NCBI RefSeq assembly: GCF_028993555.1
Contig: NZ_CP118610.1
Span: 3,213,001 to 3,277,000 of the forward strand
Source of the DNA: Ensifer adhaerens
GTDB taxonomy: Bacteria > Pseudomonadota > Alphaproteobacteria > Rhizobiales > Rhizobiaceae
Reading direction: 5' to 3'
DNA: 64,000 nt
This document shows, in pieces, positions 1 through 64,000 of this stretch (position 1 is its first letter; each line of letters starts with the position of its first letter). Both the position numbers and the translations under genes were made by a program. The notes under the pieces are model-generated. The model saw nothing but the letters and a program-made list of their open reading frames with translations, was not told the origin of the DNA and did no database searches.

Positions 1-207
1 GCCTGGCAGGCGGATGCCAACGAGGTCTTCCCGATCCTGAGGAAGGACGTGGCAGCGAAGCTGAGACAGCAGGGAGCTGTCTTCTATGACTGGCCGGTAC
101 CCCACGACCTCGATGGAAGCCTTACGCCGGACGAAGGTCTCTACCGGCTGGTGACCAGCTTCGCGACGAAGGCCGATGACGTCGACCGGTTCGTTGCCGG
201 CTGCTGA
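1..207 (+). CDS. L-threonine aldolase, C-terminal fragment
   Basis: The window opens inside a reading frame (frame 1) that stops at TGA 205-207 and encodes 68 residues. Its end, RLVTSFATKADDVDRFVAG, resembles the conserved C-terminus of PLP-dependent low-specificity threonine aldolases of the beta-eliminating lyase family, where this segment lies in the small C-terminal domain. That enzyme cleaves L-threonine or allo-threonine to glycine and acetaldehyde. The PLP lysine and most of the protein lie upstream of the window, so catalytic competence cannot be judged. It converges on the LysR gene with a hairpin between them. Family call from the C-terminus only. Confidence 0.62.
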   Translation, partial: AWQADANEVFPILRKDVAAKLRQQGAVFYDWPVPHDLDGSLTPDEGLYRLVTSFATKADDVDRFVAGC

Positions 208-267
208 AGCAATTCCAGGAAAATGGTGAACGCTTAGTTCTGTAAGCGACACGCCTTGAGAAACCGA

Positions 268-294
268 ACCATCCCGCTGCCTGAGCGGGATGGT
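268..294. terminator. Hairpin between convergent genes
   Basis: A perfect 11-bp inverted repeat (ACCATCCCGCT / AGCGGGATGGT) with a 5-nt loop lies between the aldolase stop and the LysR stop. There is no strong T-run on either side, so it is a probable weak bidirectional terminator. Confidence 0.55.
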
Positions 295-303
295 ACATCC
301 ACA

Positions 304-1161
304 TCAAGCCTGCCCCTGCAGTGTCCTCACATTGGAGAGAATCTCGACCGAAAGTGCTGCACTCAGTTTCCGGTCGACGCCCTTGCTCGGCACCAGCACG
401 AATTCCACGTCTTCAAGCGGCGGCAGGGCGCCGGCGGGTATCTCCTTCAGCCCCGACGGCACCATGCTGCGCGGCTGCACCAGCACGCCCATGCCGGCGC
501 GGGCAGCCGCCGTCAGGCCGCTGAGACTGCCGCAGGTGCAGACGATGCGCCACGGCAAGCGATGCCGGTCGAGCACTTCGAGCGCGACGCTGCGCGTGAT
601 GCTCGGCGGCGGAAAGGCGATCAGTGGCAGCACCTTGTCCCGCCGGATCCTCTCGGGGTCACGCGCCAGCCAGACGAGCGGCTCGCGATAGACGAGTTCG
701 CCCCTGAGGTCGCCGAGCCTTCGCTTGGCAAGCACGAGATCGATCTCGCCATTGTCCTGCATCTGGTAGAGCACGCCGCTCAAGGCGACGGTCAGTTCAA
801 GATCGACCGACGGATGGGCGCGGACGAAATCTTCGAGAACCGCTGGCAACCGGCTCATGACGAAGTCCTCGGAAACGCCGAGGCGCAGGCGACCGCGCAG
901 GCTGCTTTCGGCAAAAAGCGCCCGCACCTCGCCGTCGATCGCCAGCATCGAGCGGGCATGGGCAAGCAACGCCTGACCGTCCGCGGTCAGCGATACGCGG
1001 TGCGTATCACGGGCAACGAGCGTCCGTCCGAGCGAGGCCTCAAGCCTTTGAATATGCTGGCTCACCGTCGATTGCCCGAGCGACAGTTTCTCCGCCGCGA
1101 GCGTGAAGCTGCCCATTTGCTCGAGGGCGACGAAGCTGCGCAACTGCACGAGATCCAGCAT
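304..1161 (-). CDS. LysR-family transcriptional regulator
   Basis: This 285-residue protein has the LysR layout: an N-terminal winged helix-turn-helix (about residues 3-62, with FTLAAEKLSLGQSTVSQHIQRLE) followed by a periplasmic-binding-like effector domain. Length is typical for the family (about 290-310). The gene is divergent from the downstream transporter gene with a 95-bp gap, the usual arrangement for a LysR protein controlling its neighbour. An 11-bp palindrome lies 19 bp upstream of its start. The inducer is unknown; control of the adjacent transporter is inferred from layout. Confidence 0.9.
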   Translation of the reverse strand: MLDLVQLRSFVALEQMGSFTLAAEKLSLGQSTVSQHIQRLEASLGRTLVARDTHRVSLTADGQALLAHARSMLAIDGEVRALFAESSLRGRLRLGVSEDFVMSRLPAVLEDFVRAHPSVDLELTVALSGVLYQMQDNGEIDLVLAKRRLGDLRGELVYREPLVWLARDPERIRRDKVLPLIAFPPPSITRSVALEVLDRHRLPWRIVCTCGSLSGLTAAARAGMGVLVQPRSMVPSGLKEIPAGALPPLEDVEFVLVPSKGVDRKLSAALSVEILSNVRTLQGQA

Positions 1162-1179
1162 GGCTCATCTCATTTCGTG

Positions 1180-1190
1180 ATAACTGTTAT
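1180..1190. promoter_or_regulatory. Candidate LysR operator palindrome
   Basis: ATAAC-T-GTTAT is a perfect 11-bp palindrome in the 95-bp divergent region between the LysR gene and the transporter gene. Position and symmetry suit an autoregulatory LysR site; binding is inferred. Confidence 0.4.
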
Positions 1191-1256
1191 TCCTTGCATC
1201 CTGCTTCATAATGCGTGATCCCGGCAAGACGTTTGATGACGAGCAAGTGACCTGAT

Positions 1257-2252
1257 ATGCGCCGCTACCTACCCGATACGTTCACGATCCTGCTTCTCGC
1301 GACAGTGCTCTTCGCATCCGTCCTGCCGATCCACGGAGAGGCAACCGTCTGGTTCGGCATGGCGACGAAGGTGGCCGTCGGCATGGTGTTCTTCCTGCAC
1401 GGTGCGCGCCTGTCACGCGATGTGGTGATCGCCGGTATCCTGCACTGGCGGCTGCACCTGACGATCCTTGCCTCCACCTTCGCACTGTTCCCGCTGATCG
1501 GCCTTGCGATCGGATTCGTCCCGGACTCGATCCTGCCGCAGTCGCTCTACACCGGCATCCTCTTCCTCTGCGTGCTGCCCTCGACGGTGCAATCCTCGAT
1601 CGCCTTCACCTCGATGGCCGGCGGCAACGTGCCGGCGGCCATCTGCTCGGCGTCTGCCTCCAACATCTTCGGCATGTTCCTGACGCCACTGCTCGTGGGG
1701 CTGCTCTTTTCCGCGGGTGGACATGGCGGCGTGACGCTCGATGCGCTGGAGCAGATCCTGCTGCAACTGCTTGCACCCTTCATCGTCGGGCAATTGCTGC
1801 AGCCCTGGATTGGCAACTGGATCCGCGCGCGCAAGGGGCTGCTGGCACCCGTCGATCGTGGCTCGATCCTGATGGTCGTCTATCTTGCCTTCAGCCAGGC
1901 GGTAACATCAGGCCTTTGGCAGACCTATTCGCTGAGCGATCTTGGCATCCTTGTTGTCATCGAGATCATCATGCTGGCGCTGGTCCTTGCCGTCACCATG
2001 TTCGGCAGCCGCCTGCTCGGCTTCGACAAGGCCGACGAGATCGCCATCACCTTCTGCGGCTCGAAGAAGAGCCTCGCGAGCGGCGTCCCGATGGCGAGCG
2101 CCATCTTCGTAGGCCAGAACATCGGCGCGATCGTGCTGCCGGTCATGCTGTTCCACCAGATCCAGCTGATGGCCTGCGCCGTGATTGCCCAGCGCTATGC
2201 CGCCAAGAAGGCAGCAGACGCCTCCGCCGTGGCGGTACCGGCGCAGTCCTGA
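1257..2252 (+). CDS. Bile acid:sodium symporter-like membrane transporter
   Basis: The 331-residue protein is almost entirely hydrophobic, with about nine to ten membrane segments, and matches the SBF-like (YfeH-type) branch of the bile acid/Na+ symporter superfamily. Typical segments are FLCVLPSTVQSSIAFTSMAG (about residues 101-120) and FCGSKKSLASGVPMA near residue 265, the two broken-helix regions that bind ions and substrate in this fold. Family members move organic anions with sodium, but the substrate here cannot be read from sequence. It is divergent from a LysR regulator that probably controls it. A rho-independent terminator follows. Confidence 0.85.
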   Translation: MRRYLPDTFTILLLATVLFASVLPIHGEATVWFGMATKVAVGMVFFLHGARLSRDVVIAGILHWRLHLTILASTFALFPLIGLAIGFVPDSILPQSLYTGILFLCVLPSTVQSSIAFTSMAGGNVPAAICSASASNIFGMFLTPLLVGLLFSAGGHGGVTLDALEQILLQLLAPFIVGQLLQPWIGNWIRARKGLLAPVDRGSILMVVYLAFSQAVTSGLWQTYSLSDLGILVVIEIIMLALVLAVTMFGSRLLGFDKADEIAITFCGSKKSLASGVPMASAIFVGQNIGAIVLPVMLFHQIQLMACAVIAQRYAAKKAADASAVAVPAQS

Positions 2253-2285
2253 TCCGACAAACGAAATATCCTGACCGACAAAAAA

Positions 2286-2313
2286 CGGCGTCCCTTTGGG
2301 GACGCCGCTCTTT
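2286..2313 (+). terminator. Terminator after the transporter gene
   Basis: Stem CGGCGTCCC / GGGACGCCG with a 4-nt TTTG loop, followed by CTCTTTGTG. It lies 34 bp after the transporter stop codon. Confidence 0.7.
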
Positions 2314-2349
2314 GTGGGAGGCCTGTTCACGCCCTAATCGGGCATGGCG

Positions 2350-2811
2350 TTAGAGGCTCTGGGCCTCGATCTGCTTGGCTTGAGAGGCGACCGACGCGAT
2401 CTCGATCCGGCGCGGCTTGGCGGCTTCCGGGATCTCGCGGGTAAGGTCGATGTGCAGCAAGCCGTTCTTCAGCGAAGCGGACTTGATCTCCACGTGATCG
2501 GCGAGCTGGAAGCGGCGCTCGAAAGCGCGCTTGGCAATGCCGCGATGGAGAAACTGGCTTTCTTCACCCTTTTCCTCGGCCTTTTCACCCTTGACCGTCA
2601 GCGTGTGCTCACGGGCTTCGATCGAAAGCTCGCTCTCGTCAAAGCCGGCAACGGCCATGGTGATGCGGTAGGCGTTTTCGCCGGTGCGCTCGATGTTGTA
2701 GGGCGGATAGGTCTGGGCTTCACCCGGCTGGCCGAGGCTGTCGAGCATCGTGAACAGGCGATCGAAGCCAACGGTGGAACGGTAAAGGGGAGAGAAATCG
2801 AAGTGACGCAT
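2350..2811 (-). CDS. ibpA: Small heat shock protein Hsp20 (IbpA type)
   Basis: This 153-residue protein begins MRHFDFSPLYRSTVGFDRLF, the usual start of class A rhizobial/enterobacterial IbpA proteins, and carries an alpha-crystallin domain (about residues 38-130) with the AFERRFQL and GLLHIDL strands. These ATP-independent holdases bind unfolding proteins at high temperature and hand them to DnaK/ClpB. Heat control is visible in the DNA: a CTTGAA-N17-CCAAAT heat-shock promoter and a 5' leader of about 95 nt whose end pairs UUGCU against the AGGAGG ribosome site, as in ROSE elements. Confidence 0.93.
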   Translation of the reverse strand: MRHFDFSPLYRSTVGFDRLFTMLDSLGQPGEAQTYPPYNIERTGENAYRITMAVAGFDESELSIEAREHTLTVKGEKAEEKGEESQFLHRGIAKRAFERRFQLADHVEIKSASLKNGLLHIDLTREIPEAAKPRRIEIASVASQAKQIEAQSL

Positions 2812-2905
2812 TGTGTCCTCCTGGGAGCAACGGTTTGCGATGTCTGGTCGGCCACCCCATTCTGGCAGCGGCGAGACCGGTGAACGGACCCGTCTTCGGC
2901 GCCCG
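2812..2905 (-). promoter_or_regulatory. ROSE-like RNA thermometer in the hsp20 leader
   Basis: On the minus strand the leader ends TTGCTCCCAGGAGGACACA immediately before the ATG. The UUGCU (plus-strand 2826-2830) can pair with the AGGAGG Shine-Dalgarno (2816-2821), the defining 3' hairpin of ROSE elements that hold rhizobial hsp20 mRNAs untranslated at normal temperature. The upstream hairpins were not folded here. Confidence 0.75.
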
Positions 2906-2913
2906 TGACCCTG

Positions 2914-2942
2914 ATTTGGGGAGGCAAATTCGCGACTTCAAG
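2914..2942 (-). promoter_or_regulatory. RpoH (sigma-32) type heat-shock promoter
   Basis: Reading the minus strand, CTTGAA (2937-2942) is followed after exactly 17 nt by CCAAAT (2914-2919), close to the alphaproteobacterial RpoH consensus. It places the transcript start about 95-100 nt before the hsp20 ATG, leaving room for the ROSE leader. Confidence 0.7.
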
Positions 2943-2984
2943 ACGCGAGCGCTGACGATTTTCGCGTGAACCCGAAATGAATGA

Positions 2985-3126
2985 CCGCTTCGGCTTCCGT
3001 TCAGCCCCGGAGGGCTAGAAAGAAACTCTGGGCGGCAACTCCCAGGCTGAAGTGATAAGTCCCTTCCTCTTCAGCGGCCGGAAACGGTGATCGTCCGGAT
3101 TTCACCCACCGTTTCCGGCTTTTTTC
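2985..3126 (+). ncRNA. Candidate small RNA with three hairpins and a terminator
   Basis: No gene precedes the strong terminator at 3077-3125 on this strand, since the hsp20 gene is divergent, so the terminator probably ends a free-standing RNA. Upstream of it are three further hairpins: AGCCC/GGGCT (3003-3016), CTGGG/CCCAG (3028-3045) and GCTGAAG/CTTCAGC (3046-3075). The last has a pyrimidine-rich loop (CCCTTCC) that could pair with ribosome-binding sites. The 5' end is a guess. I do not recognise the family. An alternative is a long leader for the hydrolase at 3201 with an internal terminator, that is, an attenuator. Confidence 0.5.
3077..3125 (+). terminator. Strong rho-independent terminator
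   Basis: Stem GCCGGAAACGGTG (3077-3089) pairs with CACCGTTTCCGGC (3107-3119), followed by six T (3120-3125). It ends the candidate small RNA 75 bp before the hydrolase start. Confidence 0.85.
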
Positions 3127-3200
3127 TTTGACGGCGAAGACCCTGCCGCCTATCCCTTGATGATATCGATCAACTCGCTCTTCTCGGTCGCAACGACGTC

Positions 3201-4166
3201 ATGACCTCGATCCTCCACTCGACACCGGACAATCCGATCCCGGAGAACCACGTGGCGGGATTCTTCGACGGTGTCGGCGGCCGCAAGATCCGCTACGCGA
3301 TCTTCAAGACGAAACAGCCGGTGGCCCGCGGCACGGTCGTCCTGCTGCAGGGCCGCAACGAATCGATCGAGAAATATTTCGAGACGATCGCCGAACTCAC
3401 GGCAGCCGGTCTCTGGGTCGCGACCTTCGACTGGCGCGGCCAGGCGGGCTCGGAGCGGCTGCTGCTGCACCCGGGCCGCGGCTACGTCGACCACTTCTCC
3501 GACTATGAGCGCGACCTCAGCACCTTCCTCGAGCAGATCGTGTTGCCGGATACGCGCCTGCCCTTCTCGATCGTCGCCCATTCCATGGGTGCGCTCGTTG
3601 CCCTGTCGCTGGCGCCGATGCTCGCAAGCCGAATCGACCGGCTGGTGGTCCTCGCACCCTTCGTCGGCCTCGGCGGACAGGCGCTCGGCGAGCGCAGCAT
3701 TGCTGCGGTTGCGACCCTCATGCGTTGCATCGGCCTTGGCACCCTGCCGGCCCATCCCGACAAGGGCAACCGCCCGTTCGAAAACAACGTGCTGACAGCG
3801 GACCGCCGCCGCTACCTGCGCAACATCGCGCTGACCGACACGCATCCGGAACTGAGGCTTGGCCCACCGACGGCGCGCTGGCTGAGCGAGGCCTTCCGCG
3901 CCATGCGCCGCGTCATCCGTCGTGAGCATCTGACGCGCATCACCCTGCCGACGATCATCCTGGCGCCGACGGCGGACCGTCTTGTGCCCCATCTCGCCGT
4001 CGAGTGGCTGGCGCGCAATTTCCGCGCCGCCCAGATGATCCCGATCGACGGCGCCCGCCACGAACTGTTGCACGAAGCGGATCGTTATCGCGCCCAGGCG
4101 ATGGCAGCGATCCTTGCCTTCATCATCCCCGAAGAGGGTGACGAACGCGAAACGTCCGCGGCCTGA
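3201..4166 (+). CDS. Alpha/beta hydrolase, lysophospholipase-like (serine aminopeptidase S33 fold)
   Basis: The 321-residue protein has the alpha/beta hydrolase layout of the PldB/monoacylglycerol lipase group. The nucleophile elbow reads AHSMGA (about residues 127-132), the acid is likely in APTADRLVP and the catalytic histidine in DGARHELLHE near residue 282. The early VVLLQGRNESIEKYFETI matches the oxyanion strand of lysophospholipases. Such enzymes hydrolyse acyl esters of glycerolipids; the exact substrate is not determined. No signal peptide is visible, so it is probably cytoplasmic or membrane-peripheral. There is no clear Shine-Dalgarno before the chosen ATG. Confidence 0.82.
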   Translation: MTSILHSTPDNPIPENHVAGFFDGVGGRKIRYAIFKTKQPVARGTVVLLQGRNESIEKYFETIAELTAAGLWVATFDWRGQAGSERLLLHPGRGYVDHFSDYERDLSTFLEQIVLPDTRLPFSIVAHSMGALVALSLAPMLASRIDRLVVLAPFVGLGGQALGERSIAAVATLMRCIGLGTLPAHPDKGNRPFENNVLTADRRRYLRNIALTDTHPELRLGPPTARWLSEAFRAMRRVIRREHLTRITLPTIILAPTADRLVPHLAVEWLARNFRAAQMIPIDGARHELLHEADRYRAQAMAAILAFIIPEEGDERETSAA

Positions 4167-4236
4167 CGACCCAGATCGCAGCCTAAACATTTGATTCTAC
4201 GATTTTCTCCCGTAGGAGTAGCGGCGCGGTGCAGCC

Positions 4237-5010
4237 TCAGCCGTTGAGGATTTCCAGCGCCTGCGCATGCAACTCGGCGCTACCTGCGGCGACGACTTCG
4301 CCGCCCATTTCCGCGGGGCCACCCTGCCAGTTGGTGATGATGCCGCCGGCCTGCTCGATCAACGGGATCAGACCACCGACGTCATAGGGCTTCAACCCAC
4401 ATTCGATCACCAGGTCGATATGACCGGCGGCCAGAAGGGCGAAGGCGTAGCAATCGCAGCCGTAGCGGAACAGCCGAACCTTGTTCTGCACCGCCTCGTA
4501 CTTGGTCTTGAAGTCGCCCGTGTAGAGATGCGGCGAGGTCGTAAACAACACCGCGTCCGAAAGCGAATTGCAGGCTCGCGTCGAAAGCACCTGCTCGCCA
4601 CCCGGTCCGCGGTAGCTCGTCGTCTTGCCGTCGGCGAAATAGCGCTCGCCGGTGAAGGGTTGGTCCATCAGGCCCATGACCGCTTCACCATGGCGATAGA
4701 GACCGATCAGCGTGCCCCAGACCGGCAGGCCCGAAATGAAGGCGCGGGTGCCGTCGATCGGGTCGATGACCCAGACATACTCTCGGTCGAGCCCGACATT
4801 GCCATGCTCTTCGCCGAGGATGCCGTGTTCCGGGAAATGCTTCTCGATCAGTGCGCGGATCGCCGCTTCCGCCGATTGGTCCGCCTCCGTTACCGGATCG
4901 AAGCCGGCTTCGAGCTTGTTGACCACGCTGGTGCCGATCCGGAAACGCGGCAGGGTCTCAGCCTTGGCGGCATCGGCAAGGCGATCGAAGAAGGCGCGGT
5001 CAGGCAGCAT
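4237..5010 (-). CDS. hisN: Histidinol-phosphatase, inositol monophosphatase family
   Basis: All family metal sites are present: DPVTEADQ, GEEHG, WVIDPIDGTRAF and YDVGGLIPLIEQAGG. The protein matches rhizobial HisN, the Mg-dependent inositol-monophosphatase-fold enzyme that dephosphorylates L-histidinol phosphate in histidine synthesis. I place the start at the ATG at 5010 (257 residues, MLPDRAFF) because GAGAGAG precedes it; an in-frame ATG at 5055 would add 15 residues but has no ribosome site. Related SuhB and CysQ share the motifs, so substrate assignment rests on overall similarity. Its upstream side borders the mmgR/suhB small RNA, whose Rfam name comes from such a neighbour. Confidence 0.82.
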   Translation of the reverse strand: MLPDRAFFDRLADAAKAETLPRFRIGTSVVNKLEAGFDPVTEADQSAEAAIRALIEKHFPEHGILGEEHGNVGLDREYVWVIDPIDGTRAFISGLPVWGTLIGLYRHGEAVMGLMDQPFTGERYFADGKTTSYRGPGGEQVLSTRACNSLSDAVLFTTSPHLYTGDFKTKYEAVQNKVRLFRYGCDCYAFALLAAGHIDLVIECGLKPYDVGGLIPLIEQAGGIITNWQGGPAEMGGEVVAAGSAELHAQALEILNG

Positions 5011-5206
5011 GGCGATCTCTCTCGGAAGACGGACGAAGGAAGGTTTGTCCTGCATAGACGAAATTTATCGAAAGGCAAACGAGCTGATGCGATGGCAGAG
5101 GCGGCCAAATAGCCTGTGTTTTCAGATTTCTAGCGTTTCAATCGGTTCAGATGCCGCTTTCGACTGAAAAATCTTTGATGCACCGCAAAAGTTTTCACTG
5201 CTTTAA

Positions 5207-5236
5207 CTTGACATTTGTGCAGTGCAATATTAAGGT
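5207..5236 (+). promoter_or_regulatory. Candidate sigma-70 promoter of the mmgR-like RNA
   Basis: CTTGACA (5207-5213) is a good rhizobial -35 element. A weak TAAGGT lies 17 nt further on, about 7 nt before the first hairpin of the RNA. The -10 assignment is uncertain; AATATT at 5226-5231 is an alternative. Confidence 0.45.
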
Positions 5237-5242
5237 TTGGGT

Positions 5243-5321
5243 ACAGTCACCTGTGACTGTAAATACCCTCCTTGGGTGTTTCCTCCCTAGACTTGACCGC
5301 GCCGTTGGCGCGGTTTTTTTT
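5243..5321 (+). ncRNA. mmgR: mmgR / suhB-family small RNA
   Basis: A compact 79-nt unit holds hairpin 1 (ACAGTCAC/GTGACTGT, 5243-5260), hairpin 2 (ACCC/GGGT, 5265-5277), a single-stranded GTTTCCTCCCTAGACTT and a terminator (ACCGCGCC/GGCGCGGT, 5296-5314) with eight T. From memory, this matches the alphaproteobacterial alpha-r8 (mmgR, Rfam suhB) RNA in length, three-hairpin layout and UUUCCUCCCU core. In Sinorhizobium that RNA limits polyhydroxybutyrate granule accumulation. Position between hisN (suhB-like) and the amidohydrolase gene agrees with the family name. Confidence 0.75.
5296..5321 (+). terminator. Terminator of the mmgR-like RNA
   Basis: Eight-bp GC-rich stem with a GTT loop, followed by eight consecutive T (5314-5321). 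The A-poor opposite side makes it directional for the plus strand. Confidence 0.85.
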
Positions 5322-5348
5322 GAAGCTCCCCGACCGAAATCTTTGAAG

Positions 5349-6230
5349 TCATTCCGCCGCGAGCGGGAGGTAGGCGCCGTAGTCTTCGACATGGCGGGCA
5401 AGCGACGCGATGAAGGTTGTGAGATCCGCGACCAAGGCGCCGAAGCCGGGCTTGCGCACCAGCGTCATCTCGTCGACATAGAGCGCCCGATTGATCTCGA
5501 TCTGCAGTGCATGCAGCCCCCGTGTCGGTCGACCGTAGTGCTCGGTGATGAAACCGCCGGCGTAGGGCTTGTTGCGCACGACGCTGTAGCCGAGTTTCTG
5601 CAACAGGTCGACCGCAGCGCGCGACAGCTCCCCCGCGGCACTCGTCCCGTAGCGGTCGCCGATGATGAAGTCGGGACGCTGGGCGCTGCCGGGCAGATGC
5701 ACGTTGCCGGGCATCGAATGGCAATCGATCAGCACCGACAGCCCGAACTGCACATGGGTGCGCGCAATCAGTTTGCGCAGGGTGGCATGGTAGGGCTTGT
5801 AGATCGTCTCGATCCGCGTCAGCGCGTCTTCGACAGGCACGCGTCCGCGGTAGATTTCCATGTTCTCGGCCACCAGCCGCGGGATCGTGCCGAGCCCACC
5901 TGCAACGCGCATCGAACTGATGTTGGCGTGCGGCGGCAGCGGACCGTCGAACATGCGCGGGTCAAGCTCATAGGGCTCTCGGTTGACGTCGAGGAACGCG
6001 CGCGGGAAATGCGCCAGCAGCATCGGCGCGCCGAGAAAAGTCGCGTTCTGGAACAGCTCATCGACATAGTGATCTTCCGACCGGCGAATCGAAACGGCAT
6101 CGAGCCGCGACTGATCGAGAAAACTCTGGGGATAGGACCGGCCGCTATGCGGTGAATTGAACACAAAGGGAATGCGCTGGATCGGAGGTTCCAGGACCTC
6201 GAACAGTTCCCTCTCCGCAATTTCCCCCAT
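5349..6230 (-). CDS. N-formylglutamate amidohydrolase family protein
   Basis: The 293-residue protein fits the N-formylglutamate amidohydrolase family (PF05013). FVFNSPHSGRSYP (about residues 22-34) holds the conserved HSG motif, and VLIDCHSMPG near residue 165 and GGFITEHYG near 225 are further conserved blocks. The family hydrolyses N-formyl-L-glutamate to formate and glutamate in histidine degradation, but this paralogue is far from hut genes, so its real substrate is uncertain. The ATG at 6230 follows AAAAAAGGG. It converges on the mmgR-like RNA and is divergent from cpdR. Confidence 0.83.
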   Translation of the reverse strand: MGEIAERELFEVLEPPIQRIPFVFNSPHSGRSYPQSFLDQSRLDAVSIRRSEDHYVDELFQNATFLGAPMLLAHFPRAFLDVNREPYELDPRMFDGPLPPHANISSMRVAGGLGTIPRLVAENMEIYRGRVPVEDALTRIETIYKPYHATLRKLIARTHVQFGLSVLIDCHSMPGNVHLPGSAQRPDFIIGDRYGTSAAGELSRAAVDLLQKLGYSVVRNKPYAGGFITEHYGRPTRGLHALQIEINRALYVDEMTLVRKPGFGALVADLTTFIASLARHVEDYGAYLPLAAE

Positions 6231-6428
6231 CTGAACCCTTTTTTACCATATGCGGTTCTTACAATTGTCATCATGTTGCCAGTTGGTCCGCGCTGTGTCC
6301 ATAGTGACAAAACACAGCCCCCGGGGAATTGACGTCCCGCGTTCACGAGATATTTACCGCGTTGGGTTTGGATAAAACGCCGCAATCTACACGCAATAAT
6401 CTGAATAAAGAGAAGCACGGCCGAATTC

Positions 6429-6794
6429 ATGACTGCGAAAATCCTTCTTGCCGAAGACGACAACGATATGCGCCGATTCCTGGTGAAGGCGCTCGAAAAG
6501 GCCGGCTACAAGGTCATGTCCTACGACAATGGCGCCAGCGCCTATGACCGGCTTCGCGAAGAGCCTTTTTCGCTTCTCCTCACCGACATCGTCATGCCCG
6601 AGATGGACGGCATCGAACTGGCGCGCCGCGCGACGGAACTCGACCCGGACCTCAAGGTCATGTTCATCACCGGCTTTGCCGCTGTTGCACTGAACCCCGA
6701 CTCCAAGGCGCCGAAGGATGCCAAGGTGCTCTCGAAGCCCTTCCATCTGCGCGACCTCGTCGACGAGGTCAACAAGATGCTGGCCGCGGCTTAA
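6429..6794 (+). CDS. cpdR: Single-domain response regulator CpdR
   Basis: This 121-residue protein consists only of a receiver domain. The acidic pocket is ED at residues 9-10, the phospho-accepting aspartate is D53 in LLTDIVMPEMDG, and the switch threonine and lysine lie in MFITGFA and LSKPFH. The sequence, including VALNPDSKAPKDAKV, is that of rhizobial CpdR. Unphosphorylated CpdR directs ClpXP to the cell pole and primes it to degrade cell-cycle substrates such as CtrA. Phosphorylation by the CckA-ChpT relay turns it off. In Sinorhizobium it is needed for normal division and for bacteroid development. A terminator follows. Confidence 0.95.
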   Translation: MTAKILLAEDDNDMRRFLVKALEKAGYKVMSYDNGASAYDRLREEPFSLLLTDIVMPEMDGIELARRATELDPDLKVMFITGFAAVALNPDSKAPKDAKVLSKPFHLRDLVDEVNKMLAAA

Positions 6795-6842
6795 AGCAAC
6801 GAGTTTTCCACAGCCGCGATCGGCTGTGACGAGAGATCAAGA

Positions 6843-6880
6843 GACCGCCGTGATCCACAGGGGATCTCCGGCGGTCTTTT
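6843..6880 (+). terminator. Terminator after cpdR
   Basis: GACCGCCG (6843-6850) pairs with CGGCGGTC (6869-6876), followed by four T and CGTTTC. Confidence 0.75.
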
Positions 6881-7044
6881 CGTTTCAAGACCTTAGCGGG
6901 AATCCCGCAAATCCGGGCCATTGCCAGGCCGCCCGGACCGACCCCGGTATGGGAAAAACCATGCCTTCGAAATTTCTGTCAAAAAACCTTCGAAAACCCT
7001 ATTGACGCGACAGCGGGTTATGTGGTCTATGCGCCCCATCGGAT

Positions 7045-7119
<75 letters not shown>

Positions 7120-7130
7120 TTCGAATTCAA

Positions 7131-7161
7131 AAGGCCTTTCGAGAAATCGAGAGGCCTTTTT
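7131..7161 (+). terminator. Terminator after tRNA-Val
   Basis: Perfect 11-bp stem AGGCCTTTCGA (7132-7142) with TCGAGAGGCCT (imperfect at one position), GAAA loop and five T. Confidence 0.8.
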
Positions 7162-7399
7162 CGTTTGCACCGCGGACGCGCCGGACGGCGACACCTCGAC
7201 CGGTGCCAATCCTGTACGAAGTTTAATGTCTTCCGTCATGGAAGCGCCCCGATCCGCGCCCTAGTTTGCTTTCGCAAACTGATCGTATCCGCAGACCATC
7301 GTATCCGTAACCGCACGAGCGGCGATGCATCGCGCGCACTTCACCGGGCGGCAGGGACGGCATCGCCAACCAAATCTTTTTATCGGGAAAGGAACGGAC

Positions 7400-8092
7400 A
7401 TGCCGGCAGTCAAGAACATTGTGCTCGTACACGGCGCCTGGGGCGATGCGTCCCATTGGCGTCACATGATCCCGCCGCTCCACGCCAAGGGCTACAGGAT
7501 CGCCGCGGTGCAGAACCCACTGACCTCGCTTGCCGACGACGTAACGCGCACGCGCAAGCTCGCCGAATCGCTCGACGGCCCAACGCTGCTCGTCGGCCAC
7601 TCCTACGGGGGCGCTGTGATCAGTGGTGCTGGCCACGCGTCCAATGTCGTCGGCCTCGTCTATGTCGCGGCCTTCGCGCCCGATGAGGGCGACAGCCTCG
7701 GCAGCATCTTCGCGCGACGCGACCCGCCCTCCGGTGCCGCCAGCATCCGGCCCGACAAGGACGGCTTTCTCTGGCTGGCGCAGGACACCTTTCGCCAGAG
7801 CTTCGGCCAGGATTTGAACGAGACCGACGCGCTGGTCATGGCGGTGACGCAGAAGCCGATCGCGGCGCGTTGCTTCGAGGACAGGGCCGGACCGCCGGCA
7901 TGGAAGGCGAAGCCGAGCTGGTACCAGGTTTCGCGCCACGACAACATGATCCCGCCGGAAACCGAACAGTGGATGGCCGAACGGATCAAGGCAAAGAAGA
8001 TCATCACCCTGGATACCAGCCACGCTTCGCTTGCATCGCATCCAAAGGAGATCGTCGCACTGGTCGACGAAGCGATCGCGTCACTCGGCTAG
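7400..8092 (+). CDS. Alpha/beta hydrolase (esterase-like)
   Basis: The start at 7400 (230 residues) is chosen because AAAGGAACGG precedes it; upstream in-frame codons lack a ribosome site. IVLVHGAWGDASHW (residues 8-21) is the oxyanion-loop strand, VGHSYGG (near 72) carries the nucleophilic serine, and the histidine is likely in TLDTSHASLASHP near 215. This form is common in methylesterase/hydroxynitrile-lyase-like hydrolases. The substrate is unknown. It stands alone between tRNA-Val and a convergent peroxiredoxin-like gene. Confidence 0.82.
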   Translation: MPAVKNIVLVHGAWGDASHWRHMIPPLHAKGYRIAAVQNPLTSLADDVTRTRKLAESLDGPTLLVGHSYGGAVISGAGHASNVVGLVYVAAFAPDEGDSLGSIFARRDPPSGAASIRPDKDGFLWLAQDTFRQSFGQDLNETDALVMAVTQKPIAARCFEDRAGPPAWKAKPSWYQVSRHDNMIPPETEQWMAERIKAKKIITLDTSHASLASHPKEIVALVDEAIASLG

Positions 8093-8136
8093 CTTCCAAG
8101 GACTTTGGATCATTCGCCATTTTCAATGTCGCAACG

Positions 8137-8167
8137 AAAAACCCCGTCGATCGCTGGACCGACGGGG
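8137..8167 (-). terminator. Terminator for the peroxiredoxin-like gene
   Basis: CCCCGTCG (8142-8149) pairs with CGACGGGG (8160-8167). The AAAAA at 8137-8141 becomes the T-run on the minus strand. It can also stop the plus-strand hydrolase transcript. Confidence 0.65.
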
Positions 8168-8230
8168 ACTGTTCCTGGACCGCCGCCAGCGCCAACCGCC
8201 GTCGACGGCCAACCATCCAAGTGCAGCGCC

Positions 8231-8911
8231 CTAGTGCACCATGGCGGAGGCGACGGACATCAACTCGTCGCGGCGCGGGACGCCGAACAGGTTCTGACCG
8301 CCATCCGGCACTTCCGTGAAGCTCCAGCGCACGACGCCATCGCGATCAAGCAGGAATTCGCCAATGAGTTGCCCGGTCCCGGTCGCCATCATCCGTTCGT
8401 CGGCCTCGGTGATCTGGTAATCTTCCACCTTGTCGAGATAGGCCATGGCTGCGATCGGATCCATCGGTTCCGGCAGTTCCCCCGGCAAGTCCACCTTCAT
8501 CGCCATGATCGTCTTCTGGGCGACCTTGTAGGGCCAGGCGTCTTCGTCCTCGGTGAATTCGAGGTTGGGCAGCCCGAACGCCCGATGCGAGACCCGTTCC
8601 GGGTCGGCGGCCGCCAGCAGGTTCGGCACCGGATGATACCGGAAATAGAGGCGCGCGCGATCGATCGGCGTGTTGACCACCGTCAGGCTCTCGATCCCCT
8701 TCTCCCGCAAGGCACCGTCCAACTGCGCCATGGCAGCGATCTGCCGTCTGCAGAATGGACAATGCAGCCCGCGAAACAGGCCGACCAGGACCGGTTTGCG
8801 GCCACGAAAATCATCAAGGGCGATCTGACCTTCCTGCGTGATTGCGTCGAGCACCACATTCGGCGCCCGGTCGCCCGGCTGCAACGGCCGTGCACTCAGC
8901 GGTTCAACCAT
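8231..8911 (-). CDS. Peroxiredoxin-like protein (AhpC/TSA fold)
   Basis: This 226-residue protein has a thioredoxin fold of the AhpC/TSA kind: PGDRAPNVVLDAITQEG at the N-terminus and LFRGLHCPFCRRQIAAM around residues 45-61. The CPFC motif is a CxxC pair at the usual peroxidatic position, unlike classical 2-Cys peroxiredoxins with a single N-terminal cysteine (PxxxTxxC), so a thiol-disulfide or atypical peroxidase role is possible. No signal peptide. It lies 125 bp downstream of the cyclase-AAA gene on the same strand and may be co-transcribed; a separate promoter cannot be excluded. Confidence 0.78.
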   Translation of the reverse strand: MVEPLSARPLQPGDRAPNVVLDAITQEGQIALDDFRGRKPVLVGLFRGLHCPFCRRQIAAMAQLDGALREKGIESLTVVNTPIDRARLYFRYHPVPNLLAAADPERVSHRAFGLPNLEFTEDEDAWPYKVAQKTIMAMKVDLPGELPEPMDPIAAMAYLDKVEDYQITEADERMMATGTGQLIGEFLLDRDGVVRWSFTEVPDGGQNLFGVPRRDELMSVASAMVH

Positions 8912-9036
8912 GTTTTCATCTCCTCATCCCGGCCGGCACGCTCCTGGTGCGCCTGTGGCAAGGCGGGAGCTTCTCTCCGGCAAGCCATGCGCAGCAACGC
9001 AAACGCGGGCGCAGCGTCACGCGACGCTCGGAAATG

Positions 9037-12000
9037 TCAGTCGAGAAACGGCAAGATCATCAACGCCTCGGGATCGAGACCATGTTGCGCACATATGTCC
9101 CGCGCCAAGGCGAAGTACCTTTCCGCTGCATCGAGATCACCGGCGTCCAGGCAGAGCGTCGCCAAGCCATCATAACACGGAAACAGAAGCTGCGCCTCTT
9201 GCGTTTCTCCACAAAGGTCGAGCGCCTCCTGATACAGGCTGCGGGCGACGTCTGGCCGACCATGACACTGATTGATCTGGCCGAGCACCAGCAGCGACAC
9301 CGGCAGATGGTCGCGCTGGTCGAGTTCCCGGTCGATCGCAATCGCGCGCTCGGCTGCCGGCATGCCGTCCGGCGCGCAGCGATCGGTGAAGGTGCAATAG
9401 GCAACGGCGAGGTTGGCGAGCAGGCGCGCCTGAAAACCGAGGTCGCCGATACGCCTCGCCATATCGAAACCGGAACGACAAACCTCGATCGCACGTTTCG
9501 GATCTGTGACCGCATAGAAGACCGCCAGATTGGTATAGCCGCGACAGGCGGCATTCAACAGGTTCGCACCTTCCGCCACGGCGACGCTTCGCTCGACGAT
9601 ACCGATCGCTTCGGCGCTACGGCCAAGGCGGGCAAGCGTCACACCCTTGGTGTTCAACGCTTCGGCCGTGACCCGCATCGCCTCCCGCTCAGTCTCTGGC
9701 GTATCCGTTGTATATGCCGCAATGCGATCCAGCGCGTCGTCCGCCGCCTTGAGGGCACCTGCATAATCTCCCATGCGGAAGGCGAGATGACCGCATTCCT
9801 GTGAAAGATGCGCACCTTCTATCGGTGCACTCGCGCCTTCGAGCAGCTGGGCGGCTGCGGCAAAGCAAGCCAGAGCCTCGTCACGCCGTCCGGTTTCCCA
9901 GAGATGATGACCGAATTTGCGCCGGATCCGTGCCGATGCAATGCGGTCCTCCGTGGCGCAGTAAATCTCCAGCAGTGCGCTGTAGTGCTGAACCGCCGCC
10001 TCACGGCGACCGGTCGGCCCCAGGAGGTCGGCGACGCGTTCGCGTGCGGCCAGCCATTCGGCCCCCTGTTCACCGGTAGCCTCCAGTGCCGCCATGGCCT
10101 GCTGATAAAGCCGGATGGCATCATCATTGGCATAGAGCGCCCGCGCCCGGTCTCCGGCCGCGATCAGGTAATGCGCGCCCTTGGCCTTGTGTTCAGAGAG
10201 GCCGAAATGGTGGCCGAGCAGCGCCATCTCCTCGAGCCGCTCGGTATCCTCGCCGAACCGGCGCTCCAGCACCTTGCCGATCAGTGCATGCTCGTCCGTG
10301 CGCCGGCTGAGCAGTAGATTGTTGTAGACCACCTCCTGCAACAGCGTCTGGGTAAACCGATAGGTCTGCATGCCAGGAGCCCCGCCGCCGTCCCTGATTT
10401 CTTCGACGATCTCGGTGTCGCAGAGCAGATCAAGAACCGCATCCACCGGCGTGTGCCCCGAAACCGCTTGCAGCAGATCCGCGTCGAAGCGCGGCCCGAT
10501 CATCGCAGCGTGGTGCAGCAACCGGCGGGCGTCCGGCGGCAGCCGATCGACGCGGCCGAGCAGCATCGCCTCGATGGTCACTGGAATGTCAGTGGCCGCA
10601 TCGCGCTCCACCACTCGCCAGGCCGAGCCGACCTTCTGCATGGCCGAAACATCGATCAGGCCGCGCACGATTTCCTCGACGAACAGGGGATTACCGCCGG
10701 CCCGTGCCAGGATGCGCTCCGCGACCGCCTGTGGCAGCCCATCCCCGCCGAAGAACGCCGCAAGCAGGCGTCGCCTGTCGGTTTCTGAAAGCGGTGTGAG
10801 GCGCAGCGCAGTCAAGCTTGTGCGGCCGGGCTTCAGCCGATCGGCATCGACGTCTGGCCGTTGAGTGGTCAGCAACATCAACGGGCTGCCTTCCGCCCGA
10901 TCGAGGACAAAGGAAATGGCCTCGAGCGAGGCAGCGTCAGCCCAGTGCAGGTCCTCGATCACGAGCAGCAAGGGCGTTCGTGACAGGCGCCGTTCAAAAA
11001 TCGCCCTCACTGCCGCGAAAAGCTGCCGGCGCATCTGTTCCGGCTCCACATGGCGCAACAGCTCATCCTGGGAATCCATGCCCAGAATCCTGAGGAACAG
11101 CGGCACGAGCTGTTCGAGCTTGTCTTCAGCAAAGCCGATCTCGGCCAGTCCTGTTGCGAGCAGCTCCGTCGTCCGCGGCAGGCTGTCGCTCAAAGATATC
11201 CCGTAGGCACCGCGCAGGACCGACGCGAGAACACCGTAGGACGGTTCTCCGAGCGAAGAACTGCCGGCGCGGCGAACGACGACGTTCGAGAAGCGCGGAT
11301 CCGCGGCCACCCGTTCGAGGAACTCTTTGACCAGTCGCGACTTTCCGAGCCCTGCCTCTCCCGTTAGACGCACCACTTGCGCCGTCCCACCGCAGGCGAG
11401 CTCGAGACAATCAATCAGGCGCTTCATCTCCGCCTCACGCCCGATCAGCGGCGCGCCGAGCCCCAGAGCTTCGAGACCACGTGCCGTGCGCGGTGCCTCC
11501 AGAGACTGCGTCAGTCTGTAGACCTCGACGCTTTCCACTTTCCCGCGCAACGTCATCGCGCCGAGCGCCTCGTAGGCAAAGGCGTGGCAGGTCAACCGAT
11601 AGGTCACCGGCCCGACGAGGATTTCCCCGGGGCCTGCCAGCGATTGCAGTCTCTGCGCCGTGTTGACTGCGTCGCCGGTCACCGAATAGGCCTTGCCGTC
11701 ACCAGCGCCCAATCGCCCTGCCACGACCGTTCCGGTGTTGAGCCCGATATGGAGGTTCAGCGGCTCACCGATCCGCCGCTGCCAGCGTTCGCCGACCCGC
11801 CTTGCCCGACCGGCCATGTCGAGCGCGGCACGGAGCGCTCTTTCGGAATCGTCCTCGTGCGCCACCGGCGCGCCGAAGAGGGCAAGCAACGCGTCGCCGA
11901 TGAATTTGTCGACAAAGCCGCCATAGGCCTCGACCGCTTCGGTCAGTTCTTCGAAGAGTTCGTTCTGGAAAGCCCTGAGGACTTCCGGATCCACCTGCTC

Positions 12001-12318
12001 GCTGAGGCCGGTAAAACCGCAGAGGTCGGCAAAAAGAATGGTGGCCGTGCGGCGGTCGGCGCCCGCCTCCTCCGGCAATGGCGGTGCGAGCGCCTCACCG
12101 CCAGATCGCACCAGGGGCGTCTGCGCCGGCTCAGGTCGCAAAGCCGTCGGCTTTGCTGATGCCGGAGCTCCAAGCCGGGTACCGCACGTGGGACAAAACG
12201 AGAAGTGTGGCGGACAGAGTGCGCCGCAACCGGGGCACGGGCTATGCTGCTTGGCGCCGCAATTCGGGCAAAACGCAAACCCGTCTTGGATCTCGCAACC
12301 GCACTCGTGGCAGTTCAT
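9037..12318 (-). CDS. Class III adenylate/guanylate cyclase with zinc ribbon, AAA ATPase and TPR repeats
   Basis: Read from the ATG at 12318 (1093 residues), the protein starts with a double zinc ribbon (MNCHECGCE, CPNCG, CPGCG, CPTCG). A class III cyclase domain follows (ATILFADLCGFTGLSE with the first metal aspartate, FVDKFIGDALLALFG with the second). Then comes a STAND/AAA-type ATPase with Walker A TGEAGLGKSR and Walker B LLLVIEDLHWAD, and a long alpha-helical TPR-like C-terminus. Such fusions are common in rhizobia, where they are thought to be signal-responsive cAMP or cGMP producers. An in-frame ATG at 12423 gives 35 extra residues of atypical sequence. Trigger unknown. Confidence 0.9.
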   Translation of the reverse strand: MNCHECGCEIQDGFAFCPNCGAKQHSPCPGCGALCPPHFSFCPTCGTRLGAPASAKPTALRPEPAQTPLVRSGGEALAPPLPEEAGADRRTATILFADLCGFTGLSEQVDPEVLRAFQNELFEELTEAVEAYGGFVDKFIGDALLALFGAPVAHEDDSERALRAALDMAGRARRVGERWQRRIGEPLNLHIGLNTGTVVAGRLGAGDGKAYSVTGDAVNTAQRLQSLAGPGEILVGPVTYRLTCHAFAYEALGAMTLRGKVESVEVYRLTQSLEAPRTARGLEALGLGAPLIGREAEMKRLIDCLELACGGTAQVVRLTGEAGLGKSRLVKEFLERVAADPRFSNVVVRRAGSSSLGEPSYGVLASVLRGAYGISLSDSLPRTTELLATGLAEIGFAEDKLEQLVPLFLRILGMDSQDELLRHVEPEQMRRQLFAAVRAIFERRLSRTPLLLVIEDLHWADAASLEAISFVLDRAEGSPLMLLTTQRPDVDADRLKPGRTSLTALRLTPLSETDRRRLLAAFFGGDGLPQAVAERILARAGGNPLFVEEIVRGLIDVSAMQKVGSAWRVVERDAATDIPVTIEAMLLGRVDRLPPDARRLLHHAAMIGPRFDADLLQAVSGHTPVDAVLDLLCDTEIVEEIRDGGGAPGMQTYRFTQTLLQEVVYNNLLLSRRTDEHALIGKVLERRFGEDTERLEEMALLGHHFGLSEHKAKGAHYLIAAGDRARALYANDDAIRLYQQAMAALEATGEQGAEWLAARERVADLLGPTGRREAAVQHYSALLEIYCATEDRIASARIRRKFGHHLWETGRRDEALACFAAAAQLLEGASAPIEGAHLSQECGHLAFRMGDYAGALKAADDALDRIAAYTTDTPETEREAMRVTAEALNTKGVTLARLGRSAEAIGIVERSVAVAEGANLLNAACRGYTNLAVFYAVTDPKRAIEVCRSGFDMARRIGDLGFQARLLANLAVAYCTFTDRCAPDGMPAAERAIAIDRELDQRDHLPVSLLVLGQINQCHGRPDVARSLYQEALDLCGETQEAQLLFPCYDGLATLCLDAGDLDAAERYFALARDICAQHGLDPEALMILPFLD

Positions 12319-12527
12319 CGACGACGAACCTTCGAACGAGCCCCGGTCGGCACGGCCAATGCTGCGCCAACCGGGGCTGGTGGCCTCGAAAGAATGAACC
12401 TGCGTCAACTGCTTTGCAAGCAACAGGAAAAAGCTCGACAGGAGACCGCGGGTGCGGCCCCGTCCAAGGCTCTGATGCGTTCATCTCCGGCGGGCAAACC
12501 CCGATCGTCCGGGTGAGGCAAGCGCCA

Positions 12528-12788
12528 TCAGGAATGGGTACGGCGCACCCTTGATGGACGTGAAAACGTATCGAGATCGATGGCGGCGCCTTCCGGCGCG
12601 CGGCAAACCTCTTCCGGATGCCGATCGCTCGCCTCGACTGCGAAGTGGATCGCGGCCGTCTCGTTGGTGAAGAGACCGCCGACGACCCCTTTGCGATCGG
12701 AAACGACCCACCAGCCGTGCCTGTCGCGACCGACGACGAAACGTGCGCGCGCGCGAAAACCGCGCCGGATCTGCTGCATGCTGCCCAT
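12528..12788 (-). CDS. Small hypothetical protein
   Basis: An 86-residue frame whose middle, VGRDRHGWWVVSDRKGVVGGLFTNETAAIHFAVEAS, looks like a short beta-beta-alpha domain of the kind found in small rhizobial proteins that bear a WxVxxxxG core (DUF2188-like). I do not recognise a named family. A second ATG lies at 12779. It is followed on the same strand by the cyclase gene about 210 bp on. No signal peptide or membrane segment. Confidence 0.5.
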   Translation of the reverse strand: MGSMQQIRRGFRARARFVVGRDRHGWWVVSDRKGVVGGLFTNETAAIHFAVEASDRHPEEVCRAPEGAAIDLDTFSRPSRVRRTHS

Positions 12789-12821
12789 GATGGAATGATC
12801 CTCGTTGGTGGGAAAGAAGAC

Positions 12822-13016
12822 TTAACCGGCAATCCACGGAATGGCCGCCTGAATGCCATAGGCAAGGCCGAGAACGATACCGAGGCGGATGCCGATGCCG
12901 AGAAAGGCGTCGCGAACCGCGCTGTCGTTACCGCGATGGTTCTCGATGTTTTCACTGCCTTGAGCGCGCCGGCGCTGTTCGGCCAGGGCGGCGAGGTGTG
13001 GTAGGCGTGACATCAT
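12822..13016 (-). CDS. Small single-pass membrane protein
   Basis: A 64-residue protein starting at the ATG at 13016, which has a strong AAGGAG ribosome site 5 nt upstream; a longer frame from 13073 lacks one. The N-terminal half is polar and basic (LAALAEQRRRAQGSENIENHR) and the C-terminal half is a hydrophobic segment (FLGIGIRLGIVLGLAYGIQAAIPWIAG). This suggests a tail-anchored or single-pass inner-membrane protein. Function unknown. Confidence 0.6.
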   Translation of the reverse strand: MMSRLPHLAALAEQRRRAQGSENIENHRGNDSAVRDAFLGIGIRLGIVLGLAYGIQAAIPWIAG

Positions 13017-13114
13017 CTGTCTCCTTTTTAACGAAGGGCCAGGGCCGCGCTTTGATCCCGAGGCAAGCTCCATGGATCAGGGGATGCGGATGGAGCGAAA
13101 ATGGCTTGGGGAAC

Positions 13115-14053
13115 TTAGCTCGCGAGCGCGATGCGTAGACCGCGTGCGATATGGGTCGAGGTCGGAAGCTCGGTGAGTGGCTCGAGCGCTGCGCGGATCT
13201 CGGCCGCGGCTTCCGGCGCAAGCGGGGTCAGCGGCAGCCGCAGTTCGGGGCTCATGCGGCGCGCAAGATGCAGGGCGTATTTGACCGGTCCCGGATTGGT
13301 CTCGCGCTCCAGCGCCACCAGCAACGGCCTTAGCCGCTCATGGATGGCGATCGCCGCCGATACGTTACCGGTCGCGACGGCCTGATGCATCGCCACCACC
13401 AGGCGCGGAACGACGTTGGATGCCACCGAAATCGTGCCGTAACCGCCACAGAGGTTGAACGCCAGCGCCGTCTGGTCATGGCCGGAAAGCGGACGAAGGC
13501 GGCTCTTCAGCGGCGCGGACATGGAGAGAAACCGGCCGATGTCACCCGTCGCGTCCTTGATGCCGACGATCCCTGGAAGCTCTGCCAACCGTTCCAGTGT
13601 GCGCGGCGCAAAATCAACGCCGGTGCGGGAGGGAACATTGTAGATGATAATGGGCAGATCGACTGCCTTGGTGACCGCCTCGAAATGCCGATAGACCCCT
13701 TCCTGCGACGGCTTGCTGTAGTAGGGCGCAACGATAAGCGCCGCATCGGCACCGAGCGCCTTGGCTTCCGCCGTCAGCGCGATCGTCGTCTCGGTACTGT
13801 TGGTGCCGGTTCCGGCGATAACGGGGATCTTCCGCTCGGCAACCTCGACGCAGCGCTCGATCACCATTGCCCGTTCGTTGCGCGACAGCGTCGGTGCCTC
13901 ACCGGTCGTGCCGCAAGCGACGATGCCGGAGATGCCGTGGCGCATCTGCCATTCGACCAGCGACATCAGGCCGACGACATCGACCTTGCCCTCACGAAAC
14001 GGCGTGACGAGCGCCGTGATCGCCCCTTCGAGGCGCAGCGATTGCATGCTCAT
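13115..14053 (-). CDS. Dihydrodipicolinate synthase family protein (DapA paralogue)
   Basis: The 312-residue TIM-barrel protein keeps all key DapA residues: T49/T50 in GTTGE, Y138 in IIIYNVPSRTG, R143 that binds the pyruvate carboxylate partner, and Schiff-base lysine K166 in GIKDATGD. The family condenses pyruvate with aspartate semialdehyde (lysine synthesis) or cleaves related 2-keto acids. The neighbour is an unknown gene rather than lysine genes, so it may be a second DapA/MosA-like enzyme or an aldolase of another pathway. It starts 11 nt after the end of the unknown gene, suggesting one operon. Confidence 0.86.
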   Translation of the reverse strand: MSMQSLRLEGAITALVTPFREGKVDVVGLMSLVEWQMRHGISGIVACGTTGEAPTLSRNERAMVIERCVEVAERKIPVIAGTGTNSTETTIALTAEAKALGADAALIVAPYYSKPSQEGVYRHFEAVTKAVDLPIIIYNVPSRTGVDFAPRTLERLAELPGIVGIKDATGDIGRFLSMSAPLKSRLRPLSGHDQTALAFNLCGGYGTISVASNVVPRLVVAMHQAVATGNVSAAIAIHERLRPLLVALERETNPGPVKYALHLARRMSPELRLPLTPLAPEAAAEIRAALEPLTELPTSTHIARGLRIALAS

Positions 14054-14064
14054 GGAAATATCCT

Positions 14065-14568
14065 TCAGGTGGGAAACTGGCCGCGGTCAACGGTGCTGAT
14101 GGCAAGCTGGTAGCCGCGGCAGGAGCGCAGGAACGCGCCGAGGATCGCGGTGGCCAGATCGGCATGGCGCGCCTTGAACGTGACCCGACCTGCGCCTGGC
14201 GGCCGATAGCGCAGCGCGCAGGTCCAAAGCCCGAGTTCGTGGCTGAGTGTCCTGAGGCAGAGTTTTGCCTCAGTCGTCGACGTCAGGTGGATGACCGCAT
14301 CGACGAGGGCATCGGCTGCCATCAGATCGCGAAACCGACGCGACGGCCACTCGTCCACGACAAGGCCGGGCAGCTCCCGGATCACGCGGACCGCCTCCCA
14401 GACGTGATGTTCGCGCAGGCGGCGAACCGCGGTCAGCCGCAGCAGCAGCGCGTCCAGGACGTCCGCACTCGCCTCGACAGTGCCGGGCCGCTGGCGCAAA
14501 CCTGTATCGGCCGGGAGGGTCCGGGCATGATGACGCAAGGTGAAATCGTGAAGAGACATGGAACTCAT
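14065..14568 (-). CDS. Hypothetical protein upstream of the dapA paralogue
   Basis: Coding is supported by its 11-nt spacing to the dapA paralogue and amino-acid-like codon use. The likely start is the ATG at 14568 or 14559 (167 or 164 residues), MSLHDFTLRHHARTL; the open frame further upstream runs through the ilvD promoter region. The protein is rich in leucine, arginine and alanine with predicted helices (DVLDALLLRLTAVRRLREHHVWEAVRVIREL) and has no signal peptide. I do not recognise the family. It is divergent from ilvD. Confidence 0.5.
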   Translation of the reverse strand: MSSMSLHDFTLRHHARTLPADTGLRQRPGTVEASADVLDALLLRLTAVRRLREHHVWEAVRVIRELPGLVVDEWPSRRFRDLMAADALVDAVIHLTSTTEAKLCLRTLSHELGLWTCALRYRPPGAGRVTFKARHADLATAILGAFLRSCRGYQLAISTVDRGQFPT

Positions 14569-14598
14569 CCGTATTCGATGGGCAGAGCCTAGTTCCAT

Positions 14599-14660
14599 GA
14601 GGCGTCCGGATTCGATTCCGACTTGAGGCGTCCGGCATAAGATTTCCGTAAAGCCTCCGG
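14599..14660. repeat. Phased GAGGCGTCCGG repeats between the unknown gene and ilvD
   Basis: GAGGCGTCCGG occurs at 14599-14609 and again at 14625-14635, 26 bp apart, and a related AAGCCTCCGG lies at 14651-14660. The three copies are on one face at nearly equal spacing in the 290-bp divergent promoter region, so they may be regulator sites. No other gene is seen in 14569-14859. Confidence 0.45.
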
Positions 14661-14859
14661 ATTGGCGCTGTCCAAGGCATCCATGCGCGGCTAGATTGAC
14701 ATTCGAAGGGACTGAACCCCCGTAAAACGCCAGCGCGCGGCGTCGAAATAATCTGACGCAAAAGATGACGTGCACGCAATTTTGCGCTAGGTAGCCCCTT
14801 CTGTGGCGATAAGGATCGCCATGTTCGAGCAATGCCCCCTGTCCGTGAAGGAACATGCC

Positions 14860-16698
14860 ATGCCTGCCTATCGCTCACGTACCACCACCCACGGCCGCAA
14901 CATGGCCGGTGCCCGCGGCCTCTGGCGCGCGACGGGCATGAAGGACAGCGATTTTGGCAAGCCGATTATTGCAGTGGTGAACTCCTTCACCCAGTTTGTG
15001 CCGGGCCACGTGCACCTCAAGGATCTCGGCCAGCTCGTCGCCCGCGAGATCGAGGCGGCCGGCGGTGTTGCCAAGGAATTCAACACGATCGCCGTCGACG
15101 ACGGCATCGCCATGGGCCATGACGGCATGCTCTATTCGCTGCCGTCGCGCGAAATCATCGCCGACTCTGTCGAGTATATGGTCAACGCGCACTGCGCCGA
15201 CGCCATGGTCTGCATCTCCAACTGCGACAAGATCACCCCCGGCATGCTGATGGCCGCACTCCGGCTCAACATCCCCGCCGTCTTCGTCTCCGGTGGCCCG
15301 ATGGAGGCCGGCAAGGTCGTCCTGCACGGCAAGACGCATGCGCTTGACCTCGTCGACGCCATGGTCGCGGCTGCCGACGACAAGGTATCGGATGAGGACG
15401 TCCAGGTCATCGAGCGCTCCGCCTGCCCGACCTGCGGCTCGTGCTCCGGCATGTTCACGGCCAACTCGATGAACTGTCTGACCGAAGCACTGGGCCTGTC
15501 GCTGCCGGGCAACGGCTCGACGCTTGCCACCCACGCCGACCGCAAGCGCCTGTTCGTCGAGGCCGGCCACCTGGTCGTCGATCTCGCCCGCCGCTATTAC
15601 GAGCAGGAAGACGAGAACGTCCTGCCGCGCAATGTCGCTTCCAAGCAGGCGTTCGAAAACGCCATGGCGCTCGACATAGCCATGGGCGGCTCGACCAACA
15701 CCGTGCTGCACATTCTCGCCGCCGCCCATGAGGGCGAGGTCGATTTCACCATGGCCGACATCGACCGCCTGTCACGCAAAGTTCCGTGCCTGTCGAAGGT
15801 GGCGCCGGCCAAGAGCGACGTGCACATGGAAGACGTGCACCGCGCCGGCGGTATCATGTCGATCCTCGGCGAACTCGACAAAGGCGGTCTCATCAATCGC
15901 GATTGCCCGACGGTTCACAGCGCCACGATCGGCGATGCCATCGACCGCTGGGACATCACCCGCACCTCGAGCGAGACCGTGCGCAACTTCTTCCGCGCGG
16001 CACCGGGTGGCATCCCGACCCAGGTGGCCTTCAGCCAGGAGGCGCGCTGGGACGAGCTCGACACCGACCGCGAAAAGGGCGTCATCCGCTCGGTCGAGCA
16101 TCCCTTCTCCAAGGACGGTGGCCTCGCGGTGCTCAAGGGCAACATCGCCATCGACGGCTGCATCGTGAAGACCGCCGGCGTTGACGAGAGCATCCTGAAA
16201 TTCTCCGGCCCGGCACGCGTGTTCGAAAGCCAGGACGCATCCGTCAAGGCGATCCTCGGCAACGAGATCAAGGCCGGCGACGTCGTCGTCATCCGCTACG
16301 AAGGCCCGAAGGGCGGCCCGGGCATGCAGGAAATGCTCTATCCGACGAGCTACCTGAAGTCGAAAGGCCTCGGCAAGGCCTGCGCGCTCATCACCGACGG
16401 TCGCTTCTCAGGCGGCACCTCGGGTCTTTCGATCGGCCACGTTTCGCCGGAAGCGGCCAATGGCGGCACCATCGGCCTGGTGCGTGAAGGCGACATGATC
16501 GATATCGACATCCCGAACCGCACGATCAGCCTGCGGATCGATGAGGCGGAGCTTGCGAACCGCCGCACGGAACAGGACGTCAAGGGCTGGAAGCCGGCCG
16601 AGCAGCGCAAGCGCAAGGTGACGACGGCGCTCAAGGCCTATGCCGCCTTCGCAACGTCGGCCGACCGCGGCGCCGTGCGCGACCTCGGCGACCACTGA
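14860..16698 (+). CDS. ilvD: Dihydroxy-acid dehydratase
   Basis: The start at 14860 follows GAAGGAACATGCC; the protein has 612 residues, close to the 616 of E. coli IlvD, and follows it almost word for word ([34 protein letters not shown]). The iron-sulfur cysteines lie in [10 protein letters not shown] and [11 protein letters not shown]. It dehydrates 2,3-dihydroxy-isovalerate and 2,3-dihydroxy-3-methylvalerate to the keto acids in valine, isoleucine and pantothenate synthesis. This is the E. coli-type, oxygen-sensitive 4Fe-4S form. It is transcribed alone and ends in a strong terminator. Confidence 0.97.
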
Positions 16699-16721
16699 GC
16701 CGAAAACCGGCAGGATCTGAC

Positions 16722-16747
16722 AGGCCCCGGATCCCCGGGGCCTTTTT
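16722..16747 (+). terminator. Terminator after ilvD
   Basis: AGGCCCCGG pairs with CCGGGGCCT around a short ATC-containing loop, followed by five T. Confidence 0.8.
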
Positions 16748-16851
16748 CTTTGGCGGGTATCGGACGCTGGCCCATTTCGCACCGCTGCCTTCTTTGCCCG
16801 GCCGCGTGCATCTGTTATTTTAGTCTACCCTAAGATTAAAACAGGTGGGTC

Positions 16852-17280
16852 ATGGCGAACGCATCCGAACTGCTCGGCACCTGGAAGATGCTCTCCTGGA
16901 AACGCAAGGTTGTCGCCACCGGCGAAACCAGCGATGCCATGGGCGCCGATCCTATCGGCTACCTCTCCTACTATCCCGATGGCCGCGTCAGCGCCGTCGT
17001 GGTGAGGCGCGATCGCCCCGCATTGAAGGGCGCCGTACCGACGAACGACGAAAAGGCCGCACTGTTCGATTCGATGCTCGCCTATGCCGGATCCTACAGG
17101 CTCGAGGATGGCCGGGTCATCCACCAGCTGGATGCGAGCTGGAACCCGGCCTGGGGCATGTCGGATCTGATCCGCCCGTTCTACGTGGAAGGCGACAGGC
17201 TGGTGATCTACGGCGCACCAGCCATCGACCCCCGGACGGGCGAAGAGGTCACATACCATCTCGAGTTTCGTCGGATGTGA
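16852..17280 (+). CDS. Lipocalin-like domain protein
   Basis: This 142-residue protein matches the Lipocalin-like family (PF13924): it begins ELLGTWKMLSWKRK, followed by GADPIGYLSYYPDGRVSAVVVRRDRP and the C-terminal GDRLVIYGAP...TYHLEFRRM. The fold is a small beta-barrel with a ligand pocket; no reaction is known. The ATG at 16852 follows AGGTGGGTC. It converges on the GFA gene. No signal peptide. Confidence 0.75.
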   Translation: MANASELLGTWKMLSWKRKVVATGETSDAMGADPIGYLSYYPDGRVSAVVVRRDRPALKGAVPTNDEKAALFDSMLAYAGSYRLEDGRVIHQLDASWNPAWGMSDLIRPFYVEGDRLVIYGAPAIDPRTGEEVTYHLEFRRM

Positions 17281-17300
17281 CCAGCCGAAATCTCCGGACG

Positions 17301-17714
17301 TCAGAGATGGCGCGTCTCAGCCGGCGCGTGGAACCAGTTGTTGTTGCGTCCGTCCATGTACTGCACCGGTGCCTCGGCGAGCACCGCCGGATCGAGATCG
17401 TCGAGGCAGGCGACGTTGACCGAAAAATAGGCGCCACCGATTTCCTCGATGTAGCCGTGGCCGAAGGCTGCGACACCGCAAGTCTTGCAAAAGCGGTGAT
17501 GCACACTGCTGCTGTTGAACTGGTAGTCGGCAATGTTGGCCTCATCGCACTGCAGGCGGAAGCTGTCGGGCTTCACGATTGCCCCCCAGTAGCGCCGTTT
17601 CCAGCAGATCGAGCAATTGCACTTTCCGGTGCCGGCATCGAGGTCGATATCGGCCTCATAGCGGATATTTCCGCAATGGCAGCTTCCCTTATAGGTCAGT
17701 TTCATAACCGTCAC
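17301..17714 (-). CDS. GFA family protein (glutathione-dependent formaldehyde-activating enzyme-like)
   Basis: The 137-residue protein has the zinc-cysteine pattern of the GFA fold: GSCHCGNIRYE, GKCNCSICWKRRYWG and RFCKTCGVAAFGHGY. Structural zinc sites and a possible glutathione cysteine are therefore intact. The founder, Gfa of Paracoccus, was proposed to promote addition of formaldehyde to glutathione, but most members have no proven activity. A second ATG (17705) gives MKLTYKGSCHC and is the more usual start. It is divergent from a MarR gene, and three matching operator palindromes lie at 17762-17777, 17808-17823 and 18030-18045. Confidence 0.82.
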   Translation of the reverse strand: MTVMKLTYKGSCHCGNIRYEADIDLDAGTGKCNCSICWKRRYWGAIVKPDSFRLQCDEANIADYQFNSSSVHHRFCKTCGVAAFGHGYIEEIGGAYFSVNVACLDDLDPAVLAEAPVQYMDGRNNNWFHAPAETRHL

Positions 17715-17761
17715 TCCTGCTTTCCGGGCCCAGGCAGACCCCGCCTCTTCGCCCGCCTACT

Positions 17762-17777
17762 TGACCACATGCTGTCA
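17762..17777. promoter_or_regulatory. MarR-type operator copy 1
   Basis: TGACCACATGCTGTCA: TGAC and GTCA half-sites with the same 16-bp frame as two other copies in the GFA-MarR intergenic region. It lies 48 bp upstream of the GFA start. Confidence 0.6.
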
Positions 17778-17807
17778 GATTAAGCTCATGCTGTTCACTT
17801 GCCATAT

Positions 17808-17823
17808 TGACAACATATTGTCA
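17808..17823. promoter_or_regulatory. MarR-type operator copy 2
   Basis: TGACAACATATTGTCA, inside a longer perfect inverted repeat ATTGACAA-CATA-TTGTCAAT (17806-17825). It is centrally placed in the 295-bp divergent region. Confidence 0.65.
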
Positions 17824-18009
17824 ATTGAAAGCGATTAATCTGTGCAGCCACTAGAGATGCGAACCTCGGCTGGCCTATCCCATCGGCTGCTGCGACCATC
17901 AAGGTATCCCACCGACAGTCCGTAGAACGTGCGGATCGAAATCATCCAGGGGTGATGTTGCAAAGGGTGCCACCGAGTGCCTCCACGTAGCCATCGCTGC
18001 TGAAATAGC

Positions 18010-18555
18010 TTGCCGAATGCAATGCGATGTGACAACATGATGTCATATGAAGACTTCCGCACAGCAGGTGACACTGTCGACATGAAAGACCCTGAACGGA
18101 CGCCCGCTGGAGACGCCTTTGCGGATTTTGCGATTACCGCGCTGCGGCTTGCCGGCCCGCTGACGCAGGCCGGCGACGCTCTCGCCAAACCTTCCGGACA
18201 GACGAGCGCCCGCTGGCAGGTGCTGGCCGCAGCAAACCACGCTCCCATGTCGGTCGCCGATGCGGCGCGCGCCCTCGGCCTGGCGCGCCAGGGCGTGCAG
18301 CGCATCGCCGACCTGCTGGAGGAGGAAGGCCTGATCGCCTACAGCGACAATCCCACCCACCAAAGGGCAAAACTGATGGCCCTGACGGCGGCCGGAGAAA
18401 CGGCGCTTTACGAAATCAAGAAACGGCAGGCGGCATGGGCCGACAGGCTCGGTACCGAGCTGGGCGAAAGACGCCTGCGACAGGCCTCGGCCTTGATGGT
18501 CGAGATCATCGAAGTCCTCAAGGAACGAGCCTTACCGGAGGATGCCGCCTCCTAG
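18010..18555 (+). CDS. MarR-family transcriptional regulator
   Basis: The winged helix-turn-helix is clear: SARWQVLAAANHAPMSVADAARALGLARQGVQRIADLLEEEGLI, followed by the wing SDNPTHQRAKLMALTAAGE. The open frame gives 181 residues, but the ATG at 18082 (MKDPERT, 157 residues) fits the family length and leaves the operator at 18030-18045 in the promoter, so I regard it as the likely start. It is divergent from the GFA gene and three copies of a TGACAACAT..TGTCA palindrome flank the pair, suggesting it represses both genes until a ligand, perhaps an aldehyde or electrophile, binds. Ligand is inference. Confidence 0.85.
   Translation: MPNAMRCDNMMSYEDFRTAGDTVDMKDPERTPAGDAFADFAITALRLAGPLTQAGDALAKPSGQTSARWQVLAAANHAPMSVADAARALGLARQGVQRIADLLEEEGLIAYSDNPTHQRAKLMALTAAGETALYEIKKRQAAWADRLGTELGERRLRQASALMVEIIEVLKERALPEDAAS
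18030..18045. promoter_or_regulatory. MarR-type operator copy 3
   Basis: TGACAACATGATGTCA, nearly identical to copy 2. It overlaps possible ATG codons at 18037/18040 of the MarR gene, which argues for a translation start further downstream and for autorepression. Confidence 0.65.
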
Positions 18556-18566
18556 GCGTCCATCGT

Positions 18567-19013
18567 TCAAGCCAGCATCAGGAGATCCGCGCGCAGACGG
18601 TCCGGTCCACCGTCACCAAGCACCGGATCGAGCGCCGCGTGCAATGCCTTCCAGATGGGTATGGCTCGCGCCAACAGTGTTTCCCCCTCCTGCGTCAGCC
18701 GCAGCCGCCGCGACCGCCGATCCTCCGAGTCGGCAAAGCTCTCGACCAGGCCGCGCCGTTCCAGGGGTTTCAGCGCCGCAGTCAGCGTCGTCCGATCCAT
18801 GGCAAGCAGCGACGCAATCGACCCCATGTTCGGCGGCGTCGGACGATTGAGCGACATCAGCAGGGAGAACTGCCCGTTGGTGATATCGAGGGGCCGCAAC
18901 GCCTCGTCGAACCGGCGGGCCATGGCGCGAGCGGCACGCTGCACATGCAGACAGAGGCAGGTGTCCCTCACATGCAGGGTGGTCGCGAAGGGAATCGAAG
19001 TCATCTTTGACAT
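18567..19013 (-). CDS. MarR-family transcriptional regulator
   Basis: A second, different MarR protein of 148 residues. The recognition region is NMGSIASLLAMDRTTLTAALKPLERRGLV and the wing is SEDRRSRRLRLTQEGE. DTCLCLHVQRAARAMARRFDEALRPLDITNGQF contains CLC cysteines before the first helix, which could make it a thiol redox sensor as in the OhrR/DUF24-like logic; this is a guess. It is divergent from the DUF899 gene, with GTTGATATCAAC between them, and converges on the first MarR gene. Confidence 0.86.
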   Translation of the reverse strand: MSKMTSIPFATTLHVRDTCLCLHVQRAARAMARRFDEALRPLDITNGQFSLLMSLNRPTPPNMGSIASLLAMDRTTLTAALKPLERRGLVESFADSEDRRSRRLRLTQEGETLLARAIPIWKALHAALDPVLGDGGPDRLRADLLMLA

Positions 19014-19024
19014 GACTGATTAAT

Positions 19025-19036
19025 GTTGATATCAAC
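19025..19036. promoter_or_regulatory. Operator palindrome between MarR and DUF899 genes
   Basis: GTTGATATCAAC is a perfect 12-bp palindrome in the 60-bp gap between the two divergent starts, 11 bp upstream of the MarR ATG. It is a probable autoregulatory MarR site controlling the DUF899 unit. Confidence 0.6.
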
Positions 19037-19073
19037 GTATTAGTCAAGTGCAGCGTTGGGAGGATGAACGGGC

Positions 19074-19796
19074 ATGAGACAGGACCACGCAGTCGTATCG
19101 CCCGAGGAGTGGTTGAAAGCGCGCAAAGATCTGCTCGCGCTGGAAAAGGAACACACCCACGCACGCGACAAGGTCAATGCCGCCCGGCTGGCGCTGCCCT
19201 GGGTGAAGTTGGAGAAGACCTACATTTTCGACACGGTGACCGGACGCAAGTCGCTGTCCGACCTGTTCGACGGTCGCAGTCAGCTCATCGTCTACCATTT
19301 CATGTTCGGCCCCACCTGGGAGGCCGGCTGCCCCGGCTGCTCCTTCCTGGCCGATCACTTCGCCGGCATGCTGCCGCACCTCAACCACCACGACGTAACA
19401 CTGATCGCCGCATCGAATGCGCCGCTGACGAAAATCGAAGCCTACAGGAAGCGCATGGACTGGAACTTCTCCTGGGTCTCGGCCGAGGGCAACGGCTTCA
19501 ACCATGATTACCACGTCGCCTTTGCTCCCGACGAACTCGCAAGCGGCAAGGTCGCCTACAATTTCACCGAGATCGAAAGCGCCAACGCGCATGAGGAACT
19601 GCCGGGACTGAGCGCCTTCCAGAAAGGCGAGGACGGCACGATCTATCACACCTATTCGTCCTATGCCCGCGGTCTCGAGGAACTGGTCGGCACGCTGATG
19701 CTGCTCGATCGCGCGCCGAAGGGCCGCAATGAAGACGGGACGATGAGCTTCGTCCGCCGCCACGACGAGTACGAACAGAAACGCAAGGCAGGCTAG
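19074..19796 (+). CDS. DUF899 thioredoxin-fold protein
   Basis: The 240-residue protein matches the DUF899 family (PF05988): VVSPEEWLKARKDLLALEKEHTHARD at the start, then the thioredoxin-like core YHFMFGPTWEAGCPGCSFLADHF with a CPGC motif, and MDWNFSWVSAEGNGFNHDYHV. The CxxC sits at the redox-active position, so a thiol oxidoreductase role is likely, but no reaction is known. It is divergent from a MarR gene and followed by DUF1579 and VOC genes on the same strand, probably one detoxification unit. Confidence 0.83.
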   Translation: MRQDHAVVSPEEWLKARKDLLALEKEHTHARDKVNAARLALPWVKLEKTYIFDTVTGRKSLSDLFDGRSQLIVYHFMFGPTWEAGCPGCSFLADHFAGMLPHLNHHDVTLIAASNAPLTKIEAYRKRMDWNFSWVSAEGNGFNHDYHVAFAPDELASGKVAYNFTEIESANAHEELPGLSAFQKGEDGTIYHTYSSYARGLEELVGTLMLLDRAPKGRNEDGTMSFVRRHDEYEQKRKAG

Positions 19797-19901
19797 ACAT
19801 GCTGGCGTCCCCGCAGGCGGAACCTTTCGCGTGCGAAGACGTTTCCTCACCGCTCGCGCGTCGGGCCGATGATCTGCGCCCGCCAAAAAGGAAAACCAGC
19901 C

Positions 19902-20378
19902 GTGAGAGCAGAACCGGAAGAAGCGCACCGTTGGCTCGAACAACTGCTGGGCGACTGGCAGGTTCGCACCTCCGGGCCAGACAACGAGCCCGACCGAAGC
20001 GGCCCCTGGACCGAACACGTTCGCTCGCTACAGGGCCTCTGGATCGTCTGCGAAGGTCAGGGAACGATGCCGGGCGGCAGTTCCGGCGAGACGCTCATGA
20101 CGCTCGGCTACAATCCCGAGACGAAACGCTACGTCGGCACCTGGGTCGGCTCCATGCTGACCCATATGTGGGTCTATGACGGCGAACTGGATGCGCAAGG
20201 CAAGTCCCTGTCCCTCTACTGCGAGGGGCCGGACTTCGAAAACCCCGGCAAAACTGCGCGATACCGGGACATCATCACGCTCATCGATCAATCCCGGCGC
20301 CTCCTGACGGCGCAGGTGCAGGCAGCGGGCGGAAGCTGGAAAGACATGATGACGGCGGAATACCTGCGCAGCGATTGA
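19902..20378 (+). CDS. DUF1579 family protein
   Basis: The protein carries the DUF1579 pattern: HRWLEQLLGDWQVRTSGPD, GLWIVCEGQGTMPGG, TLGYNPETKRYVGTWVGSMLTHMWVYDGELD, and the C-terminal DMMTAEYLRSD. The family forms a lipocalin-like barrel of unknown function and often sits beside DUF899 and VOC genes in rhizobia. I prefer the GTG at 19902 (158 residues), preceded by AAAGGAA, over the ATG at 19869, which lacks a ribosome site. Confidence 0.72.
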   Translation: MRAEPEEAHRWLEQLLGDWQVRTSGPDNEPDRSGPWTEHVRSLQGLWIVCEGQGTMPGGSSGETLMTLGYNPETKRYVGTWVGSMLTHMWVYDGELDAQGKSLSLYCEGPDFENPGKTARYRDIITLIDQSRRLLTAQVQAAGGSWKDMMTAEYLRSD

Positions 20379-20497
20379 CCGCGGAATCGGCGGCCATTCT
20401 CGGTTTCCGGCCGCGCCCACAGCAGTCTGACGGCTCATTCGAACTACAACCAAGCGGCACGAAACGTCGCCGCGCCTGAGCAAACTGGAGGAAGGCA

Positions 20498-21265
20498 ATG
20501 GCAGATCACGGAAAATACGTCTGGTACGAATTGATGACGACGGACATGGCCGCGGCGGAGACCTTCTACAAGGACGTCGTCGGCTGGAGTGCCCACGATT
20601 CCGGCATGCCCGGCATCAGCTACACGCTGTTCAATGCAGGCGAGATACCGGTTGCCGGGCTGATGACCATGCCGGAAGGCGCGCTCGAAATGAAAGTTCC
20701 CCCGGCCTGGCTCGGCTACGTCGGCGTCGACGACGTCGATGCGACCGCCGCCAGCATCGCCGCCAAGGGTGGCAAGGTTCATCGGGCGCCGGACGATATC
20801 CCCGGCATCGGGCGCTTTGCCGTCGTGACCGACCCGCACGGCGCCGTGTTCGCGATCTTCAAGGGAACGGGCGACCCGCCGCCGGTCACCGATCCAATGG
20901 CGCCCGGCCTTGTCGGCTGGCACGAGCTCGCATCCGGCGACCTCGACACTGCCTTCCCCTTTTACGCCGAGCTCTTCGGCTGGACGAAGGACCAGGGCAT
21001 GGATATGGGCGAGATGGGCATCTACCAGATCTTTGCCCATGGCGGCGCCCCGATCGGCGGGATGATGACCAAGCCGAAGGAAGTGCCCTCGCCCTACTGG
21101 CTCTACTACATCAACGTTCCCGCACTCGACGCGTCGATCGCGCGCATCAACGCCGGTGGCGGCAAGGTCGTGCTCGAGCCGATGGAGGTGCCCGGAGGCG
21201 CCTGGATCGTCCAGGCGCTCGACCCGCAGGGCGCCCTTTTCGCGCTGGTCGCGCCGAAACGCTGA
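20498..21265 (+). CDS. VOC family protein with two glyoxalase-like domains
   Basis: The 255-residue protein has two tandem vicinal oxygen chelate modules, residues about 6-122 (WYELMTTDMAAAETFYKDVVGW ... VVTDPHGAVFAIFKG) and about 133-252 (WHELASGDLDTAFPFYAELFGW ... QALDPQGALFALVAP). This internal duplication forms one metal-binding barrel per pair, as in bacterial hydroxylase-like 27-kDa antigen CFP30B proteins. The reaction is unknown. The start follows GGAGGAAGGCA. A GC-rich terminator follows. Confidence 0.85.
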   Translation: MADHGKYVWYELMTTDMAAAETFYKDVVGWSAHDSGMPGISYTLFNAGEIPVAGLMTMPEGALEMKVPPAWLGYVGVDDVDATAASIAAKGGKVHRAPDDIPGIGRFAVVTDPHGAVFAIFKGTGDPPPVTDPMAPGLVGWHELASGDLDTAFPFYAELFGWTKDQGMDMGEMGIYQIFAHGGAPIGGMMTKPKEVPSPYWLYYINVPALDASIARINAGGGKVVLEPMEVPGGAWIVQALDPQGALFALVAPKR

Positions 21266-21301
21266 ACGGTCGCATCAACCGACAAGCACGCGCATGAAAC
21301 A

Positions 21302-21331
21302 GGGCCCGCCCTACGGAGGCGGGCCCCTTTT
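21302..21331 (+). terminator. Terminator after the VOC gene
   Basis: GGGCCCGCC pairs with GGCGGGCCC around CTACGGA, followed by CTTTTC. Confidence 0.75.
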
Positions 21332-21491
21332 CGATCCCATTGGCGGAATGTACAGACGAAGCACAGGCACCTGCCCTGCACCACGCGCATCCCTCGGTTG
21401 CGGCGTGACCCCTAGTATTTCAGGGTATTTCAAGGTTATTTAACACCTTATACGATAACAGGGGCAACGAGCACACTGATTTCGGATGGGT

Positions 21492-21517
21492 TTCTTGTCA
21501 CACGACAAGAATTGTCG
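21492..21517. promoter_or_regulatory. Overlapping inverted repeats upstream of the diguanylate cyclase gene
   Basis: TTCTTGTC-ACAC-GACAAGAA (21492-21511) overlaps CGACAA-GAA-TTGTCG (21503-21517), so the middle GACAA can pair either way. It lies 50-75 bp before the ATG and could be an operator or a leader switch. The remaining gap 21332-21566 shows no gene. Confidence 0.4.
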
Positions 21518-21566
21518 CGACAGCCCAAGCGATGAGCGGCGACATGAGTGGAGCAACTTCGCGTAA

Positions 21567-23384
21567 ATGAAGAACAAAGGCGGCAGCTATACGCCCCCGG
21601 AAACGGGCGTTGCAGAAGCGCGCACGGCGAAGGCACTGCGCCGCAAACTCCAGTGGCTGCTCGCCATCGTTGTTGCCTGTACTGGCGTTCTCGCCACCGA
21701 GATCATCGCCGCCTCCTATAGCGAATTCGTCATCGCCCGCCGCAACCTGACCGAAGTCATGGCTTTTTGCCGGGTGCTCGACGCCGCAAACTACCTCTCG
21801 GCGGAACGCGGCCCCTCAAACGGCATGCTCGGCATCGGCGTGGCAGCGGGGTCACCCGTCCAGGCCCGGCTTGCCGAGTTTCGTGCCCGCAGCGACGCGG
21901 CGCTCACCAGGCTTACCGAGGACATCGACAATGCCAGCCGCTCGGAGCCGGCTGGTGCCCTCTCCCCCATTCTCGCCGAAGCTCGCCGCCGCCTGATGCT
22001 GGCTCGCGCAGAGGTCGATCGGATTGCCGCGCTTCCGCCCGAACAACGGGATCTGACGCAGATCCAGGCGACGATCGAGGCAATGTTCGGCGTCATCGAC
22101 GCGCTTCGCCCGGCGATCGACTGGAACATCCAACGCCTGACCAATACAGACCCGAACCTTGCCGGCATCGCGCTTGCGGCGCAGATGCTTGCCAATCTGC
22201 GCGAGGACGGTGGCCGCCTCGGCTCGCAGGTCATGGCCCCGGTCGCCGTCGGCCGGCCGCTCCAAGCCAAGAACATCGCCGATAGTGAGCGCACGCGCGG
22301 TAGACTGCAGGAGATCTGGTCCATTGTCGGCAAGCCTGGCGCCCTTCCCGGCCTGAAACCGGCCAATATTGCAGATCTCGCCAGGATCGACCGGGAATTC
22401 TTTGGTGAAGGATTTGCGATCATTGACAGTGTCGTCGCCATCGGCAGGCAATCGGGCGCCTACCCCATGACCGCCGAGCAATTGACCGACCGCTTCGTCC
22501 CGAAGATGAAGCCAATCGAGAATCTTCGCCGCGCCTTCATGGATGCGACCGTCGAACGGCTTGCGGCAAACAAGACGCGGGCCTCGGTCAAGCTGGCGGT
22601 CGCCAGCCTCGCGACCTTCGCGCTGTTCCTGGTCTTGCTGGTTCTGATGCGCCGCGCCCGCTCGCTGGTCTTCGAACCGCTGCTCATCGCACGCCACAGC
22701 ATCATCGAACTCGCTAATGACCGCCCGATCGCCCGGCTTCAGGGCAAGGGCGGCGAAGGCGAGATGGGGCGCCTGTTCGACGCGATCGACGTGCTGCGCA
22801 AACGCCTCGACGAACGCGCGCTGTTGATGCAGCACCTTGAACATCAGGCTGAAACCGATGAGCTGACCGGCCTGCTCAACCGCCGGGCATTGGAACTCAT
22901 CGGCGGCGCAGAGGACACGGCCGACAGCAGCCAGGATGCCTGTCTTATCCTGATGGACATCGACCATTTCAAGCAGATCAACGACACCCACGGTCACCTC
23001 ATCGGCGACATCGTGCTCAAGGAAACTGCCCGGGTCATCCGCAACTCCGTGCGCAACTCCGATCTCGTCGCCCGTTTCGGCGGCGAGGAGTTCGCGGTCA
23101 TCACTCCCGGTGACAGCATCGAGTCGGCCCTTGCGCTGGCGGAGCGGATCCGGGCCAATCTTGCGCGCGAGCCGATCGTGGTTGCGGATGGCCAGACACT
23201 GAAGGTGACCGCCAGCTTCGGCGTGGCGGAGGGCCGAACCGCAGACGGCGGCTGGAAGCACCTGATCGAGTGCGCCGACACGGAGCTCTATCGCGCCAAA
23301 TCCGAGGGCCGCAACCGCGTCTGCGGCCACCCGGCGGAGGCGACCATTTCCCGCTTCACAAAGACGAAATCCGCGCGCGCGTAG
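21567..23384 (+). CDS. Membrane diguanylate cyclase (GGDEF)
   Basis: The 605-residue protein has one membrane segment near residues 28-50 and another near 345-365 that enclose a roughly 290-residue helical periplasmic sensor, then a HAMP-like linker and a GGDEF domain (about 430-590). The active loop is RFGGEEFAV, and an RxxD inhibitory site (RNSD) sits five residues before it, so the enzyme should make cyclic di-GMP and be product-inhibited. It likely turns an external cue into sessile/motile or polysaccharide decisions. Its stop codon overlaps the convergent LysR stop by 29 bp. Confidence 0.93.
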   Translation: MKNKGGSYTPPETGVAEARTAKALRRKLQWLLAIVVACTGVLATEIIAASYSEFVIARRNLTEVMAFCRVLDAANYLSAERGPSNGMLGIGVAAGSPVQARLAEFRARSDAALTRLTEDIDNASRSEPAGALSPILAEARRRLMLARAEVDRIAALPPEQRDLTQIQATIEAMFGVIDALRPAIDWNIQRLTNTDPNLAGIALAAQMLANLREDGGRLGSQVMAPVAVGRPLQAKNIADSERTRGRLQEIWSIVGKPGALPGLKPANIADLARIDREFFGEGFAIIDSVVAIGRQSGAYPMTAEQLTDRFVPKMKPIENLRRAFMDATVERLAANKTRASVKLAVASLATFALFLVLLVLMRRARSLVFEPLLIARHSIIELANDRPIARLQGKGGEGEMGRLFDAIDVLRKRLDERALLMQHLEHQAETDELTGLLNRRALELIGGAEDTADSSQDACLILMDIDHFKQINDTHGHLIGDIVLKETARVIRNSVRNSDLVARFGGEEFAVITPGDSIESALALAERIRANLAREPIVVADGQTLKVTASFGVAEGRTADGGWKHLIECADTELYRAKSEGRNRVCGHPAEATISRFTKTKSARA

Positions 23385-24267
23385 CCAGAAAATCGAGCAT
23401 CACCCGCACGCGCGACGGCAAGGCTCCGCCCTGACCGAGAAATACGGCGTGGAAGGTTTCGACGTCACCGGGATTGAGATGCTCGACGAGCGGCAGCAGC
23501 CGGCCCGCCTGGATATCTTCCCGCACGGTGAAGGTCGGGAGCCGGGCGAGCCCCACACCCGCGAGTGCGAGCCGGCGCAGGCCCTCGCCATCGCTCACCC
23601 GCACCCGTTCCGTCGGCGGCAGCAAGATCTGTTCTGCGTTCGAAAGCAACGGCCAGCCGTCGAACACACGTGCGTAGCTATGGCTCAGCCGGTTATGCGT
23701 CTCGATATCCTCGATGGTCTGAGGCACGCCGAAACGATCCAGATAGGATGGGGCGCCGACGATCGTCATCGATGTGCTGCCGAGCTTGCGGGCAATCAGG
23801 CTCGATGTCTTCAGCGGACCGGCGCGCACGGCGATATCGACACGTTCCGCCAGCAGATCGACGACGGCGTCCGTCTGCAGGATATCGACAGCGACTGATG
23901 GAAACTCCGCCAGGAATTCGGGTAGCACCGGCATCAAAGCATGCGTCGCGTAGGAAGCGCTGACATTGAGGCGCACCCGGCCCTCAGGCGTTTCGCCAGC
24001 GCCCGCCGCGCGCTCCGCATCATCGATGTCGGCGAGAATGCGCACGGCCCGCTCATAGAAGGCGCAGCCCTCCGCCGTCAGTTGCAGCCGCCGCGTCGAC
24101 CGGTTGACGAGCCGGACGCCGAGCCTTTCTTCCAGTCGTTGGACGAGTTTGCTGACAGCCGAGGGCGTCATGCAGCAGACCTTTGCCGCGGACGAAAAGC
24201 CGCCAAGCTCCACCACCTTGGCAAATACCGCCATCTCCCCCGAACGATTGATCGTCAAGCGCGACAT
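23356..24267 (-). CDS. LysR-family transcriptional regulator
   Basis: A 303-residue LysR protein: N-terminal helix-turn-helix GGFSSAAKVCCMTPSAVSKLVQRLEERLGVRLVNRSTRRLQLT and a C-terminal effector domain. CrgA/DsdC-like regulators of this subgroup commonly control a divergent oxidoreductase gene. Here the divergent aldo-keto reductase gene starts 134 bp away and a GTGA-N7-TCAC site touches its own start codon. Tail-to-tail overlap with the diguanylate cyclase gene. Inducer unknown. Confidence 0.9.
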   Translation of the reverse strand: MSRLTINRSGEMAVFAKVVELGGFSSAAKVCCMTPSAVSKLVQRLEERLGVRLVNRSTRRLQLTAEGCAFYERAVRILADIDDAERAAGAGETPEGRVRLNVSASYATHALMPVLPEFLAEFPSVAVDILQTDAVVDLLAERVDIAVRAGPLKTSSLIARKLGSTSMTIVGAPSYLDRFGVPQTIEDIETHNRLSHSYARVFDGWPLLSNAEQILLPPTERVRVSDGEGLRRLALAGVGLARLPTFTVREDIQAGRLLPLVEHLNPGDVETFHAVFLGQGGALPSRVRVMLDFLATRARISSL

Positions 24268-24282
24268 GTGATTTCAACTCAC
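24268..24282. promoter_or_regulatory. Candidate LysR box
   Basis: GTGA-TTTCAAC-TCAC, a 15-bp dyad with the T-N11-A spacing typical of LysR sites, immediately upstream of the regulator's ATG in the divergent region. Confidence 0.45.
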
Positions 24283-24401
24283 AAATGATGTTCCTTCATG
24301 ACCTCTACATCGCAAATGCCGGCAACACCACCTTCCTCCGTGAGGCGAGCCGCTGACCACAGGCGTCGCTGAACAGGCAGAACCAACGAGGAGCGGAAGA
24401 C

Positions 24402-25436
24402 ATGGAATACAGACGGCTTGGATCATCGGGACTGAAGGTGCCCGCCTTGAGCTTTGGCGCAGGGACTTTCGGCGGTAAGGGACCGCTTTTCAGCGCCTGG
24501 GGCAACAGCGACGCGGCCGAAGCGCGACGACTGATCGACATTTCGCTCGAAGCCGGCGTCAATCTCTTCGATACGGCCGACGTCTACTCGGACGGTGCCT
24601 CCGAGAGCGTGCTCGGCGCCGCGATCAAGGGACGGCGCGATGCCGTGCTCATTTCGACCAAGATCGCGCTGCCGATGGGCGATGGGCCGAACGATGCCGG
24701 CACCTCCCGTGCGCGCCTGGTAAAGGGCGTCGACGATGCTCTCAAGCGGCTCGGCACCGACTACATCGACCTCCTGCAACTGCATGCCTTCGACGCCGGC
24801 ACGCCGGTCGAGGAAACCCTTGCGACACTCGACGGTCTCGTCACTGCCGGGAAACTGCGCTACGTCGGGGCCTCCAATTTCGCCGGCTGGCAGCTGATGA
24901 AATCGCTGGCTGCCTCCGAAAAACACAGCCTCGTGCGCCATGTCGCCCACCAGGTCTATTATTCGCTGGTTGGACGCGACTACGAATGGGAGCTGATGCC
25001 GCTTGCCGTCGACCAGGGCGTCGGGGCGCTCGTCTGGAGCCCGCTCGGTTGGGGCCGCCTCACCGGTAAGATCCGGCGCGGCCAGCCCTGGCCGGAAGGC
25101 AGCCGTTTGCACGACACCGCGGCCTTCGGCCCGCCGGTCGATAACGAGAAGCTCTACGACATCGTCGACGTGCTTGATCAACTGGCCGAGGAGACCGGCA
25201 AGACGGTTCCGCAGATCGCCATCAACTGGCTCTTGCAGCGCCCGACCGTATCGAGTGTCATCATCGGTGCCCGCAACGAAGAACAGCTTCGCCAGAACCT
25301 CGGCGCCATCGGCTGGTCGCTGTCGACGGAACAGATCGCGAGGCTCGATGAAGCGAGCAAGACGACGCCGGCCTATCCGTACTTCCCCTATTACCGCCAG
25401 GAAGGTTTCGCCCGGATCAATCCGCCGATCGTCTAG
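24402..25436 (+). CDS. Aldo/keto reductase
   Basis: The 344-residue TIM-barrel protein keeps the AKR catalytic tetrad: D57 and Y62 in FDTADVYSDG, K87 in ISTKIAL and H128 in LLQLHAFD. The C-terminal IIGARNEEQLRQNLGAIGW is the NADPH-binding segment. Members reduce aldehydes or ketones with NADPH; the substrate is unknown. GAGGAGCGGAAGAC precedes the start. It is divergent from a LysR gene that probably controls it. Confidence 0.9.
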   Translation: MEYRRLGSSGLKVPALSFGAGTFGGKGPLFSAWGNSDAAEARRLIDISLEAGVNLFDTADVYSDGASESVLGAAIKGRRDAVLISTKIALPMGDGPNDAGTSRARLVKGVDDALKRLGTDYIDLLQLHAFDAGTPVEETLATLDGLVTAGKLRYVGASNFAGWQLMKSLAASEKHSLVRHVAHQVYYSLVGRDYEWELMPLAVDQGVGALVWSPLGWGRLTGKIRRGQPWPEGSRLHDTAAFGPPVDNEKLYDIVDVLDQLAEETGKTVPQIAINWLLQRPTVSSVIIGARNEEQLRQNLGAIGWSLSTEQIARLDEASKTTPAYPYFPYYRQEGFARINPPIV

Positions 25437-25452
25437 CGGGAACGGAAGCCGC

Positions 25453-25493
25453 CTTTCGCACGCCTGAACGGGCGTGCGAAAGCGCTGCAGCGC
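25453..25493. terminator. Double hairpin after the aldo/keto reductase gene
   Basis: A perfect 12-bp stem CTTTCGCACGCC / GGCGTGCGAAAG with a 6-nt loop (25453-25482) runs straight into the perfect 12-bp palindrome GCGCTGCAGCGC (25482-25493). No T-run follows beyond GATTTTCC, so termination is likely but not certain. The rest of the gap to 25598 shows no gene. Confidence 0.55.
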
Positions 25494-25598
25494 CTTGATT
25501 TTCCTCAGACACTTTCACGCTTGCATTCTCTCTTCGCATTGCACAAACTTCCCGGAGATGGGGGCGCAAGACCTACCACGAAGGGGATCAAGTCCGGC

Positions 25599-28500
25599 AT
25601 GTCGATCAAGGCCAGCATCTACCACCTGACCCACTATATCTATGACCGTCCCGTAAGGCTGTCGCCGCAGATCATCCGGCTGAAACCTGCGGCCCATTCC
25701 AAGACCAAGGTCATCAGCCACTCGCTGAAGGTTTCGCCCGCCAATCACTTCGTCAACCTGCAGCAGGATCCCTACGGCAACTACCTCGCCCGCTTCGTCT
25801 TTCCCGATCCGGTGAGCGAACTGAAGATCGAGGTCGACCTTGTCGCCGATATGACTGTCTACAATCCCTTCGACTTCTTCGTTGAAGAAGAAGCCGAGCA
25901 CTGGCCCTTTGCCTACCCGGAAGATCTCAGCGACGATCTCAGGATCTACATGACCCCGGAGCCGATGGGACCGGCGCTCACCACCTTCATGGCGACGGTC
26001 GACCGCTCCCGCCAGCGGACCGTCGACATGGTGGTCGGACTGAACGCCCGCCTGCAGCACGAAGTCGGCTACGTCATCCGCATGGAGCCGGGCGTCCAGA
26101 CGCCGGAGGATACGCTGACGTCGGCCCGTGGCTCGTGTCGTGATTCGAGCTGGCTGCTTGTCCAGATCCTGCGCAATCTCGGTTTTGCCGCCCGCTTCGT
26201 CTCCGGCTATCTCATCCAGCTCACACCCGATCTCAAGGCGCTCGACGGCCCGACGGGTACCGACCATGACTTTACCGACCTGCACGCCTGGGCCGAGGTC
26301 TACCTGCCCGGCGCCGGCTGGGTCGGGCTCGACCCCACCTCGGGCCTCCTGACCGGCGAAAGCCATATCCCGCTTGCCGCCACCCCGCATTTCCGCAACG
26401 CAGCACCCATCTCCGGCGGCTTCTTCGGCGACCCCGATACCCGCACAGATTTCGCCTTCGACATGAAGGTGACACGTGTCGCCGAACATCCGCGGATCAC
26501 CAAGCCCTTCTCCGACGAGAGTTGGGAGGCGCTGAATGCGCTCGGCGAAGAGGTGGATCGGGTTCTTGAGGACAACGACATACGCCTGACGATGGGCGGC
26601 GAGCCGACCTTCGTTTCGATCGACGACTTCGAGTCCGAGGAGTGGAACACCGACGCGGTCGGGCCGACCAAGCGCGAAAAGGCGGACGCGCTGATCCGCC
26701 GCCTGCGCGAGCGCTTCGCGCCGGGCGGTTTCCTGCATTACGGCCAGGGCAAATGGTATCCCGGCGAGAGCCTGCCGCGCTGGACCTTCTCGCTCTACTG
26801 GCGCAAGGACGGTGTGCCGATCTGGCGCCGCCCCGACCTCATTGCCGAGGAGGCGGGCCGCCACGACGTCACCGAGAAGGACGCCGAACGTCTGCTGCAT
26901 CTGATGGCAGGCGAATTGAGCGTGCCGACCGAAATGGTCCAACCGGCCTTCGAAGACCCCGCCGACTGGCTGCTGAAGGAGGCAAACCTCCCCGAAAACG
27001 TCGATCCTTCCAATTCCAAGCTGAAGGATCCCGAAGAGCGCAGCCGCATGGCCCGTGTCTTCGAACGCGGCCTGACGACGCCGACCGGCTACGTGCTGCC
27101 TGTGCAAGCCTGGAATGCCCGGGCCACCGGCGTTCGGTGGATGAGCGAGAAATGGCAGACGCGCCGCGGCCGCATCTTCCTCGTTCCCGGCGATAGCCCC
27201 GTCGGTTATCGCCTGCCGCTCGGCGCCCTGCCCTATGTGGCGCCCTCCGCCTACCCCTATATCCATCCGCTCGACCCGACCGTCCCCCGGAACGACCTGC
27301 CTGACTTCGCCGAACGCAGCGCCCGTCCGCAGCACTCCCGCTTTCAAGCCGCGGAAGTACCGGAAACCCCGCAGGCCCAGCCACGCGACGAAATAGCCGG
27401 GCTGGTGCGCACCGCCATCAGTGTCGAGCCGCGCGACGGCAGGCTCTGCGTCTTCATGCCGCCGACGGCGAGCATCGAGGAATATATCGACCTGATCGCG
27501 TCTGCGGAGCGGGCGGCTGCCGCTCTCGGCCTGCCGGTGCACATCGAAGGTTATGCGCCGCCGCAGGACGAGCGCATCAACGTCATCCGCGTGGCGCCGG
27601 ACCCGGGCGTGATCGAGGTCAATATCCATCCGGCCGGCAGCTGGCAGGATTGCGTCGACATCACCACGGCGGTCTACGAGGAGGCGCGGCAGAGCCGGCT
27701 CGGCGCCGACAAGTTCATGATCGACGGACGTCACACCGGCACCGGCGGCGGCAACCATGTGGTCGTCGGCGGCGCCAATCCCAACGACAGCCCGTTCCTG
27801 CGCCGCCCGGACCTCCTCAAGAGCGTCGTCCTGCACTGGCAGCGCCACCCGTCGCTCTCCTACCTGTTCTCCGGCCTCTTCATCGGCCCGACATCACAGG
27901 CGCCGCGCATCGACGAGGCCCGGCACGATCAGCTCTACGAGCTTGAAATCGCGCTCGCCCAGGTGCCGATGCCGGGCTCGGCAACGCCGCCTCCACTTCC
28001 GTGGCTGATCGACCGGTTGTTCCGCAACCTGCTCGTCGATGTCACCGGCAACACCCACCGCGCCGAGATCTGCATCGACAAGCTGTTTTCCCCGGACGGC
28101 CCGACGGGACGCCTTGGCCTCGTCGAGTTCCGCGGTTTCGAGATGCCGCCGAATGCCCGCATGTCGCTCGCCCAGCAATTGCTGGTGCGCGCCCTCATCG
28201 CCCGCTTCTGGAAACACCCGGTTGATGGCCGCTTCGTGCGCTGGGGCACGGCGCTGCATGATCGTTTCATGCTGCCGCACCATGTCTGGCAGGATTTTCT
28301 CGAGGTGCTCGCCGACCTCAGGACCCACGGCTTTGATCTGAAGCCCGAATGGTTCGAGGCTCAGCTCGAGTTCCGCTTCCCCTTCTGCGGCGAGGTCGAA
28401 TACCAGGACGCCAGGCTCGAAATCCGCCAGGCGTTGGAACCCTGGCACGTCATGGGCGAGCAGGGCGCGATCGGCGGTACCGTGCGCTATGTCGACAGCT

Positions 28501-28925
28501 CGGTCGAGCGCCTGCAGGTCAAGCTCGATACTGCCAATCCCGAGCGCTATGCGGTCGCCTGCAATGGCCGGCCGATACCGTTGACGCGCACCGGCTCCAA
28601 CGGCTCGGCTGTTGCCGGCGTCCGCTACAAGGCCTGGCAGCCGGCCTCGGGGTTGCATCCAGTGCTGCCGGTCAACACTCCCCTTACATTCGACATCTAT
28701 GATACATGGTCGAATCGGGCGATTGGCGGATGTGTCTACCATGTCGCCCATCCGGGTGGGCGCAGCTACGACACGTTTCCGGTGAACGGCAACGAGGCCG
28801 AGGCGCGGCGCCTGGCGCGGTTCGAGCCCTGGGGGCATACGCCAGGAGGTTACCCGCTTCGCCCGGAAAACCCGTCGATGGAATTCCCGATGACGCTTGA
28901 TCTCAGGCGTCCACCAGGAGCGTAA
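25599..28925 (+). CDS. Transglutaminase-like protein fused to DUF2126
   Basis: Starting at the ATG at 25599 the protein has 1108 residues. Residues 1-90 form the bacterial transglutaminase N-terminal domain ([23 protein letters not shown]). A papain-like transglutaminase core follows with Cys in [12 protein letters not shown] (about 180), His in [12 protein letters not shown] (about 229) and Asp in GLDPTSG (about 246). The remaining 800 residues are DUF2126, beginning [20 protein letters not shown]. Such cores hydrolyse or transfer amide bonds. The next gene starts directly after its stop codon (TAAATG), so the two are translationally coupled. Substrate unknown; cytoplasmic, no signal peptide. 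Confidence 0.92.
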
Positions 28926-31334
28926 ATGGCGAAGAAGCAGACAGCTGCCGCGAACGATCGCGGTGCCGAGGACGATCCGGTCTTCGGCTACCGCGCCCTT
29001 CCTGATATCGCCGACGAGATGCTCGACCGGGAGGGCAATGTCCGTCCCGTATGGCAGCGCCTGCTCGCGACCCTGGGGCGGCTCGACGAAACGGAACTTG
29101 CCAACCGCTTCGCCCGCGCCGACCGCTACCTGCGTGATGCCGGCGTGTTCTATCGTGTCTACGGTGCCAAGGAGGCTTCGGACCGGAGCTGGCCGCTATC
29201 GCATATCCCCGTCCTGATCGACGAAAGGGAATGGGCAACGGTTTCGCAAGGGCTCGTGCAGCGTGCCGAGCTCCTGGAGAAGGTGGTCGCCGATATCTAC
29301 GGCGAGAACCGGTTGGTGCGCGAAGGTCTGCTTCCGCCGGCGCTCGTTGCCTCCAATCCGGAATTTCTGCGGCCGCTCGTCGGCGTGAAGCCGGCCGACG
29401 GTCATTTCCTCCATTTCGTATCCTTCGAGATCGGCCGTGGCCCCGACGGCAATTGGTGGGTGCTTTCGGATCGCACCGAAGCGCCATCCGGCGCGGGCTT
29501 CGCGCTGGAAAACCGGGTCGCGACCACGCGCGCCTTTTCCAATCTCTACGCGGAATCCCATGTCCACCGACTGGCGGGCTTCTTCGGTGAATTCCGAGAC
29601 GCGCTTCAGAGCCGCAAGCTTCATCCGGATGATCGCATCGCCGTGCTTTCGCCAGGCATCGCCAACGAGACCTATTTCGAACACGCCTATATCGCCCGCT
29701 ACCTGGGCTTCATGCTGCTTGAGGGTGAGGACCTGACCGTCGTCGGCGGTCGGGTGATGGTGCGAACCGTCGCCGGCCTCAAGCCGGTTGGCGTGCTCTG
29801 GCGTCGCCTTGATGCCGCCTTCGCCGATCCGCTCGAACTCAACCAGTCCTCGCATATCGGCACGCCCGGCATCGTCGAGGCGCTACGCGCCGGCTCGGTC
29901 TCGATCGTCAATGCGCTCGGCACCGGCATCGTCGAGACACGCGCCTTCCTCGCCTTCATGCCGGCGATCTGCCGCCATTTGCTCGGCGAGGAGCAGAAGC
30001 TCCCCTCGATCGCCACCTGGTGGTGCGGACAGCCGGCCGAGCGCGAACAGGTCGCTGCCAATCTCGATCGTATGGTCATCGGTCCGGCCTATGCGACGCG
30101 CCCCTTTTTCGATGACAACGGCCAGTCGCTGCTCGGCGCCACGCTAGATGAAAAAGCCCGCGCCTCGATCGCCGATTGGCTCGACGCCGAAGGCGGCAAG
30201 CTCGTCGGTCAGGAAGTCGTCACGCTTTCGACCACCCCCGCCTGGGTCCGTGGCCGGCTCACTCCACGACCCATGAGCTTGCGTGTCTTCGCGGCGCGGA
30301 CCCGTGACGGCTGGCAGATCATGCCGGGCGGTTTCGCCCGCATCGGCTCCGGCGACGATGTGGCCGCGATCGCGATGCAGGCGGGCGGCACCGCCGCCGA
30401 CGTCTGGATTGTCAGCGACCGTCCGGTCGAGCGCACCACATTGCTTCCGGCTGAGGAGAGCTTTACCCGCAACATGCCGGGAAGCCTGCCGAGCCGGGCA
30501 GCCGACAATCTCTTCTGGCTCGGCCGTTACATCGAGCGTTCGGAAGGGGCGCTGCGCATCCTGCGCGCCTGGCATGGCCGCTTTGCCGAAACCGCCGACC
30601 CGGACCTGCCGTTGCTGAGAGATGTCAGCGACTATCTCGACGCACTGGACATCGACACGCGCCAGCCGGTGCCCGACAGCCTGCTTGCCAACATCTCAAG
30701 CGCTCTTTTCAGCGCCGGCAACATCCGCGACCGGTTCTCCCCGGATGGATGGCTGGCGCTCAACGACCTTTCGCAGACGGCTCGCAAGTTTCACGCGACG
30801 GTGCAGTCGGGCGACGATGCGACCCGCGCGATGACGGTGCTGCTCCGCAAGCTCGCCGGCTTTGCCGGCCTCGTGCACGAAAACATGTACCGTTTCACCG
30901 GCTGGCGCTTTCTGTCGATCGGCCGATACCTGGAGCGCGGCCTTCACATGACGCGACTGCTCGGCCACATGTCGGGCCCCGATGCGCCCGACGGCGCCTA
31001 TGACATGCTGCTCGAGATCGGCGACAGCGTCATGACCCACCGCCGGCGCTACAATGTCAGCACCGCCGCCTTGACCGTGACCGACCTTTTGGCGCTCGAC
31101 CCGCTCAACCCGCGCTCGGTGCTCTACCAGCTGAACGAGATCAAGACCGAGGTGGAACTGCTGCCGAACGCCTTCGTCAACGGCCAGATGTCCCCCTTCT
31201 ACCGCGAGGCGATGCGCCTGCATTCGGGCCTCGCGGTGATGACGCCGGAAGCGATGAACCTCGGCGTCTACAATCGGCTGGAGCGGGATCTCGAAAGCCT
31301 GTCCGATCTGCTCGCACGAACCTATCTCGGCTAG
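28926..31334 (+). CDS. Circularly permuted type 2 ATP-grasp fused to alpha-E domain
   Basis: In this 802-residue protein the first 480 residues resemble the circularly permuted ATP-grasp family (DUF404/407): YGENRLVREGLLPPALVASNPEFLRP, VLSDRTEAPSGAGFALENR, and YIARYLGFMLLEGEDLTVVGGRVMVRT. From about residue 518 (LPSRAADNLFWLGRYIERSEGALR) it becomes an alpha-E helical domain. In most genomes the two domains are separate adjacent genes; here they are one chain. ATP-grasp enzymes join a carboxylate to an amine through an acyl-phosphate, so a peptide or amide ligase role is predicted from family knowledge. It is flanked by two transglutaminases. Confidence 0.92.
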   Translation: MAKKQTAAANDRGAEDDPVFGYRALPDIADEMLDREGNVRPVWQRLLATLGRLDETELANRFARADRYLRDAGVFYRVYGAKEASDRSWPLSHIPVLIDEREWATVSQGLVQRAELLEKVVADIYGENRLVREGLLPPALVASNPEFLRPLVGVKPADGHFLHFVSFEIGRGPDGNWWVLSDRTEAPSGAGFALENRVATTRAFSNLYAESHVHRLAGFFGEFRDALQSRKLHPDDRIAVLSPGIANETYFEHAYIARYLGFMLLEGEDLTVVGGRVMVRTVAGLKPVGVLWRRLDAAFADPLELNQSSHIGTPGIVEALRAGSVSIVNALGTGIVETRAFLAFMPAICRHLLGEEQKLPSIATWWCGQPAEREQVAANLDRMVIGPAYATRPFFDDNGQSLLGATLDEKARASIADWLDAEGGKLVGQEVVTLSTTPAWVRGRLTPRPMSLRVFAARTRDGWQIMPGGFARIGSGDDVAAIAMQAGGTAADVWIVSDRPVERTTLLPAEESFTRNMPGSLPSRAADNLFWLGRYIERSEGALRILRAWHGRFAETADPDLPLLRDVSDYLDALDIDTRQPVPDSLLANISSALFSAGNIRDRFSPDGWLALNDLSQTARKFHATVQSGDDATRAMTVLLRKLAGFAGLVHENMYRFTGWRFLSIGRYLERGLHMTRLLGHMSGPDAPDGAYDMLLEIGDSVMTHRRRYNVSTAALTVTDLLALDPLNPRSVLYQLNEIKTEVELLPNAFVNGQMSPFYREAMRLHSGLAVMTPEAMNLGVYNRLERDLESLSDLLARTYLG

Positions 31335-31350
31335 CGGGCAAAGGGACGAC

Positions 31351-32229
31351 ATGCTCTACGATATCAGCCTGAAGATCATCTATGACTATGAAGTACCGGT
31401 TTCCGGCGGGCGCCATCTCGTGCGCGTCATGCCGGCGACGCTTCCCGGTCGCCAGCGGCTCATCGTCGGTTCGCTCAGCTGCCAGCCAAATCCGGCCGAG
31501 CGCGCCGAAAGCATCGACTTCTTCGCCAACCCTTTCGCCTCGATCCTGTTTCGGTCTTCTCACGACGACCTGACGATCCGCATGCAAGCGCGGGTACAAG
31601 TGGAGCCGCAGCCTTTGACCGCGGATTTCTCACCTGACCTCGCGGGCCTGCCGGCCGAGCTTGCCGCCTGCTGGTCTGTCGACGCCGAAGCGCCGCACCA
31701 CTTCACGGGACCAAGCCCGCTGCTGCCGGAGACACCTGAAATTGCCGCCTACGCAAGGGCAATCATCGCCGAGACAATGACGGTCCGGCAGATCGCCGCG
31801 GCGCTGTGCGAGCGCATCCACCGCGATTTCACCTATGACGGCGAGGCCACCACAGTGAACACCACGCCCGCGGAGGCCTTCAAGCTGAAGCGCGGCGTCT
31901 GCCAGGATTTCACCCATGTGATGATCGTGGCGCTGCGAAGCCTCGGCATCCCCGCCGGCTATGTCAGCGGCTTCCTGCGGACAATCCCTCCGCCCGGCAA
32001 GGAGCGCCTTGAGGGTGCCGACGCCATGCACGCCTGGGTGCGGATATGGTGCGGCACCACAGGCGGCTGGCTCGAACTCGACCCGACCAACAATATTCCG
32101 GCGGGAACCGACCACATCGTCGTCGGCCACGGCCGCGATTACGGCGACGTCGCCCCGGTCATCGGGGTCCTCAAGAGCTACGGCAGCCAGACGACGAAAC
32201 AGGCCGTCGACGTCATTCCCGTTCTCTGA
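31351..32229 (+). CDS. Transglutaminase family protein
   Basis: The 292-residue protein has the transglutaminase N-terminal domain (MLYDISLKIIYDYEVPVSGGRHLVRVMP) and a core with the full triad: Cys in LKRGVCQDFTHVM (about 184), His in DAMHAWVRIW (about 227) and Asp in LELDPTNN (about 244). It starts 16 nt after the ATP-grasp gene and completes the three-gene operon. By family knowledge it would act as a peptidase or amide transferase on the ligase product or a protein target. No signal peptide. Confidence 0.92.
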   Translation: MLYDISLKIIYDYEVPVSGGRHLVRVMPATLPGRQRLIVGSLSCQPNPAERAESIDFFANPFASILFRSSHDDLTIRMQARVQVEPQPLTADFSPDLAGLPAELAACWSVDAEAPHHFTGPSPLLPETPEIAAYARAIIAETMTVRQIAAALCERIHRDFTYDGEATTVNTTPAEAFKLKRGVCQDFTHVMIVALRSLGIPAGYVSGFLRTIPPPGKERLEGADAMHAWVRIWCGTTGGWLELDPTNNIPAGTDHIVVGHGRDYGDVAPVIGVLKSYGSQTTKQAVDVIPVL

Positions 32230-32407
32230 CCCGATTTGACACAGCGAAATTCTCGTTTTCAGACACGGCAAATACCGCGGAACCCGCTGTAAGCACTGGC
32301 TTTCCTGCATTCCATTAAAATTGCAGTGATTGCTGGAACGATATCGTAAGCCATCGACGCTATTGATGCACTCAAGCTTGCAACGTGTTCCTTTGGGGTG
32401 TGCAAAG

Positions 32408-33649
32408 ATGGGAAGACGATACACGGTAGGCCGGTCCTTCGTAGCGATGCTCAAGGACCGGGGTGGCAATTTCGGTATGATGGCGGCACTCGCAGCGCCG
32501 TTGATATTGGCAGCCGGCGGCGTCGCCGTTGATATGGCCGGCATGATGACGGCCAAGAACCAGATGCAGGATGCAGCGGATGCCGCAGCGCTTGCTGCGG
32601 CCTCTTCGCTGGTTTCGAAGGATCCGCCGACGATTGCCAAGGCAAAAGAAATAGCCGCGGCCTTCCTCAAGACCCAGTCGGGCGGCACCAGTGTCGACGT
32701 TCCCGGCGGGAAGGATTCCGGCGGCACGGGATCGTTGGCCAAAACCGCTTCGCCGGAAACATCGACGGCCGGCCAGCCGGTCATCGACATCGTTGAAAGC
32801 AGCAATGGCCCCACCGGCAAGGCCTACAACGTCACGGTCCTCAACAGGCAGACGTTCCAATTCAACGCGATGACACGCCTGCTCGGGAAGACATCGATCA
32901 ACATCGAGACCCGCGCCACTGCCGAAAGCGCGACGGAGAGCAAGAACGCGCTCTCGATGTATCTGGTGCTCGACCGCTCCGGTTCCATGGCCTGGAAGAC
33001 CAATACGAAGGACACGACCAAGACGTCGTGCCCGAACTACACGGAATCGAACTGGAGCAAGTATCCGAACCTGAAGGCAAGCAGCCCCTGCTACGTGACG
33101 AAGATCGACGCGCTGAAAAGCGCTGTCGGCGATTTGCTCAAGCAGCTGAACACCGCCGACCCGAACACGCTCTATGTCCGCACGGCAGCCGTCTCCTACA
33201 ATTCGGCGCAGGACACGGCAGGAAACCTTGCATGGGGTACAACCGGCACCTCGACTTACGTGAACGCTCTTGTCGCGACAGGTGGCACTGCCTCGGGCAA
33301 CGCGTTCAAGACAGCCTACGGCAAGGTAACCGCAGCGACCGAGGATAGCGCCCACAAGGCCAAGAACGGTCAGGTCCCCACGAAATACATCGTCTTCATG
33401 ACCGATGGTGACAACAACAACACGAGCGACGACACGACAACCCTGACGTGGTGCGACACCGCTCGAAAGAACAATGTGCAGGTCTACACCGTCGCCTTCA
33501 TGGCGCCGGACCGCGGCAAGTCGCTGCTCAAGGCCTGCGCCACGACGGAAGCGAACTACTTCCAGGCGGAAGAAGCCGGCGATCTGATCGCAGCCTTCAA
33601 GGCGATCGGCGAAAAAGCTTCGGCCATGGCTACACGCCTGACGAAATAA
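32408..33649 (+). CDS. TadG-like pilus-type protein with von Willebrand A domain
   Basis: The start at 32408 gives 413 residues. A single membrane helix near residues 21-43 (GGNFGMMAALAAPLILAAGGVAVDMAGMM) has the TadE/TadG pattern, followed by QMQDAADAAALAAASSL, typical of Flp-pilus minor proteins. The periplasmic part is a VWA domain with the metal-binding MIDAS DRSGSM and TDGDNNN. TadG proteins anchor tight-adherence pili, but no tad/cpa genes lie nearby, so this is an orphan copy that may act in adhesion or as a surface binding protein. Two cysteine pairs in the VWA domain may form disulfides. Confidence 0.87.
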   Translation: MGRRYTVGRSFVAMLKDRGGNFGMMAALAAPLILAAGGVAVDMAGMMTAKNQMQDAADAAALAAASSLVSKDPPTIAKAKEIAAAFLKTQSGGTSVDVPGGKDSGGTGSLAKTASPETSTAGQPVIDIVESSNGPTGKAYNVTVLNRQTFQFNAMTRLLGKTSINIETRATAESATESKNALSMYLVLDRSGSMAWKTNTKDTTKTSCPNYTESNWSKYPNLKASSPCYVTKIDALKSAVGDLLKQLNTADPNTLYVRTAAVSYNSAQDTAGNLAWGTTGTSTYVNALVATGGTASGNAFKTAYGKVTAATEDSAHKAKNGQVPTKYIVFMTDGDNNNTSDDTTTLTWCDTARKNNVQVYTVAFMAPDRGKSLLKACATTEANYFQAEEAGDLIAAFKAIGEKASAMATRLTK

Positions 33650-33671
33650 GACACCAAAACGTGCCAGCTCC

Positions 33672-33698
33672 ATGCCGCCCGGTCCCGCCGGGCGGCAT
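33672..33698 (+). terminator. Terminator after the TadG-like gene
   Basis: ATGCCGCCCGG pairs with CCGGGCGGCAT around a short TCCCG loop, followed by TTGCG. It is a strong hairpin with a short T-run. Confidence 0.65.
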
Positions 33699-33869
33699 TT
33701 GCGTTCACGCACCGCCAGGTTCTTTCCGCCAGCGAGTTCCGTAGCTTGAGACAGTTCTAATCCATTTAAAAACATCTGTTGCAAGCGCTTCGGATCGATG
33801 CATAAATTGCCCTATCCCCGGTCGGTTCCGGCCTGCGACCTCCCAACGCAAAAGGGTAAAGACAGTTTC

Positions 33870-36331
33870 ATGATGAACAGGCTCTCCACCAACGAAGTGC
33901 CGCAGCCCGCCCCCAGGTCGTCCGAACCAGGACAGCTTGCCGTCGAAATCCTCGAACGCCTGAAGTACCGCATCGGCAAGGATCCGAAGGTCGCCAAGCC
34001 CCATGACTGGCTGACCGCGGCGATCCTGGTCGCGCGCGACCGCATCACCGACAAGTGGATGGATTCCACCCGCAAGACCTATGCGACCGGCGCCAAGCGC
34101 GTTTACTACCTCTCGCTCGAATTCCTCATCGGCCGGCTGATGCGCGACGCCATGACCAATATCGGCCTGATGGACGAGATGCGCGATGCGCTCGCTTCGC
34201 TCGGTGTCGATATCGACGTTGTCGCCGAGCTCGAGCCGGATGCGGCGCTTGGCAATGGCGGCCTTGGCCGCCTTGCCGCCTGCTTCATGGAATCGATGGC
34301 GACCGTCGACGTGCCAGCCTATGGCTACGGCATCCGCTACATGCACGGCCTGTTCCGCCAGCAGATGGCCGACGGCTGGCAGGTCGAACTGCCGGAAACC
34401 TGGCTTGCCCACGGCAATCCCTGGGAGTTCGAACGGCGCGAAAGCTCTTACGAAATCGGCTTTGGCGGGGTCGTCGAAACGGCGAATGTCGATGAGGAAA
34501 TCCAGCGTTTCGTCTGGAAGCCGGCCGAACGCGTCATCGCCACGGCCTTCGACACACCCGCCGTCGGCTGGCGGGCAAAGCGCGTCAACACGCTGCGGCT
34601 CTGGACGGCGCAGCCGATCGACCCGATCCTGCTCGCCGCCTTCAACGCCGGCGACCACATCGGCGCGCTGCGCGAAAGCAACAAGGCGGAAAGCCTGACC
34701 CGCGTTCTCTATCCCGCCGACGCGACGCCGGCCGGGCAGGAATTGCGTCTGCGCCAGGAATACTTCTTCTCCTCCGCCTCGCTGCAGGACATCCTGCGTC
34801 GTCATCTGCAGCAATATCCGGATTTCAACTCGCTGCCCGACGCCGTTGCGATACAGCTCAACGACACCCACCCGGCCGTCTCGGTTGCCGAACTGGTGCG
34901 ATTGCTCACCGACATTCACGGCCTCGATTTCGAGCAGGCCTGGGACATCACCCGCCGCACGATCTCCTACACCAACCACACGCTTCTGCCGGAGGCGCTG
35001 GAAAGCTGGCCGGTGCCGCTGATCGAGCGGCTGCTGCCGCGCCATATGCAGATCGTCTACGCGATCAATGCCAAGATCTTGATCGAGGCCCGCCGGCAGA
35101 AGGGCGCAACGGACGACGAGATCCGCAACATCTCGCTGATCGACGAGAGTGGCGAACGGCGCGTGCGCATGGGCAATCTCGCCTTTGTCGGCTCGCATTC
35201 GATCAACGGCGTTTCGGCGCTGCACACCGAGCTGATGAAGGAAACGGTGTTTGCCGACCTGCACAAGCTCTACCCCGACCGCATCAACAACAAGACCAAC
35301 GGCATTACCCCGCGCCGCTGGCTGATGCAGTGCAATCCCGGTCTCTTCGGCCTGATCCGCGACGCGATCGGCGACGAGTTCATGGACAATACCGAGGCGC
35401 TGCAGGCACTCGATGCCTTCGCGGACAAGCCGGACTTCCAGGAGCATTTCGCCGCCGTCAAGCGCGCCAACAAGGTGCGCCTCGCCCAGCTCATCCAGAG
35501 CCGGCTCGGCATCAGGCTCGATCCGTCGGCGATGTTCGACATCCAGATCAAGCGCATCCACGAATACAAGCGCCAGCTTCTGAACATCATCGAGGCGGTC
35601 GCGCTCTACGACCAGATCCGCTCGCATCCGGAACTCGACTGGGTGCCGCGCGTCAAGCTCTTCGCCGGCAAGGCGGCGCCGAGCTACCACAATGCCAAGC
35701 TGATCATCAAACTCGCCAACGACGTCGCCCGCGTCGTCAACAACGACCCGGCCGTGCGTGGCCTGCTCAAGATCGTCTTCGTCCCGAACTACAACGTCTC
35801 GCTCGCCGAGATCATGGTTCCGGCGGCCGACCTTTCCGAGCAGATCTCGACGGCAGGCATGGAAGCGTCAGGCACCGGCAACATGAAGTTCGCCCTGAAC
35901 GGTGCGCTGACGATCGGCACGCTTGACGGCGCCAACGTCGAGATGCGCGACTGGATCGGCGAGGAAAACATCAAGATCTTCGGCATGACCGCCGAAGAGG
36001 TGACGAAGGCGCGCGCCGAGGGCCACAATCCGCGGGCGATCATCGAAGGTTCGCGCGAACTGTCGCAGGCGCTCCAGGCGATTGCCTCGGGCGTGTTCTC
36101 GCCGGACGACCGAAATCGCTTCTCCAGCCTTGTCGACGGTCTCTACAATCACGACTGGTTCATGGTCGCCGCCGATTTCGAGGCCTATGCCAAGGCCCAG
36201 CGCGAAATCGACCAGCTCTGGACGACACCGTCCGACTGGTATGCGCAAGCGATTCGCAACACCGCACGGATGGGCTGGTTCTCGTCCGATCGCACCATCC
36301 GGCAATATGCCGGGGAAATCTGGAGAGCTGG

Positions 36332-36335
<4 letters not shown>
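33870..36335 (+). CDS. glgP: Glycogen phosphorylase
   Basis: Starting at 33870 (MMNRLSTNEVPQ) the protein has 821 residues, close to the 815 of E. coli GlgP. The GT35 signature EASGTGNMKFALNGALTIGTLDGANVE contains the PLP lysine (in NMKF), and ALGNGGLGRLAACF is the glucosyl-site loop. It releases glucose-1-phosphate from glycogen non-reducing ends. Upstream AAAGGGTAAAGACAGTTT serves as ribosome site. Its stop overlaps glgB by 4 bp (ATGA), so the two are translationally coupled, and it opens the glg cluster. Confidence 0.96.
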
Positions 36336-38542
<2,207 letters not shown>

Positions 38543-38661
38543 ATTCCATCCGGCCCGCCCGCCGGTATCGGCGGCGGAACGAGACTGTAAAATTCGAGGG
38601 CCGCAAGGCGTCGCCAAGAGCCGCCGTGACGACCCCGGAAGTCAATGATTGGGGAGGACAA

Positions 38662-39924
38662 ATGGTGGAAAAGCGTACGCAACCTCTGGCACGTGATGCC
38701 ATGGCCTATGTTCTCGCTGGCGGTCGCGGCAGTCGCCTGAAGGAGCTGACCGACCGGCGCGCGAAGCCGGCGGTCTATTTCGGCGGTAAGGCCCGCATCA
38801 TCGACTTCGCGCTTTCGAATGCGCTCAACTCCGGTATCCGCCGCATCGGCGTCGCCACCCAGTACAAGGCACACTCGCTGATCCGGCACCTGCAGCGCGG
38901 CTGGAATTTCTTCCGCCCGGAACGAAACGAAAGCTTCGACATCCTGCCCGCCAGCCAGCGCGTTTCCGAGACGCAATGGTACGAGGGCACCGCCGACGCG
39001 GTCTATCAGAACATCGACATCATCGAGGACCACGGCGTCGAATACATGGTCATCCTCGCCGGCGACCATATCTACAAGATGGACTATGAATTGATGCTGC
39101 AGCAGCACGTCGATTCCGGCGCCGACGTCACCATCGGTTGCCTCGAAGTGCCACGCATGGAAGCAACCGGCTTCGGCGTCATGCATGTCGACGACAAGGA
39201 CCGCATCATCGCCTTCGTCGAGAAACCAGCCGATCCGCCGGGCATTCCCGGCAATCCCGACATGGCGCTTGCCTCCATGGGCATCTATGTCTTCCACACG
39301 AAGTTCCTGATGGATCTTCTGCGCCGCGACGCCGCCGATCCGAAATCGAGCCGCGACTTCGGCAAGGACATCATTCCCTACATCGTCGACAACGGCAAAG
39401 CCGTCGCCCACCGCTTTGCCCAGTCCTGCGTGCGGTCGGATTTCGAGCGCGAGGCCTATTGGCGCGATGTCGGTACGATTGACGCCTACTGGCAGGCCAA
39501 TATCGACCTGACGCATGTGACGCCGGAACTCGACATCTACGACAGCACCTGGCCGATCTGGACGTTTGCCGAGATCAAGCCGCCGGCGAAATTCGTGCAT
39601 GACGACGAGAACCGACGCGGCTCGGCGACGTCGTCGCTCATCTCCGGCGACTGCATCATCTCGGGCGCAGCACTCAACCGCAGCCTGTTGTTCACAGGTG
39701 TCCGGGTAAATTCATATTCCCGTCTGGAGAATGCCGTAGTTCTTCCCGATGTGAAGATCGGTCGCCATGCGACGCTACGCAACGTGGTCATCGACAGCCG
39801 TGTCGTGATCCCGGAGGGCCTCGTCGTCGGCGACGACCCGGAACTCGATGCCAAGCGTTTCCGGCGTTCGGAAAACGGCGTCTGCCTGATCACGCAAACG
39901 ATGATCGACAAGCTGGGAATGTAG
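38662..39924 (+). CDS. glgC: Glucose-1-phosphate adenylyltransferase
   Basis: The start at 38662 ([14 protein letters not shown]) follows GGGGAGGACAA and gives 420 residues, the usual rhizobial length. [35 protein letters not shown] is the nucleotide-binding loop; the lysines of the allosteric and substrate sites lie in the same stretch and in [10 protein letters not shown]. It makes ADP-glucose, the committed step of glycogen synthesis, activated in alphaproteobacteria by fructose-6-phosphate and pyruvate. The C-terminal half is a left-handed beta helix. Confidence 0.97.
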
Positions 39925-39931
39925 GCACTCC

Positions 39932-41374
39932 ATGAACGTCCTGTCCGTTGCGTCCGAAGTCTATCCGCTGATCAAGACCGGGGGGCTCGCCGATGTCGTC
40001 GGCGCGCTCCCGACAGCGCTTTTGCCGCACGGCGTCAAGACCCGCACCCTGGTGCCCGGCTATCCGGCCGTGCTGCAGAAGCTGAAGAAGAAAAAGAAGG
40101 TCGGCACATTCGACAACCTGTTCGGCAATCCGGCGACAATTCTCGCAGCCGTAATCGACGGACTGGATCTTCTGATCCTCGACCAGCCGGCGCTCTACAA
40201 CCGCGACGGCGGCCCCTATGTCGATGCGACCGGCCTCGATTATGCCGACAACTTCCGGCGTTTCGCGGCACTTTCGCTTGCAGCGGCAGAGATCGCCGGC
40301 GGCGACGTCATCCCCGGCTGGAAACCCGACATCGTCCATGCCCATGACTGGCAGACGGCACTGACACCCGTCTACATGCATTTCGGTCCTGCCGCCGCCA
40401 CACCGACGGTCTTGACCATCCACAACATCGCCTTCCAGGGCCAGTTCGGGGCCGCGGTCTTTCCGGAGCTGGCGCTGCCGCCGGAAGCCTTCTCGATGCA
40501 GTTCGTCGAATATTACGGCGACGTCGGCTTCCTGAAGGGTGGCCTGCAGACCGCAGATGCGGTCACCACCGTCAGCCCATCCTACGCCCAGGAAATCCTG
40601 ACACCAGAATTCGGCATGGGCCTCGAGGGCCTGTTGAAGAGCCGCGTCGCCAACCTTTCGGGCATCGTCAACGGCATTGACGCCGACATCTGGGATCCGC
40701 AGACCGACCCGCATATCGCCCAGCATTTCAGCGCGACGACCTTGAAGCAGCGCGCCGGCAACCGGCGGGCGCTCGAAGAACGCTTCGGCCTTGAAAAGGG
40801 CAATGGCCCCATTTTCTGTGTCGTCAGCCGGCTGACCTGGCAGAAGGGCATGGACCTCGTCGCGGAAGTGGCGGACGAACTCGTAGCCCTTGGCGGCAAA
40901 CTGATCGTGCTCGGCTCCGGCGACGCCGCGCTCGAGGGCGCGCTGCTTGCTGCCGCCTCCCGCCATCGCGGCCATATCGGCATGGCTACCGGCTACAACG
41001 AGCCGCTGTCGCATCTGATGCAGGCGGGCTCGGACGCAATCCTCATTCCATCACGTTTCGAGCCCTGCGGCCTGACCCAGCTCTATGGCCTGCGCTACGG
41101 CTGCGTGCCCGTCGTCGCCCGCACCGGCGGGCTTGCCGACACGATCATCGACGCGAACGAGGCCGGGCTTGCGGCCAAGGTCGCCACCGGCTTCCAGTTC
41201 GCGCCTGTCAATGGCGACGGGTTGCGACTTGCGATCCGGCGCGTGCTGCGTGCATACAGCGAGCCCAAGGTCTGGGCGAAAATTCAGACCCAGGGCATGA
41301 AATCGGACGTTTCCTGGGCCACAAGTGCCGAGCGTTACGTCTCTCTATATTCCGGTCTTCTCGGGAAAGGTTAA
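39932..41374 (+). CDS. glgA: Glycogen synthase (ADP-glucose)
   Basis: The 480-residue GT5 enzyme starts [27 protein letters not shown], where KTGGLADV is the ADP-glucose-binding loop. [31 protein letters not shown] is the C-terminal nucleotide site with the conserved glutamate. It adds glucose from ADP-glucose to glycogen chains. It starts 7 nt after glgC, so both should be translated from one message. Confidence 0.97.
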
Positions 41375-43009
<1,635 letters not shown>

Positions 43010-43020
43010 GACACCGCACA

Positions 43021-43050
43021 AGGGCCGCTTCATGCGGCCCTTCTTCTTTC
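43021..43050 (+). terminator. Terminator between pgm and glgX
   Basis: AGGGCCGC pairs with GCGGCCCT around TTCAT, followed by the T-rich TCTTCTTTC. It separates glgX from the main glg message or lets only part of it through. Confidence 0.7.
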
Positions 43051-43116
43051 GACCGCTCCCCCATGTCCGGGCAGAGGGGGTGAGCGGCGTATACGTTGAA
43101 CAAGAGGGCCGCCTTC

Positions 43117-45081
43117 ATGCCGACAGCCGGAAATCCTCCCCTCGGTGCCACCGTCACGCCTGAGGGCACCACGTTTTCGGTCTGGTCGCGCAACGCCGCC
43201 CGCATCGACCTCTGCCTGTTCGACAAGACCGGATCCAGGCAGTTGCGGCAGCTGCCGATGGCGCGCAACGGCGACGTGCATAGCCTGACGGTCGTGGATG
43301 CCCCGAAGGGCACGCGCTATGGCTTTCGCGCCGATGGCGTCTATTCGCCCGATCACGGCCTCTGGTTTGACCCTTCCAAGCTGCTGGTCGATCCCTATGC
43401 CGTCGAACTCGACCGGCCTTTCCGGCATGATCCGCGCCTGACGATCTTTGGCGAGGACACCGCCGATCTGGTGCCAAAAGCGATCGTATCCGATGTGAAG
43501 TCGGTCAAGCCCAAGAAACCGCTGTTTCAGGCCGGCGGCCTTATCTATGAGATTGCCGTCAAGCCCTTCACCATCCTGCATCCCGATGTGCCGGAGGCCA
43601 AACGCGGCACGGTGGCGGCCCTTGCCGAGCCCGTGATCATCGAGCACCTCAAGCGCCTCGGCGTCTCGGCGATCGAACTGATGCCGATCGTCGCCTGGAT
43701 CGATGAACGCCACCTTCCACCGCTCGGACTGAAGAATGGCTGGGGTTACAACCCGATCGCGCCAATGGCACTCGATCCGCGCCTGGTGCCGGGTGGCATC
43801 AAGGAATTGAGGAAGACCGTCGAAGCACTGCGCAAGGCCGGCATCGGCGTTATCCTCGATCTCGTCTTCAACCACTCCGGCGAGAGCGACCGCTTCGGCA
43901 CCACGCTGTCGATGCGCGGCCTCGACAACCTGACCTACTACCGCCACGTCACCGACCGTCCGGGCGAACTGATCAACGACACCGGCTGCGGCAACACGAT
44001 TGCCTGCGACCACCCGGTGGTCGAGGCACTGATCCTCGCCAGCCTGCGCCACTTCGTGCATGCGGCCGGCGTCGACGGCTTCCGCTTCGACCTCGCCTCG
44101 ATCCTCGGCCGCGACATGGGCGGTTTCCACCGTGATGCCGGGCTCTTCCAGGCGATCTCAGCCGATCCGCTGCTTGCCAACCGGGTACTGATCGCCGAAC
44201 CCTGGGACGTCGGTCCCGGCGGCTACCAGCTCGGCAACTTCCCCTCTCCCTTCCTCGAATGGAACGACCGCGCCCGCGACGACATCCGAATCTACTGGCG
44301 CGGCGACCGCCACGCGATCGGCGCGCTGGCAACGGCTGTTGCGGGCTCGTCCAACAGCTTTTCCCGCTGGGGCGAGAGCGGGACGCGCACCGTCAACTTC
44401 ATCGCCGCCCATGACGGCTTCACGCTTGCCGACATCGTTTCCTATGCCGGTAAGCACAACGAGGCCAACGGCGAGGAGAACCGCGACGGCCACAACGAGA
44501 ACCACTCCTGGAACAACGGCGCGGAAGGCCCGACAACCGATCCAGAAATCAAGATGGCCCGACGCCACGACGTGATGGCGCTGCTCGGCACGCTGTTTTC
44601 GTCACGCGGAACGATCATGCTGGCCGCCGGTGACGAAGGCGGCCGAAGCCAGAGCGGCAACAACAACGCCTATTGCCAGGACAACGCCATCACCTGGCTC
44701 GACTGGACCGCGATGGATGACGAGATCGTTGCCCATACGGGCGCACTGTTGGCAATGCGCCGACGCTTCGACGTGTTCGACCAAACCGCATTCCTGACCG
44801 GGAATGGCGATGTCGAATGGCGGCGCCTCGACGGGCAACCGATGACGACAGGCGACTGGGAGCATCCGGCGACGGACAATCTGATGATGGTACTGACCAC
44901 CCGTGACCGCACCCAGAAGCGGGCGACGCGGCTTGCCGTTGTCATCAATCGCAGCCATGCGCCGCATCCTGTCCGGTTGCCCGACAGCATCGACGGAAAG
45001 TGGCAGGATGCGCTGGCGGCGTCATCCCCTGCCGATCACGTCGCACCGCGCTCGATCGGCTTCCACGTCGAGGTTTTCTAA
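43117..45081 (+). CDS. glgX: Glycogen debranching enzyme
   Basis: The protein reads MPTAGNPPLGATVTPEGTTFSVWSRNAARIDLCLFD from an ATG at 43117 (654 residues); a TTG at 43096 would add seven residues but has a weaker ribosome site. It is a GH13_11 isoamylase-type enzyme with an N-terminal CBM48, nucleophile Asp in VDGFRFDLASILGRD and acid Glu in LIAEPWDVGPGGYQLG. It removes alpha-1,6 branches from phosphorylase-limited glycogen. A terminator lies between it and pgm, so expression may differ from the synthesis genes. Confidence 0.95.
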   Translation: MPTAGNPPLGATVTPEGTTFSVWSRNAARIDLCLFDKTGSRQLRQLPMARNGDVHSLTVVDAPKGTRYGFRADGVYSPDHGLWFDPSKLLVDPYAVELDRPFRHDPRLTIFGEDTADLVPKAIVSDVKSVKPKKPLFQAGGLIYEIAVKPFTILHPDVPEAKRGTVAALAEPVIIEHLKRLGVSAIELMPIVAWIDERHLPPLGLKNGWGYNPIAPMALDPRLVPGGIKELRKTVEALRKAGIGVILDLVFNHSGESDRFGTTLSMRGLDNLTYYRHVTDRPGELINDTGCGNTIACDHPVVEALILASLRHFVHAAGVDGFRFDLASILGRDMGGFHRDAGLFQAISADPLLANRVLIAEPWDVGPGGYQLGNFPSPFLEWNDRARDDIRIYWRGDRHAIGALATAVAGSSNSFSRWGESGTRTVNFIAAHDGFTLADIVSYAGKHNEANGEENRDGHNENHSWNNGAEGPTTDPEIKMARRHDVMALLGTLFSSRGTIMLAAGDEGGRSQSGNNNAYCQDNAITWLDWTAMDDEIVAHTGALLAMRRRFDVFDQTAFLTGNGDVEWRRLDGQPMTTGDWEHPATDNLMMVLTTRDRTQKRATRLAVVINRSHAPHPVRLPDSIDGKWQDALAASSPADHVAPRSIGFHVEVF

Positions 45082-45153
45082 AGCTTTTCCACCACTTGCA
45101 GGTTGCAGCGGGCGAGCCTATAGATCGCTCGGGGCTTGTTTCGAGGCGTTCAC

Positions 45154-45642
45154 ATGCTTGAGGACATTTCACTTTCTGAGATCAAGGAACTGGTCGGCAA
45201 GGAAGTCGGCGTTTCCGACTGGATCACGGTCACTCAGGAAACGATCGACAAGTTTGCCGAGGCAACCGGCGACTATCAATATATCCACGTCGACCCAATC
45301 CGCGCGGCCGCCGAGACGCCCTTTGGCGGCACCATTGCGCACGGCTTCCTGTCGCTCTCGCTGCTTTCGGCGATGAACTACAATTGCCTGCCGAAGATCC
45401 GCGAACAGACCATGGGCATCAACTACGGCTTCGAAAAGGTGCGCTTCGTAGCGCCGGTGAAGAGCGGTGCCAAGGTGCGCGGCCACTTCACGATGGCCGA
45501 TGCGCGATTCCGCGGCGCCAGCATGCTGATGATCACCTATGACGTCAGCGTCGAGATCGAGGGCGAACGCAAGCCGGCGCTGACCGGCACCTGGCAGACG
45601 ATCATCCAGTTCGATCCCAAGGATCGGCCCGCCGATGCGTAA
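45154..45642 (+). CDS. MaoC family dehydratase
   Basis: The start at the ATG at 45154 gives 162 residues. The hot-dog fold shows the MaoC hydratase-2 motif (FAEATGDYQYIHVDPIRAAAETPFGGTIAHGFLSLSLLS) with the catalytic Asp and His in the DxxxxH segment. These enzymes hydrate trans-2-enoyl-CoA to (R)-3-hydroxyacyl-CoA and can supply monomers for polyhydroxybutyrate. A TTG at 45136 in frame is less likely. It may be co-transcribed with the acetyltransferase gene 25 bp on. Confidence 0.9.
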   Translation: MLEDISLSEIKELVGKEVGVSDWITVTQETIDKFAEATGDYQYIHVDPIRAAAETPFGGTIAHGFLSLSLLSAMNYNCLPKIREQTMGINYGFEKVRFVAPVKSGAKVRGHFTMADARFRGASMLMITYDVSVEIEGERKPALTGTWQTIIQFDPKDRPADA

Positions 45643-45667
45643 TCCTCCCGCCGCCGAGTGAAATCCA

Positions 45668-46207
45668 ATGAGCGCTACCGTGACTGTCGCGCCGGTCGAT
45701 GACCGCTTCGTCGCGGACTTTGCCGGCTGTGACTTCTCCTTCGAGGTGATTTCCGAGGCGCTGCCGCCCTTCACAGGTCCCGGTCTCGGTGCCGTCGCTC
45801 GCGTCGAAGCCTACACCAAGACCTATGAGGCCGATCCGAAGGAATTGACGGACGCAGCCACGGAACTGGATGCAGCCCTTTTTTGCGCACGCATAAACGG
45901 CAGGCTTGCCGGCTACATCGCGCTGTCGAAGGCTTGGAACGGCTTTGCCGAGGTCGACGACATTGCAGTCGACCGAGAAGCTCGCCGCACCGGCGTCGCC
46001 AAGGCACTCATGGACCTGGCGGTATCATGGGCGAAGGAACAGGGCCTGCCGGGGATCCGCCTAGAGACCCAATCGAACAATGTCGGGGCCTGCCGCTTCT
46101 ATGAGCGCTACGGTTTCGAACTCGCCGGCTACGATCGCCATCTCTATTCCGCGCTGACGCCCGGAACCCGCGAGATCGCGCTCTACTGGTATTTCCGTTT
46201 CGTCTGA
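45668..46207 (+). CDS. GNAT acetyltransferase of the streptothricin acetyltransferase group
   Basis: The 179-residue GNAT protein has acetyl-CoA loop [24 protein letters not shown] and C-terminal [29 protein letters not shown]...[11 protein letters not shown]. The [15 protein letters not shown] and REIALYWY blocks are the hallmark of streptothricin (nourseothricin) acetyltransferases such as SatA/Sat4, which inactivate the drug by acetylating its beta-lysine. Chromosomal SatA-like proteins occur in many bacteria; real substrate and resistance are not shown. It follows a MaoC gene. Confidence 0.8.
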
Positions 46208-46277
46208 GAAAATCGAACAGAGCGTCGGCAGACCAAACCGGCTGTCGTGGTCGCCAGATCAGTTTAGGGAGAGGCAG

Positions 46278-46715
46278 TTGCGCCAGCGTATTATCGTGTG
46301 TCCGCTCATTCAGAACCAGGGCGCCTATTTGCTCTGCAAGATGCCGCCCGATCGCGGCGTATTTCCCGGGCAATGGGCGCTTTCCGGCGGCGGGCTTGAG
46401 CCGGGGGAACGTCTCGAGGAAGGCCTGCGCCGCGAAATACGGGAGGAGCTTGGAGACCGTCTGGCCATCGGTGCGATCCATCCCTGGACCTTTCGCGACG
46501 ACATCAGGACCAAGGCCTATGCCGATGGCTCGACCGAGCAGCTCCATATGATCTATTTGATCTTTGACTGCGAGGCCGAAAATCGCGACGTCACCCTCAA
46601 CGACGAGTTCGTCGAACATGCCTGGGTCGAGCCCGAGCACCTCCAGGATTACGACCTCAACGAAGCGACGCGGCGCACGCTCCTGGAAAAAGGCATCCTG
46701 CAAGCTCGGCAATGA
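46278..46715 (+). CDS. nudI: Nucleoside triphosphatase, NudI-like Nudix hydrolase
   Basis: This 145-residue protein is strikingly close to E. coli NudI (YfaO) over its whole length: [50 protein letters not shown] and [16 protein letters not shown]. The Nudix box GX5EX7REUXEEXGU is intact. The E. coli enzyme hydrolyses pyrimidine deoxynucleoside triphosphates. The start is TTG at 46278, preceded by GGGAGAGGCAG; no ATG is close. Transfer between distant proteobacteria is possible but not shown. Confidence 0.88.
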
Positions 46716-46742
46716 GAGTGCGCAGACTTTAGACAGTCTTCG

Positions 46743-46782
46743 AAAGCCGGGAAGCGCCTGAGAGCCCTTCCCGGCTTTTTCA
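46743..46782. terminator. Bidirectional terminator between nudI and soxG
   Basis: AAGCCGGGAAG pairs with CTTCCCGGCTT, followed by TTTTC on the plus strand and by AAAG on the other side. It serves both convergent genes. Confidence 0.8.
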
Positions 46783-46783
46783 T

Positions 46784-47335
46784 TCAATGGCCGGCGTCTT
46801 CGGCACCTTCGGAGAGCAGTCCGAAGACGAAGGGCGAGAACGAGCGCCAGCACTCGACGCGGAACTGGTCTTCAGCCGTGCGGAAGAGGATGATCTCCGC
46901 CTTGCCGAGAATGGTGCGCGAGCACGCGCCAACCGGAAAGATCGGTAGCGAGAGATCCTGCGGGCAGCCGCTGTTGATCGCCACGTCCGCGCCCGGACCA
47001 CTGACGATCACGGCAACGTTGCGGTGCGAGATGTCGGCCGCCGAATGCAGCGTCCCGCTCGAAGCAGCCGCCGCCATCAGGTCGGCTTCGCCTTCATCGA
47101 TCACCAGCCACTCGTCGGGACCGATCCAAAGCGCATGGCGCTGGCCTGAGGAGGCCGAGGTCTTCGGCCGCGTCGGCAGGGTGACGCCGAGTGCTGCGGA
47201 AAGTGCGGGAAGCGCATCGGCGCCAGCGCGCAGCGAGATGCGCGTTGCCGCCGGTGCCGGCGTCAGGATCGCTTCGGCCGAGCCGCCGCGCGCGGTGAGT
47301 GCCGCCTTGCGGCTTGCAATTGCCTGGTCAGCCAT
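46784..47335 (-). CDS. soxG: Sarcosine oxidase subunit gamma
   Basis: Last gene of the soxBDAG operon. The start at 47335 (MADQAIASRKAALTARG, 183 residues) overlaps the soxA stop by 8 bp, so translation is coupled. LWIGPDEWLVIDEGE and the C-terminal ILGKAEIILFRTAEDQFRVECWRSFSPFVFGLL are typical of the gamma subunit, a GcvT-fold-like small subunit of heterotetrameric sarcosine oxidase needed for assembly. A bidirectional terminator with nudI follows. Confidence 0.93.
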   Translation of the reverse strand: MADQAIASRKAALTARGGSAEAILTPAPAATRISLRAGADALPALSAALGVTLPTRPKTSASSGQRHALWIGPDEWLVIDEGEADLMAAAASSGTLHSAADISHRNVAVIVSGPGADVAINSGCPQDLSLPIFPVGACSRTILGKAEIILFRTAEDQFRVECWRSFSPFVFGLLSEGAEDAGH

Positions 47336-50321
47336 GGAGGCGGCCCCCTTCCTTGTCAAAGAACACCATGTCGCTCACTTCGACGGCGATGGTGCGATCG
47401 GTCATCGGCACGTAGAGCGTCTGTCCCAGGCGCGCGCGGCCACCGGCGACCATGGCGAGCGCAATCGAACGGCCGCAGTTTTCCGACCAGTAGGACGACG
47501 TCACATGACCGAGCATGGTCATCGGCTTCGGCTGGTTCGGATCGGCGACGATCTGCGCGCCCTCCTCCAGCACCATCTTCGGATCCTTGGTCAAAAGGCC
47601 AACGAGCTGCTTGCGGCCGTCCTTGACGAGATCCGGGCGTTTGAGGCCACGGATGCCGACGAAGTCGGGCTTCTTCTTCGAGACTGCCCACGAGAGGCCG
47701 GCATCGTCAGGCGTCAGCGTGCCATCGGTATCCTGGCCGACGATGATGTAGCCCTTTTCGGCGCGCAGCACGTGCATGGTTTCGGTGCCGTAGGCGCAGG
47801 CGCCCATCGGTTCGGCCCGTGCCCAGATCGCCTCCCAGACCGCCTGGCCATAGTCGGCCGGAACGTTGACTTCGAAGCCGAGCTCGCCGGTGAACGACAT
47901 GCGGAAGAGCCGGGTCGGCACGCCGCAGATCTTGCCTTCGGCCACGCTCATGTGCGGGAAGGCCTCATTGGAAAGGTCGATGCCTTCGACGAGCGGCGCG
48001 ATGATCTCGCGAGCCTTCGGCCCCTGCACGGCGATGACGGCCCACTGTTCCGTCGTCGAGGTCAGCCACACCTTCAGATGCGGAAACTCCGTCTGCAGAT
48101 AGTCCTCCATGTGGTTCATGACGCGCGGCGCACCGCCGGTTGTCGTTGTCACGTGGAAGCGGTCTTCTGCCAGGCGGCCGACCACGCCGTCGTCGTAGAC
48201 GAAGCCGTCGTCGCGCAGCATGATGCCGTAGCGGCAGCGGCCGGGCTTCAGGTTGTCCCAGGCGTTGGTGTACATCAGATTGAGGAACTGCGCCGCATCC
48301 GGGCCGACGACCTCGATCTTGCCGAGCGTCGAGGCATCGAAGACACCAGCGACGTCACGCACCGTCTTGCATTCGCGCGCGATCGCCTCATGCATGTCCT
48401 CGCCGGCCTTCGGATAGAACCAGGCGCGCTTCCAGTTGCCGACATCCTCGAACTCGGCGCCATGCGCCTCCTCCCAGGCATGAATGGGCGTCTTGCGCGC
48501 CGGATCGAAGAGGGCACCACGCGAGTGGTTGACGATCGTGCCGAAGGTCACCGGCGTATAGGGCTGGCGGAAGGTGGTGAGACCCACCTGCGGAATGTCC
48601 TTGCCGAGCGCTTCGGCGGCGATGGCCAGACCGTGCATGTTGGAAAGCTTGCCCTGGTCGGAGGCCATGCCGTTGGTGGTGAAGCGCTTGATATGCTCGA
48701 TCGAGTGCATGCCTTCGCGCACCGCCAGGCGGATGTCCTTGGCGCAGACGTCGTGCTGGAAGTCGATGAAGGCCTTGACCGTCGTGTCCGGTCCGGCACC
48801 TTCGCCAGCACCGATCATGCCGCCGGTCCAGCCGAAGCGGTTTTCGCCCGCTAGCGTCACCTGCGCCCCGCCTTCGGCACCGGCCGCACGCGCGGTCAGT
48901 TCACCGGCGGCCAGCGCCTCGTCGATGGTTGCCTGCAGGTCGTCGGTGCCGTTGCAGGCGCCGATCGACAGGCAATCCTGCAGATAGGTGCCGGGCAGGA
49001 AGCGCTGCGTTGCCGCATCGAACTTCACCTTGCCGCGCGACTGCGAGAACAGGTGCACCGAGGGCGTCCAGCCGGCCGAGACCAGCAGCGCGTCAACGGC
49101 GAACTTGCGGGCCGAGCCGCCACCGTTGCGGGCAACGCTGATCGAATTGACCCGGAGCTTGCCGCCGGCCTTGATGACAGAATGTCCGGTCAACACTTCG
49201 ATGCCGAGCTTGCGCGCTTCCGAGAGCACCGCTTCACCCGGATTTTCGCGGCAATCAACGATGACGGGAACCGAGACACCGGCGCGTTTCAGGTCGAAGG
49301 CAGCCTCATAGGCCGAGTCATGGGCGGTGTAGACGCCGACCTTCGAGCCGACGGCGACGCCAAAATGGTTGAGATAGGTGCGGCCTGCCGAAGCGAGCAT
49401 GATGCCCGGCCGGTCGTTGTTGGCAAACACCATGTGCCGCTCGATCTGGCCGTTGGCGAGGATCACCTTCTTGGCCCGCACCTGCCACAGCCGCTCGCGC
49501 GGCAGGGACTTGTCGAGTGCTGCAAGGTGATCCGTCACGCGCTCGACCAGGCCGACGAAGTTGTGGTTGTAGTAGCCGAAGCCGGTGGTGCGGGTGAGCA
49601 GCGTGACGTTGTCCATCTCGGCCAGCGTCTTGGCGGTCTCCTGCGCCCACTCCCAGCCGTCCTTGCCGTCGATCGTCGTGCCGCTTTCATAGCGAAGCGC
49701 ACCGCCAACTTCCGGCTGCTCGTCGCAGATGATCACCTTGGCGCCGGCCCTGGCGGCGGCAAGTGCTGCCGAAAGTCCGGCAACGCCCGCACCGATCACC
49801 AGTACGTCGCAATGGGCATAGCGGCTGGCATAGTGATCCGGATCGGCTTCCGTCGGGGCGACGCCGAGGCCGGCGGCGCGACGGATGAAGGGTTCATAGA
49901 TCGCGTGCCAGGCGGCCTTCGGCCACATGAAGGTCTTGTAGTAGAAGCCGGCGGCGAAGAACGGCGACATCAGGTCGTTGATGCCACCGACGTCGAAGGC
50001 GAGCGACGGCCAGCGGTTCTGCGATTCCACCTTCATGCCGTCGAAGACTTCCTGCACCGTGGCGCGGACGTTCGGCTGGCGACGGGCGGCATCACGCGAC
50101 ACGTCGAGCAGCGCATTCGGCTCCTCCGCGCCGGCCGAAAGAATGCCGCGCGGGCGGTGATACTTGAACGAGCGGCCGACGAGGTGAATGCCGTTGGCAA
50201 GCAGTGCCGAGGCGACCGTATCGCCTTCGAGCGCCGTCAGCGTGCGACCGTCGAAGGTGAAGCGCGCGGTGCGGGCAGGTGTCAGGCGGCCGACGCCCGG
50301 AATGCGATTGGCACCCATCAT
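47328..50321 (-). CDS. soxA: Sarcosine oxidase subunit alpha
   Basis: The 997-residue protein starts with a 2Fe-2S-like plug domain (FDGRTLTALEGDTVASALLANGIHLVGRSFKYHRPRG), then a dinucleotide-binding domain (CDVLVIGAGVAGLSAALAAARAGAKVI, near 155) that binds NAD+, and ends with a GcvT-like folate domain (FDASTLGKIEVVGPDAAQFLNLMYTNAW). The enzyme demethylates sarcosine to glycine and passes the methyl group to tetrahydrofolate. It overlaps soxD by 4 bp and soxG by 8 bp. Confidence 0.95.
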   Translation of the reverse strand: MMGANRIPGVGRLTPARTARFTFDGRTLTALEGDTVASALLANGIHLVGRSFKYHRPRGILSAGAEEPNALLDVSRDAARRQPNVRATVQEVFDGMKVESQNRWPSLAFDVGGINDLMSPFFAAGFYYKTFMWPKAAWHAIYEPFIRRAAGLGVAPTEADPDHYASRYAHCDVLVIGAGVAGLSAALAAARAGAKVIICDEQPEVGGALRYESGTTIDGKDGWEWAQETAKTLAEMDNVTLLTRTTGFGYYNHNFVGLVERVTDHLAALDKSLPRERLWQVRAKKVILANGQIERHMVFANNDRPGIMLASAGRTYLNHFGVAVGSKVGVYTAHDSAYEAAFDLKRAGVSVPVIVDCRENPGEAVLSEARKLGIEVLTGHSVIKAGGKLRVNSISVARNGGGSARKFAVDALLVSAGWTPSVHLFSQSRGKVKFDAATQRFLPGTYLQDCLSIGACNGTDDLQATIDEALAAGELTARAAGAEGGAQVTLAGENRFGWTGGMIGAGEGAGPDTTVKAFIDFQHDVCAKDIRLAVREGMHSIEHIKRFTTNGMASDQGKLSNMHGLAIAAEALGKDIPQVGLTTFRQPYTPVTFGTIVNHSRGALFDPARKTPIHAWEEAHGAEFEDVGNWKRAWFYPKAGEDMHEAIARECKTVRDVAGVFDASTLGKIEVVGPDAAQFLNLMYTNAWDNLKPGRCRYGIMLRDDGFVYDDGVVGRLAEDRFHVTTTTGGAPRVMNHMEDYLQTEFPHLKVWLTSTTEQWAVIAVQGPKAREIIAPLVEGIDLSNEAFPHMSVAEGKICGVPTRLFRMSFTGELGFEVNVPADYGQAVWEAIWARAEPMGACAYGTETMHVLRAEKGYIIVGQDTDGTLTPDDAGLSWAVSKKKPDFVGIRGLKRPDLVKDGRKQLVGLLTKDPKMVLEEGAQIVADPNQPKPMTMLGHVTSSYWSENCGRSIALAMVAGGRARLGQTLYVPMTDRTIAVEVSDMVFFDKEGGRLHG

Positions 50322-50638
50322 TTCGCGGCTCCCTTATCCTGCTCGCTTTGGAGAATGGCTGATATGTCAGGCTTCGGCTCGCCGGCCTTATACGTGGTGT
50401 AGAAACGGTCGCTGACCGTGTCGCGGGCGGCGTTGAAGAAGCGGCCGCAGCCATGGATATGGCGCCAACGCTCGAAGATCAGACCCTTCGGGTTCTGACG
50501 CAGGAAGAAATACTCCTCGAACTCCTCGTCGGTGATGTCGGCGATGTTTTCCGGACGTGCGATATGGGCGTCGCCGGCGCCGCGGAATTCGAGCTCGGAG
50601 CGCTCTTCCTCGCAATAGGGGCAATAGATCAGAAGCAT
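50318..50638 (-). CDS. soxD: Sarcosine oxidase subunit delta
   Basis: The 106-residue small subunit starts MLLIYCPYCEEERSELEF. Its zinc ligands are visible: Cys6 and Cys9 in CPYC, and His62 (or His60) and Cys64 in HIHGCGRFFN. The zinc domain binds between the other subunits. It starts 11 nt after the soxB stop region and overlaps soxA by 4 bp. Confidence 0.93.
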   Translation of the reverse strand: MLLIYCPYCEEERSELEFRGAGDAHIARPENIADITDEEFEEYFFLRQNPKGLIFERWRHIHGCGRFFNAARDTVSDRFYTTYKAGEPKPDISAILQSEQDKGAAK

Positions 50639-50648
50639 CTCGAAATCC

Positions 50649-51902
50649 TCAGTGCGCAACGGCGGCGGCAGCCGCCTCGTCGATGAGCCGGCCAGTGCGG
50701 AAGCGCTCCAGCGTCAGCCCTGCGGCGAGACGATGCGGCTCGCCCTTGGCGATCAGATGGGCGAAGAGATTGGCCGAGCCTGGCGTCGCCTTGAAGCCGC
50801 CCGTACCCCAGCCGGCATTCAGGAACAGGCCCGGAACCGGGGTCACGCCCTGGATTGGCGAGCGGTCCTGGGTGACGTCGACGATACCGCCCCACTGACG
50901 CATCATCTTGACGCGACGGAACATCGGGAAGAGCTCGCAGATCGCATCCAGCGTATGGGTGATGATCTGCAGGCCGCCGGTCTGCGAATAGGAATTGTAC
51001 TGGTCGGTACCCGCGCCGATGACGAACTCACCCTTGTCGGACTGCGAGATATAGGCATGCACCGAGTTCGACATGACGACGCAGGGGAAGATCGGCTTCA
51101 GCGGTTCGGAGACCAGCGCCTGCAGCGGCTGGCTCTGCAGCGGCACGCGAACGTCCGCCATCTGCATCAGCACCGAGGTGTGGCCAGCGGCAGAGATACC
51201 GACCTTCTTGGCGCCGATGTAGCCGCGGCTGGTGTCGACGCCGACGACCCGGCCGGTCTCGTCGCGACGGATGCCGGTCACTTCGCAGTTCTGGATGATG
51301 TGCACGCCGCGGTCAGAGGCAGCGCGCGCATAACCCCAGGCAACCGCATCATGGCGGGCCGTGCCGCCGCGGCGCTGCAGCGCTGCGCCATTGATCGGGT
51401 AGCGCGCGGTCTTGGCGATATCGAGCGGCGGGCAATAGGCCTTGGCCTGCTCCGGCGTCAGCCACTCATTGTCAATGCCATAGAGCCGGTTGGCATTGAT
51501 ATGGCGCTTGAACGACTGCTGGTCGTGAATGTTGTGCGACAGCATCATGACGCCGCGCGGCGAATACATGACGTTGTAGTTCAGATCCTGCGACAGGTTC
51601 TCCCAGAGCTTCAGCGAATGCTCATAGATGTCCATGCTCTCTTCATAGAGATAGTTGGACCGGATGATGGTGGTGTTGCGGCCTGTATTGCCGCCGCCGA
51701 TCCAGCCCTTTTCGAGCACTGCGACATTGGTGATGCCGTGTTCCTTGGCGAGGTAATAGGCTGCACCCAGGCCATGACCGCCGCCACCGATGATGATTAC
51801 ATCATACTCTTTGCGCGGCTCCGGCGAAGCCCAGTGCGGACCCCACCCCTTATGGCCGCGCAACGCCTCGCGCGCCACGGCGAAAACTGAATATTTGCGC
51901 AT
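50649..51902 (-). CDS. soxB: Sarcosine oxidase subunit beta
   Basis: The 417-residue protein is a DAO-fold flavoprotein: the Rossmann loop YDVIIIGGGGHGLGAAYYLA (near 33-52) binds FAD, and GWIGGGNTGRNTTIIRSNY is conserved in SoxB. His184 in TARHDAVAWG is probably the residue that carries covalent FMN in this enzyme family (inference from position). It oxidises sarcosine with oxygen. It opens the operon; TTGCG-containing palindromes lie in its upstream region. Confidence 0.95.
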   Translation of the reverse strand: MRKYSVFAVAREALRGHKGWGPHWASPEPRKEYDVIIIGGGGHGLGAAYYLAKEHGITNVAVLEKGWIGGGNTGRNTTIIRSNYLYEESMDIYEHSLKLWENLSQDLNYNVMYSPRGVMMLSHNIHDQQSFKRHINANRLYGIDNEWLTPEQAKAYCPPLDIAKTARYPINGAALQRRGGTARHDAVAWGYARAASDRGVHIIQNCEVTGIRRDETGRVVGVDTSRGYIGAKKVGISAAGHTSVLMQMADVRVPLQSQPLQALVSEPLKPIFPCVVMSNSVHAYISQSDKGEFVIGAGTDQYNSYSQTGGLQIITHTLDAICELFPMFRRVKMMRQWGGIVDVTQDRSPIQGVTPVPGLFLNAGWGTGGFKATPGSANLFAHLIAKGEPHRLAAGLTLERFRTGRLIDEAAAAAVAH

Positions 51903-51975
51903 CGGCCTCTACTCCATGAACCCCGTTCTCATTGGCGTTAGAAATCGCAAATCCGAGACCTGCGCAACGTTTCTT

Positions 51976-51992
51976 TTGCGACGCAATTGCGT
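51976..51992. promoter_or_regulatory. Palindrome cluster upstream of soxB
   Basis: TTGCG-A-CGCAA (51976-51986) overlaps the perfect 12-bp palindrome ACGCAATTGCGT (51981-51992); further TTGC half-sites follow at 51997-52001 and 52006-52012. They lie 75-110 bp upstream of the soxB start and are candidate sites for the sarcosine regulator. The gap 51903-52228 holds no gene; it contains both the sox and rpsU promoters. Confidence 0.45.
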
Positions 51993-52228
51993 GGACTTGC
52001 GCGCAGTTGCGACATGGTCGCGGATCGGTTGCTTGCGGTGCCGCAACAGGCGCCGCCCCCGCATCCCAGGATTTTTCAGCGCTTCCTTATGTCGTCGCTG
52101 GACTTTTACGTGACGATCTGGTATCCGCTCGTCTAATCGTAAAGCTTCCAGCTTAGCGAATGTCATTCTTTTGCCTCCGGCACCTGACGGAGTCACAAAC
52201 AACTCGAACCAAAGGAACGGGATTTCAC

Positions 52229-52441
52229 GTGCAGGTACTTGTCCGCGATAACAATGTCGATCAGGCGCTCCGCGCTCTCAAGAAGAAGATGCAGCGCGAA
52301 GGCATTTTCCGCGAAATGAAGATGCGCGACTACTATGAAAAGCCGTCCCAGAAGCGCGCCCGCGAAAAGGCTGAAGCCGTTCGCCGCGTCCGCAAGCTGG
52401 CACGCAAGCGTGCACAGCGCGAAGGCCTCCTGGCCCGCTGA
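52229..52441 (+). CDS. rpsU: 30S ribosomal protein bS21
   Basis: A 70-residue protein from a GTG at 52229, read [50 protein letters not shown], the alphaproteobacterial bS21 with its lysine/arginine-rich C-terminus. It sits by the anti-Shine-Dalgarno end of 16S rRNA and aids initiation. AAAGGAACGGG is the ribosome site; the spacing to GTG is 12 nt. ATG-only calling would miss or misplace this start. A terminator follows. Confidence 0.96.
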
Positions 52442-52475
52442 TTTGTCGTTTTTTCGACGTTATCTGATGCAAGTC

Positions 52476-52510
52476 GTGGCGGGGGCGAAATATCGCCACC
52501 GCCTTTTTTT
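52476..52510 (+). terminator. Terminator after rpsU
   Basis: GTGGCG (52476-52481) pairs with CGCCAC (52494-52499), followed by CGCC and seven T. Confidence 0.8.
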
Positions 52511-52654
52511 GGTATGGACATCTTTTCCGCCGCCGGGCTAGCGTGATCGACGCTGCCGGTTGACGGATGGCTGGCCGGAGCGTTTGACCGGACGGTTTGC
52601 CGAGGCCCGATGAAGCCCGGCTGCGGAGCCCGCGGGGAGTTTTAGCGGCTCTAC

Positions 52655-52756
52655 TGCATAATTCCTTAGATCAGATTCGATTTAGGGGCAGAATTATGCA
52701 GAAACTCAACGTGTTACAGCGACCTTGGCGCGTCATGAAAGACACGCGGCGCTGTA
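52655..52756. repeat. Rhizobial intergenic palindromic repeat (two hairpins)
   Basis: TGCATAATT ... AATTATGCA (52655-52700) is an inverted repeat, followed by TACAGCG ... CGCTGTA (52715-52756). The pattern of a TGCATAATTC...GAATTATGCA arm and a GTTACAGCG...CGCTGTAG arm is one I recognise from memory as a common intergenic repeat in Rhizobium, Agrobacterium and Sinorhizobium. It fills the gap between rpsU and the TPR lipoprotein gene, whose remaining sequence (52511-52822) shows no gene. Confidence 0.65.
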
Positions 52757-52822
52757 GGAACGGAAGCCGACGGCTTTCGAGACCTTGTCGATTTGAGGGA
52801 TCAACCTTTGACACTTGCTGCC

Positions 52823-53695
52823 ATGACTGCGGACGTCTCCGGTTTTACTGTCCATGAGGCGTCTCGCCGCCACCAGCGCAAGCCGCGGCTTGCCGCCATG
52901 CTGCTCCTTGGTTCGGCCCTTCTGATTGCCGGTTGCACCACCGACGGCCCGGAGTCGATGACCAACAAGGTCGAGCGCGAGCAGGGCTCGCAGGAAAACA
53001 TCGCCTCGCTGTCGAGCGTCATCGCCTCCAATCCGAGCGATCCGGAAGGCTACAACGTCCGCGGCTCGGCTTACGGTCGCGCCGGCGAATACCGCCGCGC
53101 CATTGCCGATTTCGACCAGGCGATCCAGCTGAACCCTCGCTTCTACCAGGCCTATGCCAACCGGGCGCTCGTTCACCGCAACATGGGCAACACCCAGGCG
53201 GCACTTGCCGATTACAACATGGCGCTGCAGCTCAACGGCAGCTACGACGTCGCCTATATCGGCCGCGGCAATCTCTACCGGCAGGCCGGCCAGCTCGATT
53301 CCGCCTTCAACGATTTCAACAAGGCGATCCAGCTCGACACGACCGATCCCCGCGCCTACCACAATCGCGGCCTGATCTATCAGGCACGCAACCAGCACGG
53401 CCAGGCGATCGAAGACTTCTCGACCGCGATCTCGCTGTCGCCGAGCTCGCCGGAACCCTATAATGGTCGCGGCATTTCCTATGTCGCTCAAGGGGACGAC
53501 GACAACGCCTTCTCCGACTTCAACACCGCGATCAACCTCAACGGCAAGGTTGCCGAGTCGTGGGCCAACCAGGCGCTGATCTACGAGCGCAAGGGCGACA
53601 AGGCCAAGGCGTCGAAGTCCTATTCGCACGCATTGCAGCTCGACCCGAAATATGAACCGGCGCGCGCCGGTCTTGCCCGGGTCAAGGCGTCCTAA
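52823..53695 (+). CDS. TPR-repeat lipoprotein (NlpI-like)
   Basis: The 290-residue protein has a basic N-region (RRHQRKPRL), a hydrophobic core (LLLGSALLIAGC) and a lipobox LIAGC, so it should be lipidated at that cysteine. Six to seven TPR units follow from about residue 65 (SDPEGYNVRGSAYGRAGEYRRAIADFDQAIQLNP, and so on), resembling NlpI-type scaffold lipoproteins that bind peptidoglycan hydrolases. The start is uncertain: ATG at 52823 has a weak site; a TTG upstream (52793) is less likely. Confidence 0.85.
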   Translation: MTADVSGFTVHEASRRHQRKPRLAAMLLLGSALLIAGCTTDGPESMTNKVEREQGSQENIASLSSVIASNPSDPEGYNVRGSAYGRAGEYRRAIADFDQAIQLNPRFYQAYANRALVHRNMGNTQAALADYNMALQLNGSYDVAYIGRGNLYRQAGQLDSAFNDFNKAIQLDTTDPRAYHNRGLIYQARNQHGQAIEDFSTAISLSPSSPEPYNGRGISYVAQGDDDNAFSDFNTAINLNGKVAESWANQALIYERKGDKAKASKSYSHALQLDPKYEPARAGLARVKAS

Positions 53696-53718
53696 GCCTT
53701 CCTCTTCGTGTTTTTCGA

Positions 53719-53745
53719 AACGCCCGCGACCGCTTCGCGGGCGTT
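53719..53745 (+). terminator. Terminator after the TPR lipoprotein gene
   Basis: AACGCCCGCG pairs with CGCGGGCGTT around ACCGCTT; TTCGTTTG follows. Confidence 0.75.
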
Positions 53746-53840
53746 TTCGTTTGTGCAGCGCGTGACCCACCGAAACCGCTGCGGGGAACATTCCTGGCCA
53801 TCGTCCGTTTGCCTGAGGCAATAGCAACGGAGACCAAGCC

Positions 53841-54317
53841 ATGATCAAACGAAGCCTCGCCACTGCGCTGACCCTGGCCGCGCTTGCCAGCAGTCCGGCA
53901 GCCGCGCAGAACTATGTCTCGCTCGGCCGCCTCGTCTGTGGCTCGGAGGGCGGCACCGGCATGATCGTGACCTCGACCAAGAACCTGATGTGCACCTTCA
54001 CGCCAGCCAACGGCGGACCGAAGGCCGTCTATGCCGGCACGATCCGCAAGATCGGCATCGACATCGGCAAGACGGGCAAGAGCACCATGGTCTGGGACGT
54101 CCTTGCCAAGACCGGAACGCCAGTCAGCGAATTCGCGCTTGCCGGCGAATATTATGGTGTCGGGGCTGATGCGAGCGTCGCTGTTGGTGGCGGCGCCAAG
54201 GTGATCGGCGGCGGCACCGACAAGGCCTTCATGCTGCAGCCGGTCAATGTTCAGGTCCAGGAAGGACTGAACCTTGCGGTCGGCATCGACGAACTGACGC
54301 TGGTGCCTGCCGGTTAG
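53841..54317 (+). CDS. DUF992 family secreted protein
   Basis: The 158-residue protein starts MIKRSLATALTLAALASSPAAAQ, a signal peptide with an AxA cleavage site. The rest, LVCGSEGGTGMIVTSTKNLMCTFTPANGG, TIRKIGIDIGKTGKSTMVWDVLAKT and GGAKVIGGGTDKAFMLQPVNVQVQ, is the DUF992 pattern, common in rhizobial periplasm and without known function. Two cysteines in LVCGSEGG and NLMCTF may form a disulfide. GGAGACCAAGCC precedes the start. Confidence 0.87.
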   Translation: MIKRSLATALTLAALASSPAAAQNYVSLGRLVCGSEGGTGMIVTSTKNLMCTFTPANGGPKAVYAGTIRKIGIDIGKTGKSTMVWDVLAKTGTPVSEFALAGEYYGVGADASVAVGGGAKVIGGGTDKAFMLQPVNVQVQEGLNLAVGIDELTLVPAG

Positions 54318-54383
54318 ATCTGCAGCGCAGAAACATGCGCTTGCTTCCGGAATGCGTAGCGTACCGAAATGCCTTCCAACGCA

Positions 54384-54409
54384 AAACGCCCGCCGAAAGG
54401 CGGGCGTTT
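54384..54409. terminator. Bidirectional terminator between DUF992 gene and pntB
   Basis: AAACGCCCGCC pairs with GGCGGGCGTTT around a GAAA loop; A-rich on one side and T-rich on the other. Confidence 0.8.
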
Positions 54410-54434
54410 CATTGTCCATCGATGCAAGCAGCGC

Positions 54435-55835
54435 TTACGCGTGCAGCGCCTTGACGATGTCTTCCGTCACCTTCTTGGCATCGCCGAGCAGCATCATCGT
54501 GCCGTCCTTGTAGAACAGCGTGTTGTCGATGCCGGCATAGCCCGAGCCGAGCGAGCGCTTGACGAAGAGGCAGGTCTTGGCCTTGTCGACGTCGAGGATC
54601 GGCATGCCGTAAATCGGCGAGGACTTGTCGTCGCGCGCTGCCGGGTTGGTGACGTCGTTGGCGCCGATGACGTAGGCGACATCGGCCTGCGCGAACTCGG
54701 AGTTGATGTCCTCGAGTTCGAACACTTCGTCATAGGGCACGTTCGCCTCCGCAAGCAGCACGTTCATGTGGCCGGGCATGCGGCCCGCCACCGGATGGAT
54801 CGCGTACTTGACCTCGACACCGGCGGCCTTCAGCTGGTCGCCCATTTCGCGCAGCGCATGCTGCGCCTGGGCAACCGCCATGCCGTAACCGGGAACGATG
54901 ATCACCTTGGAGGCGTTCGCCATCAGGAAGGCCGCATCATCGGCCGACCCCTGCTTGACCGTGCGCTGGACACCGTCGTCGCTGCCGGCCGCCGCCGTCT
55001 CGCCGCCGAAGCCGCCGAGGATGACGGAGATGAACGAGCGGTTCATGCCCTTGCACATGATGTAGGAGAGGATCGCGCCGGAGGAGCCGACGAGCGCCCC
55101 GGTGATGATCAGCGCCAGGTTGCCGAGCGTGAAGCCGATGCCGGCCGCCGCCCAGCCCGAATAGGAGTTGAGCATCGAGACGACCACCGGCATGTCGGCG
55201 CCGCCGATCGGAATGATGATCAGCACGCCGAGCGCCAGCGACAGCACGACGATCAGCCAGAACACCGTAGTGCTCTGCGTCAGGACCAACATGATCACCA
55301 GTACGACGAGCGCCGCGGCAAGACCGGCATTGATGGCGTGGCGGCCCGAAAGCATGATCGGCTTGCCCGACATACGTCCGTCGAGCTTCAGGAAGGCGAT
55401 GACCGAGCCGGTAAAGGTGATGGCGCCGATGGCGACGCCGAGCGACATTTCGACCAGCGCCTGCGCGTGGATGTCGCCGAGAGTGCCGATGCCGAAGCTC
55501 TCGGGGGCATACATGGCGGCAGCCGCCACCATGACGGCGGCAAGACCGACCAGCGAGTGGAAGGCGGCGACCAGCTGCGGCATCGAGGTCATGGCGATCC
55601 GGCGGGCAATGACGGCACCGACGCCGCCACCGATGGCAAGGCCGAGCACGATCAGCATCAAGCCGCCGAAGCTCGGCTTGGCAAGCAGCAGCGTCGTGAC
55701 GATGGCAATGCCCATGCCGACCATGCCGTAGGTATTGCCCTTGCGGCTGGTGGTCGGGTGCGAGAGGCCGCGCAACGCCATGATGAACAGGACGCCGGAG
55801 ACGAGATAGAGGAAGGCTGCGAAGTTCGCGTTCAT
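54435..55835 (-). CDS. pntB: NAD(P) transhydrogenase subunit beta
   Basis: The 466-residue protein has an N-terminal membrane part of about nine segments (LYLVSGVLFIMALRGLS ... IIITGALVGSSGAILSYIMCKGMN) and a soluble NADP-binding domain III from about 285 (VQRTVKQGSADDAAFLMANASKVIIVPGYGMAVAQAQHALREM; GYGMAVAQ is the NADP loop). With the alpha subunits it uses the proton gradient to drive NADH + NADP+ to NADPH. Spacing to pntAB is 10 nt. Confidence 0.96.
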   Translation of the reverse strand: MNANFAAFLYLVSGVLFIMALRGLSHPTTSRKGNTYGMVGMGIAIVTTLLLAKPSFGGLMLIVLGLAIGGGVGAVIARRIAMTSMPQLVAAFHSLVGLAAVMVAAAAMYAPESFGIGTLGDIHAQALVEMSLGVAIGAITFTGSVIAFLKLDGRMSGKPIMLSGRHAINAGLAAALVVLVIMLVLTQSTTVFWLIVVLSLALGVLIIIPIGGADMPVVVSMLNSYSGWAAAGIGFTLGNLALIITGALVGSSGAILSYIMCKGMNRSFISVILGGFGGETAAAGSDDGVQRTVKQGSADDAAFLMANASKVIIVPGYGMAVAQAQHALREMGDQLKAAGVEVKYAIHPVAGRMPGHMNVLLAEANVPYDEVFELEDINSEFAQADVAYVIGANDVTNPAARDDKSSPIYGMPILDVDKAKTCLFVKRSLGSGYAGIDNTLFYKDGTMMLLGDAKKVTEDIVKALHA

Positions 55836-55845
55836 CGGGCCGGCC

Positions 55846-56259
55846 TCACTTGTCTTTTTTCTTGTACATGGCGAGCATGCGCTGGGTGACGAGGAAGCCG
55901 CCGAAGATGTTCACGGAGGCAAGCACCAGCGCGATGAAGCCGAAGCCCGTCGCAAGACCAGAGGCCGAGATGCCGACGGCAAGCAGTGCGCCGACGACAA
56001 TGACCGAGGAGATCGCGTTGGTGACCGCCATCAGCGGTGTGTGCAGCGCCGGCGTCACCGACCAGACCACGTAGTAGCCGACGAAGATCGCCAGCACGAA
56101 GATCGCCAGGCGGAAGACGAAGGGATCGATCGCACCGCCGGTGGCGCCATGGGCGACAGCGCCGGCCGCGTCCGGCACGTATTCAGCCGCAGTGCGGACC
56201 GCTTCCACTGCCCGGTCGAGATCGGCGAGCGCCTTGTCGAGAAGTTCATTCGCCATCAC
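55846..56259 (-). CDS. pntAB: NAD(P) transhydrogenase subunit alpha 2 (membrane part)
   Basis: The 137-residue protein is the separate membrane half of PntA: a polar N-terminal segment, then four hydrophobic segments ([64 protein letters not shown]). Rhizobia and Rhodospirillum encode alpha as two proteins. It overlaps pntAA by 4 bp. Confidence 0.94.
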
Positions 56260-57401
56260 TTGTCCCCCTTGCTGGCGCCGAAGTTCGGATGCACGACCTC
56301 ACCGCCATGGGTGAGCGCCGTCGCCTTGACGAGTTCGTCCTCCATGTTGAGGGCGAGCGCCTTGGTCTCCTTCGAAACCATCGTTTCCAGGAAGGTGACG
56401 AGGTTCTTGGCGTAAAGACCGGACGCCGAAGCCGCGATGCGGCCAGGAACGTTGAGATGGCCGATGACCTTGACGCCCTCGACGTCGGCAACCTTGCCGG
56501 CCTCCGCCCCTTCGACATTGCCGCCGCGCTCGACAGCAAGATCGACTGCTATCGAACCGGGCTTCATGCTCTTCAGCATGTCGCGGGTAACGAGCCGCGG
56601 CGCGGGACGGCCGGGGATGAGTGCCGTTGTGATGACGATGTCCTGCTTGGCGATATGCTCGGCGACGAGTGCCGCCTGTTTCGCCTGATAGTCCTTGGAC
56701 ATTTCCTTGGCGTAGCCGCCGGCCGTTTCGGCCGCCTTGAACTCCTCGTCCTCGACGGCGATGAACTTGGCGCCGAGCGAGGCAACCTGTTCCTTGGCGG
56801 CCGGGCGAACGTCCGTCGCCGATACCACCGCGCCGAGACGGCGCGCGGTCGCGATCGCCTGGAGACCGGCAACGCCGGCACCCATGACAAAGACCTTGGC
56901 GGCAGGAACGGTACCTGCCGCCGTCATCATCATCGGCAACGCCCGATCATATTCGCAGGCCGCGTCGATCACGGCCTGGTAGCCGGCGAGATTCGCCTGG
57001 CTCGACAGCACGTCCATCGACTGCGCACGGGTGATGCGCGGCATCAGCTCCATCGCGAAGGCCGTAAGACCGGCCTTCGCCATCTCGGCGATTGCCGCCT
57101 CGTTGCCATAGGGATCCATGATGGCGATAACGATCGCACCGGATTTGTAACCGGCGATTTCGGCAGTCGTCGGCCGGCGCACCTTGAGTACGACGTCCGC
57201 CGCCTTGGCGTCAGCGATCGTCCCAATCCGGGCTCCGACCTTTTCGAACTCAGCGTCCGGAATGCGCGACAAAAAGCCGGCGCCCGCCTCGATAACGACG
57301 TCGAAGCCGAGGCTTTTCAGTTTCTTCACTGTATCCGGTGATGCGGCAACGCGACCCTCGTTCGGGTCCGTTTCCTTGGCGACAAAGACGATCTCGCTCA
57401 C
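56256..57401 (-). CDS. pntAA: NAD(P) transhydrogenase subunit alpha 1 (NAD-binding)
   Basis: The start is a GTG at 57401 (381 residues, [31 protein letters not shown]) with a very strong AAGGAGGGGG; earlier in-frame ATGs would add about 73 residues of non-homologous sequence. It is domain I of transhydrogenase: NAD loop [47 protein letters not shown], and [20 protein letters not shown]. It binds NAD(H) at the membrane edge. The 371-bp gap to the oxidase subunit IV gene upstream is unusually long for an operon. Confidence 0.95.
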
Positions 57402-57772
57402 AAATCCCCCTCCTTGGCCGCAATCGAGCCAAAGCCGGAATGCGGGCATTCTCTCCGACTGCAAAGCGTGCGACCGATCGGGCCTCACGCCCCCGTATGC
57501 GAGGCACTGGGGTGCCAGGCACATACTTCTGGAAACAGACCGTTCCTGGGTATTCGAACCGCAACCGGCTCGGCATCGCGGATCTGCTTTCCACTCCCCC
57601 CTCACGCAGTGAGGAAACACGTCCCGTTGCAGTGAATGCCCGGGGCGTGGAGATCTCTAGGTTCTGGCACGCAGCGTCGACGCCTCCAGTCGACGGCATG
57701 CACCTTCGTCCGGGCTCGCGCCCGGTCGCCGAGGATGCGCCAGGCCCCCGGCAATCAGTCCGATGACGCTGA
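57402..57772. other. 371-bp gene-free gap upstream of pntAA
   Basis: No convincing gene. It contains two GC-rich dyads: GGCAC-TGGG-GTGCC (57503-57516) and CCGGGC-TCGC-GCCCGG (57710-57725). It likely holds the end of the oxidase subunit gene transcript and the pnt promoter, or a long leader. Confidence 0.5.
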
Positions 57773-57997
57773 TTAGCGCAGGAAGAAGAAGCCTGCGACG
57801 TTGAGCAGTATGAAGAGCACGAGCGAGGAGAAGAAGCCCATCGTCGTGAAGAATGCGGCAGCCATGGCAATCAGCAGCGCCACGCAGAACAGCGTGCCGT
57901 ACTTCGATGCGCTCAGGAACATGAGGTAGGTCTTCTCGTGCTCCGGATAATCCATCGGAGCGCCTACATCGACCGGTCCAGAATGATGCTCAGCCAT
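57773..57997 (-). CDS. aa3-type cytochrome c oxidase subunit IV
   Basis: The 74-residue protein has a polar N-terminus (MAEHHSGPVDVGAPMDYPEHEKTYLMFLSASKYG) and two hydrophobic segments, the pattern of the small alphaproteobacterial aa3 oxidase subunit IV (PF07835). The DYPEHEKTYxxFL segment is its signature. The subunit is non-catalytic and peripheral. Its linkage with pnt genes is common in rhizobia. It lies 371 bp upstream of pntAA. Confidence 0.9.
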   Translation of the reverse strand: MAEHHSGPVDVGAPMDYPEHEKTYLMFLSASKYGTLFCVALLIAMAAAFFTTMGFFSSLVLFILLNVAGFFFLR

Positions 57998-58233
57998 CGT
58001 TCAAATTCTCCCTGAATGCCACGGCGCGACCCTTGGTCGCCGCCGCTCCTAATCGAAGCATGGCTCCCGCGAAAAGTCGCGAAAACCCTTATAGCTGCCC
58101 TTACACAATGCTTGGGCCGGGCGCAACGAAAACCCGTCCTTTGGCAGTACTTGATGGGGCGATATGCCGCGGTCGACTGCAAGGGTGGCGCGAATGGGCG
58201 CGCCCCGCCTTCTGATGTCGACGCCGAAGACGG

Positions 58234-59007
58234 CTAGCGGAAGACGGAGGTCCGATAGGAACGTCCATAACCGGTTTGCGCCATGCGCGCGGTCGGCAGG
58301 ATGGTCAACGGTGCGAACGGCACCTCGCTGCGATCAGCAAACATCATGCGGCGCTCGAAAGGCTCCGAATCGAAGATTGGGTAGCGGTCGAGGATCGAGG
58401 GTCGCTGGCCCCGCACCTGTGCCACGAGCAGGGCGCCATCGGCATTGTAGACCCCCAGGTTCTCGCGCTTGGCGACGACGGTCTCCGAGGCGAAAATGCG
58501 CTTGTAGAAGGCGGTATGGCGCGGCCGGCAGGCCGTCAGGCAGCGGTCGGCGGAAAAGTACTCGCAGGCCATGGCGACCGGGCGGAGCGTCAGGTAGGGA
58601 AGCGCCCGCATCTCGTCGCCGATGACATCAGGGTCGACGGCCAATCGGCCCGGATCGACCAGGACCATGCCGGCATCGAGGAACGCGTCGATCTCGGAGC
58701 CGAAGATCAGTCCCGACGTACTGGCGCGATGTTCCGGTGTGACGTGATGTACGCGAACGGTGCTGATGAGGCTCTCATCGAGATAGATGCCGAAGACATA
58801 GGCGTGGCTGTCGAAGTCGAGATCGTCGATCAGCGTTGAGCCCGTCAACTCCATAAGATTGACGGACTTGTAGGCCTTGTAGCGCAGTCGCGCGATGTCC
58901 TCCATGTCCTCGCCGGTCTCGACCCGCCGATATTCGACACGATCGAGCAATTGCATCAGCTTTTCAGAAAAGCGCCCAGGCTCCGCCTGGTGAACCGTCT
59001 CACCCAT
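58234..59007 (-). CDS. FeeM / autoinducer-synthase-like N-acyltransferase
   Basis: The 257-residue protein resembles the N-acyl amino acid synthase (FeeM) relatives of LuxI-type acyl-homoserine-lactone synthases, a branch of the GNAT fold: IARLRYKAYKSVNLM (near 38), YVFGIYLDESLISTVRVHHVTPEHR (near 71-95), DEMRALPYLTLRPVAMACEYF and CRPRHTAFYKRIFAS. Such proteins use acyl-ACP to acylate an amino acid or similar amine. No luxR gene is adjacent. Two perfect CtrA boxes lie just upstream, so expression may follow the cell cycle. Product unknown. Confidence 0.7.
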   Translation of the reverse strand: MGETVHQAEPGRFSEKLMQLLDRVEYRRVETGEDMEDIARLRYKAYKSVNLMELTGSTLIDDLDFDSHAYVFGIYLDESLISTVRVHHVTPEHRASTSGLIFGSEIDAFLDAGMVLVDPGRLAVDPDVIGDEMRALPYLTLRPVAMACEYFSADRCLTACRPRHTAFYKRIFASETVVAKRENLGVYNADGALLVAQVRGQRPSILDRYPIFDSEPFERRMMFADRSEVPFAPLTILPTARMAQTGYGRSYRTSVFR

Positions 59008-59023
59008 ATTCCAGACCTCATGG

Positions 59024-59039
59024 TTAACAAATCGTTAAC
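59024..59039 (-). promoter_or_regulatory. CtrA box 1 upstream of the FeeM-like gene
   Basis: TTAA-CAAATCG-TTAAC within GGTTAAC-AAATC-GTTAACC, matching the CtrA consensus TTAA-N7-TTAAC. It lies 16 bp upstream of the start codon. Confidence 0.7.
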
Positions 59040-59087
59040 CTATTGACGGAAGATGGGGCGGCAACCGCAAAACGGAACAGTTCACCG

Positions 59088-59103
59088 TTAACTTTTTGTT
59101 AAC
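59088..59103 (-). promoter_or_regulatory. CtrA box 2 upstream of the FeeM-like gene
   Basis: TTAA-CTTTTTG-TTAAC, a second full CtrA match 64 bp from the first, near -80 of the gene and in the 229-bp gap between it and the GGDEF-EAL gene end. Confidence 0.7.
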
Positions 59104-59236
59104 CCTAAAAATCGGTGAATTTATTCGGTTGATTTAGAGCGATACGCGCCAAGCTGGGATGCATTTGCCGCAACTAATCAATGATTTGCTGTCGAATGAG
59201 CAGCATCAAAACGGAACGGAATTTGGGGTCGCGGCG

Positions 59237-61546
59237 TCAGGCGATGCGCTTGCTGGTGGGCTTTGCGCCTCGTTTTGGCACACCATTCTTGCAAAGCGTC
59301 GCAATAGCAGAAGCAGGCATGGGGGCAGCGAACACGAAGCCCTGTATCAAATCGGCACAATTGTGCTCGTTGATCAGCTGCAACTGATCGGTCGTCTCGA
59401 CGCCTTCGACGACGATGCGCAGGCCGAGGGCGCGGGCAAGATTTGCCGTACCGCGCAGAAGCTTGAAGCGGCGCGAATCCTCACGGATGTTGCGCACAAA
59501 GGACCGATCGATCTTGATTATGTCGACCGGCAGGACATCGAGGTAGCTGAGGCTCGAATAGCCGGTGCCGAAATCGTCGATGGCAATGGTGATGCCGAGG
59601 CCCCGCAGCTCGCGCAGGATCGCCTGCACCTTGAGCGGCTCGTCCATCAGGCAGCTTTCAGTCACCTCCAGATGCAGCCGCGAAGCGTCGAGACCGGTTG
59701 CCTGCAGAGCGTCCGTGACCATCGTGACGATTTCGCTGCTGCGCAGATCCAGCACCGACAGATTGACCGAGACGGACACATCGCTCGGCCAGTCCATGCA
59801 ATTCCGGCATGCCTGGTCGAGCACGAAACGCGTGATCTCCGTGACCAGCCCCAGTTCCTCGGCGAGCTGAATGAACACGTTCGGCGGCACGGGCCCGCGC
59901 TCGGGATGCGTCCAGCGTGCCAGCGCTTCGCAGCACTCGACCCGGCCACCGCTCGGCGCGAACATCGGCTGGTAGGAAAGCGTCAGGCTGCGCGCGTTGA
60001 TCGCCTCGCGCAGATCGGCTTTCAGCTTCTGGCGGTCGACATAGCGGGCGTCCATCTCGACTTCGAACGCGGTGCAGCCGCCCCGGTTGCGCAGCTTGGT
60101 TTCCGATAGCGCAAGATCCGCCTTGATCTGCAGGTCTTCGAGTTTCAGATCCACGTTCGACGCGATGACGAAGCCCGCGCTCATGGTCATGTTGAAGGTG
60201 AAGCCGCCGGCAACATAGGTGCCACGCAGTTCCGTGTGGAGCCCGCGCATCCGTTCTTCCAGATCGGTGACGTCGGCCCTGTTCGGGAAGAACACGACAA
60301 ATTCGTCGCCCATCAGGCGCGCCGCAATCGCATCATCGCAGGCGAGCGCCTTCAACCGGCCGGCGATCGCCTGCAGCAGCTTGTCGCCGACGATGTGGCC
60401 GCGCATGTCGTTGACATGCTTGAATTCGGTGACGTCGAGAACCATCAGACCGACGAGCCGGTCCTCCCTCTCGTCGCCACTTGCGGCGGCCACAACCAGC
60501 TCTCCGAAGTAGTCGCGGCTCGGCAGTTCGGTCAGCTTGTCGAAGCGCACCATGTGCAGAATCTGCTTGTCCGCCTGCACACGCGCCGTCACATCCTCGA
60601 AGATCAGCACGATATCGCCATTGTCGCGGCGGCTGGCCGAAAACTCGAGATGCAGCTCTTCGCTGACCGGGATCAAGACCTGCGGGCGCTTTCCCTTGAG
60701 CAGGAGATCGAGCTGGCGCGAGATCGCCTTGGTCTTGTCGGTATCGAGCCGCATGCGCCGCGCACCGCGCCTTATCACGTCATCGAGCAGCCAATCCTTG
60801 AGCTCCGTCCTGTCGCCAAGCGCCAGCAACTCGCTGGCACGCTCATTGGCCACCACGACACGGCCATCGCCATCCAGCATGAACAGGCCATGCGTCATGT
60901 TGTTGAGCGCGGCGTCGAATTGGCCGGCAATCGTCGCGATCTCGCGCGCCGCCAACACGTTCTCATAAAGAAAGGCGCGCACATTGTTGGCCATCATCCA
61001 GGTGGAAAGAATGAACGGCAGGATGAGGCAGGCGAGCGCCAGCATGAACACGTCCTGCAGCGTGATCAGGCCGATCACGATCGGCAGGCATGCCGACGAG
61101 GACAGGAGAAGCACGGCCCGCTCCGAGCCGTAGTTGCGCCCGACGAGCGAGATCATCGAGGCCAGCGTCACCGATATGGTGGCGAGCTCGGAAAAGGAAT
61201 CCTGACTGACGGCAATGGCGTAACCGCAGGCGATGCCGCAGGTGAGCGTGACGCTGACACCGCCGACGATGTAGCGGTTCTCCCATTTGCGGACCATCGC
61301 CCGGTCGGCATTGGAGAAATCCTGCCGGTCGAACCGCGCCATATCGACATTGCGCAGCGCCCAGAGCACGAAGATCACGCCGGAGCAGGCGAGATATAGC
61401 GGATCACTGGTCTTGAGATAGACGAGCAGAAACGTCACGACATGCGACAACATGCCGATCAGCAACGTCTTGCGATGTTCGTAGAGCGAGCTCACGGATG
61501 ACAGATACACGTCAGTCGGAAGAGCGCTCTGTCCAAGTCGCATCAT
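59237..61546 (-). CDS. Membrane PAS-GGDEF-EAL protein
   Basis: The 769-residue protein has about five to six N-terminal membrane segments (residues 28-195), a PAS domain (about 205-325, MTHGLFMLDGDGRVVVANERASELL), a GGDEF domain with a degenerate loop (RLMGDEFVV: MGDEF, and DVTEF in the metal region) and an EAL domain with all catalytic residues (CEALARW, VNLSVLDL, LEVTES, AIDDFGTGYSSLS, IIKIDRSF, VVEGVET, LIQGFVFAAPM). It is likely a cyclic di-GMP phosphodiesterase whose GGDEF half senses GTP. In the minus-strand neighbourhood it precedes the FeeM-like gene. Confidence 0.93.
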   Translation of the reverse strand: MMRLGQSALPTDVYLSSVSSLYEHRKTLLIGMLSHVVTFLLVYLKTSDPLYLACSGVIFVLWALRNVDMARFDRQDFSNADRAMVRKWENRYIVGGVSVTLTCGIACGYAIAVSQDSFSELATISVTLASMISLVGRNYGSERAVLLLSSSACLPIVIGLITLQDVFMLALACLILPFILSTWMMANNVRAFLYENVLAAREIATIAGQFDAALNNMTHGLFMLDGDGRVVVANERASELLALGDRTELKDWLLDDVIRRGARRMRLDTDKTKAISRQLDLLLKGKRPQVLIPVSEELHLEFSASRRDNGDIVLIFEDVTARVQADKQILHMVRFDKLTELPSRDYFGELVVAAASGDEREDRLVGLMVLDVTEFKHVNDMRGHIVGDKLLQAIAGRLKALACDDAIAARLMGDEFVVFFPNRADVTDLEERMRGLHTELRGTYVAGGFTFNMTMSAGFVIASNVDLKLEDLQIKADLALSETKLRNRGGCTAFEVEMDARYVDRQKLKADLREAINARSLTLSYQPMFAPSGGRVECCEALARWTHPERGPVPPNVFIQLAEELGLVTEITRFVLDQACRNCMDWPSDVSVSVNLSVLDLRSSEIVTMVTDALQATGLDASRLHLEVTESCLMDEPLKVQAILRELRGLGITIAIDDFGTGYSSLSYLDVLPVDIIKIDRSFVRNIREDSRRFKLLRGTANLARALGLRIVVEGVETTDQLQLINEHNCADLIQGFVFAAPMPASAIATLCKNGVPKRGAKPTSKRIA

Positions 61547-61972
61547 GAACCAAGCTCCGGTTTACCGGATTGTTAGGGGTGATGACTTAACGAATGATTT
61601 CGTCTAACGCCCCGAAAAAAGTACTGAATCCCAGAAAAACCACAGGGCCGGGCCGGCAACACCCAAGGGTTCAACTCAGTAGTGCGAACCGCGCTGAACA
61701 GTACTCGGTTTCTGCAACCAAACATAGTATCCGCGCAATAAAAGGGCCTGGCTGCAACTTCGACAATTCTGCGATGCTGGCGGCCGATCCCAAATTAACG
61801 TGAAGGATGGTTACTCGAACCTAAAGAATTACCTGCGATTTCCTGCCGTTTTCAGAGCGTGCTCGCTACCAGTCGACTTTGGATCGGCGCAGCGATCACG
61901 CTCACCACCTTCTCAGTTGACTTTCATCCGCATCTGAAGGCAAGGCTTTTCTCAAGCGTGTCACGGAGCCTG
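61547..61972. other. 426-bp intergenic region
   Basis: It lies between the divergent GGDEF-EAL and peptidase C26 genes and is more AT-rich than its surroundings. I see no supported gene: a 69-codon frame (61594-61803) has no ribosome site or recognisable protein. It should hold both promoters. Confidence 0.55.
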
Positions 61973-62734
61973 ATGATGTCGAAACCTGTCGTTGCCATCC
62001 CCTGCGATTTCCGCGAATTCGACGGCAATGTCTGGCATGTCGTTGCCCATCAATATGTGCGCGCCGCCGTCGAAGGCGCCGGCGTCATGCCCTTCCTCGT
62101 ACCGGCGCTCGAAACCGGCAACGACATCGACGAAATCCTCGACCGCGTCGACGGCGTGCTTGCAAGCGGAGCCCGTTCCAACGTGCATCCGTCGCTCTAT
62201 GGCCGGGAGGCCAAGGACACCGACGGCCCCTTCGATCCCGGCCGCGACGCGACCAGCCTGCCGCTCATCCGTCGGGCGCTGGAGCGCGGCGTGCCGCTGC
62301 TCGCCATCTGTCGCGGCATCCAGGAACTGAACGTCGCGCTCGGCGGCACGCTGGCGAGCGAAATCCAGGACCAGCCCGGGATCTGGGATCACCGCAAACC
62401 CGACGTGAAGGAACTCGACGTAGCCTATGGCATCCGTCAGGACGTCATCGTCAAGGAGGGAAGCTGCCTCGCTCCAGTGCTTGGCGCCGGCCGCATCCGC
62501 GTTAATTCGTTGCACCGCCAAGCGATCGGCTCCGCCGCTCCGCGGCTGGCGGTCGAAGCGGTCGCCGACGACGGCACCATCGAAGCGGTCTCGGTCATCG
62601 GCGCCAAGGCTTTCGCGGTTGGCGTGCAGTGGCATCCGGAATACTGGGTACGCACCGACACGCCTTCGGCAAGCCTGTTCAAGGCGTTCGGCGATGCCGT
62701 CAGAACCTACGCCGCCGGCCGCCTGGCGGCCTGA
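61973..62734 (+). CDS. Gamma-glutamyl-gamma-aminobutyrate hydrolase family protein (peptidase C26)
   Basis: The start is the ATG at 61973 (253 residues, MMSKPVVAIPCDFREFDGNVWHVVAHQYVRA) with GGAG upstream; a longer frame from 61859 lacks a ribosome site. It is a class I glutamine amidotransferase-fold hydrolase of the PuuD/C26 group: nucleophile Cys in LLAICRGIQELNVALGGTL, His and Glu in VGVQWHPEYW. PuuD cleaves gamma-glutamyl-GABA in putrescine degradation; here the substrate is inferred only by family. Divergent from the GGDEF-EAL gene. Confidence 0.87.
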   Translation: MMSKPVVAIPCDFREFDGNVWHVVAHQYVRAAVEGAGVMPFLVPALETGNDIDEILDRVDGVLASGARSNVHPSLYGREAKDTDGPFDPGRDATSLPLIRRALERGVPLLAICRGIQELNVALGGTLASEIQDQPGIWDHRKPDVKELDVAYGIRQDVIVKEGSCLAPVLGAGRIRVNSLHRQAIGSAAPRLAVEAVADDGTIEAVSVIGAKAFAVGVQWHPEYWVRTDTPSASLFKAFGDAVRTYAAGRLAA

Positions 62735-62779
62735 CCCTTTCCGCCTCCGTATCGCCGCCCGAAGGAACGGCGCCAGGTG

Positions 62780-63748
62780 TCATCGCGCGCGCCGCGTGAA
62801 CGGAGTCTCCGGCACCGGCGTCAGCGCTTTTCCGGTCGCAAACCAGGTTTCGATATTGTCGACGACGAGATCGGCCATGGCGTTGCGTGTCACCACCGAT
62901 GCCGACGCCACATGCGGCAACAGTGACACGTTTGGCAGCGCCATCAGCGCGTCCGGCACCTGCGGTTCGTTCTCGAACACATCGAGACCGGCCCCGGCGA
63001 TCACGCCGCTCTGAAGCGCCTGGATCAGCGCCCGTTCGTCGACGGTCGAACCGCGACCGACATTGATCAGAACGCCATTGTTGCCGAGTGCGGAAAGCAC
63101 CTCGGCATTCACCGTTCGCCGCGTCGCCACCGTGCCGGGCACGATGACGATGAGTGTATCGACAGCCGCCGCGAGGCCGACGAGCGTCGGATGGTAGGCA
63201 TAGGAAAGGCCTTCGCGCGGACTGCGCGTGTGGTAGGCGATCGATACCCCGAAAGCTTCCAGCCGCCTGGCGATCGAAAGGCCGATGCGCCCGAGGCCAT
63301 AAAGACCGACGCCTCGGCCGCGCAGCGACAGCGGCGACAACGGGAACGCGCCGTCACGGCTCCAGCGCCCCTGGCGCAGCCATTGCTCTGCCTGCGGCAG
63401 CTGGCGGAGCGTGTTCAGCAGCAGGCCAATCGCAGTGTCGGCCACCTCTTCGGTCAGGACATCCGGTGTATTGCTGACGGCGATGCCCTTGGCGGCTGCA
63501 TGCGCGATCTCGACGCCGTCGTAGCCGACGCCGAAATTGGCGATGATCTCAAGCTGCGGCAGGGCATCCATCAGCGCGGCGGGCACGCGTCCGGAAACGG
63601 CAATGGCCGTTACATCCTGCATCTGCGTGGTCACCAGCGCCGGATCCGCGTTTTCGATCCTGACGACCTCGAACCGCTCCGCGAGCCGATCGATGACCCG
63701 TTGGTTGATCTTTCCGGGCACGAGGACGCGCGTGCGGTTCACAGACAT
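62780..63748 (-). CDS. D-2-hydroxyacid dehydrogenase (glyoxylate/hydroxypyruvate reductase-like)
   Basis: The 322-residue protein has the D-isomer-specific 2-hydroxyacid dehydrogenase layout: catalytic-domain start VPGKINQRVIDRLAERFEVV, NAD(P) loop VGLYGLGRIGLSIARRLEAFG, NVGRGSTVDERALIQALQSG with the active arginine (INVGRGS), GLDVFENEPQVP with the glutamate and LLPHVASASVVTR with the histidine. It likely reduces glyoxylate or hydroxypyruvate. It lies 26 bp downstream of the LacI-type gene and probably belongs to the same operon. Confidence 0.9.
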   Translation of the reverse strand: MSVNRTRVLVPGKINQRVIDRLAERFEVVRIENADPALVTTQMQDVTAIAVSGRVPAALMDALPQLEIIANFGVGYDGVEIAHAAAKGIAVSNTPDVLTEEVADTAIGLLLNTLRQLPQAEQWLRQGRWSRDGAFPLSPLSLRGRGVGLYGLGRIGLSIARRLEAFGVSIAYHTRSPREGLSYAYHPTLVGLAAAVDTLIVIVPGTVATRRTVNAEVLSALGNNGVLINVGRGSTVDERALIQALQSGVIAGAGLDVFENEPQVPDALMALPNVSLLPHVASASVVTRNAMADLVVDNIETWFATGKALTPVPETPFTRRAR

Positions 63749-63774
63749 GGGCAGCTCCTGTCGGGAGGGAGATC

Positions 63775-64000
63775 TCAGGCGATGACGCGCAACGGGCCGG
63801 TCGACTGGCGGATGCGCATTTCCGGCTTGATCAGGTGAATGCCGTCAGGCTCATGGCTGCCCGAGAGCTTGTCGAGCAGCGCGCGGGCGGCACTGCGGCC
63901 GACATCGGCCTGGCCGTTCCAGACGGTGGTCAGCGCCGGCGTTGCGATCGAGGCCTCTTCCAGATCGTCGTAACCGGTGACCGAGATATCGACGCCTGGG
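63775..64000 (-). CDS. LacI-family transcriptional regulator, C-terminal fragment
   Basis: The window ends inside a frame whose last 74 residues read PGVDISVTGYDDLEEASIATPALTTVWNGQ, followed by VGRSAARALLDKLSG and EMRIRQSTGPLRVIA. This is the C-terminal effector-binding end of LacI/GalR proteins (the GYDDxxxAxxxxPxLTTV block). The DNA-binding start lies beyond 64000. It is followed by the hydroxyacid dehydrogenase gene. Confidence 0.85.
   Translation of the reverse strand, partial: PGVDISVTGYDDLEEASIATPALTTVWNGQADVGRSAARALLDKLSGSHEPDGIHLIKPEMRIRQSTGPLRVIA

Follow-up and report, generated by a model that had tools for sequence, protein, structure and literature searches.

Anbu-type clusters of ATP-grasp and transglutaminase genes were predicted in 2008–2009 (Valas and Bourne 2008; Iyer et al. 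2009; cited through PMC6376114, PMC5666114 and PMC3597751), and the available text of PMC6376114 and PMC5666114 describes their function as open since then. According to the accessible part of PMC6376114, the ATP-grasp of the Yersinia bercovieri Anbu operon releases Pi from ATP and Anbu itself showed no peptidase activity. The operon described here lies in a window of 64,000 nucleotides (the whole stretch of DNA analysed) from Ensifer adhaerens and is a real, conserved locus of this predicted kind, in which a circularly permuted (CP) ATP-grasp, alpha-E and transglutaminase domains are encoded together according to Pfam. The original prediction had linked it to amide-ligation clusters with no established substrate, and that link was right. 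It had also presented the operon as the best candidate for an undescribed system, which is not supported: the kind was predicted in 2009 and DUF2126, a domain of the first gene, occurs in 129 of 397 Pseudomonadota genomes (29 of 192 in Alphaproteobacteria).

The operon is composed of three co-directional genes on the + strand, at positions 25599–28925, 28926–31334 and 31351–32229, with products of 1108, 802 and 292 aa. The ORFs, their translations and the sequence agree with the prediction on these positions, on the TAAATG junction of the gene 1 stop and gene 2 start, and on the 16-nt spacing between genes 2 and 3. Gene 1 encodes a transglutaminase-fold region (residues 1–~275) and DUF2126 (residues 282–1103; Pfam, translation and AlphaFold model), gene 2 a circularly permuted ATP-grasp (residues 95–473) that is fused to Alpha-E (residues 521–801; Pfam), and gene 3 another transglutaminase-fold protein (Pfam). 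The Pfam matches are above cut-off in all three genes: Bact_transglu_N, Transglut_core and DUF2126 (1345 bits) in gene 1, CP_ATPgrasp_2, CP_ATPgrasp_1 and Alpha-E in one chain in gene 2 (469, 288 and 193 bits), and Bact_transglu_N and Transglut_core in gene 3. The predicted domains and the ATP-grasp/alpha-E fusion were thus confirmed. The operon is preceded by an aldo/keto reductase gene (Pfam) and followed by genes for a TadE/G-VWA protein, glycogen phosphorylase and GlgB, and the closest named protein relatives are from Ensifer/Sinorhizobium.

The order of the trio recurs under strict criteria in 70 of 80 named genome-contig loci that hold DUF2126, in 20 of 29 such loci of the class survey, 19 of 32 of the phylum survey and three of four of the plasmid collection, and is therefore not due to chance. 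Contig ends or long ORF calls that overlap explain some of the loci without this order; others genuinely differ, with the fused gene absent nearby or the genes divergent or reordered. One Acidobacteriota plasmid also contains the trio, and one Actinomycetota plasmid carries a related pair of ATP-grasp/alpha-E and transglutaminase genes. When the ORFs that flank 151 loci were clustered, one family among the 16 largest listed lay near 35 loci (judged by eye to be an ABC-transporter ATPase), and several families near 16–18 loci were mostly Rhizobiaceae-type neighbours (glgB and others, also by eye).

The main finding concerns the ATP-grasp part of gene 2. In intact ATP-grasps the metal motif reads E-D-N, whereas the window protein has S181-D182-R183 at this position (29466–29474, + strand; alignment to 3N6X and comparison of 134 window-type with 31 unfused proteins). 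Also degenerate is the segment, from G386 onward, in which intact relatives carry the ATP lysine and a K-x(4)-SGGYG-like Gly-rich loop (30081–30137, + strand; alignments). The CP_ATPgrasp_1 match in gene 2 ends at profile position 297 of 332 and that of the unfused paralogue in the same genome reaches 332 of 332. We take E-x-N and the Lys/Gly-rich loop to be the metal- and ATP-binding residues of ATP-grasp. In the unfused relatives E161, N163, K368, G374, G375 and G377 are each present in 31 of 31 sequences, whereas among the 134 window-type proteins Glu is retained in two, Asn in none, Lys in 17 and G374 in 13 (both counts omit ATP-grasp ORFs of ≤440 aa or sharing a DUF2126 match; the window copy is among the 134, and a family can contribute several sequences). 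A protein was classed as window-type when its phmmer score was higher to P0002 than to the canonical-module (L036) protein described below. Other ATP-grasp invariants are retained, R94, D104, R275, N311, R430 and D468 each in 108 of 108 sequences. The intact motif of the unfused proteins resembles D318/E330/N332 and K533 of GspS by pattern; hhalign comparison of our two ATP-grasp alignments (A5, A4) with GspS of E. coli gave no match, and the A5 profile matched only 3N6X in the PDB, so the case for equivalence with GspS is one of fold and pattern. Judged from these alignments, the gene 2 ATP-grasp seems no longer to have an ATP and metal site, as in a pseudoenzyme whose catalytic motif is gone and whose fold and gene are still under selection. 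Such a loss is stated nowhere among the matches listed in the accessible literature on inactive or pseudo ATP-grasps and DUF403/404/407, a body of sources that does not include Iyer et al. 2009. The apparent loss is new here and would change which enzyme deserves testing.

The gene 1 transglutaminase core (26007–26336, + strand) contains the candidate triad C180, H229 and D245 (positions 26136, 26283 and 26331), which is invariant in 60 aligned sequences, and a GSCRD-like motif is found in 142 of 144 TG-DUF2126 proteins (TG, transglutaminase). In gene 3 the triad is formed by C184, H227 and D244 (31900, 32029 and 32080, + strand; Pfam and relatives), with Cys in 142, His in 144 and Asp in 141 of the 144 relatives (both window and canonical kinds counted; proteins <190 aa omitted). 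The Cys-His-Asp triads that had been predicted for both transglutaminase-fold proteins are thus conserved in their relatives. The Alpha-E helical domain of gene 2 spans 30486–31328 (+ strand; Pfam). DUF2126 (26442–28907, + strand; Pfam and AlphaFold model), of which the genome holds one copy, is predicted by the model (pLDDT 78 for gene 1) to adopt a glutamine-synthetase fold: 49 of the 50 structural matches listed are glutamine-synthetase or YbdK-type ligases, and the remaining one is a match of the TG domain. The Foldseek matches are weak (best E 0.05), and hhalign and profile searches against GlnA, YbdK and PDB sequences gave no useful sequence link and did not match the catalytic residues of DUF2126 to those of glutamine synthetase. 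No mention of DUF2126 was found in the literature searched.

The genome contains a second, canonical module (L036; C1, 2773.7–2776.9 kb), which could not be seen in the original prediction because that was based on the window alone. It encodes an ATP-grasp (487 aa), alpha-E (312 aa) and a transglutaminase-like protein (274 aa) and is unlinked to the window operon, ∼462 kb away. Its ATP-grasp is unfused and has an intact metal/ATP motif. In total, the genome has two alpha-E domains and three Bact_transglu_N domains. Alpha-E was found in 75 of 192 Alphaproteobacteria, in two kinds: high-scoring standalone proteins, and lower-scoring matches mostly in ORFs of ∼800–1000 aa. In these 192 genomes the fused form (recognised from score and ORF length, with G106, at a contig edge, assigned by hand and four odd alpha-E matches in G054, G060, G149 and G154 excluded) is confined to genomes with standalone alpha-E (30 of 30; Fisher p 2.6e-15, ignoring shared ancestry), as is DUF2126 (29 of 29; Fisher p 9.5e-15, likewise ignoring shared ancestry). 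These p-values are too small because genomes share ancestry; still, the sample contains no exception, so the two modules should be studied together. An unfused ATP-grasp bearing E-x-N is present in all 34 genomes that have the fused gene (30) or DUF2126 without it (four). Enterobacter, Caballeronia, Burkholderia and several further genomes have larger runs that join canonical and window-type genes.

DUF2126 is a separable part of the module. The fused form is present in 25 of 29 DUF2126 genomes and absent from four, and DUF2126 is missing from five of the 30 fused genomes. One S. meliloti record has the order aldo/keto reductase, fused gene, TG, TadG, glgP, glgB with no DUF2126 gene between, and the gap holds a 44-nt, 82% relic of the 3′ part of the DUF2126 gene. 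The putative pseudo-ligase is therefore not simply the partner of DUF2126.

The Anbu-like protein P0244, presumably Anbu, has no Pfam match and a weak proteasome-beta match, so it was sought separately: 59 of 192 genomes gave matches (including weak ones down to E 1e-4) and the window's genome gave none. The sole Pfam proteasome-family gene in that genome adjoins an HslU-like AAA gene. Anbu-like genes lie 3′ of the canonical module in nine examined loci (one identified by family scan, the rest by start and position), and standalone alpha-E is present in 56 of 59 Anbu genomes. Among genomes with standalone alpha-E, those that have the fused form carry Anbu somewhat less often (19 of 30) than those that lack it (37 of 43; Fisher p 0.047, ignoring shared ancestry), and a tight tie of the fused form to Anbu is not favoured. 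Strong matches to Peptidase_Mx (zinc ribbon and metallopeptidase), which alone were counted (14 of 20), occur in 14 of the 192 genomes. All of these genomes have standalone alpha-E (p 5.7e-7), and ten have the fused form; within standalone-alpha-E genomes the association is at p 0.015 for the fused form and only at p 0.066 for DUF2126. The scanned example (L119) of a flanking family near 12 of 151 loci is Peptidase_Mx, and the window's genome carries a single unlinked copy. An arginyltransferase-type (ATE) protein lies 3′ of the canonical pair in three genomes.

Several published observations link such genes to nitrogen. The accessible text of PMC5491218 names I35_5080 (DUF404/407), I35_5081 (DUF403), I35_5082 (transglutaminase-like) and I35_5083 (large transglutaminase-like) as common NtrC and sigma-54 targets in Burkholderia cenocepacia H111; the fused gene is not named among the targets noted from it. 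In another B. cenocepacia strain (L228), one strand carries ATP-grasp, alpha-E, TG, TG-DUF2126, fused and TG genes in this order, and by analogy of gene order and from a like-named Sinorhizobium homologue I35_5083 is probably the DUF2126 protein. In the parts available, PMC8050072 reports that P. putida PP_2685 (of the proteasome beta type) and PP_2688 (a type 2 circularly permuted ATP-grasp) are strongly raised on nitrate relative to ammonium, and PMC3597751 that in marine metagenomes ATP-grasp/alpha-E/transglutaminase domains follow those of urea metabolism. A sigma-54 consensus with two mismatches allowed matched the window 25 times (28 expected), never before gene 1, and the canonical locus eight times (8.6 expected); with matches at chance level, the window's genome gives no evidence of sigma-54 control. 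One of the matches, with two mismatches (L036 7689–7704), coincides in part with the start of the canonical ATP-grasp gene, within chance. The accessible text of PMC12096838, PMC10318531, PMC12419801, PMC13207237 (which gives a candidate RpoN site for a Bradyrhizobium CP_ATPgrasp_1 gene) and PMC8407117 leaves our reading unchanged.

The original prediction took the fused ATP-grasp for an active peptide or amide ligase, with the transglutaminase-like proteins as matching hydrolases, and named loss of its ATP and metal residues across homologues as the observation that would speak against it. That is what we found: the metal ligands, ATP lysine and Gly-rich loop are gone from most or all of the 134 window-type proteins, but all 31 unfused ones have them, which makes an active ligase improbable. 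Catalysis through a non-canonical site, with Arg in place of the metal, as an ATP-independent transferase or with another nucleotide, is less remote; the Asn position is Arg in 123 of 134 window-type proteins, which is not random, and purifying selection is strong. However, the ATP lysine and Gly loop were lost without consistent replacement, and we regard this alternative as unlikely too. Selection also bears on the idea of a redundant, slowly decaying duplicate module with no function of its own, for which the S. meliloti relic and the five fused genomes without DUF2126 might speak. Across seven pairs, dN/dS is 0.06–0.19 for the ATP-grasp part of gene 2 (at high dS of 0.8–1.5) and close to this, 0.05–0.14, for the alpha-E part, and window-type ORFs are open across Pseudomonadota and in the Acidobacteriota and Actinomycetota examples. 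In a tree of 69 of the 134 window-type and all 56 unfused sequences with the motif columns removed, every one of the 69 window-type tips falls into a single clade (FastTree support value 100, branch 0.78). This single origin, the low dN/dS and the intact transglutaminase triads indicate that the motif loss is not decay, and a decaying duplicate is very improbable. Finally, the operon could serve the cell envelope or a stress response, with the transglutaminase-fold domains as its main enzymes and DUF2126 in a binding role. This would fit the lack of a sequence tie between DUF2126 catalytic residues and glutamine synthetase, but sits poorly with the ligase-type structural matches and with the many invariant charged and polar residues of DUF2126, and we give it little credence.

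We consider it probable that the operon is an accessory arm of an Anbu-type amide-ligation system, with DUF2126 as ligase, the ATP-grasp/alpha-E chain as pseudo-ligase, and the transglutaminase-fold domains in hydrolysis or transfer. As the ATP-grasp appears to lack its ATP/metal site, another enzyme of the operon probably makes the bond. An ATP-grasp would have been duplicated, lost its ATP/Mg site and been fused to alpha-E, retaining part of the ancestral pocket. DUF2126 may activate a carboxylate as an acyl phosphate with ATP and join it to an amine to form an amide, and both Cys-His-Asp modules may cut the same amide bonds or transfer through a thioester. The pseudo-ATP-grasp/alpha-E chain may bind substrate or product, and may regulate or scaffold DUF2126, the intact ATP-grasp/alpha-E pair or both. 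The system would probably act under nitrogen limitation. A more specific and rather doubtful version is a nitrogen-responsive two-ligase machine, in which the dead ATP-grasp/alpha-E is an obligate regulator or carrier for the live pair and the glutamine-synthetase-type ligase in a bacterial tagging or amide-storage pathway, with Anbu, the zinc metallopeptidase or transglutaminase-fold enzymes as removers. No biochemistry of window-type proteins was found in the literature searched. If the pseudo-ligase assignment is true, ligase assays on the fused ATP-grasp will fail, and DUF2126 and the intact paralogue are the enzymes to test; by analogy, the Burkholderia NtrC data suggest nitrogen limitation as a growth condition for seeking the product.

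Comparison with known systems places the operon as follows. DUF2126 is predicted to share its fold with glutamine synthetase and YbdK carboxylate-amine ligases, from which it differs by long insertions and no detected sequence similarity. The unfused 3N6X (putative glutathionylspermidine synthase from Methylobacillus flagellatus) keeps LEDN and K-x(4)-SGGYG, whereas the window protein reads LSDR and the loop is absent. RloABC/RimBK also group ATP-grasp, transglutaminase-like and peptidase genes; however, in the available text of PMC12239564 the ATP-grasp is RimK-like, the transglutaminase-like protein is a membrane protein, the peptidase is aspartic and the architecture is another one. The H111 genes I35_5080–5083 (DUF404/407, DUF403 and two transglutaminase-like; PMC5491218, accessible part) correspond to the first four genes of the L228 run, in which canonical and window-type genes stand together, unlike the ∼462 kb-separated Ensifer modules. 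The Anbu operon, as described in the available text of PMC6376114 and PMC5666114, shares these families (circularly permuted ATP-grasp, alpha-E and transglutaminase-like) and their order with the window operon; in contrast, the window operon lacks an Anbu gene, a frequent but not universal member of such systems (no match in the genome), and a metal/ATP motif in its ATP-grasp, and it has an extra TG-DUF2126 gene and an ATP-grasp fused to alpha-E.

The S. meliloti locus L165 (CP090106.1 3164776-3179181) retains the fused ATP-grasp/alpha-E gene and the transglutaminase (TG) gene. There, an aldo/keto reductase gene is followed by the fused gene, without a DUF2126 gene in between, and the 176-nt gap holds a 44-nt DUF2126 relic with 82% identity. 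The DUF2126 gene is split, interrupted or located apart from its TG domain in three genomes (loci L186 in G392, L197 in G501 and L046 in G106). In public records, the TG-DUF2126 proteins P0012, P0014, P0096, P0099 and P0117 are labeled 'IMP dehydrogenase', which is likely a misannotation. An IncFII-type plasmid of Enterobacter roggenkampii (L158, NZ_CP116251.1) carries a five-gene run of ATP-grasp, alpha-E, TG-DUF2126, fused ATP-grasp/alpha-E and TG, with an IS26 transposase gene ∼5 kb downstream.

In the survey of 192 alphaproteobacterial genomes, standalone alpha-E was present in all those with a strong match to the metallopeptidase Peptidase_Mx (14/14). The Peptidase_Mx gene of the window's genome lies at G000:C1:1390096-1390845 (L227), others are found at L119, L160 and L222, and in some cases such genes adjoin ATP-grasp/alpha-E/TG modules. 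In three genomes, the canonical, unfused ATP-grasp/alpha-E pair is directly followed by a gene for an ATE-type aminoacyl-tRNA-protein transferase (L210:6980-7708, L211:7054-7803 and L212:5648-6397). This position immediately 3′ of the canonical pair suggests that the pair is possibly linked to N-terminal tagging.
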